From contig NZ_JAHYJB010000012.1 of assembly GCF_019429335.1 (NCBI RefSeq), positions 1 to 47,396 on the forward strand: a DNA stretch of 47,396 nucleotides, written 5' to 3'. The position numbers and the translations under genes were made by a program. The notes under the pieces were generated by a model. That model did no database searches, had not been told where the DNA came from, and saw only the letters and a program-made list of their open reading frames with translations. This document shows positions 1 to 47,396 of this stretch, in pieces (the stretch's first letter is position 1; every line of letters starts with the position of its first letter). This DNA comes from Sulfurimonas sp. GTDB lineage: Bacteria; Campylobacterota; Campylobacteria; Campylobacterales; Sulfurimonadaceae.

Positions 1-1099
1 GGACTAACAGACGCAGCACGGAGCCTTGATTTGGAAAAGCACCTACGACTTTGGTTCTTCTTTTTATCTCTTTGTTGAAACGCTCTACTAGGTTTGTAGA
101 GTGTATTTTTCTATGATGCGCTTTTGGAAATGCCAAGAATGTCATCACATTACCGATGTTGTCGCTTAGATATTTTGCCAAACGAGGAAGTTTCTCTTCG
201 TATGTCGCTATCATGCCGTGAGCTTCATTGTGTGCTTCTTGGACATTTTTGCTTTTTAGAACATCATTTAGATATTCTAAAACTCCATTTATCTCTTTTT
301 TCGGTACAATTTTCATCAGGTTACGCTTAAAGTGTACACTGCATAGCTGCCAGCTTGAGCCTACAAAACTATGGGCTGCAGCTTTTTTAATCCCTTTGTG
401 ACCATCACTGATAATTAAATCAACTTTTTTCAATCCTCTCTCTTTTAAAGTATCAAAGAAACCTTTATAAGTTGCAAACGATTCTTCATGCATAATATCA
501 ATATCTAAAATCTCTCTGTATCCGTCATCATTAACACCAACGGCAATCATCACGGCCATCGAAACAAACCTTGAACCATTAAACACTTTGAGATACGCTG
601 AGTCCGTATAAAGGTATGGATAATACTCTTTAAGAGGTGAAGTGCGAAATTCTGTTATCAGTTCATCAAGCTCATGGGAGAGATTACTCACTGTTGCATG
701 AGAGAGTTCAATCCCAAGCTCTGAGATAACCGATTCAACTTTTCTGGTTGAGACCCCTTTGAGATAGCTCTCTACAATCATCGACACCAGTGCTTTATCG
801 ATGCGTGAATAATTTTCAAAAAGCTTTGTCTCAAACTTACCGCTTCTGGCATAAGGACGAAGCAGGTTCAACTCACCAAGTGTAGTTTTTAGCTGTCTCT
901 CTTTATGACCGTTTCGATAATCACTTCTCTCATCAGAGCGTTCATGCTTAGAAGCACCTATGAAGCTCTCAAATTCTTTCTCAAGCACTGAATTTAAAAG
1001 CTTCTATCCTATATGACGAAATGCCTCTTGCTTGTTCGTCATAAGCAACGGCATCAACTCCTCTAAATCTAACTCTAATTTTTTCCCTTTGAATTCCAT
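1..1099 (-). pseudogene. IS256-family (mutator) transposase, amber-interrupted and cut by the window edge
   Basis: Reading leftward from the ATG at 1099 gives a mutator-type transposase that is still open at base 1 (366 codons seen; the family is about 400 aa). The DDE triad is present with IS256-like spacing: D166 (LYTDSAY), D232 (IISDGHKG) and E339 (NLVERFNKEIKRR). I translated the whole frame by hand and found one lesion, a TAG at codon 32 (1004-1006), between FRHIG and KLLNSVLEKEF. Everything downstream is undamaged, so the mutation looks recent. A GTG at codon 38 (986-988) could restart translation and would keep the whole catalytic part. Ordinary genes here (pyrH, rpoZ, spoT) end in TAG, so readthrough is not expected. 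Confidence 0.9.
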
Positions 1100-1163
1100 C
1101 TCTATGATTCCTTTTATTTTTATCATAGCTGATTTGGAATTTACAGAAATTATTTTACACTAC
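1099..1163 (-). mobile_element. Right terminal region of the IS256-family element
   Basis: Upstream of the transposase start the sequence is AT-rich and ends in a stretch (about 1138-1163) that, read leftward, begins GGTAGTGTAAAATAA and runs into TGTAAATTCC. This GTGTAAA-rich pattern resembles IS256-family terminal inverted repeats. The outer boundary near 1163 is an estimate, because the opposite end and the target duplication are outside the window. Confidence 0.5.
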
Positions 1164-1180
1164 CAAAATTTATATATAAT
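1153..1180 (+). promoter_or_regulatory. Candidate ung promoter, hybrid with the IS end
   Basis: A TATAAT box lies at 1175-1180, 26 bp before the ung ATG. The best -35 is TTTTAC at 1153-1158 with a 16-bp spacer (or TTTACA at 1154-1159 with 15 bp). The -35 falls inside the presumed IS256 terminal repeat and the -10 outside it. Outward -35 boxes are known in IS256-type ends; the assignment here is inferred from sequence. Confidence 0.5.
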
Positions 1181-1206
1181 CACGTTATAACTTTTCTAGG
1201 ATATTA

Positions 1207-1872
1207 ATGAAACTAAGCAAAAACTGGCAAATTTTTTTAGAGGATGAGATAAAAAAAGATTATTTTATAAAACTCAGTCAATACGTTGAATCTGAGTATA
1301 AGACAAAAACAGTATTTCCAAAATATGAAAATATTTTCAGAGCTTTTAATCTGCTTACACCCCAAGATGTAAAAGTTGTGATAATAGGACAAGACCCATA
1401 TCATGGGCATAATCAGGCAAACGGCTTAGCTTTTTCAGTTTGTGATGAGTGTAAAATTCCTCCCTCTTTGGTAAATATTTTTAAAGAGCTTCATGATGAT
1501 GTAGATTGTGCATTTGCAAAAAACGGAAACTTAAGTAAATGGGTCGAGCAGGGTGTTTTTCTTATTAATGCTGTTTTAAGCGTTGTTGAATCAATGCCAA
1601 ACTCTCATAAAAATATAGGGTGGGAGATATTTACTGATTTTGTAATTCATCAACTCTCTCTTAAGTGCGAAAATCTTGTTTTTATATTGTGGGGAGCGCC
1701 ATCTCAAAAAAAAGAGTCTCTCATAGACGAAACTAAACATCTGGTCTTAAAAGCTCCTCACCCATCACCGCTATCTTCATATAGAGGATTTTTCGGCTCA
1801 AAACCATTCTCGCAAACCAACTCTTATCTTAAATCTCACAACAGAGATGAGATAGATTGGTGTATCAGTTAA
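1207..1872 (+). CDS. ung: Uracil-DNA glycosylase
   Basis: Family 1 uracil-DNA glycosylase, which removes uracil from DNA to start base-excision repair. The 221-aa length is normal. The water-activating motif GQDPYHG is at residues 61-67 (D63 catalytic), the uracil-pocket stretch LINAVLSV at 119-126, and the DNA-intercalation motif HPSPLSSYRGFFG at 185-197. The ATG at 1207 follows a weak Shine-Dalgarno (TAGGA). Its 3' end overlaps the convergent nuclease gene by 8 bp. The promoter seems partly supplied by the upstream insertion sequence. Confidence 0.97.
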   Translation: MKLSKNWQIFLEDEIKKDYFIKLSQYVESEYKTKTVFPKYENIFRAFNLLTPQDVKVVIIGQDPYHGHNQANGLAFSVCDECKIPPSLVNIFKELHDDVDCAFAKNGNLSKWVEQGVFLINAVLSVVESMPNSHKNIGWEIFTDFVIHQLSLKCENLVFILWGAPSQKKESLIDETKHLVLKAPHPSPLSSYRGFFGSKPFSQTNSYLKSHNRDEIDWCIS

Positions 1873-2869
1873 CTCTGAATTTTGCCACAATCGCCAGATG
1901 GTCGGAGTAGCCTTTGCCTTTGTGTTTTGGCACTTTTGCACGAGATACTTCCCATCTGTGCATCTTCTTTTTATTAAATAGATACTCTTTGTTAAAATTG
2001 GTTATACTGCCATGAACATATGCGATATCTTTCGCGTTTAAAAGAGATTGAGAGACCAAAATACTGTCAAGCGTCTCTTTTTTATCTTTATAGATGTATG
2101 TATATCTATTCTCTTCGTCTGTATCATACCAGAGGTTGTAGAAGCTGTTTTTTGCATATTTTGTATCAGCGGCTCTCTCTTTTTGATTTATTGAGCCTAA
2201 AATATGATTTATGCCTGTTATTCCGTCTGTATCATTATGTTTTCTTTTTCTTTTGAACTTTATATACTCTTCATAGTCAGAGTTAAAATCCCCAAGTAAA
2301 ATTATATTTTTGTCAAACCCAATCTCCGAAACTCTTCTCATAAGCGCTTTTGCGGAAAATACTCTTCTGCTCTCAGGTCCTGATTTTGATTTCCAGTGAT
2401 TTATGAAAACATATAATTCTTTGCCGTCCATTTTATATTTAGTCTCTAATATATTTCTGTATTCATGTGTCGGTGTTACGCCTATCTCCTTTGAGTATAC
2501 AAAAGGGATTTTACTAAGAAGTGCTACTTTTACGGTTGTCTCTTTTTTATCTGCGATTGAGTAGTACTCATAGTAAAGACCACTCTGCTTTAGTGCAAAG
2601 CGTAAATCCAGAAGTGCCTGAAGCGACTCAACTTCTTGGAGGGCTATGATATCCGCATCTATATCTTTTATAACCCGTGCAATATTTTTTAGCTTGATTT
2701 TGTAGTTTTTTTGATTCCACTCAGAAGCGCTGTTTGGAACATACTCACTATATTCATGTCCGCTCTTTTGCAAATCAAAGAGATTTTCAACGTTGTATGT
2801 TGCTATTTTCAAAATTTTATCTCCAAAAAGGGTTGCACAAAATAGCAGTGTTATAAGCAGAAATTTCAC
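1865..2869 (-). CDS. Secreted endonuclease/exonuclease/phosphatase-family protein
   Basis: A 334-aa member of the EEP (DNase I-like) superfamily. The first ~16 residues form a signal peptide (MKFLLITLLFCATLFG), so it is probably exported to the periplasm or beyond. EEP motifs appear in order: ATYNVENLFD near the N-terminus, ALQEVE, GDFNSD, DSILVS and YSDHLAIVAKF at the C-terminus; these carry the metal and catalytic Asn, Glu, Asp and His residues. Start is GTG, overlapping the stop of the upstream M3 peptidase as TAGTG, which indicates translational coupling. The substrate (nucleic acid, phosphoester or lipid) cannot be told from sequence. Confidence 0.88.
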   Translation of the reverse strand: MKFLLITLLFCATLFGDKILKIATYNVENLFDLQKSGHEYSEYVPNSASEWNQKNYKIKLKNIARVIKDIDADIIALQEVESLQALLDLRFALKQSGLYYEYYSIADKKETTVKVALLSKIPFVYSKEIGVTPTHEYRNILETKYKMDGKELYVFINHWKSKSGPESRRVFSAKALMRRVSEIGFDKNIILLGDFNSDYEEYIKFKRKRKHNDTDGITGINHILGSINQKERAADTKYAKNSFYNLWYDTDEENRYTYIYKDKKETLDSILVSQSLLNAKDIAYVHGSITNFNKEYLFNKKKMHRWEVSRAKVPKHKGKGYSDHLAIVAKFRVN

Positions 2870-4818
2870 TATAAAATGCCGTTTAATCTAAGAAGATTGT
2901 CGGGATTTGGCTCTCGCCCCATCACATCTTTAAAGAGCGTCTCCATGCTCTTTGCGCCACCGCCCTCCAAAACTACATGTAGATATTTTTTGGCTGTTTT
3001 TGAGCCGAATATTCCCTCGTCAACCACACTTAAAAATGCATCCGCACTTAGTACTTCGGCCCATTTATAGCTGAAGTATCCAGCAGCATAACCGCCTGAA
3101 AATATGTGTGAAAAGCCGTTTTGAAACTTATTGTATGAAGGCGGTTTTATAAGTGCCGTCTCTCTCCTTATAGAATCTAGCAGGCTTTGAATCTCTTCGC
3201 CTTGAAAGAGTTTTGTGTGGAGTTTAAAGTCAAAGATGGAGAACTCAAGCTGTCTTAACATTCCTAGAGCCGATAAAAAGTTTTTGCTTTGTACAAGTTT
3301 GTCTATCATCTCATCGGAGATAATCTCTTTTGTTTTATAGTGAGACGCAAAAAGTTTTAAAACGGTAGGCTCGTAGGCAAAGTTTTCCAAAAATTGCGAT
3401 GGAAACTCAACCGCATCCCACTCTACGCCGTTTACTCCGCTCACCTCATTCTCATTTACGCCACTTAACATGTGGTGGATAGCATGTCCCATCTCATGAA
3501 ATAGCGTTACCACGTCATCGTGTCTTAGCAGAGAGGGGCTTTTTCCTTTTGACGGCGGAAAGTTACATACAATTACCGCAGAGGAGAGTTTTTCATCTCC
3601 TTTTTCATCTTTGCAGTGCGTTTGGAAGTTGTTCATCCAAGCACCTCCCTGTTTCCCTTTTCTAGCCTCCAAATCAAGATGTAGTCTCGATTTCAGCTTG
3701 CCCTCGTAGTACAAATCGTATGAAGAGGCTTTTTTATGCCACAGCTCCTCTTCTGCCTTTTCAAAGCTTATTCCAAAGAGCTTATTGAGAAACTCAAACA
3801 TGCCCTCTAAGACGCTATTTTGCTCAAAATATGGGCGGTATAACTCTTCGTCGATATCATATTTGGCTTGTTTAAGCAGTTCGCTGTAGTATGCGCTGTC
3901 AAAACTTCGCAGAGGTTTTTTTGCAATCTCTTGAAGCTCTTTAAGCTCGTTTTCTGCCTGCGCTTTAGAGTTTGTGATTAGCTTTTCTAAGAAATTTATA
4001 ACGCTTTTTTCATCTTTAGCCATTTTGCTCGCAAGCGAATATGAGGCATAATTATCAAATCCAAGAAGCCTGCTCATCTCGTCTCTAAGGCCTAGAAGCT
4101 CATCAATGATAGCAGCATTTTGAGGCGCTCTTGTAACATAGGCACGGTAGAGCTCCTCTCTGATTTTTTCATTTTTTCCATAGGTCATGTAGGCTATGTA
4201 TGATGGCATCTGAAGCGTAAATTTGTACTTTGTAATGCCGTCTTCTTTAAATTTTGCACTTAGGAGATCACTTGCAGGGATACCCTCTACATCTTTCTCA
4301 TCTGTAATAACATATTTGTACTCATTTGTGGCATTTAAAAGATTTTGAGAGAAATTATTTGATAATTCACTCTTTATTATATTTATCTCTTGAAGTCTCT
4401 CTTTTGTTTTTTCATCCAAATGCGCGCCGCTTAGCTCGAAGTTAAGGATATTGAGCTCCAAAACCCTTTTTTGTTCCTGATTTAGACTTTTTTCTTCGCT
4501 CTTTTGTATCTCTTTGTAGGCTTTGTAAATCTCAATATTTTGAGAGAGCTTTGTTGAATACTCTGTGATAATGGGCAGAGAGTCCGCATATACTTTTTGG
4601 GTTTTAGTGCTGTTTTTTACCGAGTTTAGATGTGAGAGCTGTGTAAAAAACTGCTCCAGATGCTCATTCATCATCTCTAATGGTTTGCAAAAGTTTGCAA
4701 AAGTTTTATCTTTTATCTTTAAAAGCTTTTTGACTTTTTTGTTGTTTTTTTCAACCCTCTTATTTAGCTCTTTTATAAAGCTCTCCAATTCCACTTTAAA
4801 CTTTAAAAATTTTGACAT
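2869..4818 (-). CDS. M3-family zinc oligopeptidase (oligopeptidase A-like)
   Basis: A 649-aa cytoplasmic metallopeptidase of family M3 (thimet oligopeptidase / oligopeptidase A type; usual length about 680). The zinc motif HEMGH is at residues 441-445 and the third ligand is E471 in DAVEFPSQ, 30 residues after the first His as in M3 enzymes. There is no signal peptide. These enzymes cut short peptides, including degraded signal peptides. It sits 15 bp after a trypsin-like protease gene, so it could clear that protease's products; this is inference. Start ATG at 4818. Confidence 0.93.
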   Translation of the reverse strand: MSKFLKFKVELESFIKELNKRVEKNNKKVKKLLKIKDKTFANFCKPLEMMNEHLEQFFTQLSHLNSVKNSTKTQKVYADSLPIITEYSTKLSQNIEIYKAYKEIQKSEEKSLNQEQKRVLELNILNFELSGAHLDEKTKERLQEINIIKSELSNNFSQNLLNATNEYKYVITDEKDVEGIPASDLLSAKFKEDGITKYKFTLQMPSYIAYMTYGKNEKIREELYRAYVTRAPQNAAIIDELLGLRDEMSRLLGFDNYASYSLASKMAKDEKSVINFLEKLITNSKAQAENELKELQEIAKKPLRSFDSAYYSELLKQAKYDIDEELYRPYFEQNSVLEGMFEFLNKLFGISFEKAEEELWHKKASSYDLYYEGKLKSRLHLDLEARKGKQGGAWMNNFQTHCKDEKGDEKLSSAVIVCNFPPSKGKSPSLLRHDDVVTLFHEMGHAIHHMLSGVNENEVSGVNGVEWDAVEFPSQFLENFAYEPTVLKLFASHYKTKEIISDEMIDKLVQSKNFLSALGMLRQLEFSIFDFKLHTKLFQGEEIQSLLDSIRRETALIKPPSYNKFQNGFSHIFSGGYAAGYFSYKWAEVLSADAFLSVVDEGIFGSKTAKKYLHVVLEGGGAKSMETLFKDVMGREPNPDNLLRLNGIL

Positions 4819-4833
4819 GTATAAAATCCTTTT

Positions 4834-5922
4834 TTAATCTTCTTCATCACGTTTTTGTTTTGTAGCATTAAACTTCTCTATTAAAATATCATCATAGTTG
4901 TCCGAGTACTTTATAAGCCTCTCAAAGGCTATTCTACCCTCTTTTAGCGTCAAAGATGAGTCCACAATAAGGTGCGAGAGATATATGAAATTCTCATTTA
5001 TGGAGAAGTGCAGATATGAGAATTTTTTGTTCTCATCAAGCAGATAGTCATAAAGCTGTAATATGTTCTCCTGTGGGATGATACAGAGTTTTGAATCGCC
5101 AATGATAATGCCGTTGTCGTAGTAGTTTATCTCTATTCTTGCGGTGCCGTAATCAACCCTCCATGATGCCTGAGACCTTCTGGATAAGGTTACGTTAACA
5201 TCAAGAGAGGCTAAAATCTCTTCGAGAAGTTTTGTGCTGCCTGTCGGGTTGTACCCTTTTCTCCGCAGCTTTGCAATTTCAAGTTTTATGCCGCATGATG
5301 GGCAGTAGTCATTTTTTATATTCCGCTCGTCAATAAGGTTCTTGCATGACTGACACTTGATAATATTCTCTGTTTTTAAGCTTTTGTAGCTCTTTAGAGA
5401 CTCCTCTACGTAGAAGTAGGGCAGAGCAAAACCAAGATTGTTTGAGTCTTGGATGATAAAGGTGTTGACGCCTATTACCTCTCCCTGAGTGTTTAGAAGC
5501 GGTCCGCCGCTGTTTCCGGGATTTATTGCAGCATCAATCTGCACATATTCAAGCTCTCCGTAAAGTCTTGAAGCTTTTGAGACAATCCCCTCGGTTGCGC
5601 TGTAGTTAAGACCGTAAGGGTGACCGACGGCAACTACGGTATCTCCGTTTTGGATGTTTTTTGTGGAGAGCGCAAGCGGGTTTTTTGGCGTCTCAAAATC
5701 AAAACTGATAAACGCAAGGTCATAGTAGGCGTCGTCATAAACAACTTTTGCGATGCTTCTTTTTATCTTTTTTGAGCTGATTACAACCTCTTTAAGTCCT
5801 GCAACTACATGCGAGTTTGTAACAATCAAATCGCCTATTATAAAGCCCGAACCGTTTCCATACGGCGACATAATCTGAATGATATTTTCGATATAGGTTT
5901 CTAGTATTATTTGAGTGTTCAT
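4834..5922 (-). CDS. Cytoplasmic trypsin-like (HtrA-type) protease with zinc ribbon and YbjN-like tail
   Basis: 362 aa with three parts. Residues ~15-175 are an S1C/DegP-like protease with triad H38 (TNSHVV), D68 (YDLAF) and S138 (NPGNSGGPL). Residues 190-210 form a four-Cys zinc ribbon (C190, C193, C207, C210). Residues ~230-362 resemble the YbjN / type III chaperone-like fold (weak pattern match, inference). There is no signal peptide, membrane segment or PDZ domain, unlike periplasmic HtrA, so it probably acts in the cytoplasm. Its ATG lies 2 bp after the stop of the upstream 442-aa gene, marking a two-gene unit. Confidence 0.85.
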   Translation of the reverse strand: MNTQIILETYIENIIQIMSPYGNGSGFIIGDLIVTNSHVVAGLKEVVISSKKIKRSIAKVVYDDAYYDLAFISFDFETPKNPLALSTKNIQNGDTVVAVGHPYGLNYSATEGIVSKASRLYGELEYVQIDAAINPGNSGGPLLNTQGEVIGVNTFIIQDSNNLGFALPYFYVEESLKSYKSLKTENIIKCQSCKNLIDERNIKNDYCPSCGIKLEIAKLRRKGYNPTGSTKLLEEILASLDVNVTLSRRSQASWRVDYGTARIEINYYDNGIIIGDSKLCIIPQENILQLYDYLLDENKKFSYLHFSINENFIYLSHLIVDSSLTLKEGRIAFERLIKYSDNYDDILIEKFNATKQKRDEED

Positions 5923-5924
5923 CT

Positions 5925-7253
5925 CTATATCTCTTCGTAATTTAGATTTTTTAGCTGCAGGTAAAAGCTGTTGCTAAACTCATTAAGCGAGGTAAAGTTG
6001 AGCTTGTCTCCAAAGGGTTTTAGCAGTTTGAAACGGTTTTGATATGGTGAGATAATGCTCTCAACTCTAGATACAATCGCTCTTTTTGCAAAAGTTTCAT
6101 TTTGCGAATCGTAGAGCTGTGTGTAGCCGAGCGCTTTAAAAAAGCTAGGATTTTGTATCTCAACTAAAGTGTGCAGAAGCTGTTTTGTAACAGGATGCAG
6201 GCCGTAGTTGTAGAGCAGATAAAGCGCTACGTATTTATACATCGTCGGAATTATCTGGTTGTATCTGTTGTTTTTGTACCATCTTATTTTTGAGAGTGAT
6301 TCGGTAATAAAAACATCTATCTCTTCATGCGATGCTTTCTCGGTCGGATTGAACGTATATTTTGCATCATAAAAGTTCTTTTTAAACTCCTCGTAATTCA
6401 TCACTTTAAGCTCTTCTATGTATATAAGAAGCTCTTCGTTTTTTGCTTCTACCGTGAGATTTTCATCGCTGAAATACTCTTGAATCTTCTTGCTTGATTT
6501 TTGAAAAATCGAATATTTAGGAACCAACATGTAGTCTATTTTAAAGATGAGACAAAGAAGTATAAACGACTGCATACCGGCATTGTCATTTGTAGGGAGA
6601 GTAGATATTTTAGACCTTGCTTCCTCTATCCATGAGAGCATAAACTCATATTTTAAGGTAAGCTCTTCCTCATTCAGAGGTGTTGTGTGCTGGGTATCTT
6701 CTATGGCAACATCAGGAAATTCGCTTCTTGTATACTCTTTGTCAAAGTCTGTATTAAGAGCTATCTCACGAAGCGGAAAAAAGACCTTTTGCGGGCTCAT
6801 GGTAATGTTGTCATGTGAGAGTTTTAGTTTTATGTACTCATCATCGCTAAAGTAGTAGCTGTATGTCAGTTGGTAGTTTCTCTCTAAGATGAGTCTTTTT
6901 AGAGCAACGTTTGCGGATGATTTTTTTGTAAGGATGGCTTCGGCATAGAGACTCTCTTTTGTTATTGTCCCTTTTATTTTGGCGCACCCCTGATACATAA
7001 CAAAGGTTAGCTTCTCGCCGTCTCGCTGTGATGTTATATTTTGATTTGAGACGCCGTTTGTGAAGTTCTCAAGAGATTTAAAGAAGTACTCATAAGCGCT
7101 GAGTATATCTTTTGCTTCAAATGCCTCGTGGGATTTATTGAAGAGATCCTCTTCATCATCGGAGAGATTTGCGTTTATTCCTCTGCCGAACTGATGTTTC
7201 AATTCGGCTTTTGTATCAAAAAAATTTAGCCAGCTCATAGACCTACTTTTCAT
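5925..7253 (-). CDS. Protein of unknown function paired with the trypsin-like protease
   Basis: 442 aa, no signal peptide or membrane segment, not recognised as a whole. Residues ~80-180 have a YbjN-like rhythm: a buried strand with FVMYQG, a helix ending in LILERN, strands around YYFSDDEYIKLKL, then PLREIAL. This resembles the tail of the protease encoded next to it. The rest is helical and rich in Lys, Glu and Tyr. The protease starts 2 bp downstream, so the two are almost certainly co-translated. A second ATG at 7238 (MSWLNFF), with GTAGG just upstream, may be the true start. A TATAAT at 7304-7309 on this strand is a plausible -10. Confidence 0.7.
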   Translation of the reverse strand: MKSRSMSWLNFFDTKAELKHQFGRGINANLSDDEEDLFNKSHEAFEAKDILSAYEYFFKSLENFTNGVSNQNITSQRDGEKLTFVMYQGCAKIKGTITKESLYAEAILTKKSSANVALKRLILERNYQLTYSYYFSDDEYIKLKLSHDNITMSPQKVFFPLREIALNTDFDKEYTRSEFPDVAIEDTQHTTPLNEEELTLKYEFMLSWIEEARSKISTLPTNDNAGMQSFILLCLIFKIDYMLVPKYSIFQKSSKKIQEYFSDENLTVEAKNEELLIYIEELKVMNYEEFKKNFYDAKYTFNPTEKASHEEIDVFITESLSKIRWYKNNRYNQIIPTMYKYVALYLLYNYGLHPVTKQLLHTLVEIQNPSFFKALGYTQLYDSQNETFAKRAIVSRVESIISPYQNRFKLLKPFGDKLNFTSLNEFSNSFYLQLKNLNYEEI

Positions 7254-7373
7254 ATATGATTTATGAATTCATCTCTACATGTAAAATGAAATTAATTCAT
7301 ATCATTATAATGAAACCACCCTTATAAAAGAGCAATAAAAGCGCCGTTATAAGTAATGCGTTATTTCTACATG

Positions 7374-8243
7374 TTACTTTTTTAAAGCGCTTTTTTTTGT
7401 GAAATAGATAAAGAGCCCGAGCGTAAATATTAAGATTGAGACCCCGCCGATAAGATAAAATGCGTGAAGCATCTGCGAGTAGTCGTCAATTGCGATTTTA
7501 AAGACCACCATAAGAGACTCTATAAGCAGGGCGATGATAATCGTTATAGAAAACTTTGTTAAAACCTTATACTCCGCATCGCTGTTTTTAGAGTAGCTCT
7601 TAAAGACAACCTCTTGGGCAAAAACCGTTTTAGCGAGGTCAAAAATTGCAAGCCCGAGAGTAAGGGCAATTACGGGTTTAAAAATCAGCTCTATTGAGAG
7701 ATTGTCTTTTATAAGAAGCGAATTTACAAACTCAAAAATTGAGTAGCCTATGGTAAAGAGTGCTAAAAGCATCATTACGCCTGCGGTAATAAAGTAGAAG
7801 CTTTTGCTTATAAAGTTAAAACCGCTGTGTATCTCGATAAGTCCCAATCTTTGAAGCAGAGCAGAGACGTTAAAATCCAAAAAATAGACCTTGTCATTCT
7901 CTTTTTTTGCAACAGTTACGCATGTCTCGCCCGTTGCGCTGCTGATATATGTTTTAGAGATTGCTATATTTTTGGAGCCAAACTCGATTTTTTCAAGAAG
8001 ATAGTTTCTATCCCTGCCAATCGGAATATCGCTTGTTTTGTTTCTGTATATGTTCTTGGAAATCTAAATCATGCTTTTTTCATCGCAGACATATGTCAGT
8101 TCTAACGATGGAAATACTTTAAAGAGTTTTGAAAAGTTGTTACTCTCGCGCTCGTGCAGGCTTCCAAGATTAAAAACCGTCTCAAGTAAAAAATTTTCTA
8201 TATAGTCTATATTGTTTTTGTATGTATCCATAAACTCTTGCAT
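7374..8243 (-). pseudogene. Cache/PDC-type membrane sensor gene split by an in-frame amber codon
   Basis: From the ATG at 8243, which has a strong AAAAGGAG site, a single frame of 289 codons runs to 7374 with one TAG at codon 60 (8064-8066). The N-terminal piece (MQEFMDTYKNN to CDEKSMI) and the piece after the stop (ISKNIYRNK, then GRDRNYLLEK, then ATGETCVTVAKK) read as one continuous extracytoplasmic PDC/Cache-like sensor. Three to four hydrophobic segments follow. Either fragment alone would be a truncated domain, so this is best read as one broken gene, or a sequencing error at one base. No output domain is visible. The family call is from pattern only. Confidence 0.75.
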
Positions 8244-8440
8244 ATTGACTCCTTTTTCTACAATTATATCTCTGGTGCAGAGCAAATAGTGCAAAAATAT
8301 GGATAAAAAATATACAATATTTTTAAAATAAAAAATAACTGTTAAAAATATAGAGTAGAGCTCGTGCGCTCTTTGTTTAAGTTTCACTAATGTAGAATAT
8401 TTATAGTGTTGTTATTTTGTGTGAAAGAGAAATTGTCATA
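8244..8440. other. AT-rich divergent intergenic region
   Basis: A spacer of about 197 bp between the broken sensor gene (leftward) and the diguanylate cyclase (rightward). On the minus strand it holds AAAAGGAG and, further up, a TATAAT (about 8262-8267) that would serve the sensor gene. A small inverted pair AGAGC/GCTCT lies near 8356-8371. Nothing else was recognised. Confidence 0.4.
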
Positions 8441-9976
8441 ATGTATGATTTAGGCAAAAAAAACAAAAGTGTAAAATATTTTGTATTTCTAGCGATAATG
8501 CCGCTTGCTGCTATTGTTGTCATGTTCTCATATGCCTTATTTCATATTCAAAAAGATTTGGATTTTGTTCACAATGAGATAGTTGGGCTTGATGCAATAA
8601 CAAAGATAACGGATATTGTATTTGACATTCAAAAGCTAAGAGGTTTGACATGTATTGCAAATCCAAACAGCGGTTCTGCGGAGGCTATTGAGTTTCTAAA
8701 AGAGAGCATAAGTAAAGATTTGGCAGTGCTAAAACAAAAACTTTTCTACATAAAGAATAGCTCTTCTCTAAGATATGAACTGCTAGACTATATAGAGTCT
8801 ATAGATAAGAGTTCGCTTGAGTATGCAAATTTTGACTATCTGTCCAAGCTTATATCTGATTTTATGATGTTTTCATATCGTATTTCCTATCTGTCAAAAC
8901 TTATTTTAGACCCTGAGCCTTACTCCTATATTTTAGTTATAAATGCTGTCAGTTATCTTCCTGAACTTATTGAATATAACGGTCAAATAAGAGCAATAGC
9001 CTCATCAGCAGAGGAGGAGCTTCTATCCGCAGAAAAAAAACAAAGTATCAGGGTTCAGATAAATAAAATAGAAGAGAAAGTGGAGTTTGTTAAATACAAC
9101 ATGGAGATGCTCAGCGACTATATGAACGATAAAAAGATAAAAATAGTTTATGAAAAAATGCTAGAGGCGCAAGAGAGGATTTTTAATCTTACAAACAATC
9201 ACTTATTAAACAGTGAAAAGCTTCCGTTTATGCCCGATGAGCTTAACTCACTTGCGACAAGGAATATTGAGTTGATAATAGATCTGTATCGTGAAAATTC
9301 AAAGCTTCTAGACAACATCTTAGAAAAAAAGTATGATTATAGTAATAGACTCATGCTCCATATTGTCATCGCTGAATTTTTATCTATTTTATTTATTCTT
9401 TTTGTAAATATACTTTTTTACAATAAAAATAAAAAGTTTGTTGAAAAAATAGAAAAACTTACAATTACCGATTCTTTGACGTCTCTCTATAACAGAAGAT
9501 ATTTTGATCTAATATTTGACAACCTCTTAAAAACTCAAAAAAGAACCGGGCAGACGCTTGTCTTTATTATTTTGGATATAGATTTTTTCAAACAGTATAA
9601 CGATACCTATGGGCATCTGGCAGGAGATGAGGCTCTGAGGAGAGTTGCGAGCTGTCTGAATGGTTCTCTAAAGAGAGACGGAGATTTGGCTTTTAGGCTT
9701 GGAGGCGAGGAGTTTGGAGTATTGTGCAGTGGGCTTGATAACTCCCAAGCATTTGATTTTGCAAACAGCATAAGGAAATGTGTCGAAGATGAGAATATTG
9801 AGCACAAAAATAGTCTGGCAAGTCAACATGTAACAATCTCAATGGGACTGGTAGTCGTAGAGCCCGAGTTCGTAAATAGCGTAAATGACATATACAGATA
9901 CGCCGATGAAGCGCTATACAAAGCAAAAGATAACGGAAGAAACCAAGTCAGTGTTTACTTTTTTTGCAATAAGTAG
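8441..9976 (+). CDS. Membrane diguanylate cyclase with periplasmic helical sensor
   Basis: 511 aa from the ATG at 8441; a TTG at 8417 in the same frame has no better ribosome site. Membrane segments at ~13-34 and ~303-326 enclose a ~265-residue all-helical periplasmic domain. Its opening (DIQKLRGLTCI) resembles NIT-type nitrate/nitrite sensor bundles, but that is tentative. The C-terminal GGDEF domain has TDSLTSLYNRR, the active-site GGEEF at 421-425 and an RxxD inhibitory site (RDGD, 412-415). It should therefore make c-di-GMP from two GTP with product inhibition. It converges on the mod operon and ends 13 bp from modD. Confidence 0.9.
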   Translation: MYDLGKKNKSVKYFVFLAIMPLAAIVVMFSYALFHIQKDLDFVHNEIVGLDAITKITDIVFDIQKLRGLTCIANPNSGSAEAIEFLKESISKDLAVLKQKLFYIKNSSSLRYELLDYIESIDKSSLEYANFDYLSKLISDFMMFSYRISYLSKLILDPEPYSYILVINAVSYLPELIEYNGQIRAIASSAEEELLSAEKKQSIRVQINKIEEKVEFVKYNMEMLSDYMNDKKIKIVYEKMLEAQERIFNLTNNHLLNSEKLPFMPDELNSLATRNIELIIDLYRENSKLLDNILEKKYDYSNRLMLHIVIAEFLSILFILFVNILFYNKNKKFVEKIEKLTITDSLTSLYNRRYFDLIFDNLLKTQKRTGQTLVFIILDIDFFKQYNDTYGHLAGDEALRRVASCLNGSLKRDGDLAFRLGGEEFGVLCSGLDNSQAFDFANSIRKCVEDENIEHKNSLASQHVTISMGLVVVEPEFVNSVNDIYRYADEALYKAKDNGRNQVSVYFFCNK

Positions 9977-9989
9977 ACTCTTTTAAGAT

Positions 9990-10805
9990 TTATAGTTTTC
10001 CCATTTCTACTTTAATATCAAGCGGTTTTGCATGGTATGGTGAAGATGTAACTATGAGATCAACTCCCGTTTTTGCAAACTCCGTAACATTTTCAAGATT
10101 TATACCGCCTGTCGCGGAGATAGTGATGTTCTTAAACTCCTCTTTTAGTTTTACACACTCTTTGAGCATCTTAAAATCCATTTTTTCACACTGAAGTATA
10201 TCTACTCCCAAAGAGGCAAAATAGTGTGCATCTTGAGGGTTGTCTACCTCTGCCGTAATCTTTTTTTCTATAAATTTTCTCTTTAGGGTTTTAAAACTTC
10301 TCTCTAGTTCTTGCTTGTCGCTAAGAAATACCAAATGTTGCTCAAAGATTAAAATCGAATCATAGAGTCCAAGCCGATGAGGTGCTCCACCGCCGTCCAT
10401 TACCGCTTTTAACATGAGCTCTTTTGAACCTGGGAAATTTTTTCTTGTTGTTATTATGGCAATATCCGGATTGATGGCTTTTGCAAGTTGCAGCATTTTG
10501 TCTGTATACGTGGCGATGCCACTCATATACTCAAAGATATTTTGAGATATTTTCCAAGCATGATGAAGCGATTTTGCATTTCCGCTGCACTCCAAAATAG
10601 TCTCTTTTGGAGCAGTCATATCGCCGTTTTTTTTCAAAAATCTATATTTTAAACCACACTTTTTTACAATCTTCTCTACTTCATCGCAGCCGCTGAGGAT
10701 TATCTCACTCTTTGGAGCAAAACTCATAGAACCCTCTTTAACGCCGATTCCCAGCCCAAAAGTTGTCAAATCAAAATAGCCGCCGTCTTCAAATAGCAGA
10801 TCCAT
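9990..10805 (-). CDS. modD: ModD, quinolinate phosphoribosyltransferase-like protein
   Basis: 271-aa NadC-fold protein. NadC-type motifs include ETILECSGNAKSLHHAWK, a substrate-site stretch ITTRKNFPGSKELMLKAV, AEVDNPQDA and ISATGGINLENV near the C-terminus. As the last gene of a molybdate transport operon, it matches ModD, a NadC paralogue found with mod genes. ModD's biochemical role is not established; phosphoribosyl transfer to an unknown acceptor is the usual guess. Start ATG at 10805, 3 bp after the TSUP permease. A true NadC remains possible, but location favours ModD. Confidence 0.85.
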   Translation of the reverse strand: MDLLFEDGGYFDLTTFGLGIGVKEGSMSFAPKSEIILSGCDEVEKIVKKCGLKYRFLKKNGDMTAPKETILECSGNAKSLHHAWKISQNIFEYMSGIATYTDKMLQLAKAINPDIAIITTRKNFPGSKELMLKAVMDGGGAPHRLGLYDSILIFEQHLVFLSDKQELERSFKTLKRKFIEKKITAEVDNPQDAHYFASLGVDILQCEKMDFKMLKECVKLKEEFKNITISATGGINLENVTEFAKTGVDLIVTSSPYHAKPLDIKVEMGKL

Positions 10806-10808
10806 ATA

Positions 10809-11582
10809 CTAAACCTTTTTTTTACTAAAAAGTTTATATGCGGAGATTAAAAGGATAATTCCAAGTAAAGCTTCTAAATAAAGGGCATCTACTATCCCAT
10901 ACGCTAAAGCTCCTATAAAAGCACCGATCATAGAACCGATTGCCATATAGATGATAATCTCTTTAAAACCAAAAACTTCTTGCAGTCTCTTTGTTTTATT
11001 GTATTTATAAATACCCACAAGTAAAGTAGGAAACGATATAAGCAGACTTAATGTTCCTGCTGTTTTTATATCTACAGAATACAAAAGTACGATAGTAGGG
11101 ATAAGAAGCTCTCCGCCGGCGACTCCCAAAATAGAACTTATCATCCCTATGCCCACACCAAGAGCAAAACCTAAAATAATCCCAATCCATGAAGGAATTA
11201 AAACTTCACTTTTAAAATCAAAAAACATATGGCTAAAAAGTACAAAACTTAAAAATACAAGTAAGATAAATATATAACCGTTAAGCTTTTGTTTATCAAT
11301 GCTTGAAGCTTTGTTTGCCCCGATGTAAGCACCTATAAGAGTTCCTGTTAAAAGATTGGCAACTATATAAAAATTTGAATATATACTCTCATCTATCCCT
11401 CTAAAAATCAAAGCGAAGAATACTGTTACTAACGAGATGATTATATTGAGCATTACCGCATGGAGAGTGTCTATTTTTAAAATACCAACCAAAAAAGGGA
11501 GGCGAAACTCTGCACCTCCCAAACCGATAAGCCCTCCTAGGGAGCCTATAGAAGCTCCGCCTATAAATGATTTGAGTTTCAC
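10809..11582 (-). CDS. TSUP-family (TauE/SafE) membrane permease
   Basis: 257 aa with about eight hydrophobic segments and two internally similar glycine-rich openings (ASIGSLGGLIGLGGAEFRLP near the N-terminus and GMISSILGVAGGELLIP near residue 150), typical of the TSUP family. Known members move sulfite, sulfonates and related anions, often outward. It starts with GTG overlapping the modC stop by one base (TAGTG) and lies between modC and modD, so it is co-transcribed with molybdate uptake genes. A role with molybdate, tungstate or a competing oxyanion is inferred only from position. Confidence 0.85.
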   Translation of the reverse strand: MKLKSFIGGASIGSLGGLIGLGGAEFRLPFLVGILKIDTLHAVMLNIIISLVTVFFALIFRGIDESIYSNFYIVANLLTGTLIGAYIGANKASSIDKQKLNGYIFILLVFLSFVLFSHMFFDFKSEVLIPSWIGIILGFALGVGIGMISSILGVAGGELLIPTIVLLYSVDIKTAGTLSLLISFPTLLVGIYKYNKTKRLQEVFGFKEIIIYMAIGSMIGAFIGALAYGIVDALYLEALLGIILLISAYKLFSKKKV

Positions 11583-12436
11583 TACAAACCTTTGATTATA
11601 GGGCTAAATGCTTTAGTGCTTAAACTTACACTTTGACCTATTTTTAAACTATTAGCTTCATTATCGCTTATTACCACTTCAACTAACTGTTGACCGACTG
11701 AAACTATGGCTATGTTTATCACATCTACTTTTACTATATCGAGTAACTCACCCTCAAAAGAGAATTTTTGACTCCCACTAGTTTTGAGTAAAATATCTTT
11801 TGGCGAGCCGTCGTTTACAATCTCTCCAAAATTTAACATAACCACTCTTTGCGCCAATCTATATATCTCACTTGGATCATGGCTTACCATAATTGTTGTA
11901 GTTTTAAACTCTTTATGGAGTGTTAATATCTCTTGCTGGAGTTTTGTTCTCATGGTAGGATCAAGTGCCGATAAAGGCTCATCCATGAGTAAAAGATTTG
12001 GTTTATTCATCATAGCACGACAAAGACTCACACGCTGTTTTTGCCCACCGCTTAAGGTGTTTGGCAGCCTTGCCTTTAGTTCAGCCATCTCCGTCATCCC
12101 CAATAGACTCTCTGCCAATCGCTTGTCATTGTTTACATAGAGCAAATTATCAAGTACACTCATGTTATTAAAGAGTGCATAATCTTGAAATACAAATCCT
12201 ATTTTCCTTTTTTGTGAGGGTAAACAAAACTTCTTATCAAGCCAAACTTCATCACTCATTTGAATAGTTCCGCTAGCATCTTCAAGACCTGCCAAAATTC
12301 TTAAAAGTGTAGTTTTTCCACTTCCGCTTTGCCCTGCGAGTGCGACAAAGTCACCATCTTCAACAGTTAGGTTTACATTCAAATCCATTTGACCGTCTGC
12401 GCCATGGAGTTTTTTATTTATGTCTATTTTTATCAC
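11582..12436 (-). CDS. modC: Molybdate ABC transporter ATP-binding protein ModC
   Basis: 284 aa. The ABC ATPase domain has Walker A GQSGSGKTT (35-43), Q-loop VFQDYALF, signature LSGGQKQR (128-135), Walker B LLLMDEP (148-154) and switch His in VSHDPSE. Residues ~220-284 form one TOBE/Mop oxyanion-binding domain; full-length E. coli ModC is longer (about 350 aa). It powers uptake through ModB. Start is GTG directly after the modB stop. It belongs to the continuous leftward mod unit. Confidence 0.95.
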   Translation of the reverse strand: MIKIDINKKLHGADGQMDLNVNLTVEDGDFVALAGQSGSGKTTLLRILAGLEDASGTIQMSDEVWLDKKFCLPSQKRKIGFVFQDYALFNNMSVLDNLLYVNNDKRLAESLLGMTEMAELKARLPNTLSGGQKQRVSLCRAMMNKPNLLLMDEPLSALDPTMRTKLQQEILTLHKEFKTTTIMVSHDPSEIYRLAQRVVMLNFGEIVNDGSPKDILLKTSGSQKFSFEGELLDIVKVDVINIAIVSVGQQLVEVVISDNEANSLKIGQSVSLSTKAFSPIIKGL

Positions 12437-13126
12437 TTATACCCCTATTTTATTCTGGTTGCCGTTAAAAATATAAACACTAAGAAGTACCAAAAAGCTA
12501 ATAACCACCATGATGGCACTGTAAATATGAGCTGAAGTATAATCCATTATTTCAACCATCTCATAAATAGCAACAGATGCCACTTTTGTCTCACCCGGAA
12601 TGCTTCCCCCAACCATCAAGACAACTCCAAACTCTCCGACCGTGTGGGCAAATGTAACTATAATAGCAGTCATAAGTGCCGGTTTCATGTTTGGAAGAGC
12701 AACTTTAATTATGGTTTCAAACTTACTTTTACCGGTTAAATAGCTAGCTTCGAGCATATTTTTATTTATAGATTCAAATCCCCCCTGAAGAGGTTGCACC
12801 ATAAACGGAAGAGAGTAAAAAGCACTAGCTACTACAAGCCCCGTAAAGTTAAAAACAAGTTTTACCCCAAAAACATCTTCAAAAAACGCCCCGACAGGAG
12901 AGTTTTGTGACAGTGCTACAAGGATATAAAAGCCTAAAACAGAAGGCGGCAGTACAAGAGGAAGTGCTGTTAAACTCTCCCAAAACGGCTTCATCTTTGA
13001 CTTTGTTTGAGATAGATACCAAGCCAAAGGGGTACTAATAATAAAAAGTATCAAAGTTGTTAAACCGGCTAGTTTAAAAGAGATTAAAAATGGTTCAAAC
13101 TCTAAGTTATGAAACAGCTCAATCAT
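12437..13126 (-). CDS. modB: Molybdate ABC transporter permease ModB
   Basis: Inner-membrane permease of about 229 aa with five to six hydrophobic segments and the cytoplasmic EAA loop (EASYLTGKSKFE, then LPNMKP) that docks on ModC. LPLVLPPSVLGFY and HTVGEFGVVLMVGGSIPGET are classic ModB stretches. I place the start at the ATG 13126, overlapping the molbindin stop by 8 bp; an in-frame GTG at 13138 is the alternative. The tight overlap suggests translational coupling. Confidence 0.94.
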   Translation of the reverse strand: MIELFHNLEFEPFLISFKLAGLTTLILFIISTPLAWYLSQTKSKMKPFWESLTALPLVLPPSVLGFYILVALSQNSPVGAFFEDVFGVKLVFNFTGLVVASAFYSLPFMVQPLQGGFESINKNMLEASYLTGKSKFETIIKVALPNMKPALMTAIIVTFAHTVGEFGVVLMVGGSIPGETKVASVAIYEMVEIMDYTSAHIYSAIMVVISFLVLLSVYIFNGNQNKIGV

Positions 13127-13520
13127 CACAAATCTCACTTATTGAAACTTCACTTGCTTTTATAAGAGCCGTGACCCTATCTCCTGCTTTTAAATTCATT
13201 CGCTTAGATGAATCTACGGTAATAATTGACTCCAAATCAGTGTCAAAAAACTTAAGTTTTATATTGGATAAAAGTTGCCCGTTTTCACAAGATACAATGG
13301 TTGTTTCTAATTTATTTGAGTAACTAACCTCACCGCTAAAATCTTTGGCAATTGCTACATGAGACGGTTTAACGGCAAGCTTCACTTTTGTTCCGACTTG
13401 GATGGCATCATTTAAGTCCAAACTCATCATAGATAAAGTTTGACCGTTGCAGTCAAACTTTACTATATGCAAACTATCACAAGCTTCTATTTGTGTTACA
13501 GTTGCAATCAAACTGCTCAT
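13119..13520 (-). CDS. Stand-alone molbindin (two TOBE/Mop domains)
   Basis: 133-aa soluble protein made of two Mop-like repeats (residues ~1-65 and ~66-133), each ending in the TOBE pattern: TKVKLAVKPSHVAIAKD and GDRVTALIKASEVSISE. Molbindins bind molybdate or tungstate and are thought to store or hand on the oxyanion in the cytoplasm. The ATG at 13520 overlaps the modA stop by 4 bp and its own stop overlaps modB. Placement between modA and modB is unusual but clearly within the operon. Confidence 0.88.
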   Translation of the reverse strand: MSSLIATVTQIEACDSLHIVKFDCNGQTLSMMSLDLNDAIQVGTKVKLAVKPSHVAIAKDFSGEVSYSNKLETTIVSCENGQLLSNIKLKFFDTDLESIITVDSSKRMNLKAGDRVTALIKASEVSISEICDD

Positions 13521-14263
13521 GGAACTAAATATCCAAAATCAATTAATATTTTTTTCGCTTGAGCACCTAACATAAAATCATAAAATGCTTTCGCATCACT
13601 GTTGTCTTTAGCATTTTTAATGATTACAATCCCTTGATTAATTGGGGTGTAAAGCTTAGAATCCACATCTACCCAATGCACACCCTCTTTGTACTGAGTC
13701 ATTTTAGGGCTATAGAGTGAAGATTTTGCAATGAAGCCTATATCCGCAGCTGTTACAGCATAAGAAACTGTTTGGGAGATAGATTCTGCATATACAAATT
13801 TACTCTCTACATCAGCTAATACTCCGGCATTTTTTATAGCTTCAAGAGCTGCTTTGCCGTACGGGGCAGTTTTTGGATTTGCTATTGCTATTTTCTGGAT
13901 ACTTTGATCTTTAAGAAGATTTATTGATTTTGAAAAATCTTTTTGACTATTGCTCAGCATCGCTAAACTTCCTTGTGCATACACAACCGGTACCGTAATC
14001 GCAATACCTTCTTCATATAAGCTTTGCGGAAACATCATATTTGCCGCCATAAAAAGTTGGTATGGCGCTCCATTTTTAATTTGAGCAGTGAGTTTTCCAC
14101 TACTCCCTAAAGTTACCTTTACTTGTGTGTCGGGATTTGTTTTATGAAACTCCTCTAAAAGTTTATCCATAGCATAACTCACATTTGCAGCAACTGCTAC
14201 ATTGATAGTTCCTGCAAACAGACTCATACTTAAAACCATTAAACCTAGTACTATTTTTTTCAT
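13517..14263 (-). CDS. modA: Molybdate-binding periplasmic protein ModA
   Basis: 248 aa with a signal peptide (MKKIVLGLMVLSMSLFAG). It shows the ModA pattern: AANVSYAMDKLLEEF, TLGSSGKLTAQIKNGAP (ligand Ser residues), ANPKTAPYGKAALEA and AADIGFIAKSSL, and ends in DFMLGAQAKKILIDFGY. It captures molybdate or tungstate in the periplasm for ModBC. It starts 9 bp after the porin stop and its stop overlaps the molbindin start. Molybdate versus tungstate preference cannot be settled from sequence. Confidence 0.95.
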   Translation of the reverse strand: MKKIVLGLMVLSMSLFAGTINVAVAANVSYAMDKLLEEFHKTNPDTQVKVTLGSSGKLTAQIKNGAPYQLFMAANMMFPQSLYEEGIAITVPVVYAQGSLAMLSNSQKDFSKSINLLKDQSIQKIAIANPKTAPYGKAALEAIKNAGVLADVESKFVYAESISQTVSYAVTAADIGFIAKSSLYSPKMTQYKEGVHWVDVDSKLYTPINQGIVIIKNAKDNSDAKAFYDFMLGAQAKKILIDFGYLVP

Positions 14264-14272
14264 CTTTAATCC

Positions 14273-15727
14273 TTAAAATAGGTAGTTCAGCTCAAAACGA
14301 GCATCTAAACTATCCGCATCTACTTTATCAGTATCCGTGTAACCTAATCTTAAACGCCACTGTAGCTCTGGCATCATAGGCAAGTTTTGTACAAATCCTG
14401 CATAATAGAAGTTTTCATCAAACTGTCCTTTGTCCTCATCGGCGTCTGTGTGAAGAGCAGAGAGTTGCATATACACATCCTTGTAAACTCCTGTTTTATT
14501 TGGGTTTATAGTTAATTCGGCACGATAACTTTTTGTATTTGCTACCCAGTTGTATCTTGCCATAGAACGAGTGTAACCTGCTGTTGGAAATCCTCTCCAT
14601 GGAGTTACTAAATCCGCTTCGTCAAACACCTTTGAATACCCGAGATTTAGTTTAAAAACATCATACGCAGCAACTAAACGAGCAGCTATCATTTGCGAAT
14701 CAAGTGAGTTTGGGTCTTTGTATCCGGTTGGTGTTGCATCATAAGCCGCGCCTCCAATGTCACCTGCTCCGTTATCAAACTGTTTGATATAGCGAACACC
14801 CGGCGAGAGAGAAAAGCTACCCATGTTTATTTTGTAATTTGCCTCTGCCATTGTCTCAGATATAAGCTCAGGTACCGCGTAAAATGATGCGTCGAGTTTT
14901 AAATTTTCTATAGATGTATTATGAATATCTCCTGTTATTAAAGGGGCATCTTCTTTCCCGACAGCTTTTAATTTTGTATATGTCAAACCCTTATGCATTG
15001 CCGAATCATCATTTTGATCCCAAGACGGGTTTAAAGATGAAGAAGAGCTTGCATCACCGTATGCCAAAACTGAGTGCGTGTCTGTATGCGCACGGAGTTT
15101 TTCTTTTGCTAGATACGCAAGTTTAATCGGAGTTTTTGAAACAAGAGTTGTGTTAAAAACTATACCGTCAAAAGCGTTTGGTATCATTTTTGTATCGTTT
15201 GAAGCAGTATAAAAAGTTTCTACTAACTGACGACCAACTGTTATGCTACTTTTTTCTAAACCGCTATAGCGGATGTAAGCCTGCCCTAAAGCACTCATAT
15301 TTTGATTTCCCGTATTGCTATAATCAAATCTACTAAGAACATCTTGCCCTGGTTTAGCAAATTTAATGTCGGCTTCTGATAAGTTTGTAAATCCATGACT
15401 ATAGTAAAGAGCACCTCTAAAATCGAAGTCATTATAGATGGCACTTTGATACACTAATGAACCGCCCAAACCGCTTGTGTAGTGATCTTTTTGTTTGCTG
15501 TTTTCTTCTTCCCATTTGTACATAAATGTATTTGAGCGAAGTCTGCCGTAAAAAATCCCCTCTTTAAACATTTGCGAAAAATTATCAACTTGTTTAGGTT
15601 TTTGACTATAGACCAGTTGATAATTTGTTTTAAGTGCCTGTTTAGGAACTTCGTCATTTGCACTTGTTACGGTTGTTACAAGTAGTGCCGCCGCTATAAC
15701 AGTGCTTAATCGAATTTTTGTTTTCAA
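14273..15727 (-). CDS. OprD-like outer-membrane porin in the mod operon
   Basis: 484 aa: signal peptide of ~23 residues, then alternating beta-strand sequence ending in FELNYLF, a C-terminal aromatic typical of outer-membrane barrels. YGRLRSNTF, SALGQAYIRYSGLE, TVGRQLVETFY and NAFDGIVFNTT match the OprD/campylobacterial porin pattern. The start is TTG (15727) with only an A-rich ribosome site; the signal peptide begins exactly there. Position between modE and modA suggests it passes molybdate or another oxyanion across the outer membrane (inference). Confidence 0.85.
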   Translation of the reverse strand: MKTKIRLSTVIAAALLVTTVTSANDEVPKQALKTNYQLVYSQKPKQVDNFSQMFKEGIFYGRLRSNTFMYKWEEENSKQKDHYTSGLGGSLVYQSAIYNDFDFRGALYYSHGFTNLSEADIKFAKPGQDVLSRFDYSNTGNQNMSALGQAYIRYSGLEKSSITVGRQLVETFYTASNDTKMIPNAFDGIVFNTTLVSKTPIKLAYLAKEKLRAHTDTHSVLAYGDASSSSSLNPSWDQNDDSAMHKGLTYTKLKAVGKEDAPLITGDIHNTSIENLKLDASFYAVPELISETMAEANYKINMGSFSLSPGVRYIKQFDNGAGDIGGAAYDATPTGYKDPNSLDSQMIAARLVAAYDVFKLNLGYSKVFDEADLVTPWRGFPTAGYTRSMARYNWVANTKSYRAELTINPNKTGVYKDVYMQLSALHTDADEDKGQFDENFYYAGFVQNLPMMPELQWRLRLGYTDTDKVDADSLDARFELNYLF

Positions 15728-15791
15728 TCTGTTTTTCTTTTAATGTAATTTTAATTTGTTATACTTTTATCGCTTCTTCCAAAGCACTTGT

Positions 15792-15833
15792 CTTGCAGTT
15801 ACCGCTGCAAGGCTTTTAATTCTCATCTCTCAT
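15792..15833 (-). promoter_or_regulatory. Hairpin and minimal reading frame in the modE-porin gap
   Basis: In the 160-bp gap, reading leftward, a good Shine-Dalgarno (GGAGGTC) precedes an ATG at 15833 and a five-codon frame (MRDEN, stop at 15816-15818). It is followed at once by a perfect hairpin, CTTGCAG / CTGCAAG with a 6-nt loop (15792-15811), with no U run. It could be an RNA-processing or coupling element ahead of the porin. A leader peptide is only a possibility. Confidence 0.35.
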
Positions 15834-15887
15834 TTGACCTCCAACTTTTAATTTTCGTAATATTAAAAAATCCATAGCGATGATTTT

Positions 15888-16679
15888 TTACCATCTGCCT
15901 AAGATAATGCTTTTTGGTTTACAAAAAGCGCTCACCTGCATCCCTTTTTTGAGATTTAATTTCTCAAGCAGCTCTGTTGGCATAATAGAACATACCGTGT
16001 TAGAGCCTTTTAGCTCAATGATAACCTCTGCATTTAAACTATCATGTTCTATTCGGATAATTTTCCCTATGAAACTGTTCATATCGTTTTTATCGGGTGA
16101 AAATTCATCATTTAAAATCAGAGCGTTTGCTTTAAAGAGCACATACAGCTCCATGCCTACATCAATTTCAAGAGTAGTTAACGAATCATTTGTGATGATT
16201 GCCGTTATATTCTCTTTGTTGTTAAGCTCAAGAGAGAGTATGCTCTCAACAGCTCCACTTTGAATAGTTAAAACTTTTGTCTTTAGCTGATTTCTTGCAC
16301 TTATACGGATATCCATACTCTTTAAAAGATGGATATGTCCATTTTTTTCACTTACGCGCTTGGAGAGATTTTCTAAAAATTGCTGATGCTCTTCTTGAAG
16401 GATTTTGTAGGTGTCTATAAGCTCTTTTGCATATTCACTTAGATGTGTTCCGCCGCCGCCTTTGCCACCTTTAGAACTCGTAACAAGCGGAAATTCAGAG
16501 AGGTTATTCATGGCATCTACCGCATCCCATGCAGCTTTGTAGCTCATCTTCATGGATTTAGCCGCTTTTGTTATGGAACCCTCTTTTTGGATGTGTATTA
16601 AAAGTTCCATGCGACCTTGTCCAAGGAAGCTATGTTCTGATTTATTTATCCATAATCGTCCGTTAATACTGTTTGGCAT
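15888..16679 (-). CDS. modE: Molybdate-responsive regulator ModE
   Basis: 263 aa. Residues ~10-115 form a ModE-type LysR-like winged HTH (GRMELLIHIQKEGSITKAAK, SYKAAWDAVDAMN, then a glycine-rich wing GGKGGGGTHLSE). Two Mop domains follow (~125-190 and ~198-263) and bind molybdate. ModE-molybdate typically represses molybdate uptake genes. ATG at 16679 has AAGGA upstream. It heads the leftward mod array and has a ModE-type palindrome across its own promoter, so autorepression is likely. Confidence 0.94.
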   Translation of the reverse strand: MPNSINGRLWINKSEHSFLGQGRMELLIHIQKEGSITKAAKSMKMSYKAAWDAVDAMNNLSEFPLVTSSKGGKGGGGTHLSEYAKELIDTYKILQEEHQQFLENLSKRVSEKNGHIHLLKSMDIRISARNQLKTKVLTIQSGAVESILSLELNNKENITAIITNDSLTTLEIDVGMELYVLFKANALILNDEFSPDKNDMNSFIGKIIRIEHDSLNAEVIIELKGSNTVCSIMPTELLEKLNLKKGMQVSAFCKPKSIILGRW

Positions 16680-16700
16680 GGTTTTCCTTAAATGTTAAAA

Positions 16701-16733
16701 GCGTAGTATATAAAAATATATAACGCTTGTCAA
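16701..16733 (-). promoter_or_regulatory. modE promoter with overlapping ModE operator
   Basis: On the minus strand, TTGACA (16728-16733) and TATACT (16705-16710) are separated by exactly 17 bp: a near-perfect sigma-70 promoter. The palindrome 16701-16726 has half-sites GCGTAGTATAT and ATATATAACGC around AAAA, with two mismatches between arms. It resembles the ModE box (TATATA core, CG-containing flanks) and covers the spacer and -10, an ideal place for repression. Confidence 0.8.
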
Positions 16734-16740
16734 TTATATT

Positions 16741-16782
16741 AAAAACTATACATGCAGGATTCAATCTGCCTGTATAGTTTTT
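16741..16782. terminator. Strong bidirectional terminator-like hairpin between modE and pyrH
   Basis: AAAAACTATACA (16741-16752) pairs perfectly with TGTATAGTTTTT (16771-16782); inside it GCAG (16754-16757) pairs with CTGC (16766-16769). With A runs on the left and T runs on the right it would terminate in both directions. It lies upstream of both divergent genes, where a terminator is not needed by either, so insulation or a relic of a lost gene is possible. Confidence 0.7.
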
Positions 16783-16860
16783 TTAAAAGCAGTAAGAAGA
16801 ATAGTTTATAAAACAAAGCAAAACAAAAGCCAATTTTAAGTACAATCTGCGTAATTTTAA

Positions 16861-17586
<726 letters not shown>

Positions 17587-17720
17587 TTTTTAAAAGGATT
17601 TAATTCTTTTGTGAGACTTATCTGGCACGAAAGTGTCAAACTTTAGTAGCCATGGCGGCTTTAGCGAAGTAAAAGGGAGTTGGTTCCTTTTATGGATTTA
17701 TCAAAATAAAAAGGAAAGAA
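17587..17720 (+). promoter_or_regulatory. Hairpin-rich leader upstream of rpoZ
   Basis: Consecutive predicted hairpins: GGCAC-GAAA-GTGTC (17624-17637, GNRA tetraloop); ACTT/AAGT enclosing AGCC-ATGGC-GGCT (17640-17670); and AAAAGG/CCTTTT (17671-17676 with 17686-17691). The CCTTTT arm could instead pair with AAAAGG at 17709-17714, which is the rpoZ ribosome-binding site. A weak AAAAG/CTTTT hairpin (17592-17610) may end pyrH. No known riboswitch class was recognised. A regulatory leader or small RNA is inferred from structure alone. Confidence 0.45.
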
Positions 17721-17936
17721 ATGAAAGTAGAAGTACTAACAGCAAAAATTCTAGACAATAACCCAAATATGGACCGTTACCAGCTAGCAATAGCTGTTGC
17801 AAAGAGAACTGATGAGCTGTTAAATGGTGCGACAAGCAAACTAAATATTTCTAAAAAAATAAAAGCTGCTGATTTAGCTTTAATGGAAATTGCTGAGGGC
17901 CTTATAGTTATAAAAGGCTTTGCCGACAAGAAGTAG
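17721..17936 (+). CDS. rpoZ: RNA polymerase omega subunit
   Basis: 71-aa omega subunit, which helps assemble and stabilise RNA polymerase and in many bacteria forms part of a ppGpp site. MDRYQLAIAVAKRTDEL matches the conserved helix of the family. The ATG follows AAAAAGGAAAG. It lies 5 bp before the ppGpp synthetase/hydrolase gene, a gene order shared by many bacteria (rpoZ-spoT). Confidence 0.93.
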   Translation: MKVEVLTAKILDNNPNMDRYQLAIAVAKRTDELLNGATSKLNISKKIKAADLALMEIAEGLIVIKGFADKK

Positions 17937-17941
17937 TCACT

Positions 17942-20095
17942 TTGAACCAGAGTCAAGTTGATATCCAAAAAATAAAACATATAGATAGCGTTGACTCTGC
18001 TACTGAGTACCTTTTTTCACAAATACCTTCAAGCGACACTCTGATAAATGCTCTAGAGTACTCCAAAAAAGCTCATGAAAAGCAGTTTAGAAAGAGTGGA
18101 GAGCCCTACATAATCCACCCAATACTGGTTGCTAGCATAGTATCCTCAATTACAAATGATGAGTCAATGGCGATAGCCGCACTTCTTCATGACGTTGTAG
18201 AGGATACACTGGTAAATATAGATGATATAAAATCGCTTTTTGGCACTGATGTCGCCCATCTGGTGGAGGGTCTTACAAAGATTGACACTATCAGGGATGC
18301 GGAACTAATCCCCTCTAGCTCAAATGAAAAATTGGTCATATCCGCACTCTCGTTTCGTAAAATGTTACTAGCGAGTATAAAAGATGTAAGAGTTTTGGTT
18401 GTAAAACTGTGTGACAGACTTCACAATATGTTAACCCTAGATTCACTATCGGTGTACAAACAGGAGCGGATAGCCGAAGAGACGCTTGTTGTTTACGCAC
18501 CAATCGCACACAGGCTTGGTATCTCTTTTTTGAAAAATATATTAGAAGATTTAAGCTTCTCATACATTTTTAAAGAAGAGAAAAGAGAGATAGATTGGTA
18601 TTTTGATACAAACTATCACGCCATTGAGATGAAGCTCGATGAGTTTAAAGAGTCCATAAATAAACTCTTGGTTCAAAACGGCTTTTGCGAAGATGATTTT
18701 GAGATACTCTCACGCGTAAAGCACAGATACTCTATATATCTTAAAATGCAGAGAAAAGGCGTAGGCATAGAGGAGGTGCTAGACCTTTTGGCAGTTAGGA
18801 TTTTAACAAACGATGCCGTAAGGTGCTACAATATTTTAGGGCTAATTCATCTCCATTTTCAGCCGCTCTCATCGAGATTTAAAGACTATATTGCCGTGCC
18901 TAAAGATAACGGATACAGAACCATTCATACTACAGTTTTTTACAATACTGCAATATTTGAGGTGCAAATCAGAACGTATGATATGCATCAAACCGCAGAA
19001 CTAGGAGTTGCTGCACACTGGAAATATAAGAGCGGCGGCAACGACAATATTAAGCTTGACTGGCTTCATAATCTGGGCTATCAAAATGAGTCTGTTGAAG
19101 ATTTCTACGACCTTATTAAAAATGATCTATACAGCGAAGATATATCTGTTTTCTCCCCAAAAGGAGAGGTTTTCACACTACCGCGGGGCGCTGTTGTGCT
19201 TGATTTTGCCTACGCAGTCCATACGCAAGTCGGAAATCATGCAAAGTCTGCTCTTGTCAACAAAGCAAAAGCATCGCTAATAAGTGAGCTTCATAACGGA
19301 GATATCGTAAAAATAGAGCTTGACGAGAACAGTATAACGAGATGCAGCTGGATTGACGCCGTTAAGACTTCAAAAGCAAAAACAAATATGCGCTATATCT
19401 GCAATGCCAGAGTAAGAGAGATAGACTCAAAGTCGAGTATAAATATTGTAGCAACAGCTATGAAACTAAACAGCTCAAGGGTAGAAGAGTGGCTTGAAAA
19501 AAACTATAACGAAAAAATTGCTACTATCGCGACGGATATCGAGCATTTTCGCGAGATAATTTATAAATATACCGCCGAGATAAGCCAAAACAGCCGTTTT
19601 AGAAGTTTTCTCTCAAGACACAGGTTTAAGCTAAAGCAGTATAGCTTTAGAGGGCTTGAGATATTTAGCACCTTAGGTATCAATGATGTAGTGTTTGACT
19701 ACTGCTGTCATCCAAAAAGCGGCGACGAAGTAATGGCATTTTTGGAAAAAGGGAAGGCTCATGTGCACCATAAGATGTGCAGCAGCGCTTCAAAAAAACT
19801 AGATGCAAAAGAACCTATGGTTTTTCTTAGATGGGAGAAGCTAAATATTTACAAATACAACATGATTGTCTCTCTTCACAGCGGAGTAGGAACACTGGCT
19901 GAATTTTTAATTTTTTTGGCAAAGTACAAAATAGATATAAATCTAATTGAGCTGGGAAAAAACAGAAGTGAATCAACACGCTATTGTGAGATAGGATTTG
20001 AGTCAAAAGAAGCAGATATTAACTCACTTCGTGTTAAAATCGAGCAAAAAGTAAAAGTGATACATCTTATTCGTACGGATGACGCATATAGATAG
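17942..20095 (+). CDS. spoT: Bifunctional (p)ppGpp synthetase/hydrolase (RelA/SpoT homologue)
   Basis: 717 aa. Domains in order: HD hydrolase (H59, H83-D84 in ALLHDVVEDT), nucleotidyltransferase with YSIYLKMQRKG and DNGYRTIHTTV, TGS (DISVFSPKGEVFTLPRGA), helical linker, and C-terminal ACT (~645-717, HSGVGTLAEFLIFLAKY). An intact HD motif suggests both synthesis and breakdown of (p)ppGpp. The start is TTG at 17942, 5 bp after rpoZ; the next ATG would remove part of the HD domain. It makes the stringent-response alarmone for this cell. Confidence 0.95.
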   Translation: MNQSQVDIQKIKHIDSVDSATEYLFSQIPSSDTLINALEYSKKAHEKQFRKSGEPYIIHPILVASIVSSITNDESMAIAALLHDVVEDTLVNIDDIKSLFGTDVAHLVEGLTKIDTIRDAELIPSSSNEKLVISALSFRKMLLASIKDVRVLVVKLCDRLHNMLTLDSLSVYKQERIAEETLVVYAPIAHRLGISFLKNILEDLSFSYIFKEEKREIDWYFDTNYHAIEMKLDEFKESINKLLVQNGFCEDDFEILSRVKHRYSIYLKMQRKGVGIEEVLDLLAVRILTNDAVRCYNILGLIHLHFQPLSSRFKDYIAVPKDNGYRTIHTTVFYNTAIFEVQIRTYDMHQTAELGVAAHWKYKSGGNDNIKLDWLHNLGYQNESVEDFYDLIKNDLYSEDISVFSPKGEVFTLPRGAVVLDFAYAVHTQVGNHAKSALVNKAKASLISELHNGDIVKIELDENSITRCSWIDAVKTSKAKTNMRYICNARVREIDSKSSINIVATAMKLNSSRVEEWLEKNYNEKIATIATDIEHFREIIYKYTAEISQNSRFRSFLSRHRFKLKQYSFRGLEIFSTLGINDVVFDYCCHPKSGDEVMAFLEKGKAHVHHKMCSSASKKLDAKEPMVFLRWEKLNIYKYNMIVSLHSGVGTLAEFLIFLAKYKIDINLIELGKNRSESTRYCEIGFESKEADINSLRVKIEQKVKVIHLIRTDDAYR

Positions 20096-20120
20096 AAATT
20101 AAACAGGAAAATATAGAATT

Positions 20121-21320
20121 ATGTTACAAGAAGCTTTAAAAGAGATAAAGAGAGGCGCTGCCGAGATAATAGACAATGAGAGAATTGAAAAACTGTTAAA
20201 AGCATACTTCGATAATAAAGAGACATACACGGTAAAAGTGGGTTTTGACCCAACAGCGCCTGATTTACATCTAGGACACACTGTATTGCTACAAAAATTG
20301 GCTATATTTCAAAAATATGGCGCAAAAATACAGTTTTTAATAGGCGATTTTACTGCTCAAATCGGTGACCCGACGGGCAAGAGCGCGACTAGAAAAACTT
20401 TGAGCGCATTTCAGATTCAAGAGAATGCTGCGAGCTACAAAGAGCAGGTTTTTAAAATTCTAGACCCGTTAAAAACTGAGGTTGTATTTAACTCAGAGTG
20501 GATAAATCCGCTTGGGGCTTCTGGAATGCTGACTCTTACTACTACGTTTAACGTTGCAAGAATGTTAGAGCGTGACGACTTTGACAAAAGATACAAAAGC
20601 GGTACTTCAATCTCTATAAGCGAGTTTATATATCCGCTTCTTCAGGGCTATGACAGCGTTCATCTCAAAAGTGACATTGAGATAGGCGGAACTGACCAGA
20701 AATTCAACCTTCTTATGGGAAGACATCTTCAAAGAGCGTATGAGACAGGAAAAGAGCAGGCTGTTTTAATGATGCCTATCTTAGAAGGTCTTGACGGCGT
20801 GCAAAAGATGAGCAAATCTCTAAATAACTATATCGGCGTAGCAGATGAGCCAAACGACATGTTTGGAAAAGTGCTGAGTATATCCGATGAGCTGATGTGG
20901 AGATATTATGAACTCTTAAGCGCAAAAACTCTTAGCGAAATTGAAGCATTAAAAAATGGCGTAGCTGATGGTTCTTTGCATCCAAAAAAAGTTAAAGAGG
21001 AGCTGGCTTTAGAAATTACTGCGAGATTTCACTCCGAGGTGCTGGCAAATGAGGCAAAAATGGAGTTTGACAGAGTACACTCAAACAATCAAATTCCTAC
21101 AGAGATAGAGGAGTTTAGCTCTGATGGAGAGATTTCTATAACTAAAGCCCTTGTTGATTGCAATTTAGCGCCTTCAACTTCTCAGGCAAGAAGAGATATT
21201 AAGCAAGGTGCTGCTAAAATAAATCAAGAAAAGATTGACAACGAGCATCTACAGCTAAGAAGCGGGGAGTATATACTCCAAGTCGGAAAAAGAAAATTTG
21301 CAAAGCTAAAGGTGAGCTAA
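20121..21320 (+). CDS. tyrS: Tyrosyl-tRNA synthetase
   Basis: 399-aa class I synthetase attaching tyrosine to tRNA-Tyr. The HIGH-type motif is HLGH at residues 50-53 (PDLHLGHTVLL), the KMSKS loop is at 229-233, and a C-terminal S4-type RNA-binding domain spans ~340-399 (STSQARRDIKQGAAKIN). Length is normal. The ATG follows AGGAAAA. Its TAA overlaps the ATG of the next gene by one base, so the two are translationally coupled. Confidence 0.97.
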   Translation: MLQEALKEIKRGAAEIIDNERIEKLLKAYFDNKETYTVKVGFDPTAPDLHLGHTVLLQKLAIFQKYGAKIQFLIGDFTAQIGDPTGKSATRKTLSAFQIQENAASYKEQVFKILDPLKTEVVFNSEWINPLGASGMLTLTTTFNVARMLERDDFDKRYKSGTSISISEFIYPLLQGYDSVHLKSDIEIGGTDQKFNLLMGRHLQRAYETGKEQAVLMMPILEGLDGVQKMSKSLNNYIGVADEPNDMFGKVLSISDELMWRYYELLSAKTLSEIEALKNGVADGSLHPKKVKEELALEITARFHSEVLANEAKMEFDRVHSNNQIPTEIEEFSSDGEISITKALVDCNLAPSTSQARRDIKQGAAKINQEKIDNEHLQLRSGEYILQVGKRKFAKLKVS

Positions 21321-22411
21321 TGAGCTACAAATCATTAAAAATTGGTAAATATATAATAGAGAAACCTATAGTTCAAGGTGGAATGGGTGTCGGTGTCAGT
21401 TGGGATCGGCTTGCCGGAAATGTTTCAAAAGAGGGTGGCTTAGGCGTAATAAGCGCAGTTGGAACCGGATACTATGAAAATAAAAAATATGCTTCAAAAC
21501 TTGTGGCAGGCAGACCGCTTGATGCTCTTGGATTCTACTCAAAAGATGGTTTTGACGCGATTATAAAAAATGCCAGAAAAATCTGCGGCGATAAGCCGTT
21601 AGCGGCAAATATCCTCTATGCAATAAACGATTACCCAAGAGTAGTGCGAGACGCATGTGAGAGCGGTATAGATATTATTATTACTGGAGCAGGACTTCCT
21701 ACAAATATGCCTGAGTTTACGGAAGGGTATCCTGATGTTGCGCTCGTTCCAATCGTATCATCTGCAAAAGCTCTGAAAATTATCTGCAAAAGATGGAAGC
21801 AGAGATATAACAGACTTCCTGATGCGGTAGTTCTTGAAGGGCCAAAAAGCGGCGGTCATCAAGGTTTTACATATGAGCAGTGCTCAATGCCTGAGAATCA
21901 GTTAGAAAACTTGGTTAGACCTGTTGTTGAAGAGGCGGCTTTGTGGGGAGATATTCCAGTAATCGCGGCAGGCGGCATTTGGGATAAGAGCGATATTGAT
22001 GAGATAATGTTGCTGGGTGCCAGAGGTGTTCAGATGGGGACGCGTTTTATAGCAACGCACGAGTGTGATGCACATGAAAACTTTAAAAAAGTTCTCCTTG
22101 AGGCAAAAAAAGAGGATATTGGGCTATTCTCCTCTCCCGTTGGGTATCCTGCACAGGGGATAAAAACAAATTTAACGCTACTGGTTGAAAAAAGAGAAGG
22201 TCCGGCTATTAAATGTATCTCTAATTGTGTTGCCCCTTGTAATCGCGGTGAAGAGGCAAAAGAGGTAGGTTATTGTATTGCTGACAGACTTAGTGATGCT
22301 TATAACGGAAATCTCGAGACGGGACTCTTCTTCTCTGGTACAAACGGTTACAGAGTTGATAAAATAATCTCAGTAAAAGAGTTGATGAAAAAATTAGTAA
22401 ACGGTGAATAA
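21320..22411 (+). CDS. Nitronate monooxygenase / FabK-like flavoprotein
   Basis: 363-aa FMN TIM-barrel protein of the nitronate monooxygenase (2-nitropropane dioxygenase) / enoyl-ACP reductase II superfamily. The opening PIVQGGMGVGVSWDRLAGNV, VLEGPKSGGHQGF and AAGGIWDKSDIDEIMLLGARGVQMGTRF are the flavin- and phosphate-binding stretches. Oxidation of nitronates and FabK-type reduction cannot be separated by eye. A Cys-bearing stretch near the C-terminus (ISNCVAPCNRG) is notable. It overlaps tyrS by one base. Confidence 0.85.
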   Translation: MSYKSLKIGKYIIEKPIVQGGMGVGVSWDRLAGNVSKEGGLGVISAVGTGYYENKKYASKLVAGRPLDALGFYSKDGFDAIIKNARKICGDKPLAANILYAINDYPRVVRDACESGIDIIITGAGLPTNMPEFTEGYPDVALVPIVSSAKALKIICKRWKQRYNRLPDAVVLEGPKSGGHQGFTYEQCSMPENQLENLVRPVVEEAALWGDIPVIAAGGIWDKSDIDEIMLLGARGVQMGTRFIATHECDAHENFKKVLLEAKKEDIGLFSSPVGYPAQGIKTNLTLLVEKREGPAIKCISNCVAPCNRGEEAKEVGYCIADRLSDAYNGNLETGLFFSGTNGYRVDKIISVKELMKKLVNGE

Positions 22412-22419
22412 TCCAAGAG

Positions 22420-23808
22420 ATGATTAAACTCTTTTTATTCTCGCTCTTTTTATTTATTTCCGTAGAGGCGTATGCAGACACGGAGATGTTAAAAAGAGCG
22501 GACAGATACATGCAAAGCGGTACGCAAAGCGATACTTTTCGCGCCTACAATAACTATAAAAATCTATATCTTCGTTCAGTAATTAATGATGATACATTTT
22601 TAAAAATAGATGCATTAAAAGGGATTGTAAAGAGTGGAAACAAGCTAAGTATAGATGTTTCAAAATATTCAAGCGAACTCCAATCTCTCTCTCTAAAAGG
22701 CGGTTACAATCAGCCTGAGCCAAAGCCCATGAAAAAAACAAAGAAGATTGAAAATGTACATGTAGGAACTCTGCATAAACTAAAATCTGTTGAATGGAGA
22801 GAGGATACGCTGCTTTTAATCTTTGACAAAAAATTAAATTCGAAGCAGATTAAATATTTTACACTGCATGACAAAGCCAAAAAAAAATATAGATATGTAT
22901 TTGATATAAAAACATCAATGCTTACAAGCTCGCAAAATATCAATAAAAACGGCATAAATAATGTAAAATTAGCACAGTTCACTCCTGATACATTAAGATT
23001 GGTTATTGAAAACAGCTCTAGTGTTGATGTAAGCCATATGTTAAACTCCGAAGCGCTGGAGATAAAATTAATTCCCTCCTCATATAAACCCGCCGAAGTT
23101 CTAGAGAAAGCTCTACCGCCAAGAAAAGACAGAGACAAAACGATTGTTATAGACCCAGGTCATGGAGGGAATGACCCAGGAGCAGTCGGGTATAAGAAAT
23201 ATAGAGAGAAAGTTGTTGTTTTTAATGTATCAAAAGAGCTCTCAAAAATTCTCAAATCCCGCGGATATAAAGTTTTTATGACAAGAGAGAGTGATAAATT
23301 TGTAAAGCTCAGAAAGAGAACGGAGTTTGCCAATGAGAAAAAAGCTGATATATTTATAAGCATACATGCAAATGCAGTTGCAAACGGCAATGCAAAAGAT
23401 GTTCATGGGATAGAGTGCTATTTTCTCTCGCCGTCTCGTTCTGAGAGAGCTAAAAGAGCAGCGGCACAAGAGAACTCTGCGGATATGAGCGATATGAACA
23501 TGTATGGAAAAGACAGCTACCTAAACCTTCTAAATCACCACAACATCTTGGCATCAAATAAACTCGCAATAGATTTGCAAAGAGGAATGTTGGGCTCTCT
23601 AAACAAAAAGTATAAAGATGTAAGAGACGGTGGTGTTAGAGAGGGACCTTTTTGGGTTTTAGTAGGAGCTCAAATGCCTTCAGTGTTGGTAGAGGTAGGG
23701 TTTATATCCCATCCAAAAGAGGCATTGCGTCTCGTAGATGATGAGTATATAAAAAATATGTCAAGAGGATTGGCTGACGGAATAGAGAGATATTTCGCCA
23801 ATAACTAA
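22420..23808 (+). CDS. N-acetylmuramoyl-L-alanine amidase (AMIN + Amidase_3)
   Basis: 462 aa with a signal peptide (~19 residues). Residues ~112-220 look like an AMIN domain, which targets the septum. Residues ~240-460 are the zinc amidase: H248 in IDPGHGG, E263, H316 in ISIHANA, and catalytic Glu in SVLVEVGFISHPKE near the C-terminus. It cuts the amide between muramic acid and stem peptide during daughter-cell separation, as in AmiA/B/C. It starts 8 bp after the NMO gene and overlaps the convergent DHH gene by 4 bp. Confidence 0.93.
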   Translation: MIKLFLFSLFLFISVEAYADTEMLKRADRYMQSGTQSDTFRAYNNYKNLYLRSVINDDTFLKIDALKGIVKSGNKLSIDVSKYSSELQSLSLKGGYNQPEPKPMKKTKKIENVHVGTLHKLKSVEWREDTLLLIFDKKLNSKQIKYFTLHDKAKKKYRYVFDIKTSMLTSSQNINKNGINNVKLAQFTPDTLRLVIENSSSVDVSHMLNSEALEIKLIPSSYKPAEVLEKALPPRKDRDKTIVIDPGHGGNDPGAVGYKKYREKVVVFNVSKELSKILKSRGYKVFMTRESDKFVKLRKRTEFANEKKADIFISIHANAVANGNAKDVHGIECYFLSPSRSERAKRAAAQENSADMSDMNMYGKDSYLNLLNHHNILASNKLAIDLQRGMLGSLNKKYKDVRDGGVREGPFWVLVGAQMPSVLVEVGFISHPKEALRLVDDEYIKNMSRGLADGIERYFANN

Positions 23809-24884
23809 TTTTCTTTTTTATAATCCAAATCGCCTGCGACAGACTCTTTTTCATTTATAATCTTCTCTATCTGCTTCTTGACCAAATCGTATCTGTACTG
23901 CTCTTTAAATCCGTTGATGCGACCACCCGCAGCGTTTGGATGTCCGCCTCCGCCAGCCCACTCTTTTGAGATTAGTGAAACGCTTACTTTATTGTTTGCT
24001 CTAAGGCTTATGGTGCCTCTGTAGCTTACGTCAACTATAAAGTCATACTCGGGGTAGGTAAGCAAGAAGCCGTTTCCAATTATAGAGGTGTTTCCGACAC
24101 CATAGCTTAAAAAGCCTCTGTAGCCTTTGTAGTAGATTGTTTTTTCATCCCTTGCTTCACCAAGCAGAGAGACTATAAACTTTGTGCTTAGGTTGTCAAT
24201 AGTATCATTTTGCTCTTTTTTAAAAAAACTCTTCTTTATCATATGGATATTGTCATCTAAAACAACGGGCGCAAAAGGCATATCTATATACTTAGTCGCT
24301 TCAAGCAGCAGATAAATTTTATACATGTTGTCTGTTTTTGGAAACATTACTTTGTTGAGTTCCCTTGCTTCTGAGATAAGACGCATGCAGACTTTGCCGT
24401 ACTCGAAATTATCATGTTCCTCCATCTTCCATAAATCAACTGCATTTACGATATTGACAAACTTCTCCATCCAAAGAGGCTCATCTAGTTTAAAATGCTC
24501 TTTTACATAGTCGTACGTAATTTTGGTAGCAGATCTTAAAGTGTCTAAATTGTACCACTCATATTTTGTGGCACTCTCTTCTCCGGTTCCGTGGTGGTCA
24601 AGAAGCAACAACGTAATATCTTTTTTGTTTTCGTTTAGTTTTAAAACTTCATTGTTTATCCATTTTGACTCATCGGCAGTCAAGTTAAGGTCTGTTATTA
24701 AAATTGTTGCACTTTTATTCTCTTGGCTTATGTTTTGTAAAATAAGCTCCAGCGTCTGTTTAACCTCTGCACCATAGTTTGCATTATAGTTTATTAATTT
24801 GTAGGGCGTATATTTCATGACAAGCTGGCAGCCATATCCGTCTAAATCGGTGTGTGAGAGATGGTGAACTATTTTGTTATTCAT
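23805..24884 (-). CDS. DHH-family phosphoesterase
   Basis: 359 aa. Motif I is SHTDLDGYGC near residue 10, the DHH motif is LLLDHHGTG (~residue 95), and the C-terminal DHHA1-type glycine motif is WAGGGGHPNAAGGRI (~310). These place it among Mn-dependent DHH/DHHA1 phosphoesterases (nano-RNase, oligoribonuclease or cyclic dinucleotide linear-product hydrolases). It is shorter than RecJ and lacks a membrane or GGDEF part, so not GdpP. With several c-di-GMP proteins in the window, a role clearing pGpG or short RNA is possible but unproven. It starts 1 bp after flhA. Confidence 0.85.
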   Translation of the reverse strand: MNNKIVHHLSHTDLDGYGCQLVMKYTPYKLINYNANYGAEVKQTLELILQNISQENKSATILITDLNLTADESKWINNEVLKLNENKKDITLLLLDHHGTGEESATKYEWYNLDTLRSATKITYDYVKEHFKLDEPLWMEKFVNIVNAVDLWKMEEHDNFEYGKVCMRLISEARELNKVMFPKTDNMYKIYLLLEATKYIDMPFAPVVLDDNIHMIKKSFFKKEQNDTIDNLSTKFIVSLLGEARDEKTIYYKGYRGFLSYGVGNTSIIGNGFLLTYPEYDFIVDVSYRGTISLRANNKVSVSLISKEWAGGGGHPNAAGGRINGFKEQYRYDLVKKQIEKIINEKESVAGDLDYKKEN

Positions 24885-24885
24885 T

Positions 24886-27069
24886 TTATTCCTTAAAGTT
24901 GTTATTTATTGAGATTGAGCCCATTACTTCAAATGTGGCGCTAGAGTCTATCTCTGCATGCGATAACGTTACCACCTCAAGAGAGAATCGCTCAAATATC
25001 TCTGCTACGCCTCGGCGCAAGAGAGGGTCTACGATAATCACGACAGGAGAGACTCCTTTTTGAAGAAGTTCTGCTGCCTTTGCGCTTGTTGCTTGGATGA
25101 GGGCGTTAATCTCCGCAACACTCAACAGAAGATTTCTTGTGCCGTCTCTCTCTTGTGATTTTTCAAGAAGCAGCTGTTCAGATGCCGTATCAAATGTCAG
25201 TAATCTTATAACTCCATCGCTTCCTGAGTACATCTGGGTGATAATGCGGGAGAGTTTGGAACGCACCTGTTCTGTGATAATGTCGACGTTTTTGGTGTAT
25301 TCGGAAATATCTGCAATAGTCTCAAGAATTGTGAGCATATCTTTAAGAGGTATCTTTTCATGCAGAAGAGCTTTAAGAACCCTTTGGATAAGTCCAATAG
25401 ATGCGACTTTTTGAACATCATCGATAATAACAGGGAAGTCGGTTTTAATTTTTGTTACTAAAGTTTGAACCTCTTGACGGGTAAGAAGATCTTCAGCATT
25501 TTTCTTTACGAGTTCGCTCATATGTGTGGATATAACGGTAGCAGGATCTACAACCGTATAGCCGTTAATAATCGCATCCTCTTTAAGCTCAGGAGATATC
25601 CATATAGCATCAAGCCCAAAAGCAGGCTCTTTTGTAGGCTCTCCTTTTATTTCTCCGGTTGCCATACCGCTGTCCATTGCCAAAAATTTATCAGGCATAA
25701 TCTTGCCCTCGCCAACCGCAATCCCTTTTAAGAGTATTTGGTATTGTTGGGGCTGCAGGTGCAGGTTGTCTCTGATACGCACCTGAGGCATTAAAAAGCC
25801 AAAGTCTGATGCTATTTTTCTTCTCATTGAGCGAATGCGCTCTAGCAAATCACCGCCTTGCGCGCTGTCTGCAAGGCGAATCAGCTGATAACCGAGGGTG
25901 AGTTCTAGCATCTCAACTTTTAGTATATCTTCAAGCGCACTCTCCTCCTCTTTTGCAATCTCTTCATTTGTTTTTGCAGGTCTTGAAGCAGCTTTTTCCT
26001 TTGCCTGAAGCTCTCTCTCTCTTGGTGACAGCATCCCCTCTATGTTAAGTATAGTAAGCTCGCCCTTTTCATATTTATAGACTGACCAGCCAAGAAGCGC
26101 AAACATAATCCCTACAAAGCCCATGGAGGCAGTTGGAAGACCAGGAACAAGAGCAAAAAGAATCATAATAAAACCTACAATCATCATGATTTTAGCATTG
26201 CCCATTATCTGGCTGATGGCGCCGTCTGCGAAGTTCTCCCCCTCTCCAGAAGAGCGGGTAATCATAATACCCGTAGCAGTTGATACTATAAGTGCGGGAA
26301 TCTGTCCAACAAGACCATCACCTATTGTAAGAAGCGTAAATGTAGTAGCGCTGTCGCCTACGCTCATATCGTGCTGGAAAACGCCTATTAAAAATCCGCC
26401 GATAATGTTTATAAGAGTGATGATAATACCGGCAACCGCATCACCTTTGACAAATTTACTAGAACCGTCCATTGCTCCGTAAAAGTTGGCATCTTGAAGT
26501 ATGTCTGCTCTTCTTTTTTTGGCCTCTGCATCATCTATAAGTCCAGCATTTAGGTCTGCGTCAACCGCCATCTGTTTTCCGGGCATTGAGTCGAGAGTAA
26601 AACGAGCTGCAACCTCTGCAACCCTCGTTGAACCTTTTGTGATAACCATAAAGTTAATAAGAACAAGAATAGAAAAAACGACAATACCGATGACGTAGTT
26701 TCCGCCGACTACAAAGTTACCGAAGCTCGTAATAATGTTACTTACCTCTTCGGGTCCCTCATGTCCATGGCTTAGAATCATTCTTGTTGTGGCAATATTT
26801 AGTGCAAGTCTAAAGAGCGTAAGAATAAGGATAAGCGTCGGAAAAGTGGTTAAGTCGGTAGGTTTTGGAACATAGAGCGATATTAAAAGAATCAACACGG
26901 CAAGAGCCATAGAGATTGTAAGCAAAACATCAAGTATGGAAGAAGGCAGAGGAACGATGATAATAGCCAGAATTGCCATTACGAAAACAACTACGCTTAA
27001 ATCTTTTTGACCTAATAAAAAGTTTAAAGTCGTACCGATTTGCTGTCTTGTAGTTAGTTTTTTTGCCAA
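24886..27069 (-). CDS. flhA: Flagellar export gate protein FlhA
   Basis: 727 aa. The N-terminal ~330 residues carry about eight membrane segments with the FHIPEP-type stretch [25 protein letters not shown]. The cytoplasmic ~350-727 part is the FlhA-C docking domain for chaperone-substrate complexes. It is the core of the flagellar type III secretion gate. Start is TTG at 27069; no ATG fits the conserved N-terminus. It lies 4 bp downstream of the rrf2-type regulator gene, an uncommon partner. Confidence 0.96.
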
Positions 27070-27073
27070 GTTT

Positions 27074-27475
27074 TTACTCTAAAATATCTGCTAAAGTTAA
27101 ATCTGCTAAAAAAGAGTCTATTTTACCTTGTAGTTTATTTAGAAACGGCCAGAGAGAGCAGAGCGGTGCTTTGCCTGAAGGACATGAGTACATTGAGGGA
27201 GCGCAGTCGAAAACAGCCGGAGCCTTTCCCTCGACAGATGACATGACATCAAGCATGCTTATATCTTTTGGATCCAGTAAAAGAGAAAATCCGCCGTTTA
27301 CGCCTTTGAATGACTTCAAGATGCCATGTTTAGCCATTGCTTGAAGAATTTTTGCTAGAAAACTTTTTGGAATAGAGAGCTGCTTTGAGAGCGTCTCGCT
27401 ATCCATCGGAGAAGAGGCTTTTGATAAAACAATAAGTGAGAGTATCGCATACTCACTGGCACGAGTTATTAACAT
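27074..27475 (-). CDS. Rrf2-family transcriptional regulator
   Basis: 133-aa winged-helix regulator of the Rrf2 family (IscR, NsrR, RsrR). The N-terminus [39 protein letters not shown] and the wing [12 protein letters not shown] are typical. Three Cys (C91, C98, C106) sit where Rrf2 sensors bind an Fe-S cluster, so it may sense Fe-S status, NO or redox state. It is the first gene before flhA. A strong palindrome lies ~50-80 bp upstream and may be its operator. Confidence 0.92.
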
Positions 27476-27503
27476 ATTATTACTTTATTTTATTTTTCGT
27501 AAA

Positions 27504-27509
27504 TTATAT
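27504..27509 (-). promoter_or_regulatory. Candidate extended -10 for rrf2-flhA
   Basis: On the minus strand TGATATAAT (TG-N-TATAAT extended -10 form) lies about 30 bp upstream of the Rrf2 ATG. No good -35 is visible at 17 bp, as expected for extended -10 promoters. The palindrome at 27528-27554 sits just upstream. Confidence 0.5.
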
Positions 27510-27527
27510 CAAAAGAAGTTGAAATTA

Positions 27528-27554
27528 AAGTAGAAATAGGATACTATTTCACTT
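27528..27554. promoter_or_regulatory. Palindrome in the rrf2/rpsO divergent region
   Basis: AAGT-A-GAAATAG, a GATA spacer, then CTATTTC-ACTT: an 11-bp inverted repeat with one bulged base. A second, wider pair AAGTTGAA (27516-27523) / TTCAACTT (27553-27560) surrounds it. The size suits a dimeric Rrf2-type regulator. It lies near the rrf2-flhA promoter and upstream of rpsO, so it may affect either. Confidence 0.5.
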
Positions 27555-27612
27555 CAACTTTATACACTGAATTTGTGTGGACTGTTAGATTATATACCTT
27601 TTGGAGGCCATT

Positions 27613-27888
27613 ATGGCTTTAGATTCGGCTAAAAAACAAGAAATTGTTGCAAAATACGGTCGTGGTGAGAATGACACTGGTTCAAGTGAAGTTCAAATCG
27701 CATTATTAACAACTAGAATCAGTGAACTAACTGAGCACTTAAAAGTGTTCAAAAAAGATCATGCATCAAGACTTGGTCTTTTAAAATTAGTAGGACAGCG
27801 CCGCCGTCTTATGAAATATTTTAAAAGAAAAGACAAAGATGCTTATCTTAAACTTGTAGCAGATTTAGGTATTCGCGACAATATCTAA
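27613..27888 (+). CDS. rpsO: 30S ribosomal protein S15
   Basis: 91 aa from the ATG at 27613, preceded by a strong GGAGG (27603-27607). [29 protein letters not shown]-like [12 protein letters not shown] and [15 protein letters not shown] are the S15 signatures; it binds the 16S rRNA central domain in 30S assembly. A TTG at 27601 in frame overlaps the ribosome site and is rejected as start. A clear terminator follows. Confidence 0.97.
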
Positions 27889-27894
27889 ATCGTC

Positions 27895-27920
27895 TGAACG
27901 AAGCTTTTTTGCTTCGTTCA
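27895..27920 (+). terminator. rpsO terminator, probably bidirectional with kdsB
   Basis: TGAACGAAGC (27895-27904) pairs perfectly with GCTTCGTTCA (27911-27920) around a T6 loop, 6 bp after the rpsO stop and followed by a T-rich tract. The convergent kdsB ends 17 bp further on. Confidence 0.85.
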
Positions 27921-27936
27921 TCCTTCTTTAAACTCT

Positions 27937-28653
27937 TTAGAGAAAAATCTCCACCGCTCTTTTTAAATCTTCCTCTGTATCTATACCAAAGCCTGTACTT
28001 GTTACTTTAACCATGCTTATCTTCTTTTGATGGTAGATTGCGCGAAGCTGTTCTAGTTTTTCAATATCTTCAATAGGCGCATCATTAAGATCGCAAAACT
28101 CTTTTAGACTTTTTTTACTAAAACCGTATATCCCTATGTGACCAAAATATTGTGCTCCGCCGCCTCTGTTGTAGGGAATAAGTGAGCGCGAAAAGTAGAT
28201 GGCGTTATCTTCGTTGTCGAGTACTACTTTTACAAGGTTTGGGTCTTTTGCCGCTTCATCGTTTATGGAGTTGTAACAGCTTGCCATGATGAACTCTTCA
28301 CCTTTTTGTTTTAGCTCTTGGAGTCTTTTAATAAGCTTTTCGACAACATCCGCCTCAATAAAAGGCTCATCTGCCTGAACGTTTATAACAATCTCATCAT
28401 CAGGCAAATTCAGAATATTTGCACACTCATTGATGCGGTCAGTTCCGCTTTTGTGAGTTGTTGAGGTCATCATTACTTCGATATTGTATTTCTTACATGT
28501 AGAAACTATAAGCTCATCATCCGCCGCTACTACAACTCTGCCTAAGTGAGCTACTCTTTGAGCAGTTCTTACAACCATAGGCAGACCTCCGATATCTGCA
28601 ACTACTTTTTGTGGAAACCTTGTTGAAGCAAGTCTAGCCGGAATAATTATCAT
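27937..28653 (-). CDS. kdsB: CMP-KDO synthetase
   Basis: 238 aa. It activates KDO as CMP-KDO for lipid A-core assembly in the cytoplasm. Diagnostic stretches: IIPARLASTRFPQKVVADIGG (nucleotide binding), TTHKSGTDRINE, INVQADEPFIE and GIYGFSKKSL. Length is normal. The ATG at 28653 has AAAAGG upstream, and a TATAAT lies about 35 bp upstream on the minus strand. Confidence 0.95.
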   Translation of the reverse strand: MIIIPARLASTRFPQKVVADIGGLPMVVRTAQRVAHLGRVVVAADDELIVSTCKKYNIEVMMTSTTHKSGTDRINECANILNLPDDEIVINVQADEPFIEADVVEKLIKRLQELKQKGEEFIMASCYNSINDEAAKDPNLVKVVLDNEDNAIYFSRSLIPYNRGGGAQYFGHIGIYGFSKKSLKEFCDLNDAPIEDIEKLEQLRAIYHQKKISMVKVTSTGFGIDTEEDLKRAVEIFL

Positions 28654-28723
28654 TTAATGCCTTTTCAACCGATCTTACACATTATAATGTCATTTAGCAT
28701 ATAGTGTGTAAGGTCAGTTTTGA

Positions 28724-28729
28724 TATAAT
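28724..28729 (+). promoter_or_regulatory. Extended -10 for the methyltransferase-trpC gene run
   Basis: TGATATAAT (TG at 28721-28722, TATAAT at 28724-28729) gives a perfect extended -10, 28 bp upstream of the ATG at 28758. It probably drives the tightly packed rightward genes through trpC. Confidence 0.6.
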
Positions 28730-28757
28730 CGCGAAATTATACTCTAAAAGGTTTTGT

Positions 28758-29453
28758 ATGCTTCTTTATCAGCCTCAAGATGGGTATTGCTACAACAGTG
28801 ATTCCGTTTTTTTGTATGATTTTATAAACTCTTTTAAACCTAGCGGAAAAGTTTTGGATGTTGGTGCTGGGTGCGGCATAGTCGGACTTTTGGTCGCACG
28901 AGACAATAAAAAAGTAGAGCTTGAAGCAGTCGAGAAGCAGGATGCTTTTGTAGAGTATGCAACGATTAATGCAAGAGTTAATAAAATAGATTATAAAATT
29001 CATAAAAAAGATTTTTTAGAGCTTGAAGAAGATGTTAAGTATGACTATATAATCTCAAATCCTCCTTTTTACCATGACGGCGTAACAAAGAGCGAAAATG
29101 AGATGTTGTTTAATGCTAGGTATAATGTCAATTTACCGTTGGATAAATTTTTTAAAAAGGTCTCAAGGCTCTTAAAACCGAGGTCACATTTTATCTTCTG
29201 CTACGACGCATCTCAGTTTGGACTCATCTGCGCAGAGCTCCATAGAGTAAAGATGAGGGTTGTTGACGTTCAGTTTATTCATCCAAAAATAGACAGGGTG
29301 GCATCGCTGGTTATGGTGCACGCAAAAAACGGCTCAAAGTCTCTTATGAAAGCGTGGCCGCCGTTTATCAGTTTTGACGGGGAAGAGTTTTCAAAAGAGG
29401 CTCAAAATATATATAAAAAAGCACGGACACAAAGCATAAAATGTCAAATATAA
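28758..29453 (+). CDS. Small-domain methyltransferase (TrmN6/YfiC-like)
   Basis: 231 aa from the ATG at 28758 (AAAAGG upstream). A class I SAM-dependent methyltransferase: SAM site VLDVGAGCGIVGLLVA, then the amino-methylating NPPF motif in YIISNPPFYHDG. The opening QPQDGYCYNSDSVFL resembles TrmN6, which makes m6A37 in tRNA-Val; other N6-adenine targets are possible. A GTG at 28704 overlaps the promoter and is rejected. Its 3' end overlaps the next gene by 13 bp. Confidence 0.85.
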   Translation: MLLYQPQDGYCYNSDSVFLYDFINSFKPSGKVLDVGAGCGIVGLLVARDNKKVELEAVEKQDAFVEYATINARVNKIDYKIHKKDFLELEEDVKYDYIISNPPFYHDGVTKSENEMLFNARYNVNLPLDKFFKKVSRLLKPRSHFIFCYDASQFGLICAELHRVKMRVVDVQFIHPKIDRVASLVMVHAKNGSKSLMKAWPPFISFDGEEFSKEAQNIYKKARTQSIKCQI

Positions 29454-29821
29454 TTAAAAAAGACGGATATAGCTACTCTTTTGATGCTAACGCGTGTTCT
29501 ACGTGTCAGGCAAGGTGCTGCACAGGAGAGAGCGGATATATACATGTAAATAGTCGCGAAATAGAGGATATCTCTAAATTATTGGGACTTAGTATTGAAG
29601 AATTTACGCAAAACTACCTTTTTAAAAACGGTTACAAATACTCGATAAGAGAGAGAAAATTCGGTGATAGCTACGAGTGCGCTTTTTATAACAGAGAGAC
29701 AAACGGTTGTGCTGTTTATGAAGCACGACCTATGCAGTGCAGAACTTTTCCGTTTTGGGACTATTTTAAAAACAGAGTCGATGAGTTAAAACTTGAGTGT
29801 CCAGGAGTTATTGATGCGTAA
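29441..29821 (+). CDS. YkgJ-family CxxCxxCC cluster protein
   Basis: 126 aa. Cys clusters CSTCQARCC (residues ~19-27) and CAFYNRETNGCAVYEARPMQC match the YkgJ family, thought to bind zinc or an Fe-S cluster; the function is not established. FPFWDYFK near the end is also typical. It overlaps the upstream methyltransferase by 13 bp and the downstream lipoprotein start by 8 bp, so the three are coupled. Confidence 0.88.
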   Translation: MSNIIKKDGYSYSFDANACSTCQARCCTGESGYIHVNSREIEDISKLLGLSIEEFTQNYLFKNGYKYSIRERKFGDSYECAFYNRETNGCAVYEARPMQCRTFPFWDYFKNRVDELKLECPGVIDA

Positions 29822-31088
29822 TACGGCAGGATTTCTATTTATAGCGCTTACACTAATCATCTTTGGCGGTTGTGCGGCAACTCAGCCATCACCTCAAAAA
29901 GGGTATGAAAAAGCTTTTGAGCATGAGGACTTATATATACTCTCAGCACTCTATCTCGAAGATATTGGTGATTATGAAAACTCATCAAGTCTCTTTAATA
30001 CTCTCTATAAAGAGTCAAAGAAAAGAGAGTATCTCTACCGCTCACTGAAAAACAATCTTGCAGCTAAGGAGAATGAGAAAGCAATCAAAAGGGTTGATGA
30101 GATTGCAGGAGAGAGCGTAGAGGATTTTGAGCTTGCAAGAATTAAAATAGTTGCGCTGATGAGAGCAGATAGATTAGCTGAAGCAAAAGAGCTTGCAATG
30201 AGACTTGTAAAGAGCTCAAAGAGTGTTGATGATTACCTTTTGGTAAGCGAGATATATGTAAAGCTTAAAGAGTACGACAGCGCATTAAAGTACCTAGAAG
30301 GTGCATATGTCAAAGATTATAATGAAAAAATCCTAGAGAAGATGGCTATCATTTTATACGTCAACTTAGAGAGAAAAAAAGATGCAATAGCACAGCTTGA
30401 GTCACATTCTAGGATTAACGGATGTTCTGCTTCTGTATGTAATAAGCTTATTGGATTTTACAGCAATGACAACAATATTGAGGGGCTTCTCTCTACCTAT
30501 TTAAGACTTTATAAAATAGACCCAAGCAGAGATACCGCAAATAAAATAGTTCAAATATACGGTTATAAAAAAGATTATCCAAAGATGACTCAGTTTTTAG
30601 AAGAGAGCAGTAGTGACAACGAGCTGTTATTGCAACTCTATATTCAGGCTAAAGATTATAAAAAAGCTGCTCTTAAGGCAAAAGAGCTTTATGACGAGAG
30701 CGTAGAAATCTCATTCCTTGGACAGAGCGCTATTTTTGAGTACGAGAGCAGTGAAGACAAAAATGACAAAGCTATGCAAAAAAGAGTAATAGCAAAACTT
30801 CAAGAGGTTATCGCGCTAAAGAGAGAAGGGATGTATCTAAATTATCTCGGATATCTTCTGATAGACCATGAGATAGATGTTAAAAAAGGGATAGAGTATG
30901 TGAAAGAGGCTCTAAAAATCGAGCCTGACTCTATCTACTATCTTGATTCTCTTGCATGGGGATATTATAAATTCGGTAACTGCAAAAAAGCGGCAAATAT
31001 TATGAAAAAAATTGAAAATATGGATGGAAGCGACAATGAAGAGGTCATTAAGCATATTGAAGCTATCAAGAAGTGTAATAAAAAATAA
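29814..31088 (+). CDS. TPR-repeat lipoprotein
   Basis: 424 aa from the ATG at 29814 (GGAG 6 nt upstream). The lipobox FGGC puts the acylated Cys at residue 20. The rest is helical TPR-like repeats: AEAKELAMRLVKS, YLLVSEIYVKLKEYDSALKYLEGAY, GMYLNYLGYLLIDHEIDVKKGIEYVKEALKIEPDSIYYLDSLAWGYY is the clearest region (given here only as a label for ~residues 345-390). It is probably a membrane-anchored assembly or scaffold protein; no specific partner is visible. It overlaps the upstream gene by 8 bp. Confidence 0.85.
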   Translation: MRNTAGFLFIALTLIIFGGCAATQPSPQKGYEKAFEHEDLYILSALYLEDIGDYENSSSLFNTLYKESKKREYLYRSLKNNLAAKENEKAIKRVDEIAGESVEDFELARIKIVALMRADRLAEAKELAMRLVKSSKSVDDYLLVSEIYVKLKEYDSALKYLEGAYVKDYNEKILEKMAIILYVNLERKKDAIAQLESHSRINGCSASVCNKLIGFYSNDNNIEGLLSTYLRLYKIDPSRDTANKIVQIYGYKKDYPKMTQFLEESSSDNELLLQLYIQAKDYKKAALKAKELYDESVEISFLGQSAIFEYESSEDKNDKAMQKRVIAKLQEVIALKREGMYLNYLGYLLIDHEIDVKKGIEYVKEALKIEPDSIYYLDSLAWGYYKFGNCKKAANIMKKIENMDGSDNEEVIKHIEAIKKCNKK

Positions 31089-31106
31089 AAAGGGCAGTAA
31101 AAAAGA

Positions 31107-31907
31107 ATGATTTTAGATGAAATAATCAAAAAAACAAAAGAAGATTTGGTAAAAAGAGAAAAAGAGTTTTCGCTTGATTGGCTTGGACGCTCACTCGCTT
31201 TTAACGCACGCGCTCCAAGAGATGTGTTTCCATATTTGACAGCTACACCAGAGAACCCGTACAGAATTATTGCCGAGGTAAAAAAAGCCTCTCCATCAAG
31301 AGGCGTAATTCGTGAAGATTTTGACCCCGTAGCAATAGCGCAAAGTTATGAGCGAGGCGGCGCAAGTGCTATCTCCGTACTTACGGAGCCTCATTTTTTT
31401 CAAGGAAATCTTGATTATCTTGGACAGATTAGAAGATATGTGAGCATCCCGCTTCTTAGAAAAGATTTTATAATCTCTAAATATCAGATTTTAGAGGCAA
31501 TGGTTCACGGTGCCGACTTTATACTTCTTATCGCAGCGGCTCTTAGCAAAGGTGAGTTAAAAGAGCTTTTGGGCTATACAAGACACCTCGGCATGGAGGC
31601 ACTTGTTGAGGTGCATGACAAGAGTGACTTGGTAAAAGCCATTTATGCCCGAAGCGATATTATCGGAATAAATCACAGAAATCTTCAAACTTTTGAGATG
31701 AATATGAATCTATCTTACGAGCTTATTCCCATGATACCAAACGGGAAAATAATCGTTGCAGAGAGCGGAATATACGAGCATGGACAGTTGGAAGATTTGT
31801 CAAAGGCCGGGGTAGATGCTTTCTTGGTCGGCGAATCGCTAATGAAACAAGATGATGAAGAAGCAGCGCTTAGAAATTTGAAATATGGAAAAAATAAAAA
31901 CGCCTAA
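31107..31907 (+). CDS. trpC: Indole-3-glycerol-phosphate synthase
   Basis: 266-aa TIM-barrel enzyme that closes the indole ring in tryptophan synthesis. Conserved: [14 protein letters not shown] (catalytic Lys), [44 protein letters not shown] and IVAESGI. Monofunctional and of normal length. No other trp gene is nearby, so the pathway genes are dispersed here. Confidence 0.97.
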
Positions 31908-31910
31908 AAA

Positions 31911-31976
31911 GAGGCGAATGCCTCGCAGCGCGCTTAGAAAACTAAAGTTTGGGCAATTTAAAAACCAAACTCTAGT
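31911..31976. terminator. Two hairpins between convergent trpC and yqeY
   Basis: GAGGC-GAAT-GCCTC (31911-31924) follows the trpC stop. A second inverted repeat, ACTAAAGTTTGG (31941-31952) and CCAAACTCTAGT (31965-31976), pairs over 12 bp with one mismatch. No long U run is present, so termination efficiency is uncertain. Confidence 0.5.
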
Positions 31977-31982
31977 GTTGAT

Positions 31983-32426
31983 TTAAGAGAGCAGAGTTTT
32001 AGCAAACTCGTTAATTCTTTTGCCATCTGCTTTGCCTGAGAGCTCTTTACTTGCCACTCCCATAACTTTTCCGATATCTCTTATGGTTGTTGCTCCGACT
32101 TTTGCAATAATCTCTTTTAGTGCAAAGCTCAGCTCATCATTACTGAGTTGTGCCGGTAGATACTCTTTGTAGTAAGCTATCTCGTCAAGCTCTATCTGGA
32201 GGAGATCATCGCGTCCTGCATCTCTGTATTGTGTAGCAGCATCATCTCTTCTTTTAACCTGGGATTGTATGATTTTTATAACATCCTCATCGCTAAGCTC
32301 TTTGCGTTCATCTACCTCTATCTGTTTAAAAGCGCTCATAAGCAGTCTTAACGCATCTCTTTTTTTGCTATCTTTTGCTTTCATAGCATTTTTTACGTCT
32401 TCGTTTATTCTATCTCTTAAACTCAT
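31983..32426 (-). CDS. GatB/YqeY-domain protein
   Basis: 147 aa, the usual size for YqeY. MSLRDRINEDVKNAMKAKDS, LRLLMSAFKQIEVDE, YKEYLPAQLS and DIGKVMGVASKELSGKADGKRIN match. The domain is shared with the tRNA-binding tail of GatB; the free protein's role is not settled, possibly linked to tRNA amidation. The ATG at 32426 follows AAAAAGG. Confidence 0.92.
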   Translation of the reverse strand: MSLRDRINEDVKNAMKAKDSKKRDALRLLMSAFKQIEVDERKELSDEDVIKIIQSQVKRRDDAATQYRDAGRDDLLQIELDEIAYYKEYLPAQLSNDELSFALKEIIAKVGATTIRDIGKVMGVASKELSGKADGKRINEFAKTLLS

Positions 32427-32498
32427 TTTGTTGCCTTTTTTCTTTGGAACTATTATTGCTACAATTATATCTAAATAAAGAGAGATAACTCTAAAGAG

Positions 32499-33227
32499 AT
32501 GATAATGATAAAAAGTTTATTAATGTGTTTGATGCCTATTTATGCTATACTTTTTCTTTCTGGATGTACGGCGAAACTAACAGATCCAGAGATTGACTTT
32601 GAACCTCCTGCGTATGTTGAACAGATGCCCTCACGTGAAGACAACAGAGATTTTACGTCGGTCGGAAGTGTTTTTGGGCAAGGGGATAATCCTCTCTTTT
32701 CAGATCATAAAGCAATGCATGTAAATGATATAGTAACGGTTGTTATCTCTGAAAATGCACAGAGTTCAAGCAGCGGGTCAAAACAGTTAAGCGAGAGTGA
32801 CTCCATGAGTCTTGGCGGCGGAACATTTGCTTCTGCCGGTAATAATTCGGCTGTAAATTCAGCTGTTTCAAAACTAAACGGTATAGCAAATCTCGGTTTT
32901 GCAAGCAGCTCAGATAGTGCCTATAAAGGGCAGGGAAGCGCTAAAAAAGACGCCTCTTTTACAACTACCGTATCAGCTAGAATAGTTAAAGTTTTACAAA
33001 ACGGAAACTATTTTATCTCCGGCAAAAGAGAGATACTTGTTGATAACCAGAAGCAGATTATACAGATAGGCGGGGTTATCCGTCCGTACGATATAGACCA
33101 GGGCAACAGAATAAACTCTTCACAGATAAGTGAAGCAAAAATTCTTTACAAAACAGAAGGAGACGTTGATCGTGCAATGGAACAAGGTTGGGGAACAAAA
33201 ATTATTCAGGCTGTTTGGCCGTTTTAG
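32499..33227 (+). CDS. flgH: Flagellar L-ring lipoprotein FlgH
   Basis: 242 aa with lipobox LSGC near residue 23. GDNPLFSDHKAMHVNDIVTVVISENAQSSSS and VLQNGNYFISGKREILVDNQKQIIQIGGVIRP are the FlgH core (both quoted as regions ~60-90 and ~165-195). It forms the outer-membrane L ring around the flagellar rod. The second ATG (32505) has AAAGAG at better spacing and may be the true start. The downstream secreted protein gene overlaps its 3' end by 56 bp. Confidence 0.94.
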   Translation: MIMIKSLLMCLMPIYAILFLSGCTAKLTDPEIDFEPPAYVEQMPSREDNRDFTSVGSVFGQGDNPLFSDHKAMHVNDIVTVVISENAQSSSSGSKQLSESDSMSLGGGTFASAGNNSAVNSAVSKLNGIANLGFASSSDSAYKGQGSAKKDASFTTTVSARIVKVLQNGNYFISGKREILVDNQKQIIQIGGVIRPYDIDQGNRINSSQISEAKILYKTEGDVDRAMEQGWGTKIIQAVWPF

Positions 33228-34656
33228 TATAATTCTATTAGTTGGTTTTTCAACGCTTGGTGCAGAGCAAAGTTTCAAAGATTTCAAAAGGTCTCAATCA
33301 GACTCATTTAAGAGTTATAAAGATGTGAGAGACAACGCCTTTAACAACTACCTTATACAGGAGTGGGCGGCGTATAGCGCTTATAAATCCGAACCTCTTT
33401 ATGAAAAGCCAAAGCCGCTTGAGATAGAAGTGGCAAAGCCAGAGATACTGAATCCTGTCGGTCCAAAAGTAAACATAAAAATAAAAGAAGAGCCCGAAAA
33501 AGAGTCATTGCCTGAAATAGCGCAAAAAGAACAAGAGAGAGTGATTCCGCTAGAAGAGAAAAAGCCTACAGATATCTATTTTGATTTTTTCGGTACAAGG
33601 TTGGAGTTTGATATTCCCTCTGGCATAAAAAATGCAAACTACTATCCTCAGACTCAAGCGGGTGTGGCAAATTTTTTTGGCAGTGCGGCCTCAAGCGACT
33701 ATGAGCCTCTGCTTTTAGAGATAAAAAGAATTTCGCAAAAAATGAACCTTAATGATTGGGGTATCTATTTGCTTGTTTCAAAAATTTCAAATATGACATA
33801 TTCAGACCAGGAAAATTCAAAACTTCTCAGCTGGTTTATCTTTAACAAGTTGGGCTACGCGGTAAAAATTGGTTTGCAAAACAGACATGTAGTTTTGATG
33901 CACCACTCAAAAAAAACAATATACTCTACTCCAAACTATGATTTTAATAATAAAAAATATTACGTAATAGCAAATTATGCAAAAGGGAGCCCCGGAAGAA
34001 TTTTCTCTTACAAGCAGGATTATCCCGGTTCCACAAAAGAGCTTGACCTATCTTTAAAAACTCTTCCAAATCTTGAAGCCGATATAAAGAATAAGAGTCT
34101 AAGCTTTTCTTATTTTGGACAGGAGTACGATATAGAGTTTTCTTACAATAAAAATCTTATAGACTTTATGGCTTCATACCCTCAGGCAGATTACGAGACA
34201 TTTTTCAATGCACCTATTGATGATATAACATACAGAGATTTGGCAAAATCACTAAAGAGACATATTGATGGAAAAAAAGCCAGTGAAGCGATGAATTTTG
34301 TGCTTAATTTCGTTCAAAAATCGTTTGTATACGAGCAGGATAATCAGCAGTTTGGCAGAGAGAAGGTCATGTTTGCGCAAGAGACTCTCTATTTTGATAA
34401 ATCAGACTGTGAAGATAGGGCGGTGCTCTTTTCATACCTGATAAAAGAGCTTTTTGGAGTAAGTGTCCTTGGCGTAAAATACGAAGACCATATGGCTACG
34501 GCAGTTTATGTTCCTATTGAGGGAGATAAAGTAATGGTACAATCAAAGAAATTCGTTATCGCAGATCCTACATATATAAACGCCACTATCGGCATGAGTA
34601 TGCCTAAGTATAAGTCGATAAAGCCTCAGAGCTATATCGTTGTAAGAGAAAATTAG
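33172..34656 (+). CDS. Secreted transglutaminase-like cysteine protein
   Basis: 494 aa from a GTG at 33172, with AAGGAG 9 nt upstream; it overlaps flgH by 56 bp. A signal peptide (IILLVGFSTLGA) opens it. The C-terminal ~110 residues carry a transglutaminase-like triad: C413 in KSDCEDRA, H440 in YEDHMATA and D465 in IADPTY. DCED is shared with LapG-type bacterial transglutaminase-like proteases (BTLCP). The middle part (~205-270) looks like a degenerate copy lacking the Cys. The next gene encodes a GGDEF-EAL protein starting 1 bp later, recalling the LapG/LapD pairing. Function is unproven. Confidence 0.72.
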   Translation: MQWNKVGEQKLFRLFGRFSIILLVGFSTLGAEQSFKDFKRSQSDSFKSYKDVRDNAFNNYLIQEWAAYSAYKSEPLYEKPKPLEIEVAKPEILNPVGPKVNIKIKEEPEKESLPEIAQKEQERVIPLEEKKPTDIYFDFFGTRLEFDIPSGIKNANYYPQTQAGVANFFGSAASSDYEPLLLEIKRISQKMNLNDWGIYLLVSKISNMTYSDQENSKLLSWFIFNKLGYAVKIGLQNRHVVLMHHSKKTIYSTPNYDFNNKKYYVIANYAKGSPGRIFSYKQDYPGSTKELDLSLKTLPNLEADIKNKSLSFSYFGQEYDIEFSYNKNLIDFMASYPQADYETFFNAPIDDITYRDLAKSLKRHIDGKKASEAMNFVLNFVQKSFVYEQDNQQFGREKVMFAQETLYFDKSDCEDRAVLFSYLIKELFGVSVLGVKYEDHMATAVYVPIEGDKVMVQSKKFVIADPTYINATIGMSMPKYKSIKPQSYIVVREN

Positions 34657-34657
34657 T

Positions 34658-35878
34658 ATGGGCAATCTATACGATTCGCTTACAAACACCCAGAATAGAT
34701 TTGCTCTGATGAAATACCTCCAAAATTTGGAGCATGCAAATATTTTTTTGATAGATATAGATAATTTTAACAATATAAACAACGCTTACGGATTTGAGAT
34801 AGGCGATATGGCTTTGGTTGAGATAGCAAGACTGATAGGTATAGCAAAGCCCTCAATCTCGAAGCTTTTCAGGTTGAACTCAGATGAGTTTGTAGTTGTA
34901 TGTTTGGATGCCATGAGCTCAAAGAGACTTGCAGAAACGGCAAGCTCCATGATATCTTTTTTTGACCAGAGTGAAATAGCGCTCACAGATGAAATAGATT
35001 TGAAAGTATCTATCAGTATAGGCATAGCGATTGGCAGTGGCACCGAAACGCTTAATCATGCAAGAACGGCAATAAAAGAGTTAAGAGAGCATAGAAGATC
35101 ATCTTATAAAATGTATGACCCAAACTCTGAATTTATAAAAAAACAGCAGGAGAATATCTACTGGATACACAAAATAAAAGATGCTTTTGAAAAAGAGCAT
35201 CTTGTCACATACTACCAGCCTATTTATAACAATAAAACAAAAAAAATTGAGAAGTATGAGTGCCTAATCAGAATATTTGACAATGGAATACTTACCCCTC
35301 CTGTCAGATTTATGGAGGCTTCAAAATTAACTGGTACGCTTTCTCTTGTTACAAAAAGTGTAATAGAGCAGAGTTTTAAAAAATTCAGCAGTACTGATTA
35401 TGAGTTTTCAATAAACATAACAAGCACTGATTTGTATCTTGATTATTTAGAAGAGCAGCTTTTGAAATGTGCAAAAAAATATGGCATAAAACCCTCTAGG
35501 GTCTCCTTGGAGATGCTTGAGAATATAGACACGCTTAACACGCCTGAGATACTTGCTCAGCTTAATTCACTAAGATATCACGGTTTTAAGATATCGATAG
35601 ATGATTTTGGCTCAGAGAGCTCAAATTTCTCCAGACTTTTAGAGTTTTCACCCGATTATATAAAAATTGACGGCTCCTTTATAAAAAATATTTTAACCGA
35701 TAAAAATAGTTTAATTATTGTAGAAGCTTTGGTTTTGTTATGCAAAAAGAGCAGTATCAAATTGATTGCAGAGTTTGTTCATAGTGCTGATGTGCAGGCA
35801 AAAGTAGAGGAGCTTGGTGTTGACTACTCCCAAGGATACCATTTTGGCGAGCCGAGAGAGTATTTGGTGAGTGTTTAA
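34658..35878 (+). CDS. GGDEF-EAL protein with degenerate GGDEF
   Basis: 406-aa soluble protein without membrane segments. Residues ~1-155 are a GGDEF domain whose active site is NSDEF, so it is probably not a cyclase. Residues ~165-406 are an EAL domain keeping the metal and catalytic set: E in YECLIR (EAL to ECL), N in SINITSTDL, E in SLEMLE, DDFG, DYIKIDG and QGYHFGEP. It is therefore probably a c-di-GMP phosphodiesterase, possibly GTP-regulated. It starts 1 bp after the transglutaminase-like gene and ends 4 bp before the convergent SulP gene. Confidence 0.88.
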   Translation: MGNLYDSLTNTQNRFALMKYLQNLEHANIFLIDIDNFNNINNAYGFEIGDMALVEIARLIGIAKPSISKLFRLNSDEFVVVCLDAMSSKRLAETASSMISFFDQSEIALTDEIDLKVSISIGIAIGSGTETLNHARTAIKELREHRRSSYKMYDPNSEFIKKQQENIYWIHKIKDAFEKEHLVTYYQPIYNNKTKKIEKYECLIRIFDNGILTPPVRFMEASKLTGTLSLVTKSVIEQSFKKFSSTDYEFSINITSTDLYLDYLEEQLLKCAKKYGIKPSRVSLEMLENIDTLNTPEILAQLNSLRYHGFKISIDDFGSESSNFSRLLEFSPDYIKIDGSFIKNILTDKNSLIIVEALVLLCKKSSIKLIAEFVHSADVQAKVEELGVDYSQGYHFGEPREYLVSV

Positions 35879-35882
35879 ATCT

Positions 35883-37517
35883 TTAGTTAATTATCGTTTT
35901 TGAATGTTTTAACGCTTTGTCAAATGAGTCAAGTATATTCTCATCTCCGATTAGTGACGTTATGCCATGCTTTTTTAAATCTTGCAAAACAGAGTTTTCG
36001 ACTCCGGAGAGCACTATCATAACATTTGATTTCTGCAATGTTTTAATCATCTCTTCAAGGTTGTGAAGTGCGGTAGAGTCCACAAAAGGAACATGGCGCA
36101 TGCGGATGATTAGTAATTTGCTCTTAAGACCTATCTCTTTTATCACTTCCGAGTACTGTTTTGCAGAAGCAAAAAAGAGCGGACCGCTAATTTCGTATAT
36201 GGAGACACCCTCAGGTAAATCAGAGTAATCCTCAAGCAAGTCGCCATCAACATGACTTGGAGTTTTTATGCCGATATCTGCCATTCTTTTCATAAATAGA
36301 AGTGATGAGAGAACAATCCCGATTTCTATTGCTACGGTCAAATCTATAAACACGGTAAGCAAAAAGGTACTTAGCAGAACTATAATGTCAAAAGGAGAGC
36401 CTTTTAAAATCGAGATAAAAGAGCGCCATTCGCTCATATTATAAGCAACGATAATCAAAATTCCTGCCAAACATGCCATTGGAATTAGTTTTGCATAACT
36501 TGCAAAAAAGAACATGATAAGCAACAGGGTTAGAGCGTGAACAATTCCGGCTATCGGGGTTCTTCCGCCGTTTTTTACATTTGTAGCAGTTCTTGCAATT
36601 GCTCCCGTTGCCGCTATGCCGCCAAATATCGGAGTAACTATATTTGCTATTCCCTGAGCTATAAGTTCCGTATTTGAGCGGTGGTTACCGCTTATCATTC
36701 CATCTGCCACAACGGCAGAAAGAAGAGACTCTACTCCTCCAAGCAGTGCTATAGTTAGGGCAGGGGCAATGTAAATGTATAGGTTATTCATCTCAATGTT
36801 GGGTAGCGAAAAATTAAAAGTATTTGGGATTTCGCCGAAAAATGACTCAATTGTCGTTATCGGAATATCCATAAGCTGAACAATAAGGGTGATAAAAACA
36901 ATAGCAACAAAGGAACCCGGAACTTTAGCTGTTATCTTTTTTGAATATATTGTTATAAGTATTGTGGCAACTGTGATAGCAACAGCATAAATATTGGCTT
37001 CGCCTAGGTTTGAAAAATAAACAATCCATTTTTCATAAAATTCGGAAGGCAGTTTTTCGATAGGCAGACCAAAAGCATCTTTTATCTGTGTTGAAAAGAT
37101 AACTACCGCGATACCGCTTGTAAAGCCTACGATAAGCGGATGCGGAAAGTATTTGAGAAGATCGCCAAGACGCAAAAGCCCAAAGAGTATGAGAATAACT
37201 CCCGCCATCATGGTAGAGATAATGAGCCCGTCAATTCCGTATTCTTGAACAATCGCGTATATTATTACGATAAATGCTCCTGTAGGTCCGCCGATTTGAA
37301 CTCTGCTCCCGCCAAGAAACGAGATAATAAAACCTGCAACTACGGCAGTAATCAGTCCTTTTTCAGGAGAGACACCGGAGGCTACGGCAAATGCAATGGC
37401 TAGAGGAAGTGCAACAATGCCGACAACGATACCTGCAAAGATGTCGGAGATAAGCTGTTCTTTGCTTATCCCAGACTTTAGAAGTGTAAGAAGTTTAGGT
37501 TGAAAAAGTTCACCCAT
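35883..37517 (-). CDS. SulP-family anion transporter with STAS domain
   Basis: 544 aa. About 10-12 membrane segments carry SulP stretches: DIFAGIVVGIVALPLAIAFA, GPTGAFIVIIYAIV, HPLIVGFTSGIAVVIF and VESLLSAVVADGMI. A C-terminal STAS domain covers ~430-544 (PLFFASAKQYSEVI, FVDSTALHNLEEM). SulP proteins carry sulfate, bicarbonate or dicarboxylates, usually with Na+ or H+; the substrate cannot be told here. It starts 16 bp after valS. Confidence 0.93.
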   Translation of the reverse strand: MGELFQPKLLTLLKSGISKEQLISDIFAGIVVGIVALPLAIAFAVASGVSPEKGLITAVVAGFIISFLGGSRVQIGGPTGAFIVIIYAIVQEYGIDGLIISTMMAGVILILFGLLRLGDLLKYFPHPLIVGFTSGIAVVIFSTQIKDAFGLPIEKLPSEFYEKWIVYFSNLGEANIYAVAITVATILITIYSKKITAKVPGSFVAIVFITLIVQLMDIPITTIESFFGEIPNTFNFSLPNIEMNNLYIYIAPALTIALLGGVESLLSAVVADGMISGNHRSNTELIAQGIANIVTPIFGGIAATGAIARTATNVKNGGRTPIAGIVHALTLLLIMFFFASYAKLIPMACLAGILIIVAYNMSEWRSFISILKGSPFDIIVLLSTFLLTVFIDLTVAIEIGIVLSSLLFMKRMADIGIKTPSHVDGDLLEDYSDLPEGVSIYEISGPLFFASAKQYSEVIKEIGLKSKLLIIRMRHVPFVDSTALHNLEEMIKTLQKSNVMIVLSGVENSVLQDLKKHGITSLIGDENILDSFDKALKHSKTIIN

Positions 37518-37533
37518 TTTATTTTTCCTTATT

Positions 37534-40164
37534 TTAGTTTTGCAGTGAGTGAAGCTGCTCTTTTACTTTGTTTCGTTTATCTTTTGCATCCGCTAAAAGC
37601 TCTCTGTTTTTTGCCAAAACATCTTCCGGTGCATTTGCAACAAAACGTTCATTGCTCAACATACCGCCCAGCTTATCAATCTCTTTTTGAAGCTTTTCGT
37701 CCTGTTTGCTCAAACGTCCTATAATTGGTGCGAGGTCAATGCTCTGTGTCGGGATAAAAGTCTCACATTTTTGAGAGATGTCGCTTATTGCATTTTCTAT
37801 TTTTACGTCCGTAAACTCCACGCTCTCAACCTTTGCAAGTCTTGAAATAAACGGCTTCATTGACTCCTTCTCTTCCTCAGAAATCCCGTCTATTTTGACA
37901 TAAGCTTTCTCAATCTTCTGGTTTGCTAAATCAACTAAAACTTTTGCACGACGGATAGAGATAATTGCATCCATAATAAGCTCAAATTTTGCTTCGTCTT
38001 TTTCACGTTTTTTAATTTTAAACGGATATTTCATAAGCATAATGGAGTCACCGCTCTCTAGATTTGTGCCTGAGAGCTCATGGTATAGATACTCTGTGAT
38101 GAAAGGCATAAACGGATGCAGAAGCTTCATAGCCTCTTTGAAAATCGCTCCAAGCTCTACAATCGCACCTTTGTCAGCTTTGCTAAGTTCAATTCCCCAG
38201 TCGCAGAACTCATTCCATAAAAAGCGGTATAGCACAGTTGCAGCGTCGTTAAATCTGTACTCATCCATGCATGCGCGAACTTCAAGCGTAGCCATGTTTA
38301 GACGGGATAACATGTATCTTCCAAGGTCGCTCTCAACACAAAAACCTTTTAAATCAGGAAATGTGTCTACGTTCATTTGAAGGAATTTTGCCGCGTTGTA
38401 GAGCTTGTTTGTAAAGTTGCGGTTCTGCTCCAGCTTATCCGTACTCATTCTTATGTCACGACCTTGCGCTGCACTGATAGCAAGAGTAAAACGCAGAATG
38501 TCCGCACTGTACTTCTCTGTCATGTCAAGCGGGTCGATAACATTGCCTTTTGATTTGCTCATCTTCTGTCCATGCTCATCGCGAACAAGCGCATGAAGGT
38601 AGATGTGGTTAAATGGCAGCTCGCCGATAAAACTCTCGCCCATCATCATCATTCTCGCTACCCAGAAAAAGAGTATGTCAAAGCCCGTAATAAGAAGCGA
38701 GTTCGGATAAAAATCTTTCATATCCTGTGAGCTGAAAAGTTTGTCCATATCAACATCGCCGTTACCCCAGCCAAGAGTTGAAAAGGGCCATAGCGCAGAG
38801 CTGAACCAAGTATCTAGCACATCAGGGTCTTGAGCTATATTTTTTGAAGCGCACTTTGGACACTCATGCTCAACATCTTTTAAACTCGCCCACTCATGGT
38901 CGCAATCCCCGCAGTAAAAAACAGGGATCTGATGCCCCCACCAAAGCTGACGCGAAATACACCAGTCTCTTAAATCCCCCATCCATGAGTTGTAGGAGTT
39001 TATCCAGTGAGGCGGGAAAAATTTCGCTTCGCCGTTGTTTGTTTTTTCTATTGATTTTTTAGCAACTTCGCTTCTTACAAACCACTGTTTTGAGATGTAT
39101 GGTTCAACGATATTTTTACATCTGTAGCAGTGCCCGACCTGATGTTTATGCTCTTCAATCTTTACGACAAAGCCCTCGGATTCAAGTTTTTTCACGATTA
39201 TCTCTCTTGCTTCAAGACGCTCTAACCCTTGAAACTCTCCGGCATATTCGTTTAAAATACCTTTCTCATCAAACACGGTGATAAACTCTAAATCATGTCT
39301 TTTACCTACTTCATAGTCGTTTTGATCATGTGCGGGAGTTACCTTAACCACGCCTGTTCCAAACTCCATATCCACATGTTCATCGGCGATAATTGCGACT
39401 TCTCTCTCGGTCAGAGGGAGTCTTATCTTTTTACCGATGATATCTTTGTATCTGGCATCGTCGGGATGCACCATGACCGCAGTATCACCGAAGTATGTCT
39501 CAGGTCTTGTAGTTGCAACTTCCACAAAACCGCTTCCATCAGCAAAAGGATACTTTATGTGGTAAAATTTTCCGTCATGGTCTTCATGCTCGACTTCAAT
39601 ATCGCTAAGTGCGCCGTCATGCGTACACCAGTTAACCATGTAGTTTCCGCGAACTATAAGTCCTTGGTTGTAGAGATGTACAAACGCCTCTTTTACGGAC
39701 TTTTGGAGCCCCTCATCCATAGTGAAACGCTCACGTTTCCATGCGGGAGAGACGCCCATTTTGCGAAGTTGAGAAGTCATTATCCCCGCAGACTCCTCTT
39801 TCCAAGCCCACGCACGTTTTAAAAACTCCTCTCTGCCTATCTCTTCTTTAGTCGTCCCCAGTGCAAGAAGCTGCTTCTCCACAACGTTTTGAGTAGCAAT
39901 TCCTGCGTGGTCCGTTCCCGGCTGCCAAAGAGTTTTGTATCCATCCATACGTTTGTAGCGAGTGATAATATCTTGAAGCGTAAAAGTCAGTGCATGACCT
40001 ATATGAAGACGACCTGTGACATTTGGAGGAGGCATCATTATGGAGAAGTTTTTGCCCTCCTCTTGGATGGAGCTGTTCGCATCTACTTCAAAGTAGCCTC
40101 GCTCTTCCCAAATTTTATAAAAGTTACTCTCGGTAAGTTGTGGCTCGTAGCTGTTTGATGACAT
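37534..40164 (-). CDS. valS: Valyl-tRNA synthetase
   Basis: 876 aa from the ATG at 40164, which has AAGG at good spacing; an upstream in-frame ATG at 40185 is less likely. HIGH motif HIGH at 54-57 (GRLHIGHALT), KMSKS in GQKMSKSKGNVIDP, a CP1 editing domain between, zinc-type Cys pairs (CGDCDHEW, CPKC), and a C-terminal coiled coil (KLQKEIDKLGGMLSN). It charges tRNA-Val and edits mis-charged threonine. Confidence 0.97.
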   Translation of the reverse strand: MSSNSYEPQLTESNFYKIWEERGYFEVDANSSIQEEGKNFSIMMPPPNVTGRLHIGHALTFTLQDIITRYKRMDGYKTLWQPGTDHAGIATQNVVEKQLLALGTTKEEIGREEFLKRAWAWKEESAGIMTSQLRKMGVSPAWKRERFTMDEGLQKSVKEAFVHLYNQGLIVRGNYMVNWCTHDGALSDIEVEHEDHDGKFYHIKYPFADGSGFVEVATTRPETYFGDTAVMVHPDDARYKDIIGKKIRLPLTEREVAIIADEHVDMEFGTGVVKVTPAHDQNDYEVGKRHDLEFITVFDEKGILNEYAGEFQGLERLEAREIIVKKLESEGFVVKIEEHKHQVGHCYRCKNIVEPYISKQWFVRSEVAKKSIEKTNNGEAKFFPPHWINSYNSWMGDLRDWCISRQLWWGHQIPVFYCGDCDHEWASLKDVEHECPKCASKNIAQDPDVLDTWFSSALWPFSTLGWGNGDVDMDKLFSSQDMKDFYPNSLLITGFDILFFWVARMMMMGESFIGELPFNHIYLHALVRDEHGQKMSKSKGNVIDPLDMTEKYSADILRFTLAISAAQGRDIRMSTDKLEQNRNFTNKLYNAAKFLQMNVDTFPDLKGFCVESDLGRYMLSRLNMATLEVRACMDEYRFNDAATVLYRFLWNEFCDWGIELSKADKGAIVELGAIFKEAMKLLHPFMPFITEYLYHELSGTNLESGDSIMLMKYPFKIKKREKDEAKFELIMDAIISIRRAKVLVDLANQKIEKAYVKIDGISEEEKESMKPFISRLAKVESVEFTDVKIENAISDISQKCETFIPTQSIDLAPIIGRLSKQDEKLQKEIDKLGGMLSNERFVANAPEDVLAKNRELLADAKDKRNKVKEQLHSLQN

Positions 40165-40318
40165 GTAATTGACCTTAAATCGCATAAATAATTTCTCGAT
40201 TATATCTCAACTGTAGTGAGGATATGCTTATACGAGGTATTCTAATTTGATTATTGTTTTTAAAGATTGTTTTTATAATTTCTTGATAGAATGAAGCTGT
40301 ATATATCTTAAATTATAA

Positions 40319-40342
40319 CTCATTTTCAATGAGCTAGCAGGA
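40319..40342 (+). promoter_or_regulatory. Small hairpin next to the ribosome site of the host-attachment gene
   Basis: CTCATT-TTC-AATGAG (40319-40333) is a perfect 6-bp stem with a 3-nt loop, ending 4 nt before the AGGAG at 40338. It could affect translation or mRNA stability. The rest of the ~180-bp valS/host-attachment divergent gap is AT-rich and presumably holds both promoters. Confidence 0.35.
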
Positions 40343-40348
40343 GTTTCT

Positions 40349-40780
40349 ATGTCACCAAAACTTATCGTTATTACAGATTTGCAGTATTTTAAACTATTTG
40401 AAACAAAAAAAGACCCTCTGGGCAGACTCTCTTTAGAGCTTCTTGAGAGTGCTGAGAGCGCTGACACACATAAAAAGTTAAGCGAAAAAGTCTCTGACCA
40501 GCAGGGTAATTTTAAGAGTGTAGGTGGTAGCGGTGCAGGTGAAGATCACAATCTTGTTCTTGAGTGGGAACGCAGAAGAGTAAAAGAGATAGGGGAACAG
40601 ATAACTGATGCCCTTCAAAGACATACTCATGAAACATGGGGACTTGCAGCGCCAAAAGCTATAAATAACCAAATAGTAGAGCTTTTAAACGAGGAGAACA
40701 AAAAGAGTTTGAAGAAAAATCTTCTTTCAGACTTGGCAAAAATCCCAAATCACAAGCTTTTGGAGCATTTTTTAAAATAA
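40349..40780 (+). CDS. Host-attachment-family protein
   Basis: 143-aa soluble protein of the Host_attach family. Recognised from the opening KLIVITDLQYFKLFE, the central RRRVKEIGEQITDAL and the C-terminal LLSDLAKIPNHKLLEHF. The family name comes from an Agrobacterium attachment phenotype; the fold is related to the eRF1/Pelota middle region, so an RNA or ribosome role is possible. ATG at 40349 follows AGGAG. The DksA-like gene starts 15 bp later. Confidence 0.8.
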   Translation: MSPKLIVITDLQYFKLFETKKDPLGRLSLELLESAESADTHKKLSEKVSDQQGNFKSVGGSGAGEDHNLVLEWERRRVKEIGEQITDALQRHTHETWGLAAPKAINNQIVELLNEENKKSLKKNLLSDLAKIPNHKLLEHFLK

Positions 40781-40795
40781 ATTAAGGGGCTTAGT

Positions 40796-41134
40796 ATGAG
40801 TGCTCGTACAGATTTAGATTTTGAAGATTTTGAAAAAAAACTCAAAGCAGAAAAGAAGAGGGTGGAGCTTAACCTGCAAGCAGTTAGAGACGAGGCGGAG
40901 GCTCTTGCTTTTGAAGACGAGATTGACGACGATATCGATATGGCTGAACTTCAGATTGAGAATGTAGTAGATCAGGCGCTTCTTCGTAGCCTAGAGGCGA
41001 AAATTTTAGAGATTGACGCAGCACTTGTACGTATCGAAGACGGCACGTATGGGATATGTCAAAAAACTAGCAAGCCGATTCCAGCTGAGAGGCTTAAAGC
41101 AAATCTGCTTGCAAAAACTATAAAAAACGAGTAG
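40796..41134 (+). CDS. DksA/TraR-like protein with a lost zinc finger
   Basis: 112 aa. An N-terminal coiled coil is followed by the DksA/TraR C-terminal pattern RIEDGTYGICQKTSKPIPAERLKANLLAKT. Canonical DksA has four zinc-binding Cys; only one Cys remains here (GIC), as in zinc-free DksA variants. DDDIDMAELQ in the coiled coil may supply the acidic tip. Such proteins bind the RNA polymerase secondary channel with ppGpp. Strong ribosome site AAGGGG. Confidence 0.82.
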   Translation: MSARTDLDFEDFEKKLKAEKKRVELNLQAVRDEAEALAFEDEIDDDIDMAELQIENVVDQALLRSLEAKILEIDAALVRIEDGTYGICQKTSKPIPAERLKANLLAKTIKNE

Positions 41135-41152
41135 CCAAAAGCAATGCGGTTG

Positions 41153-41175
41153 GAGGCAATATCTCAAAGTGCCTC
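41153..41175. terminator. Hairpin between the convergent DksA-like and GGDEF genes
   Basis: GAGGCA (41153-41158) pairs with TGCCTC (41170-41175), 18 bp after the DksA-like stop. An overlapping pair ATCTCAAA (41161-41168) / TTTGAGAT (41197-41204) reaches into the end of the GGDEF gene. No clear U tract; termination is plausible only. Confidence 0.4.
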
Positions 41176-41193
41176 ATTGAATAAAATTAATGT

Positions 41194-42018
41194 TTATTTG
41201 AGATTGGGAATTCTTTTTTTAATTTCTGCTTTATCGTCGTACATCTTTATGTCTGCTTTTTCAATTATTTCGCTTAAGCTATCACCTTTTTTAAACTCCT
41301 GAACACCAACTGAAAAACTTACTTTGAATGAGATATCTTTAATTTTTAAGTGTTTGGTTAATAGATTTTCTCTTGCAGCATTTAATTTTAGCAGAGCGTT
41401 TTTTTCTGTGGTCCCTTCGGAAAAAATAATAATAAATTCATCTCCTCCGTATCTTAGAACATTTTTTTCCACTCTTTTAAGTAGGTTGGCAATAAAAATT
41501 AGAACTTTATCTCCAACTACATGTCCATATGTGTCATTTACTATTTTAAAGAAATTTAAATCCATAATGGCAAGCGTACCGGAATTTTTGAAACTTTGAG
41601 TGGATTCATCAAGCAGAGTATCAAGCAGCCACTTTCTATTGTAAACATTAGTAAGCACATCTTTGTACATTATCTCTTTTAATTTATTTATCTCCTCTTT
41701 AAGCTCTTGTGTCTCTTCTAAAACTTCTGTAAGAATTTTTTCATTTTCATTTTTTATAGCAAAGATAGCTTTGTCTGTATAGTCACTTAGTTTTTTGGTA
41801 TTTTCGGATGTTTGATTTTGCATATTTGCTAATTGTGTAATTTTATCATTCAATAAGTTGTCAGTTATACTCTCTTCTTCATCAATGTCGGCGTCATGCA
41901 GAGTGGCAAATTTAGAGAATATAGAGGCATACATAGTTGGAGTAACAACATCCATGCCATTTATGGTATTTTTTGTTTCATGAGAAATGATTTCAAGCAA
42001 TCTGCTGTCAGCTTTCAT
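41194..42018 (-). CDS. Soluble diguanylate cyclase
   Basis: 274 aa. Residues ~1-115 are helical, with a coiled coil at ~60-115, and no recognised sensor. Residues ~116-274 are a GGDEF domain with DVLTNVYNRKW, the active site GGDEF at 191-195 and VSFSVGVQEF. The position of the inhibitory RxxD site reads RVEK, so product inhibition is probably absent. No membrane segment. The ATG follows AGGAT. Confidence 0.9.
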   Translation of the reverse strand: MKADSRLLEIISHETKNTINGMDVVTPTMYASIFSKFATLHDADIDEEESITDNLLNDKITQLANMQNQTSENTKKLSDYTDKAIFAIKNENEKILTEVLEETQELKEEINKLKEIMYKDVLTNVYNRKWLLDTLLDESTQSFKNSGTLAIMDLNFFKIVNDTYGHVVGDKVLIFIANLLKRVEKNVLRYGGDEFIIIFSEGTTEKNALLKLNAARENLLTKHLKIKDISFKVSFSVGVQEFKKGDSLSEIIEKADIKMYDDKAEIKKRIPNLK

Positions 42019-42187
42019 TATAAATCCTAATGCGTAGTTATCACATTTTATCGTAAAATATATATACTTTTGGTTTAATATAAAGACATTTAAAATACAT
42101 TATGCTCACATGAGTGCTATGTTTTTAAAAGTAGATTAAATAAGCTTAAATCAGTATAATCACACTCTTAGTTTTATAGGAGTTTTT

Positions 42188-44263
42188 TTGCCACTTTCGC
42201 GTTTAAATGAAGAACAATATCTAGCTGCCACCTCTGCAAGCGAACAAAATCTTATCATAGCTTCAGCAGGAACCGGCAAAACATCTACTATTGTAGGACG
42301 CATCGCATATCTGCTCGGCAAAGGCGTAAAACCATCCGAGATACTTCTTCTTACCTTCACAAATAAGGCCGCCGCAGAGATGGTTCAAAGGGTTGCAGAC
42401 TTTTTCGGAAAAGATGTGGCCTCAAATATAGATGCGGGAACTTTTCATGCGGTAAGTTACAGATGGCTAAAAAAACATGACAAAAAAATTGTTCTAAAAC
42501 AGCAAAGAGAGTTAAAGACACTCTTTAGAAGTGTTTATGAAAAACGCTCATTTGGCCACATTAGCGCTGAAATTTCACCTTACGGCGGAAATTATCTTTA
42601 TGACGTCTATTCTTTTTACCAAAACACAGAACTTGTAAATAATTTTGAAGAGTGGGTAAAGGGCAAATACCCTGAACATGAGCTCTTTGCTATGATTTAT
42701 GCAGATATTGTAGATGAGTTTGAAGCTCTGAAAAAAGAGTATGGTTTTGTAAATTTTAATGACCTGCTTTTGCATTTTAGAGCTATGTGTAAAACAGAGG
42801 AGCTGGGATATCAAGAAGTTTTGGTCGATGAGTATCAGGATACAAACGCGCTTCAAGGCACTCTCATAGACGCTATGAACCCGCCATCACTCTTTTGCGT
42901 CGGAGACTATGACCAGAGTATCTACGCATTTAACGGCGCAGATATCTCCATTATCGGTACTTTCTCTCAAAAATTTACAAATGCAAAAGTTCATACTCTT
43001 ACAAAAAACTACCGCTCTACGGTGCCGATTTTATCTCTTGCGACAAAGGTTATAGAACATAACGAGAGGATATACCCAAAAAAACTTGAGGTCACACGCA
43101 CTCATGACTCAGAGCCGCCTAAGCTGTTGGCTTATGATGAACTCTTCGATCAGTATCATGATATTGCTTATAAAATCAACAATACAAAAACACCAAGAGA
43201 TGATATTGCCGTTATCTTTAGAAACAACTCATCTGCCGATGGCATCGAGGTCGGACTAAGAGAACTCGGAATTACATGCAAGAGAAAAGGCGGAACCAGT
43301 TTTTTTGACTCACGCGAAGTAAAAGCAGTTCTTGATTTTTATACTCTTTTGATAAATGAGTCAGATATGATGTCTTTTATACATCTTTTTGAGTTTGCCA
43401 GAGGCATAGGAAGCGCTATGGCAAAAGAGCTCTATATCGGGCTTAAAACATTGGGGCATAGGAGTATGTTTTATGGGCTTTATGCGCCTGATGAGTCTAT
43501 AAGCAATCCTTTTGAGAAACGAAAACTTAACCATCAGCTTGGACTGTTTGATGATTTTTTGGAGCTTGGCAGTGTTGGAAAATTTGCCAGGCTTGGATTT
43601 GAAGATAAGTTTATGAAAAATCCTATTTTAAAGCATCCAAAACTGACAAAAGAGAGCGCTACATTTTTACATGATTTTTATCTTCTCTTCCGCGATTTAA
43701 AAGGTGTCAAACAACCTCGCGTTATTGTCAAAAAGATTGCCGAATCAGCGATTTACAAATATATATCTGAAAGTTTGGCAAGCAAAAGAGCAACGCTTAA
43801 AGACGGCACGATTGATGAGAAGCAAAAAGCTGATTCTCTCTCTAGAATAGAAAGAAAGATGGTTCTTTTGGAAGAGCTCTCAAAACCATACTCTGAGCAT
43901 GAGAGATTTTTAAACGCTATGATTTTAGGCTCATCGGATTTGACGCAAGGCGAGGGTGTGAATCTGCTGAGCGTGCATGCCTCTAAGGGTTTAGAGTATA
44001 CAGAGGTCTATATAGTCGACTTGATGGACGGCCGCTTTCCAAACAGAAAACTTATGCAGCGCGGGGGCTCTTTGGATGAAGAGAGACGTCTATTTTATGT
44101 TGCAGTTACAAGGGCAAAAGATATTCTTTGTCTGAGTTATGCGAAGTATGACAAAATAAAAAAGATTAACTTCCTGCCATCACAATTTTTATATGAGGCC
44201 GGTCTGGTGCCAAAAGACGAGGCTTATAGAGCAATGGTCTTAAAAGAAGAGGATAAAGAGTAA
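42188..44263 (+). CDS. UvrD/PcrA-type DNA helicase
   Basis: 691-aa superfamily 1A 3'-5' helicase. LNEEQYLAA (Q motif), Walker A AGTGKTS (27-33), LTFTNKAAAEMVQR (Ia), VLVDEYQDTN (II), VGDYDQSIYAFNGA (III), LTKNYRST (IV), LLSVHASKGLEY (V) and LFYVAVTRAKD (VI). It acts in repair, replication restart or plasmid replication. The start is TTG with GGAG upstream, and a TATAAT lies ~25 bp before it. UvrD and PcrA cannot be separated by eye. Confidence 0.95.
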   Translation: MPLSRLNEEQYLAATSASEQNLIIASAGTGKTSTIVGRIAYLLGKGVKPSEILLLTFTNKAAAEMVQRVADFFGKDVASNIDAGTFHAVSYRWLKKHDKKIVLKQQRELKTLFRSVYEKRSFGHISAEISPYGGNYLYDVYSFYQNTELVNNFEEWVKGKYPEHELFAMIYADIVDEFEALKKEYGFVNFNDLLLHFRAMCKTEELGYQEVLVDEYQDTNALQGTLIDAMNPPSLFCVGDYDQSIYAFNGADISIIGTFSQKFTNAKVHTLTKNYRSTVPILSLATKVIEHNERIYPKKLEVTRTHDSEPPKLLAYDELFDQYHDIAYKINNTKTPRDDIAVIFRNNSSADGIEVGLRELGITCKRKGGTSFFDSREVKAVLDFYTLLINESDMMSFIHLFEFARGIGSAMAKELYIGLKTLGHRSMFYGLYAPDESISNPFEKRKLNHQLGLFDDFLELGSVGKFARLGFEDKFMKNPILKHPKLTKESATFLHDFYLLFRDLKGVKQPRVIVKKIAESAIYKYISESLASKRATLKDGTIDEKQKADSLSRIERKMVLLEELSKPYSEHERFLNAMILGSSDLTQGEGVNLLSVHASKGLEYTEVYIVDLMDGRFPNRKLMQRGGSLDEERRLFYVAVTRAKDILCLSYAKYDKIKKINFLPSQFLYEAGLVPKDEAYRAMVLKEEDKE

Positions 44264-44283
44264 AAACTGCTCCTTATTTGGAG

Positions 44284-44289
44284 TATAAT
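44284..44289 (+). promoter_or_regulatory. Candidate -10 of the cytochrome c gene
   Basis: TATAAT at 44284-44289, 28 bp upstream of the ATG, preceded by a small CTCC/GGAG inverted pair. No convincing -35 is visible. Confidence 0.4.
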
Positions 44290-44316
44290 CTAGAATCGAC
44301 AAGATAAGGATGAGAG

Positions 44317-44862
44317 ATGAAAATTTTAATTTCGGTGACGTTAGCGCTATTTTTAGTAGGGTGTGGCAGTGATACAAAAGAGAAGACAGAGGCTCCTGCA
44401 AGTACGGAGTCTGCGAAAGTTAAAGCTGAGGCGATGATTGAGACAACAAAGGATAAGGCTGTAGAAGTTAAAGAAGAGGTTGTTTCAAAAGCTGAAGATG
44501 CGACAGATGCAACTGTAGAAAAGGCTCAAGAGATTAAAGAGGCAACTGCAGAAAAGGCTCAAGAGATTAAAGAGGCAACTGTTGCAAAGGTTGAAGAAAT
44601 TAAAGATGCGGCTTCAACACAAAAAAGTGGCGCGGTGCTTTACCAAGCGTGTGCAGGCTGTCACGGAGCAGATGCTTCAAAGTCGGCTCTTGGAAAATCG
44701 CAAATCATCAAAGGGTGGGATGCGGCAAAAATCGCAGCTTCACTTCATGGTTATAAAGCAGGAACATATGGCGGCGCTATGAAGAGTCTAATGGTAGGTC
44801 AAGTTACTAAACTAAGTGATGAGGATATAAAAACACTCTCAGAGCATATCTCAAAACTATAA
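44317..44862 (+). CDS. Lipoprotein monohaem cytochrome c with a helical repeat linker
   Basis: 181 aa. Lipobox LVGC puts the acylated Cys at residue 16. Residues ~25-105 are a Lys/Glu/Ala-rich amphipathic helix with 11-residue repeats (EKAQEIKEATA twice, then a diverged copy), resembling apolipoprotein or LEA-like stalks. The C-terminal ~75 residues are a class I cytochrome c: haem motif CAGCHG, axial Met in SLMVGQV. It probably sits in the periplasm on a stalk and carries electrons. Ends inside the convergent EI24 gene (6-bp overlap). Confidence 0.85.
   Translation: MKILISVTLALFLVGCGSDTKEKTEAPASTESAKVKAEAMIETTKDKAVEVKEEVVSKAEDATDATVEKAQEIKEATAEKAQEIKEATVAKVEEIKDAASTQKSGAVLYQACAGCHGADASKSALGKSQIIKGWDAAKIAASLHGYKAGTYGGAMKSLMVGQVTKLSDEDIKTLSEHISKL
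44518..44583 (+). repeat. 33-bp tandem repeat in the cytochrome c stalk
   Basis: Two copies (44518-44550 and 44551-44583) start GAAAAGGCTC and are identical over about 31 bp; a third, diverged copy follows. They encode EKAQEIKEAT units. The near-identity at DNA level suggests recent duplication and possible copy-number variation. Confidence 0.75.
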
Positions 44863-45651
44863 CCCACAGAGAGGTTTTTTTATGCCTCTCTTAACCTCTA
44901 TAAAATATGTGTGCCCCAAATATATTACATAAAAAACAGCCGCAAAAAATATCATAAACGGAATAAGCGATAAAAGATATAGCACAAGCGTTTTTACCCT
45001 TAGTCTGTTTGCATAAAAATATGATATCTGCTTATCTTCATCAGCCGTTGATATAGTTGATGATATATCAAATTTCAGCATCTTGTGGAAAAAATAGTAG
45101 AGCGGAATATTTATGGCTACTATGTTGATAAATGGGATAAAGTAAAACGGTATAAGCAGAATAAAAAGCAAGAACATCGTCGCCACCCACTTTAGAGTCA
45201 GCAAAAGCGTATATATCGCGTTTGAGTGGCCAATCATCTCAACATCTCTATAGTGTCTTGTTTGAAGCTCTTTGAGAATAAAGGGCGTTAGAAAACCAAC
45301 AACAATAACCGCTACGAAAATTGAGGCGTATATAGTTAAAAAGCCACCAATAGCGTAGATGAGAAAAGTTGCAAGCCAGGAAGTTATGGCGTAGCTCATC
45401 AAAAATTGAATAATCGAAGAACCTTCAAGTTTTGCATCCAAGCTTTGTGTGTGCGGTATGCCGTTTTCAATGGTTGTATGCGTACTTTGAACATTTAGAG
45501 TGCCAAGCTCATCAACCCATACGCCTGCTAACACAAAGAAGAGCGTATACATAACTACTAAACTGACGATAAGTGGCATAAGAGAGAATTTGAGCATTTT
45601 GAGTGTCAAAAAATCCTTGATACTAAGCAGTACTATATCTTTCTCGTTCAT
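44857..45651 (-). CDS. EI24/CysZ-like membrane protein
   Basis: 264 aa from the ATG at 45651 (GGAG 6 nt upstream), overlapping the DUF3137 stop by 4 bp. Four to five hydrophobic segments, including AGVWVDEL after the first and HYRDVEMIGHSNAIYTLLLTLKW centrally, match the EI24/CysZ family. CysZ carries sulfate; the role here is not known. A hairpin AGAGAGG / CCTCTCT (44868-44891) in its 3' end may terminate the cytochrome gene. Confidence 0.8.
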   Translation of the reverse strand: MNEKDIVLLSIKDFLTLKMLKFSLMPLIVSLVVMYTLFFVLAGVWVDELGTLNVQSTHTTIENGIPHTQSLDAKLEGSSIIQFLMSYAITSWLATFLIYAIGGFLTIYASIFVAVIVVGFLTPFILKELQTRHYRDVEMIGHSNAIYTLLLTLKWVATMFLLFILLIPFYFIPFINIVAINIPLYYFFHKMLKFDISSTISTADEDKQISYFYANRLRVKTLVLYLLSLIPFMIFFAAVFYVIYLGHTYFIEVKRGIKKPLCGL

Positions 45652-46589
45652 CTTTTGCTCCAAAGCATTTGGTCTAATTTTAACTCTTCAACAATACTGA
45701 TTGCCAAATGAAGTGTTTTTACATACTCCATAGCCACCTTGTAATCTAAAAGCGAGCGAAATACGGACGGCTCAAAGAGGTCTTTATTATAGCTGATTGC
45801 CATATAAACATGTGAGCCTATAAACGAGATATAAAGAGGATGTTTTGATTTTTGTTTAAATGTCAGCAGTCTGTTCATAAGTGAATGCGACAAAATATAT
45901 CTTGCCTCTATCTGATCTGTTGAGTAGACGACAAACTCTTTTTCAAACTCTAGATCATCCATCTTGACAAGTTCATCTCTTGCAATATTATTTGACTGCA
46001 TCCAGTGACCTATAACATCTCCAAATCTGTTTTGTGCCGTGTCTGGCAATACGACAGTATTGCCGCTAAGAAGTTTGTTAAAATCAGCAATTATAAAGAG
46101 ACCTTGAAATATGGTAATCCAACTCTCTCTGCTATTTCTGTTTTGATGTTTTTTCTGGGCATGAATATCTGAAAACTGTATATTTATCCCGTCAATGCTC
46201 CCTTTTACATAGTCGTTTCCGTTCATTTTGTCAGGTTTTTCAAAGAGCTGCGAGTGTTCAAAAAGATACTCCGAGACATGCGTCTTGGATGAGTAGAGCA
46301 GGGTATGGTCGATAGCATGAATAAGCGGTTTGATTACGCTTGCTTTAAACTCATGCGTGTAGTCATGAACCAAAAATTTGTATATTATTGCGCCGAGAGC
46401 AATATATGCAAAGAGGACAAATTCGTAAAAACTTCCCAAAGAATAAGCGATAACAACGCATATGGCAGTGTATGCAGTTGCGACTGTTATGATTTTGTGT
46501 CTTAGATTTTTCCTATCTCTCTCTAGTTTCTCCAAAGTAGGAAATAGTGTTTTGTAGTAAAAATCTGTAAGATAACTTACACTTTTCAT
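45648..46589 (-). CDS. DUF3137-family membrane protein
   Basis: 313 aa. A hydrophobic hairpin at ~30-75 is followed by a large soluble domain with GSIDGINIQFSDIHAQ and EFEKEFVVYSTDQIEARYIL, the DUF3137 signature. Function is not known, but the family commonly sits next to lemA, as here. The gene lies 11 bp after lemA and overlaps the EI24 gene by 4 bp. Confidence 0.85.
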   Translation of the reverse strand: MKSVSYLTDFYYKTLFPTLEKLERDRKNLRHKIITVATAYTAICVVIAYSLGSFYEFVLFAYIALGAIIYKFLVHDYTHEFKASVIKPLIHAIDHTLLYSSKTHVSEYLFEHSQLFEKPDKMNGNDYVKGSIDGINIQFSDIHAQKKHQNRNSRESWITIFQGLFIIADFNKLLSGNTVVLPDTAQNRFGDVIGHWMQSNNIARDELVKMDDLEFEKEFVVYSTDQIEARYILSHSLMNRLLTFKQKSKHPLYISFIGSHVYMAISYNKDLFEPSVFRSLLDYKVAMEYVKTLHLAISIVEELKLDQMLWSKR

Positions 46590-46600
46590 CTTTTAAGCCT

Positions 46601-47155
46601 TTAGCTAAATAGCTCTTTAACGTCTACATTTTTACGTTCACCCTCAACAATCTCAAAAACCTGCTTCTTTTGGTAGCTCATCAAAGAAGCCATAAAATTT
46701 GTAGGAATCATTTCGATTGCGTTGTTGTAGTCTGTTACGGACTGATTATATGCACGTCTCGCCGCAGATATCTGCTCTTCTACCTCATGCAGGGTGTGTT
46801 GAAGGTGCATAACGTTTTCGTTTGCCTTGAGCTCAGGATAGTCCTCAACAGCCACCATTATGGAGTCAAGAGCTGATGTGATTTTTGCATCAAGCGCGAT
46901 TTTGTGTGCGTCACTTAAGTTTGGTTTTGTAGCTTCTGAACGAAGTTTCGTAGCCTCTTCTAAAAGCGACTTCTCATGCTCCATATATCTGCTAACAGTT
47001 GCGACAAGGTTCGGGATAAGATCATATCTTTTTTTAAGAATAGTATCAACACTTGCAAAGATATTTTCAACCTGATTTTTCTTTGCGACAAGCGAGTTGT
47101 ACATTAAAACTAAGAGTAGAGCTAAAATAAGGAGAATTATAAAAGGCATTGACAT
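46601..47155 (-). CDS. lemA: LemA-family protein
   Basis: 184 aa from the ATG at 47155 (GAAGGA 7 nt upstream); a TTG at 47170 overlaps that site and is rejected. One N-terminal membrane helix, then helical bundle with VEKIFASVDTILKKRYDLIPNLV-type core (here NQVENIFASVDTILKKR), YPELKANENV and YNNAIEMIP. LemA proteins are widespread and probably structural or membrane-stress related. First gene of lemA-DUF3137-EI24. Confidence 0.92.
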   Translation of the reverse strand: MSMPFIILLILALLLVLMYNSLVAKKNQVENIFASVDTILKKRYDLIPNLVATVSRYMEHEKSLLEEATKLRSEATKPNLSDAHKIALDAKITSALDSIMVAVEDYPELKANENVMHLQHTLHEVEEQISAARRAYNQSVTDYNNAIEMIPTNFMASLMSYQKKQVFEIVEGERKNVDVKELFS

Positions 47156-47396
47156 GTAGAAATCCTTCAATCGTATCTAATAGTAGTTTACCTTAAAATC
47201 ATTAAAAATATTTTAAGATTTATTTATATTTAATTAAGATTCTTAGATGTATAGTGTTTGTTAATATGTTGCAAAAAACGGTTCAAATCGGACACTAATG
47301 TCGGTTGAGTTCGGACAGTGATGTCGGTTCTAATCGGACAGTGGTGTCGGAAATGATTCGGACACTTTGGAGTAAAAACCGACACTTAAGTTTAAT
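47156..47396. other. Gene-free right edge: lemA upstream region, then IS-like repeats
   Basis: About 240 bp with no recognised gene. The first ~110 bp are AT-rich and should hold the lemA promoter. From ~47268 the base composition changes abruptly and 23-bp-spaced CGGACA/TGTCGG motifs begin, suggesting a junction with a mobile element near 47260-47290. Confidence 0.5.
47288..47386. repeat. 23-bp-spaced inverted-motif repeats, probable insertion-sequence end
   Basis: TCGGACA-N4-TGTCGG occurs at 47288-47304, 47311-47327 and 47334-47350, then TCGGACAC at 47358 and an inverted CCGACACT at 47379-47386. Each unit is itself nearly palindromic. Multiple short repeats inside the terminus are typical of IS21-family ends, and some IS481-type ends look similar. 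No transposase is inside the window, so the class is tentative. Confidence 0.5.

Follow-up and report, generated by a model that had tools for sequence, protein, structure and literature searches.

The 47,396-nucleotide stretch analysed here (hereafter the window) carries, in a Sulfurimonas-type bacterium, an array of eight genes on the minus strand in the order modE, porin, modA, Mop-domain protein, modB, modC, TSUP, and modD, ending at position 9990. The genes and the profiles that identify them are as follows.

15888–16679, minus strand: modE, 263 aa, winged-helix and two Mop/TOBE domains (TIGR00637, TIGR00638, 1o7l)
14273–15727, minus strand: OprD-like outer-membrane porin (PF03573, 19.5 bits, below the cut-off of 25)
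13517–14263, minus strand: modA, the sole modA in the genome (TIGR01256, 176.9 bits)
13119–13520, minus strand: Mop/TOBE-domain protein, 133 aa, between modA and modB (PF03459, 48.8 bits)
12437–13138, minus strand: modB (TIGR02141, 226.7 bits)
11582–12436, minus strand: modC-like ATPase with no TOBE match at its C-terminus (PF00005 ABC_tran; TIGR02142, 191.8 bits, below the cut-off)
10809–11582, minus strand: TSUP/TauE permease (PF01925, 90.1 bits)
9990–10805, minus strand: modD (TIGR01334, 240.6 bits)

The genes from the porin to modD are closely packed, and a gap of 160 bp separates modE from the porin. As the original prediction had it, modE stands at the head of the array, and the gene encodes a full-length ModE with two Mop domains. 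Its product contains the ModE DNA-binding domain (TIGR00637, 100.8 bits against a cut-off of 98.5) and two C-terminal Mop/TOBE domains (TIGR00638, 97.2 bits, and PF03459, each matching two stretches), aligns with E. coli ModE (1o7l) over residues 15–261 (247 residues, E=2e-30), and carries the SARN motif that is invariant in the ModE alignment. Among the named records in a search for relatives, the nearest was a Sulfurimonas MAG with a ModE of 89% identity. A ModE-like protein of Campylobacter jejuni reportedly lacks the metal-binding domains. When the genome was searched with the protein's own sequence, the modE product was the only ModE-like match; a looser profile search returned a second match, which may be the Mop-domain protein of the array. 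Of the molybdoenzyme, moaA, and modA genes found in the genome, only modA belongs to the array.

Between modE and the divergent pyrH lies a strong hairpin (16741–16782) with T-runs on both strands and a z-score of about -5.9. A terminator at this place seems to have nothing to terminate, and a dispersed repeat was rejected since the hairpin is unique in the genome. An Rfam search of the window found no known RNA elements.

Promoter and predicted ModE box before modE

Read on the minus strand from 16733 to 16701, the region before modE is TTGACA-AGCGTTATATATTTTTA-TATACT-ACGC, a promoter with a spacer of 17 bp over which a predicted ModE box is laid.

16728–16733, minus strand: -35 hexamer TTGACA (promoter scan; in-register conservation in relatives)
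16702–16725, minus strand: predicted ModE box CGTTATATA-TTTTTA-TATACTACG (consensus match and conservation before modE in relatives)
16705–16710, minus strand: -10 hexamer TATACT, which is part of the downstream ModE half-site (promoter scan)

The sigma-70 promoter proposed at the outset was recovered as the first of 44 promoter-like sites in positions 10000–22000, with 11 of 12 hexamer bases matching; the weaker sites in that interval mean little, because shuffled sequences yield nearly as many (34.1, sd 6.6). The 26-bp palindrome noticed over the spacer and the -10 was likewise found, at 16701–16726 (GCGTAGTATATAAAAATATATAACGC), its half-sites being complementary at 9 of 11 positions. It consists of the box plus flanking bases, and its 24-bp core covers the spacer and the -10 and ends 22 bp before the modE start codon. 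A general repeat finder did not report the palindrome, since the tool requires an exact seed of at least 6 bases and the longest one here has 5.

The ModE-type character ascribed to this palindrome was borne out by comparison with the ModE box consensus of E. coli as given in PMC545781 and PMC2700814. The window box differs at two positions from CGTTATATA-N6-TATATAACG, the consensus of E. coli ModE, and shares with the E. coli boxes both the consensus (ATCGNTATATA-N6-TATATANCGAT) and the N6 spacing. Written as the E. coli-type palindrome CGNTATATA-N6-TATATANCG, the pattern is matched with the same two mismatches, and no such match is expected in the shuffled window. It is the only consensus match in the window at up to three mismatches, compared with none in 100 shuffles, and the probability of such a match in the modE upstream region is 0.0004 (dinucleotide shuffles). 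Throughout the 2.06-Mb genome the box before modE is the sole consensus match at up to two mismatches, and no further ModE targets were found at this threshold. The next-best match (C36:47439) sits within an ORF of 532 aa and was taken as chance.

Conservation in Campylobacterota and the proposed autorepression

A composite pattern of -35, ModE box, and -10 in register was derived from the window and searched in 397 Campylobacterota genomes, where it gave 26 matches in 25 genomes, and its reversed control gave none. Nineteen of the matches lie directly before a modE-like gene, a count that includes one modE remnant (G012) and one split modE (G024). The others precede modD (one), a globin-like gene (two), or nothing recognised (four, all of which carry three mismatches), and at up to two mismatches 17 of 20 matches are directly before modE. 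As the composite pattern was taken from the window itself, a second sample of 82 Campylobacterota modE-type genes was gathered by protein similarity alone. A significant upstream box, one that outscores roughly 98% of shuffles, was found in 47 of the 82 and was not found at the same threshold in 35, the counts across these genomes not being phylogenetically independent. The box is conserved before modE in several Campylobacterota families. Absence of the palindrome from relatives had been named beforehand as a result that would speak against the original prediction, which passed this test strongly.

Several individual cases were also seen. In G012 the composite box-promoter is perfect ahead of the modE remnant and is followed by porin, modA, and modD (L045); in G024, where modE is split in two frames, the composite match ahead of it is likewise perfect (L044). 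In two genomes of family f9, the composite ModE-box promoter, with 0–1 mismatches, precedes a globin-like gene (L054, 1587–2186; L055, 1592–2191 on the reverse strand), with a PF01152 match on the L055 protein.

The sequence is AT-rich, and with a degenerate pattern at up to three mismatches the genome shows no excess of matches (12 compared with 31 in the control), as would be expected if the palindrome were a coincidence of base composition or the site of another regulator. The 26 composite matches against none in the control, mostly directly before modE, make such a reading very improbable.

Together these observations indicate that the site very probably is an operator-promoter for autoregulation of a molybdate-responsive mod array. 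When molybdate is sufficient, ModE dimers would bind the box over the spacer and the -10 and exclude RNA polymerase, by which modE and, through read-through, probably also porin, modA, Mop-domain protein, modB, modC, TSUP, and modD would be turned off; when molybdate is scarce, repression would be released. Since the box is laid over the promoter, the sensor most likely switches itself off when molybdate is plentiful. Repression by ModE of its own synthesis, as first proposed, draws support from the fit of the box, its conservation in register over the modE promoter, and the precedents of modE-first operons. Bound ModE might instead activate the modE promoter, as it does the moa S1 promoter of E. 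coli (PMC2408646). However, a box across the spacer and the -10 would be expected to collide with RNA polymerase, and the modE-first promoters that have been described are repressed (PMC9542535; PMC6925177), so activation is considered very improbable here.

This type of control is already known, as autorepressed modE-first operons have been described in Azotobacter and Rhodobacter. According to the account in PMC9542535, modE is the first gene of A. vinelandii modEA1B1C1, and ModE represses at a motif within the promoter when Mo is abundant (Mouncey et al., 1996). The present array resembles it in having modE first and a predicted ModE motif within the promoter, and differs in its porin, separate Mop protein, TSUP, modD, and 160-bp gap after modE, which has signals of its own. 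R. capsulatus mopA-modABC, an operon with Mo-boxes, is likewise repressed with molybdate by a ModE-type regulator encoded at its head (PMC6925177). The regulator gene leads the transporter genes in both cases, whereas R. capsulatus has two redundant regulators and NtrC activation and the present bacterium has a single full-length ModE. Within the same phylum, mod and tup of Campylobacter jejuni are under a ModE-like regulator (Taveirne et al., 2009, as cited in PMC7759655), so that ModE-type control of molybdate uptake, predicted here, is common to both. The range of E. coli-type ModE boxes, and probably that of autorepressed arrays headed by modE, includes Campylobacterota, and the box offers a precise predicted operator for molybdate control in Sulfurimonas-type bacteria. 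In E. coli, modE is situated outside modABCD. Unlike in that arrangement, modE here bears the box itself.

The gap between modE and the porin

The original prediction extended ModE control, with some reserve, to the porin, transporter, TSUP, and modD. This part stands as plausible, and is less certain than autorepression, given the separate conserved signals within the 160-bp gap ahead of the porin.

15856–15879, minus strand: CGCTATGGATTTTTTAATATTACG, a second ModE box, weak and degenerate (p=0.006 in local shuffles; differs from the degenerate consensus at 4 positions)
15750–15813 (15742–15820 when delimited more broadly), minus strand: conserved pre-porin element with a palindrome CTTGCAG-N6-CTGCAAG (CTTGCAG-CGGTAA-CTGCAAG) followed by GTATAAC (alignment)

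The pre-porin element is kept in five Sulfurimonas-type genomes, gave no Rfam match, and shows modest RNA folding z-scores (-1.3 to -2.6). An internal promoter combined with an operator is one possible reading, a structured leader another. At about 15816–15842 on the minus strand, a strong Shine-Dalgarno sequence, GGAGG, precedes an ORF of five codons (MRDEN, stop), of which G004 retains the Shine-Dalgarno, start, and stop (MRDKN); the ORF is possibly a leader peptide or a relic.

The box before modE may accordingly govern modE alone, with the porin and mod genes using a promoter of their own in the gap, which either a degenerate ModE box or some other regulator would control. The aligned 60-nt stretch 15802–15742 is identical in G004 and G005, though the porin DNA of G004 is only about 47–70% identical over much of its length; the palindrome and GTATAAC are retained in G543 and G510, where the element is 77–81% identical ahead of the same porin; and good ModE boxes stand directly before the porin-like gene in G543 and G510, at the place corresponding to the degenerate one here, and in G021, between modE and that gene. 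On the other side, the promoter/terminator scan found no minus-strand terminator-like site between modE and the porin, modA or modD directly follows modE under the same box in some other genomes, and the box of G012 survives despite the decay of modE. Separate control of the porin and mod genes is thus a serious possibility, to which we give somewhat less than even weight. Control of the whole array from the modE promoter is consistent with the same strand, the close packing, and the lack of a minus-strand terminator-like site in the gap, and suggests that an outer-membrane porin may be under molybdate control. The second ModE box before the porin has likely decayed in the window, and an ancestor with two ModE-controlled promoters, the second of which is fading here, would account for these observations.

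Half-sites that may double as core signals

Both consensus mismatches of the window box fall in the -10-bearing half-site, which reads TATACTACG in place of TATATAACG, and the departures from the palindrome are the two bases that change TATATA to TATACT. The half-site appears to be asymmetric because the same bases must also act as a -10. With an in-register -35 defined as one located 16–18 bp before the relevant hexamer of the downstream half-site, 13 of the 14 boxes that have such a -35 show a -10-like hexamer at this place, compared with 1 of the 33 that lack it (Fisher p=1.4e-9, kinship among genomes being ignored). In boxes of the former kind, a single stretch thus appears to serve as half-operator and -10. 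Boxes of this promoter type were found in five families (f1, f4, f14, f17, f18), average 0.6 mismatches in the near half-site vs. 2.5 in the far one, and retain the outer CG in 12 of 13 cases.

Lopsidedness of this kind may be the one detail that specialists find new, as no description of a ModE box doubling as a -10 was found in the openly readable literature, and the overlap offers a clean case for studying how selection weighs repressor binding against promoter strength. Whether ModE boxes of Campylobacterota are as a rule combined with a core signal, the half-site being a -10 (TATACT/TATAAT) given an in-register -35 and a Shine-Dalgarno sequence (TATATAAGG) in f6 and some f9, is in our judgement evenly balanced; if it is, repressor affinity would be evolutionarily coupled to promoter or translation strength via the shared bases. 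In f6 and f9 (L223, L226, L251, L254, L257), the ModE box often closes with ..ATAAGG or ..ATAAAG immediately ahead of the start codon, where the half-site may double as a Shine-Dalgarno sequence.
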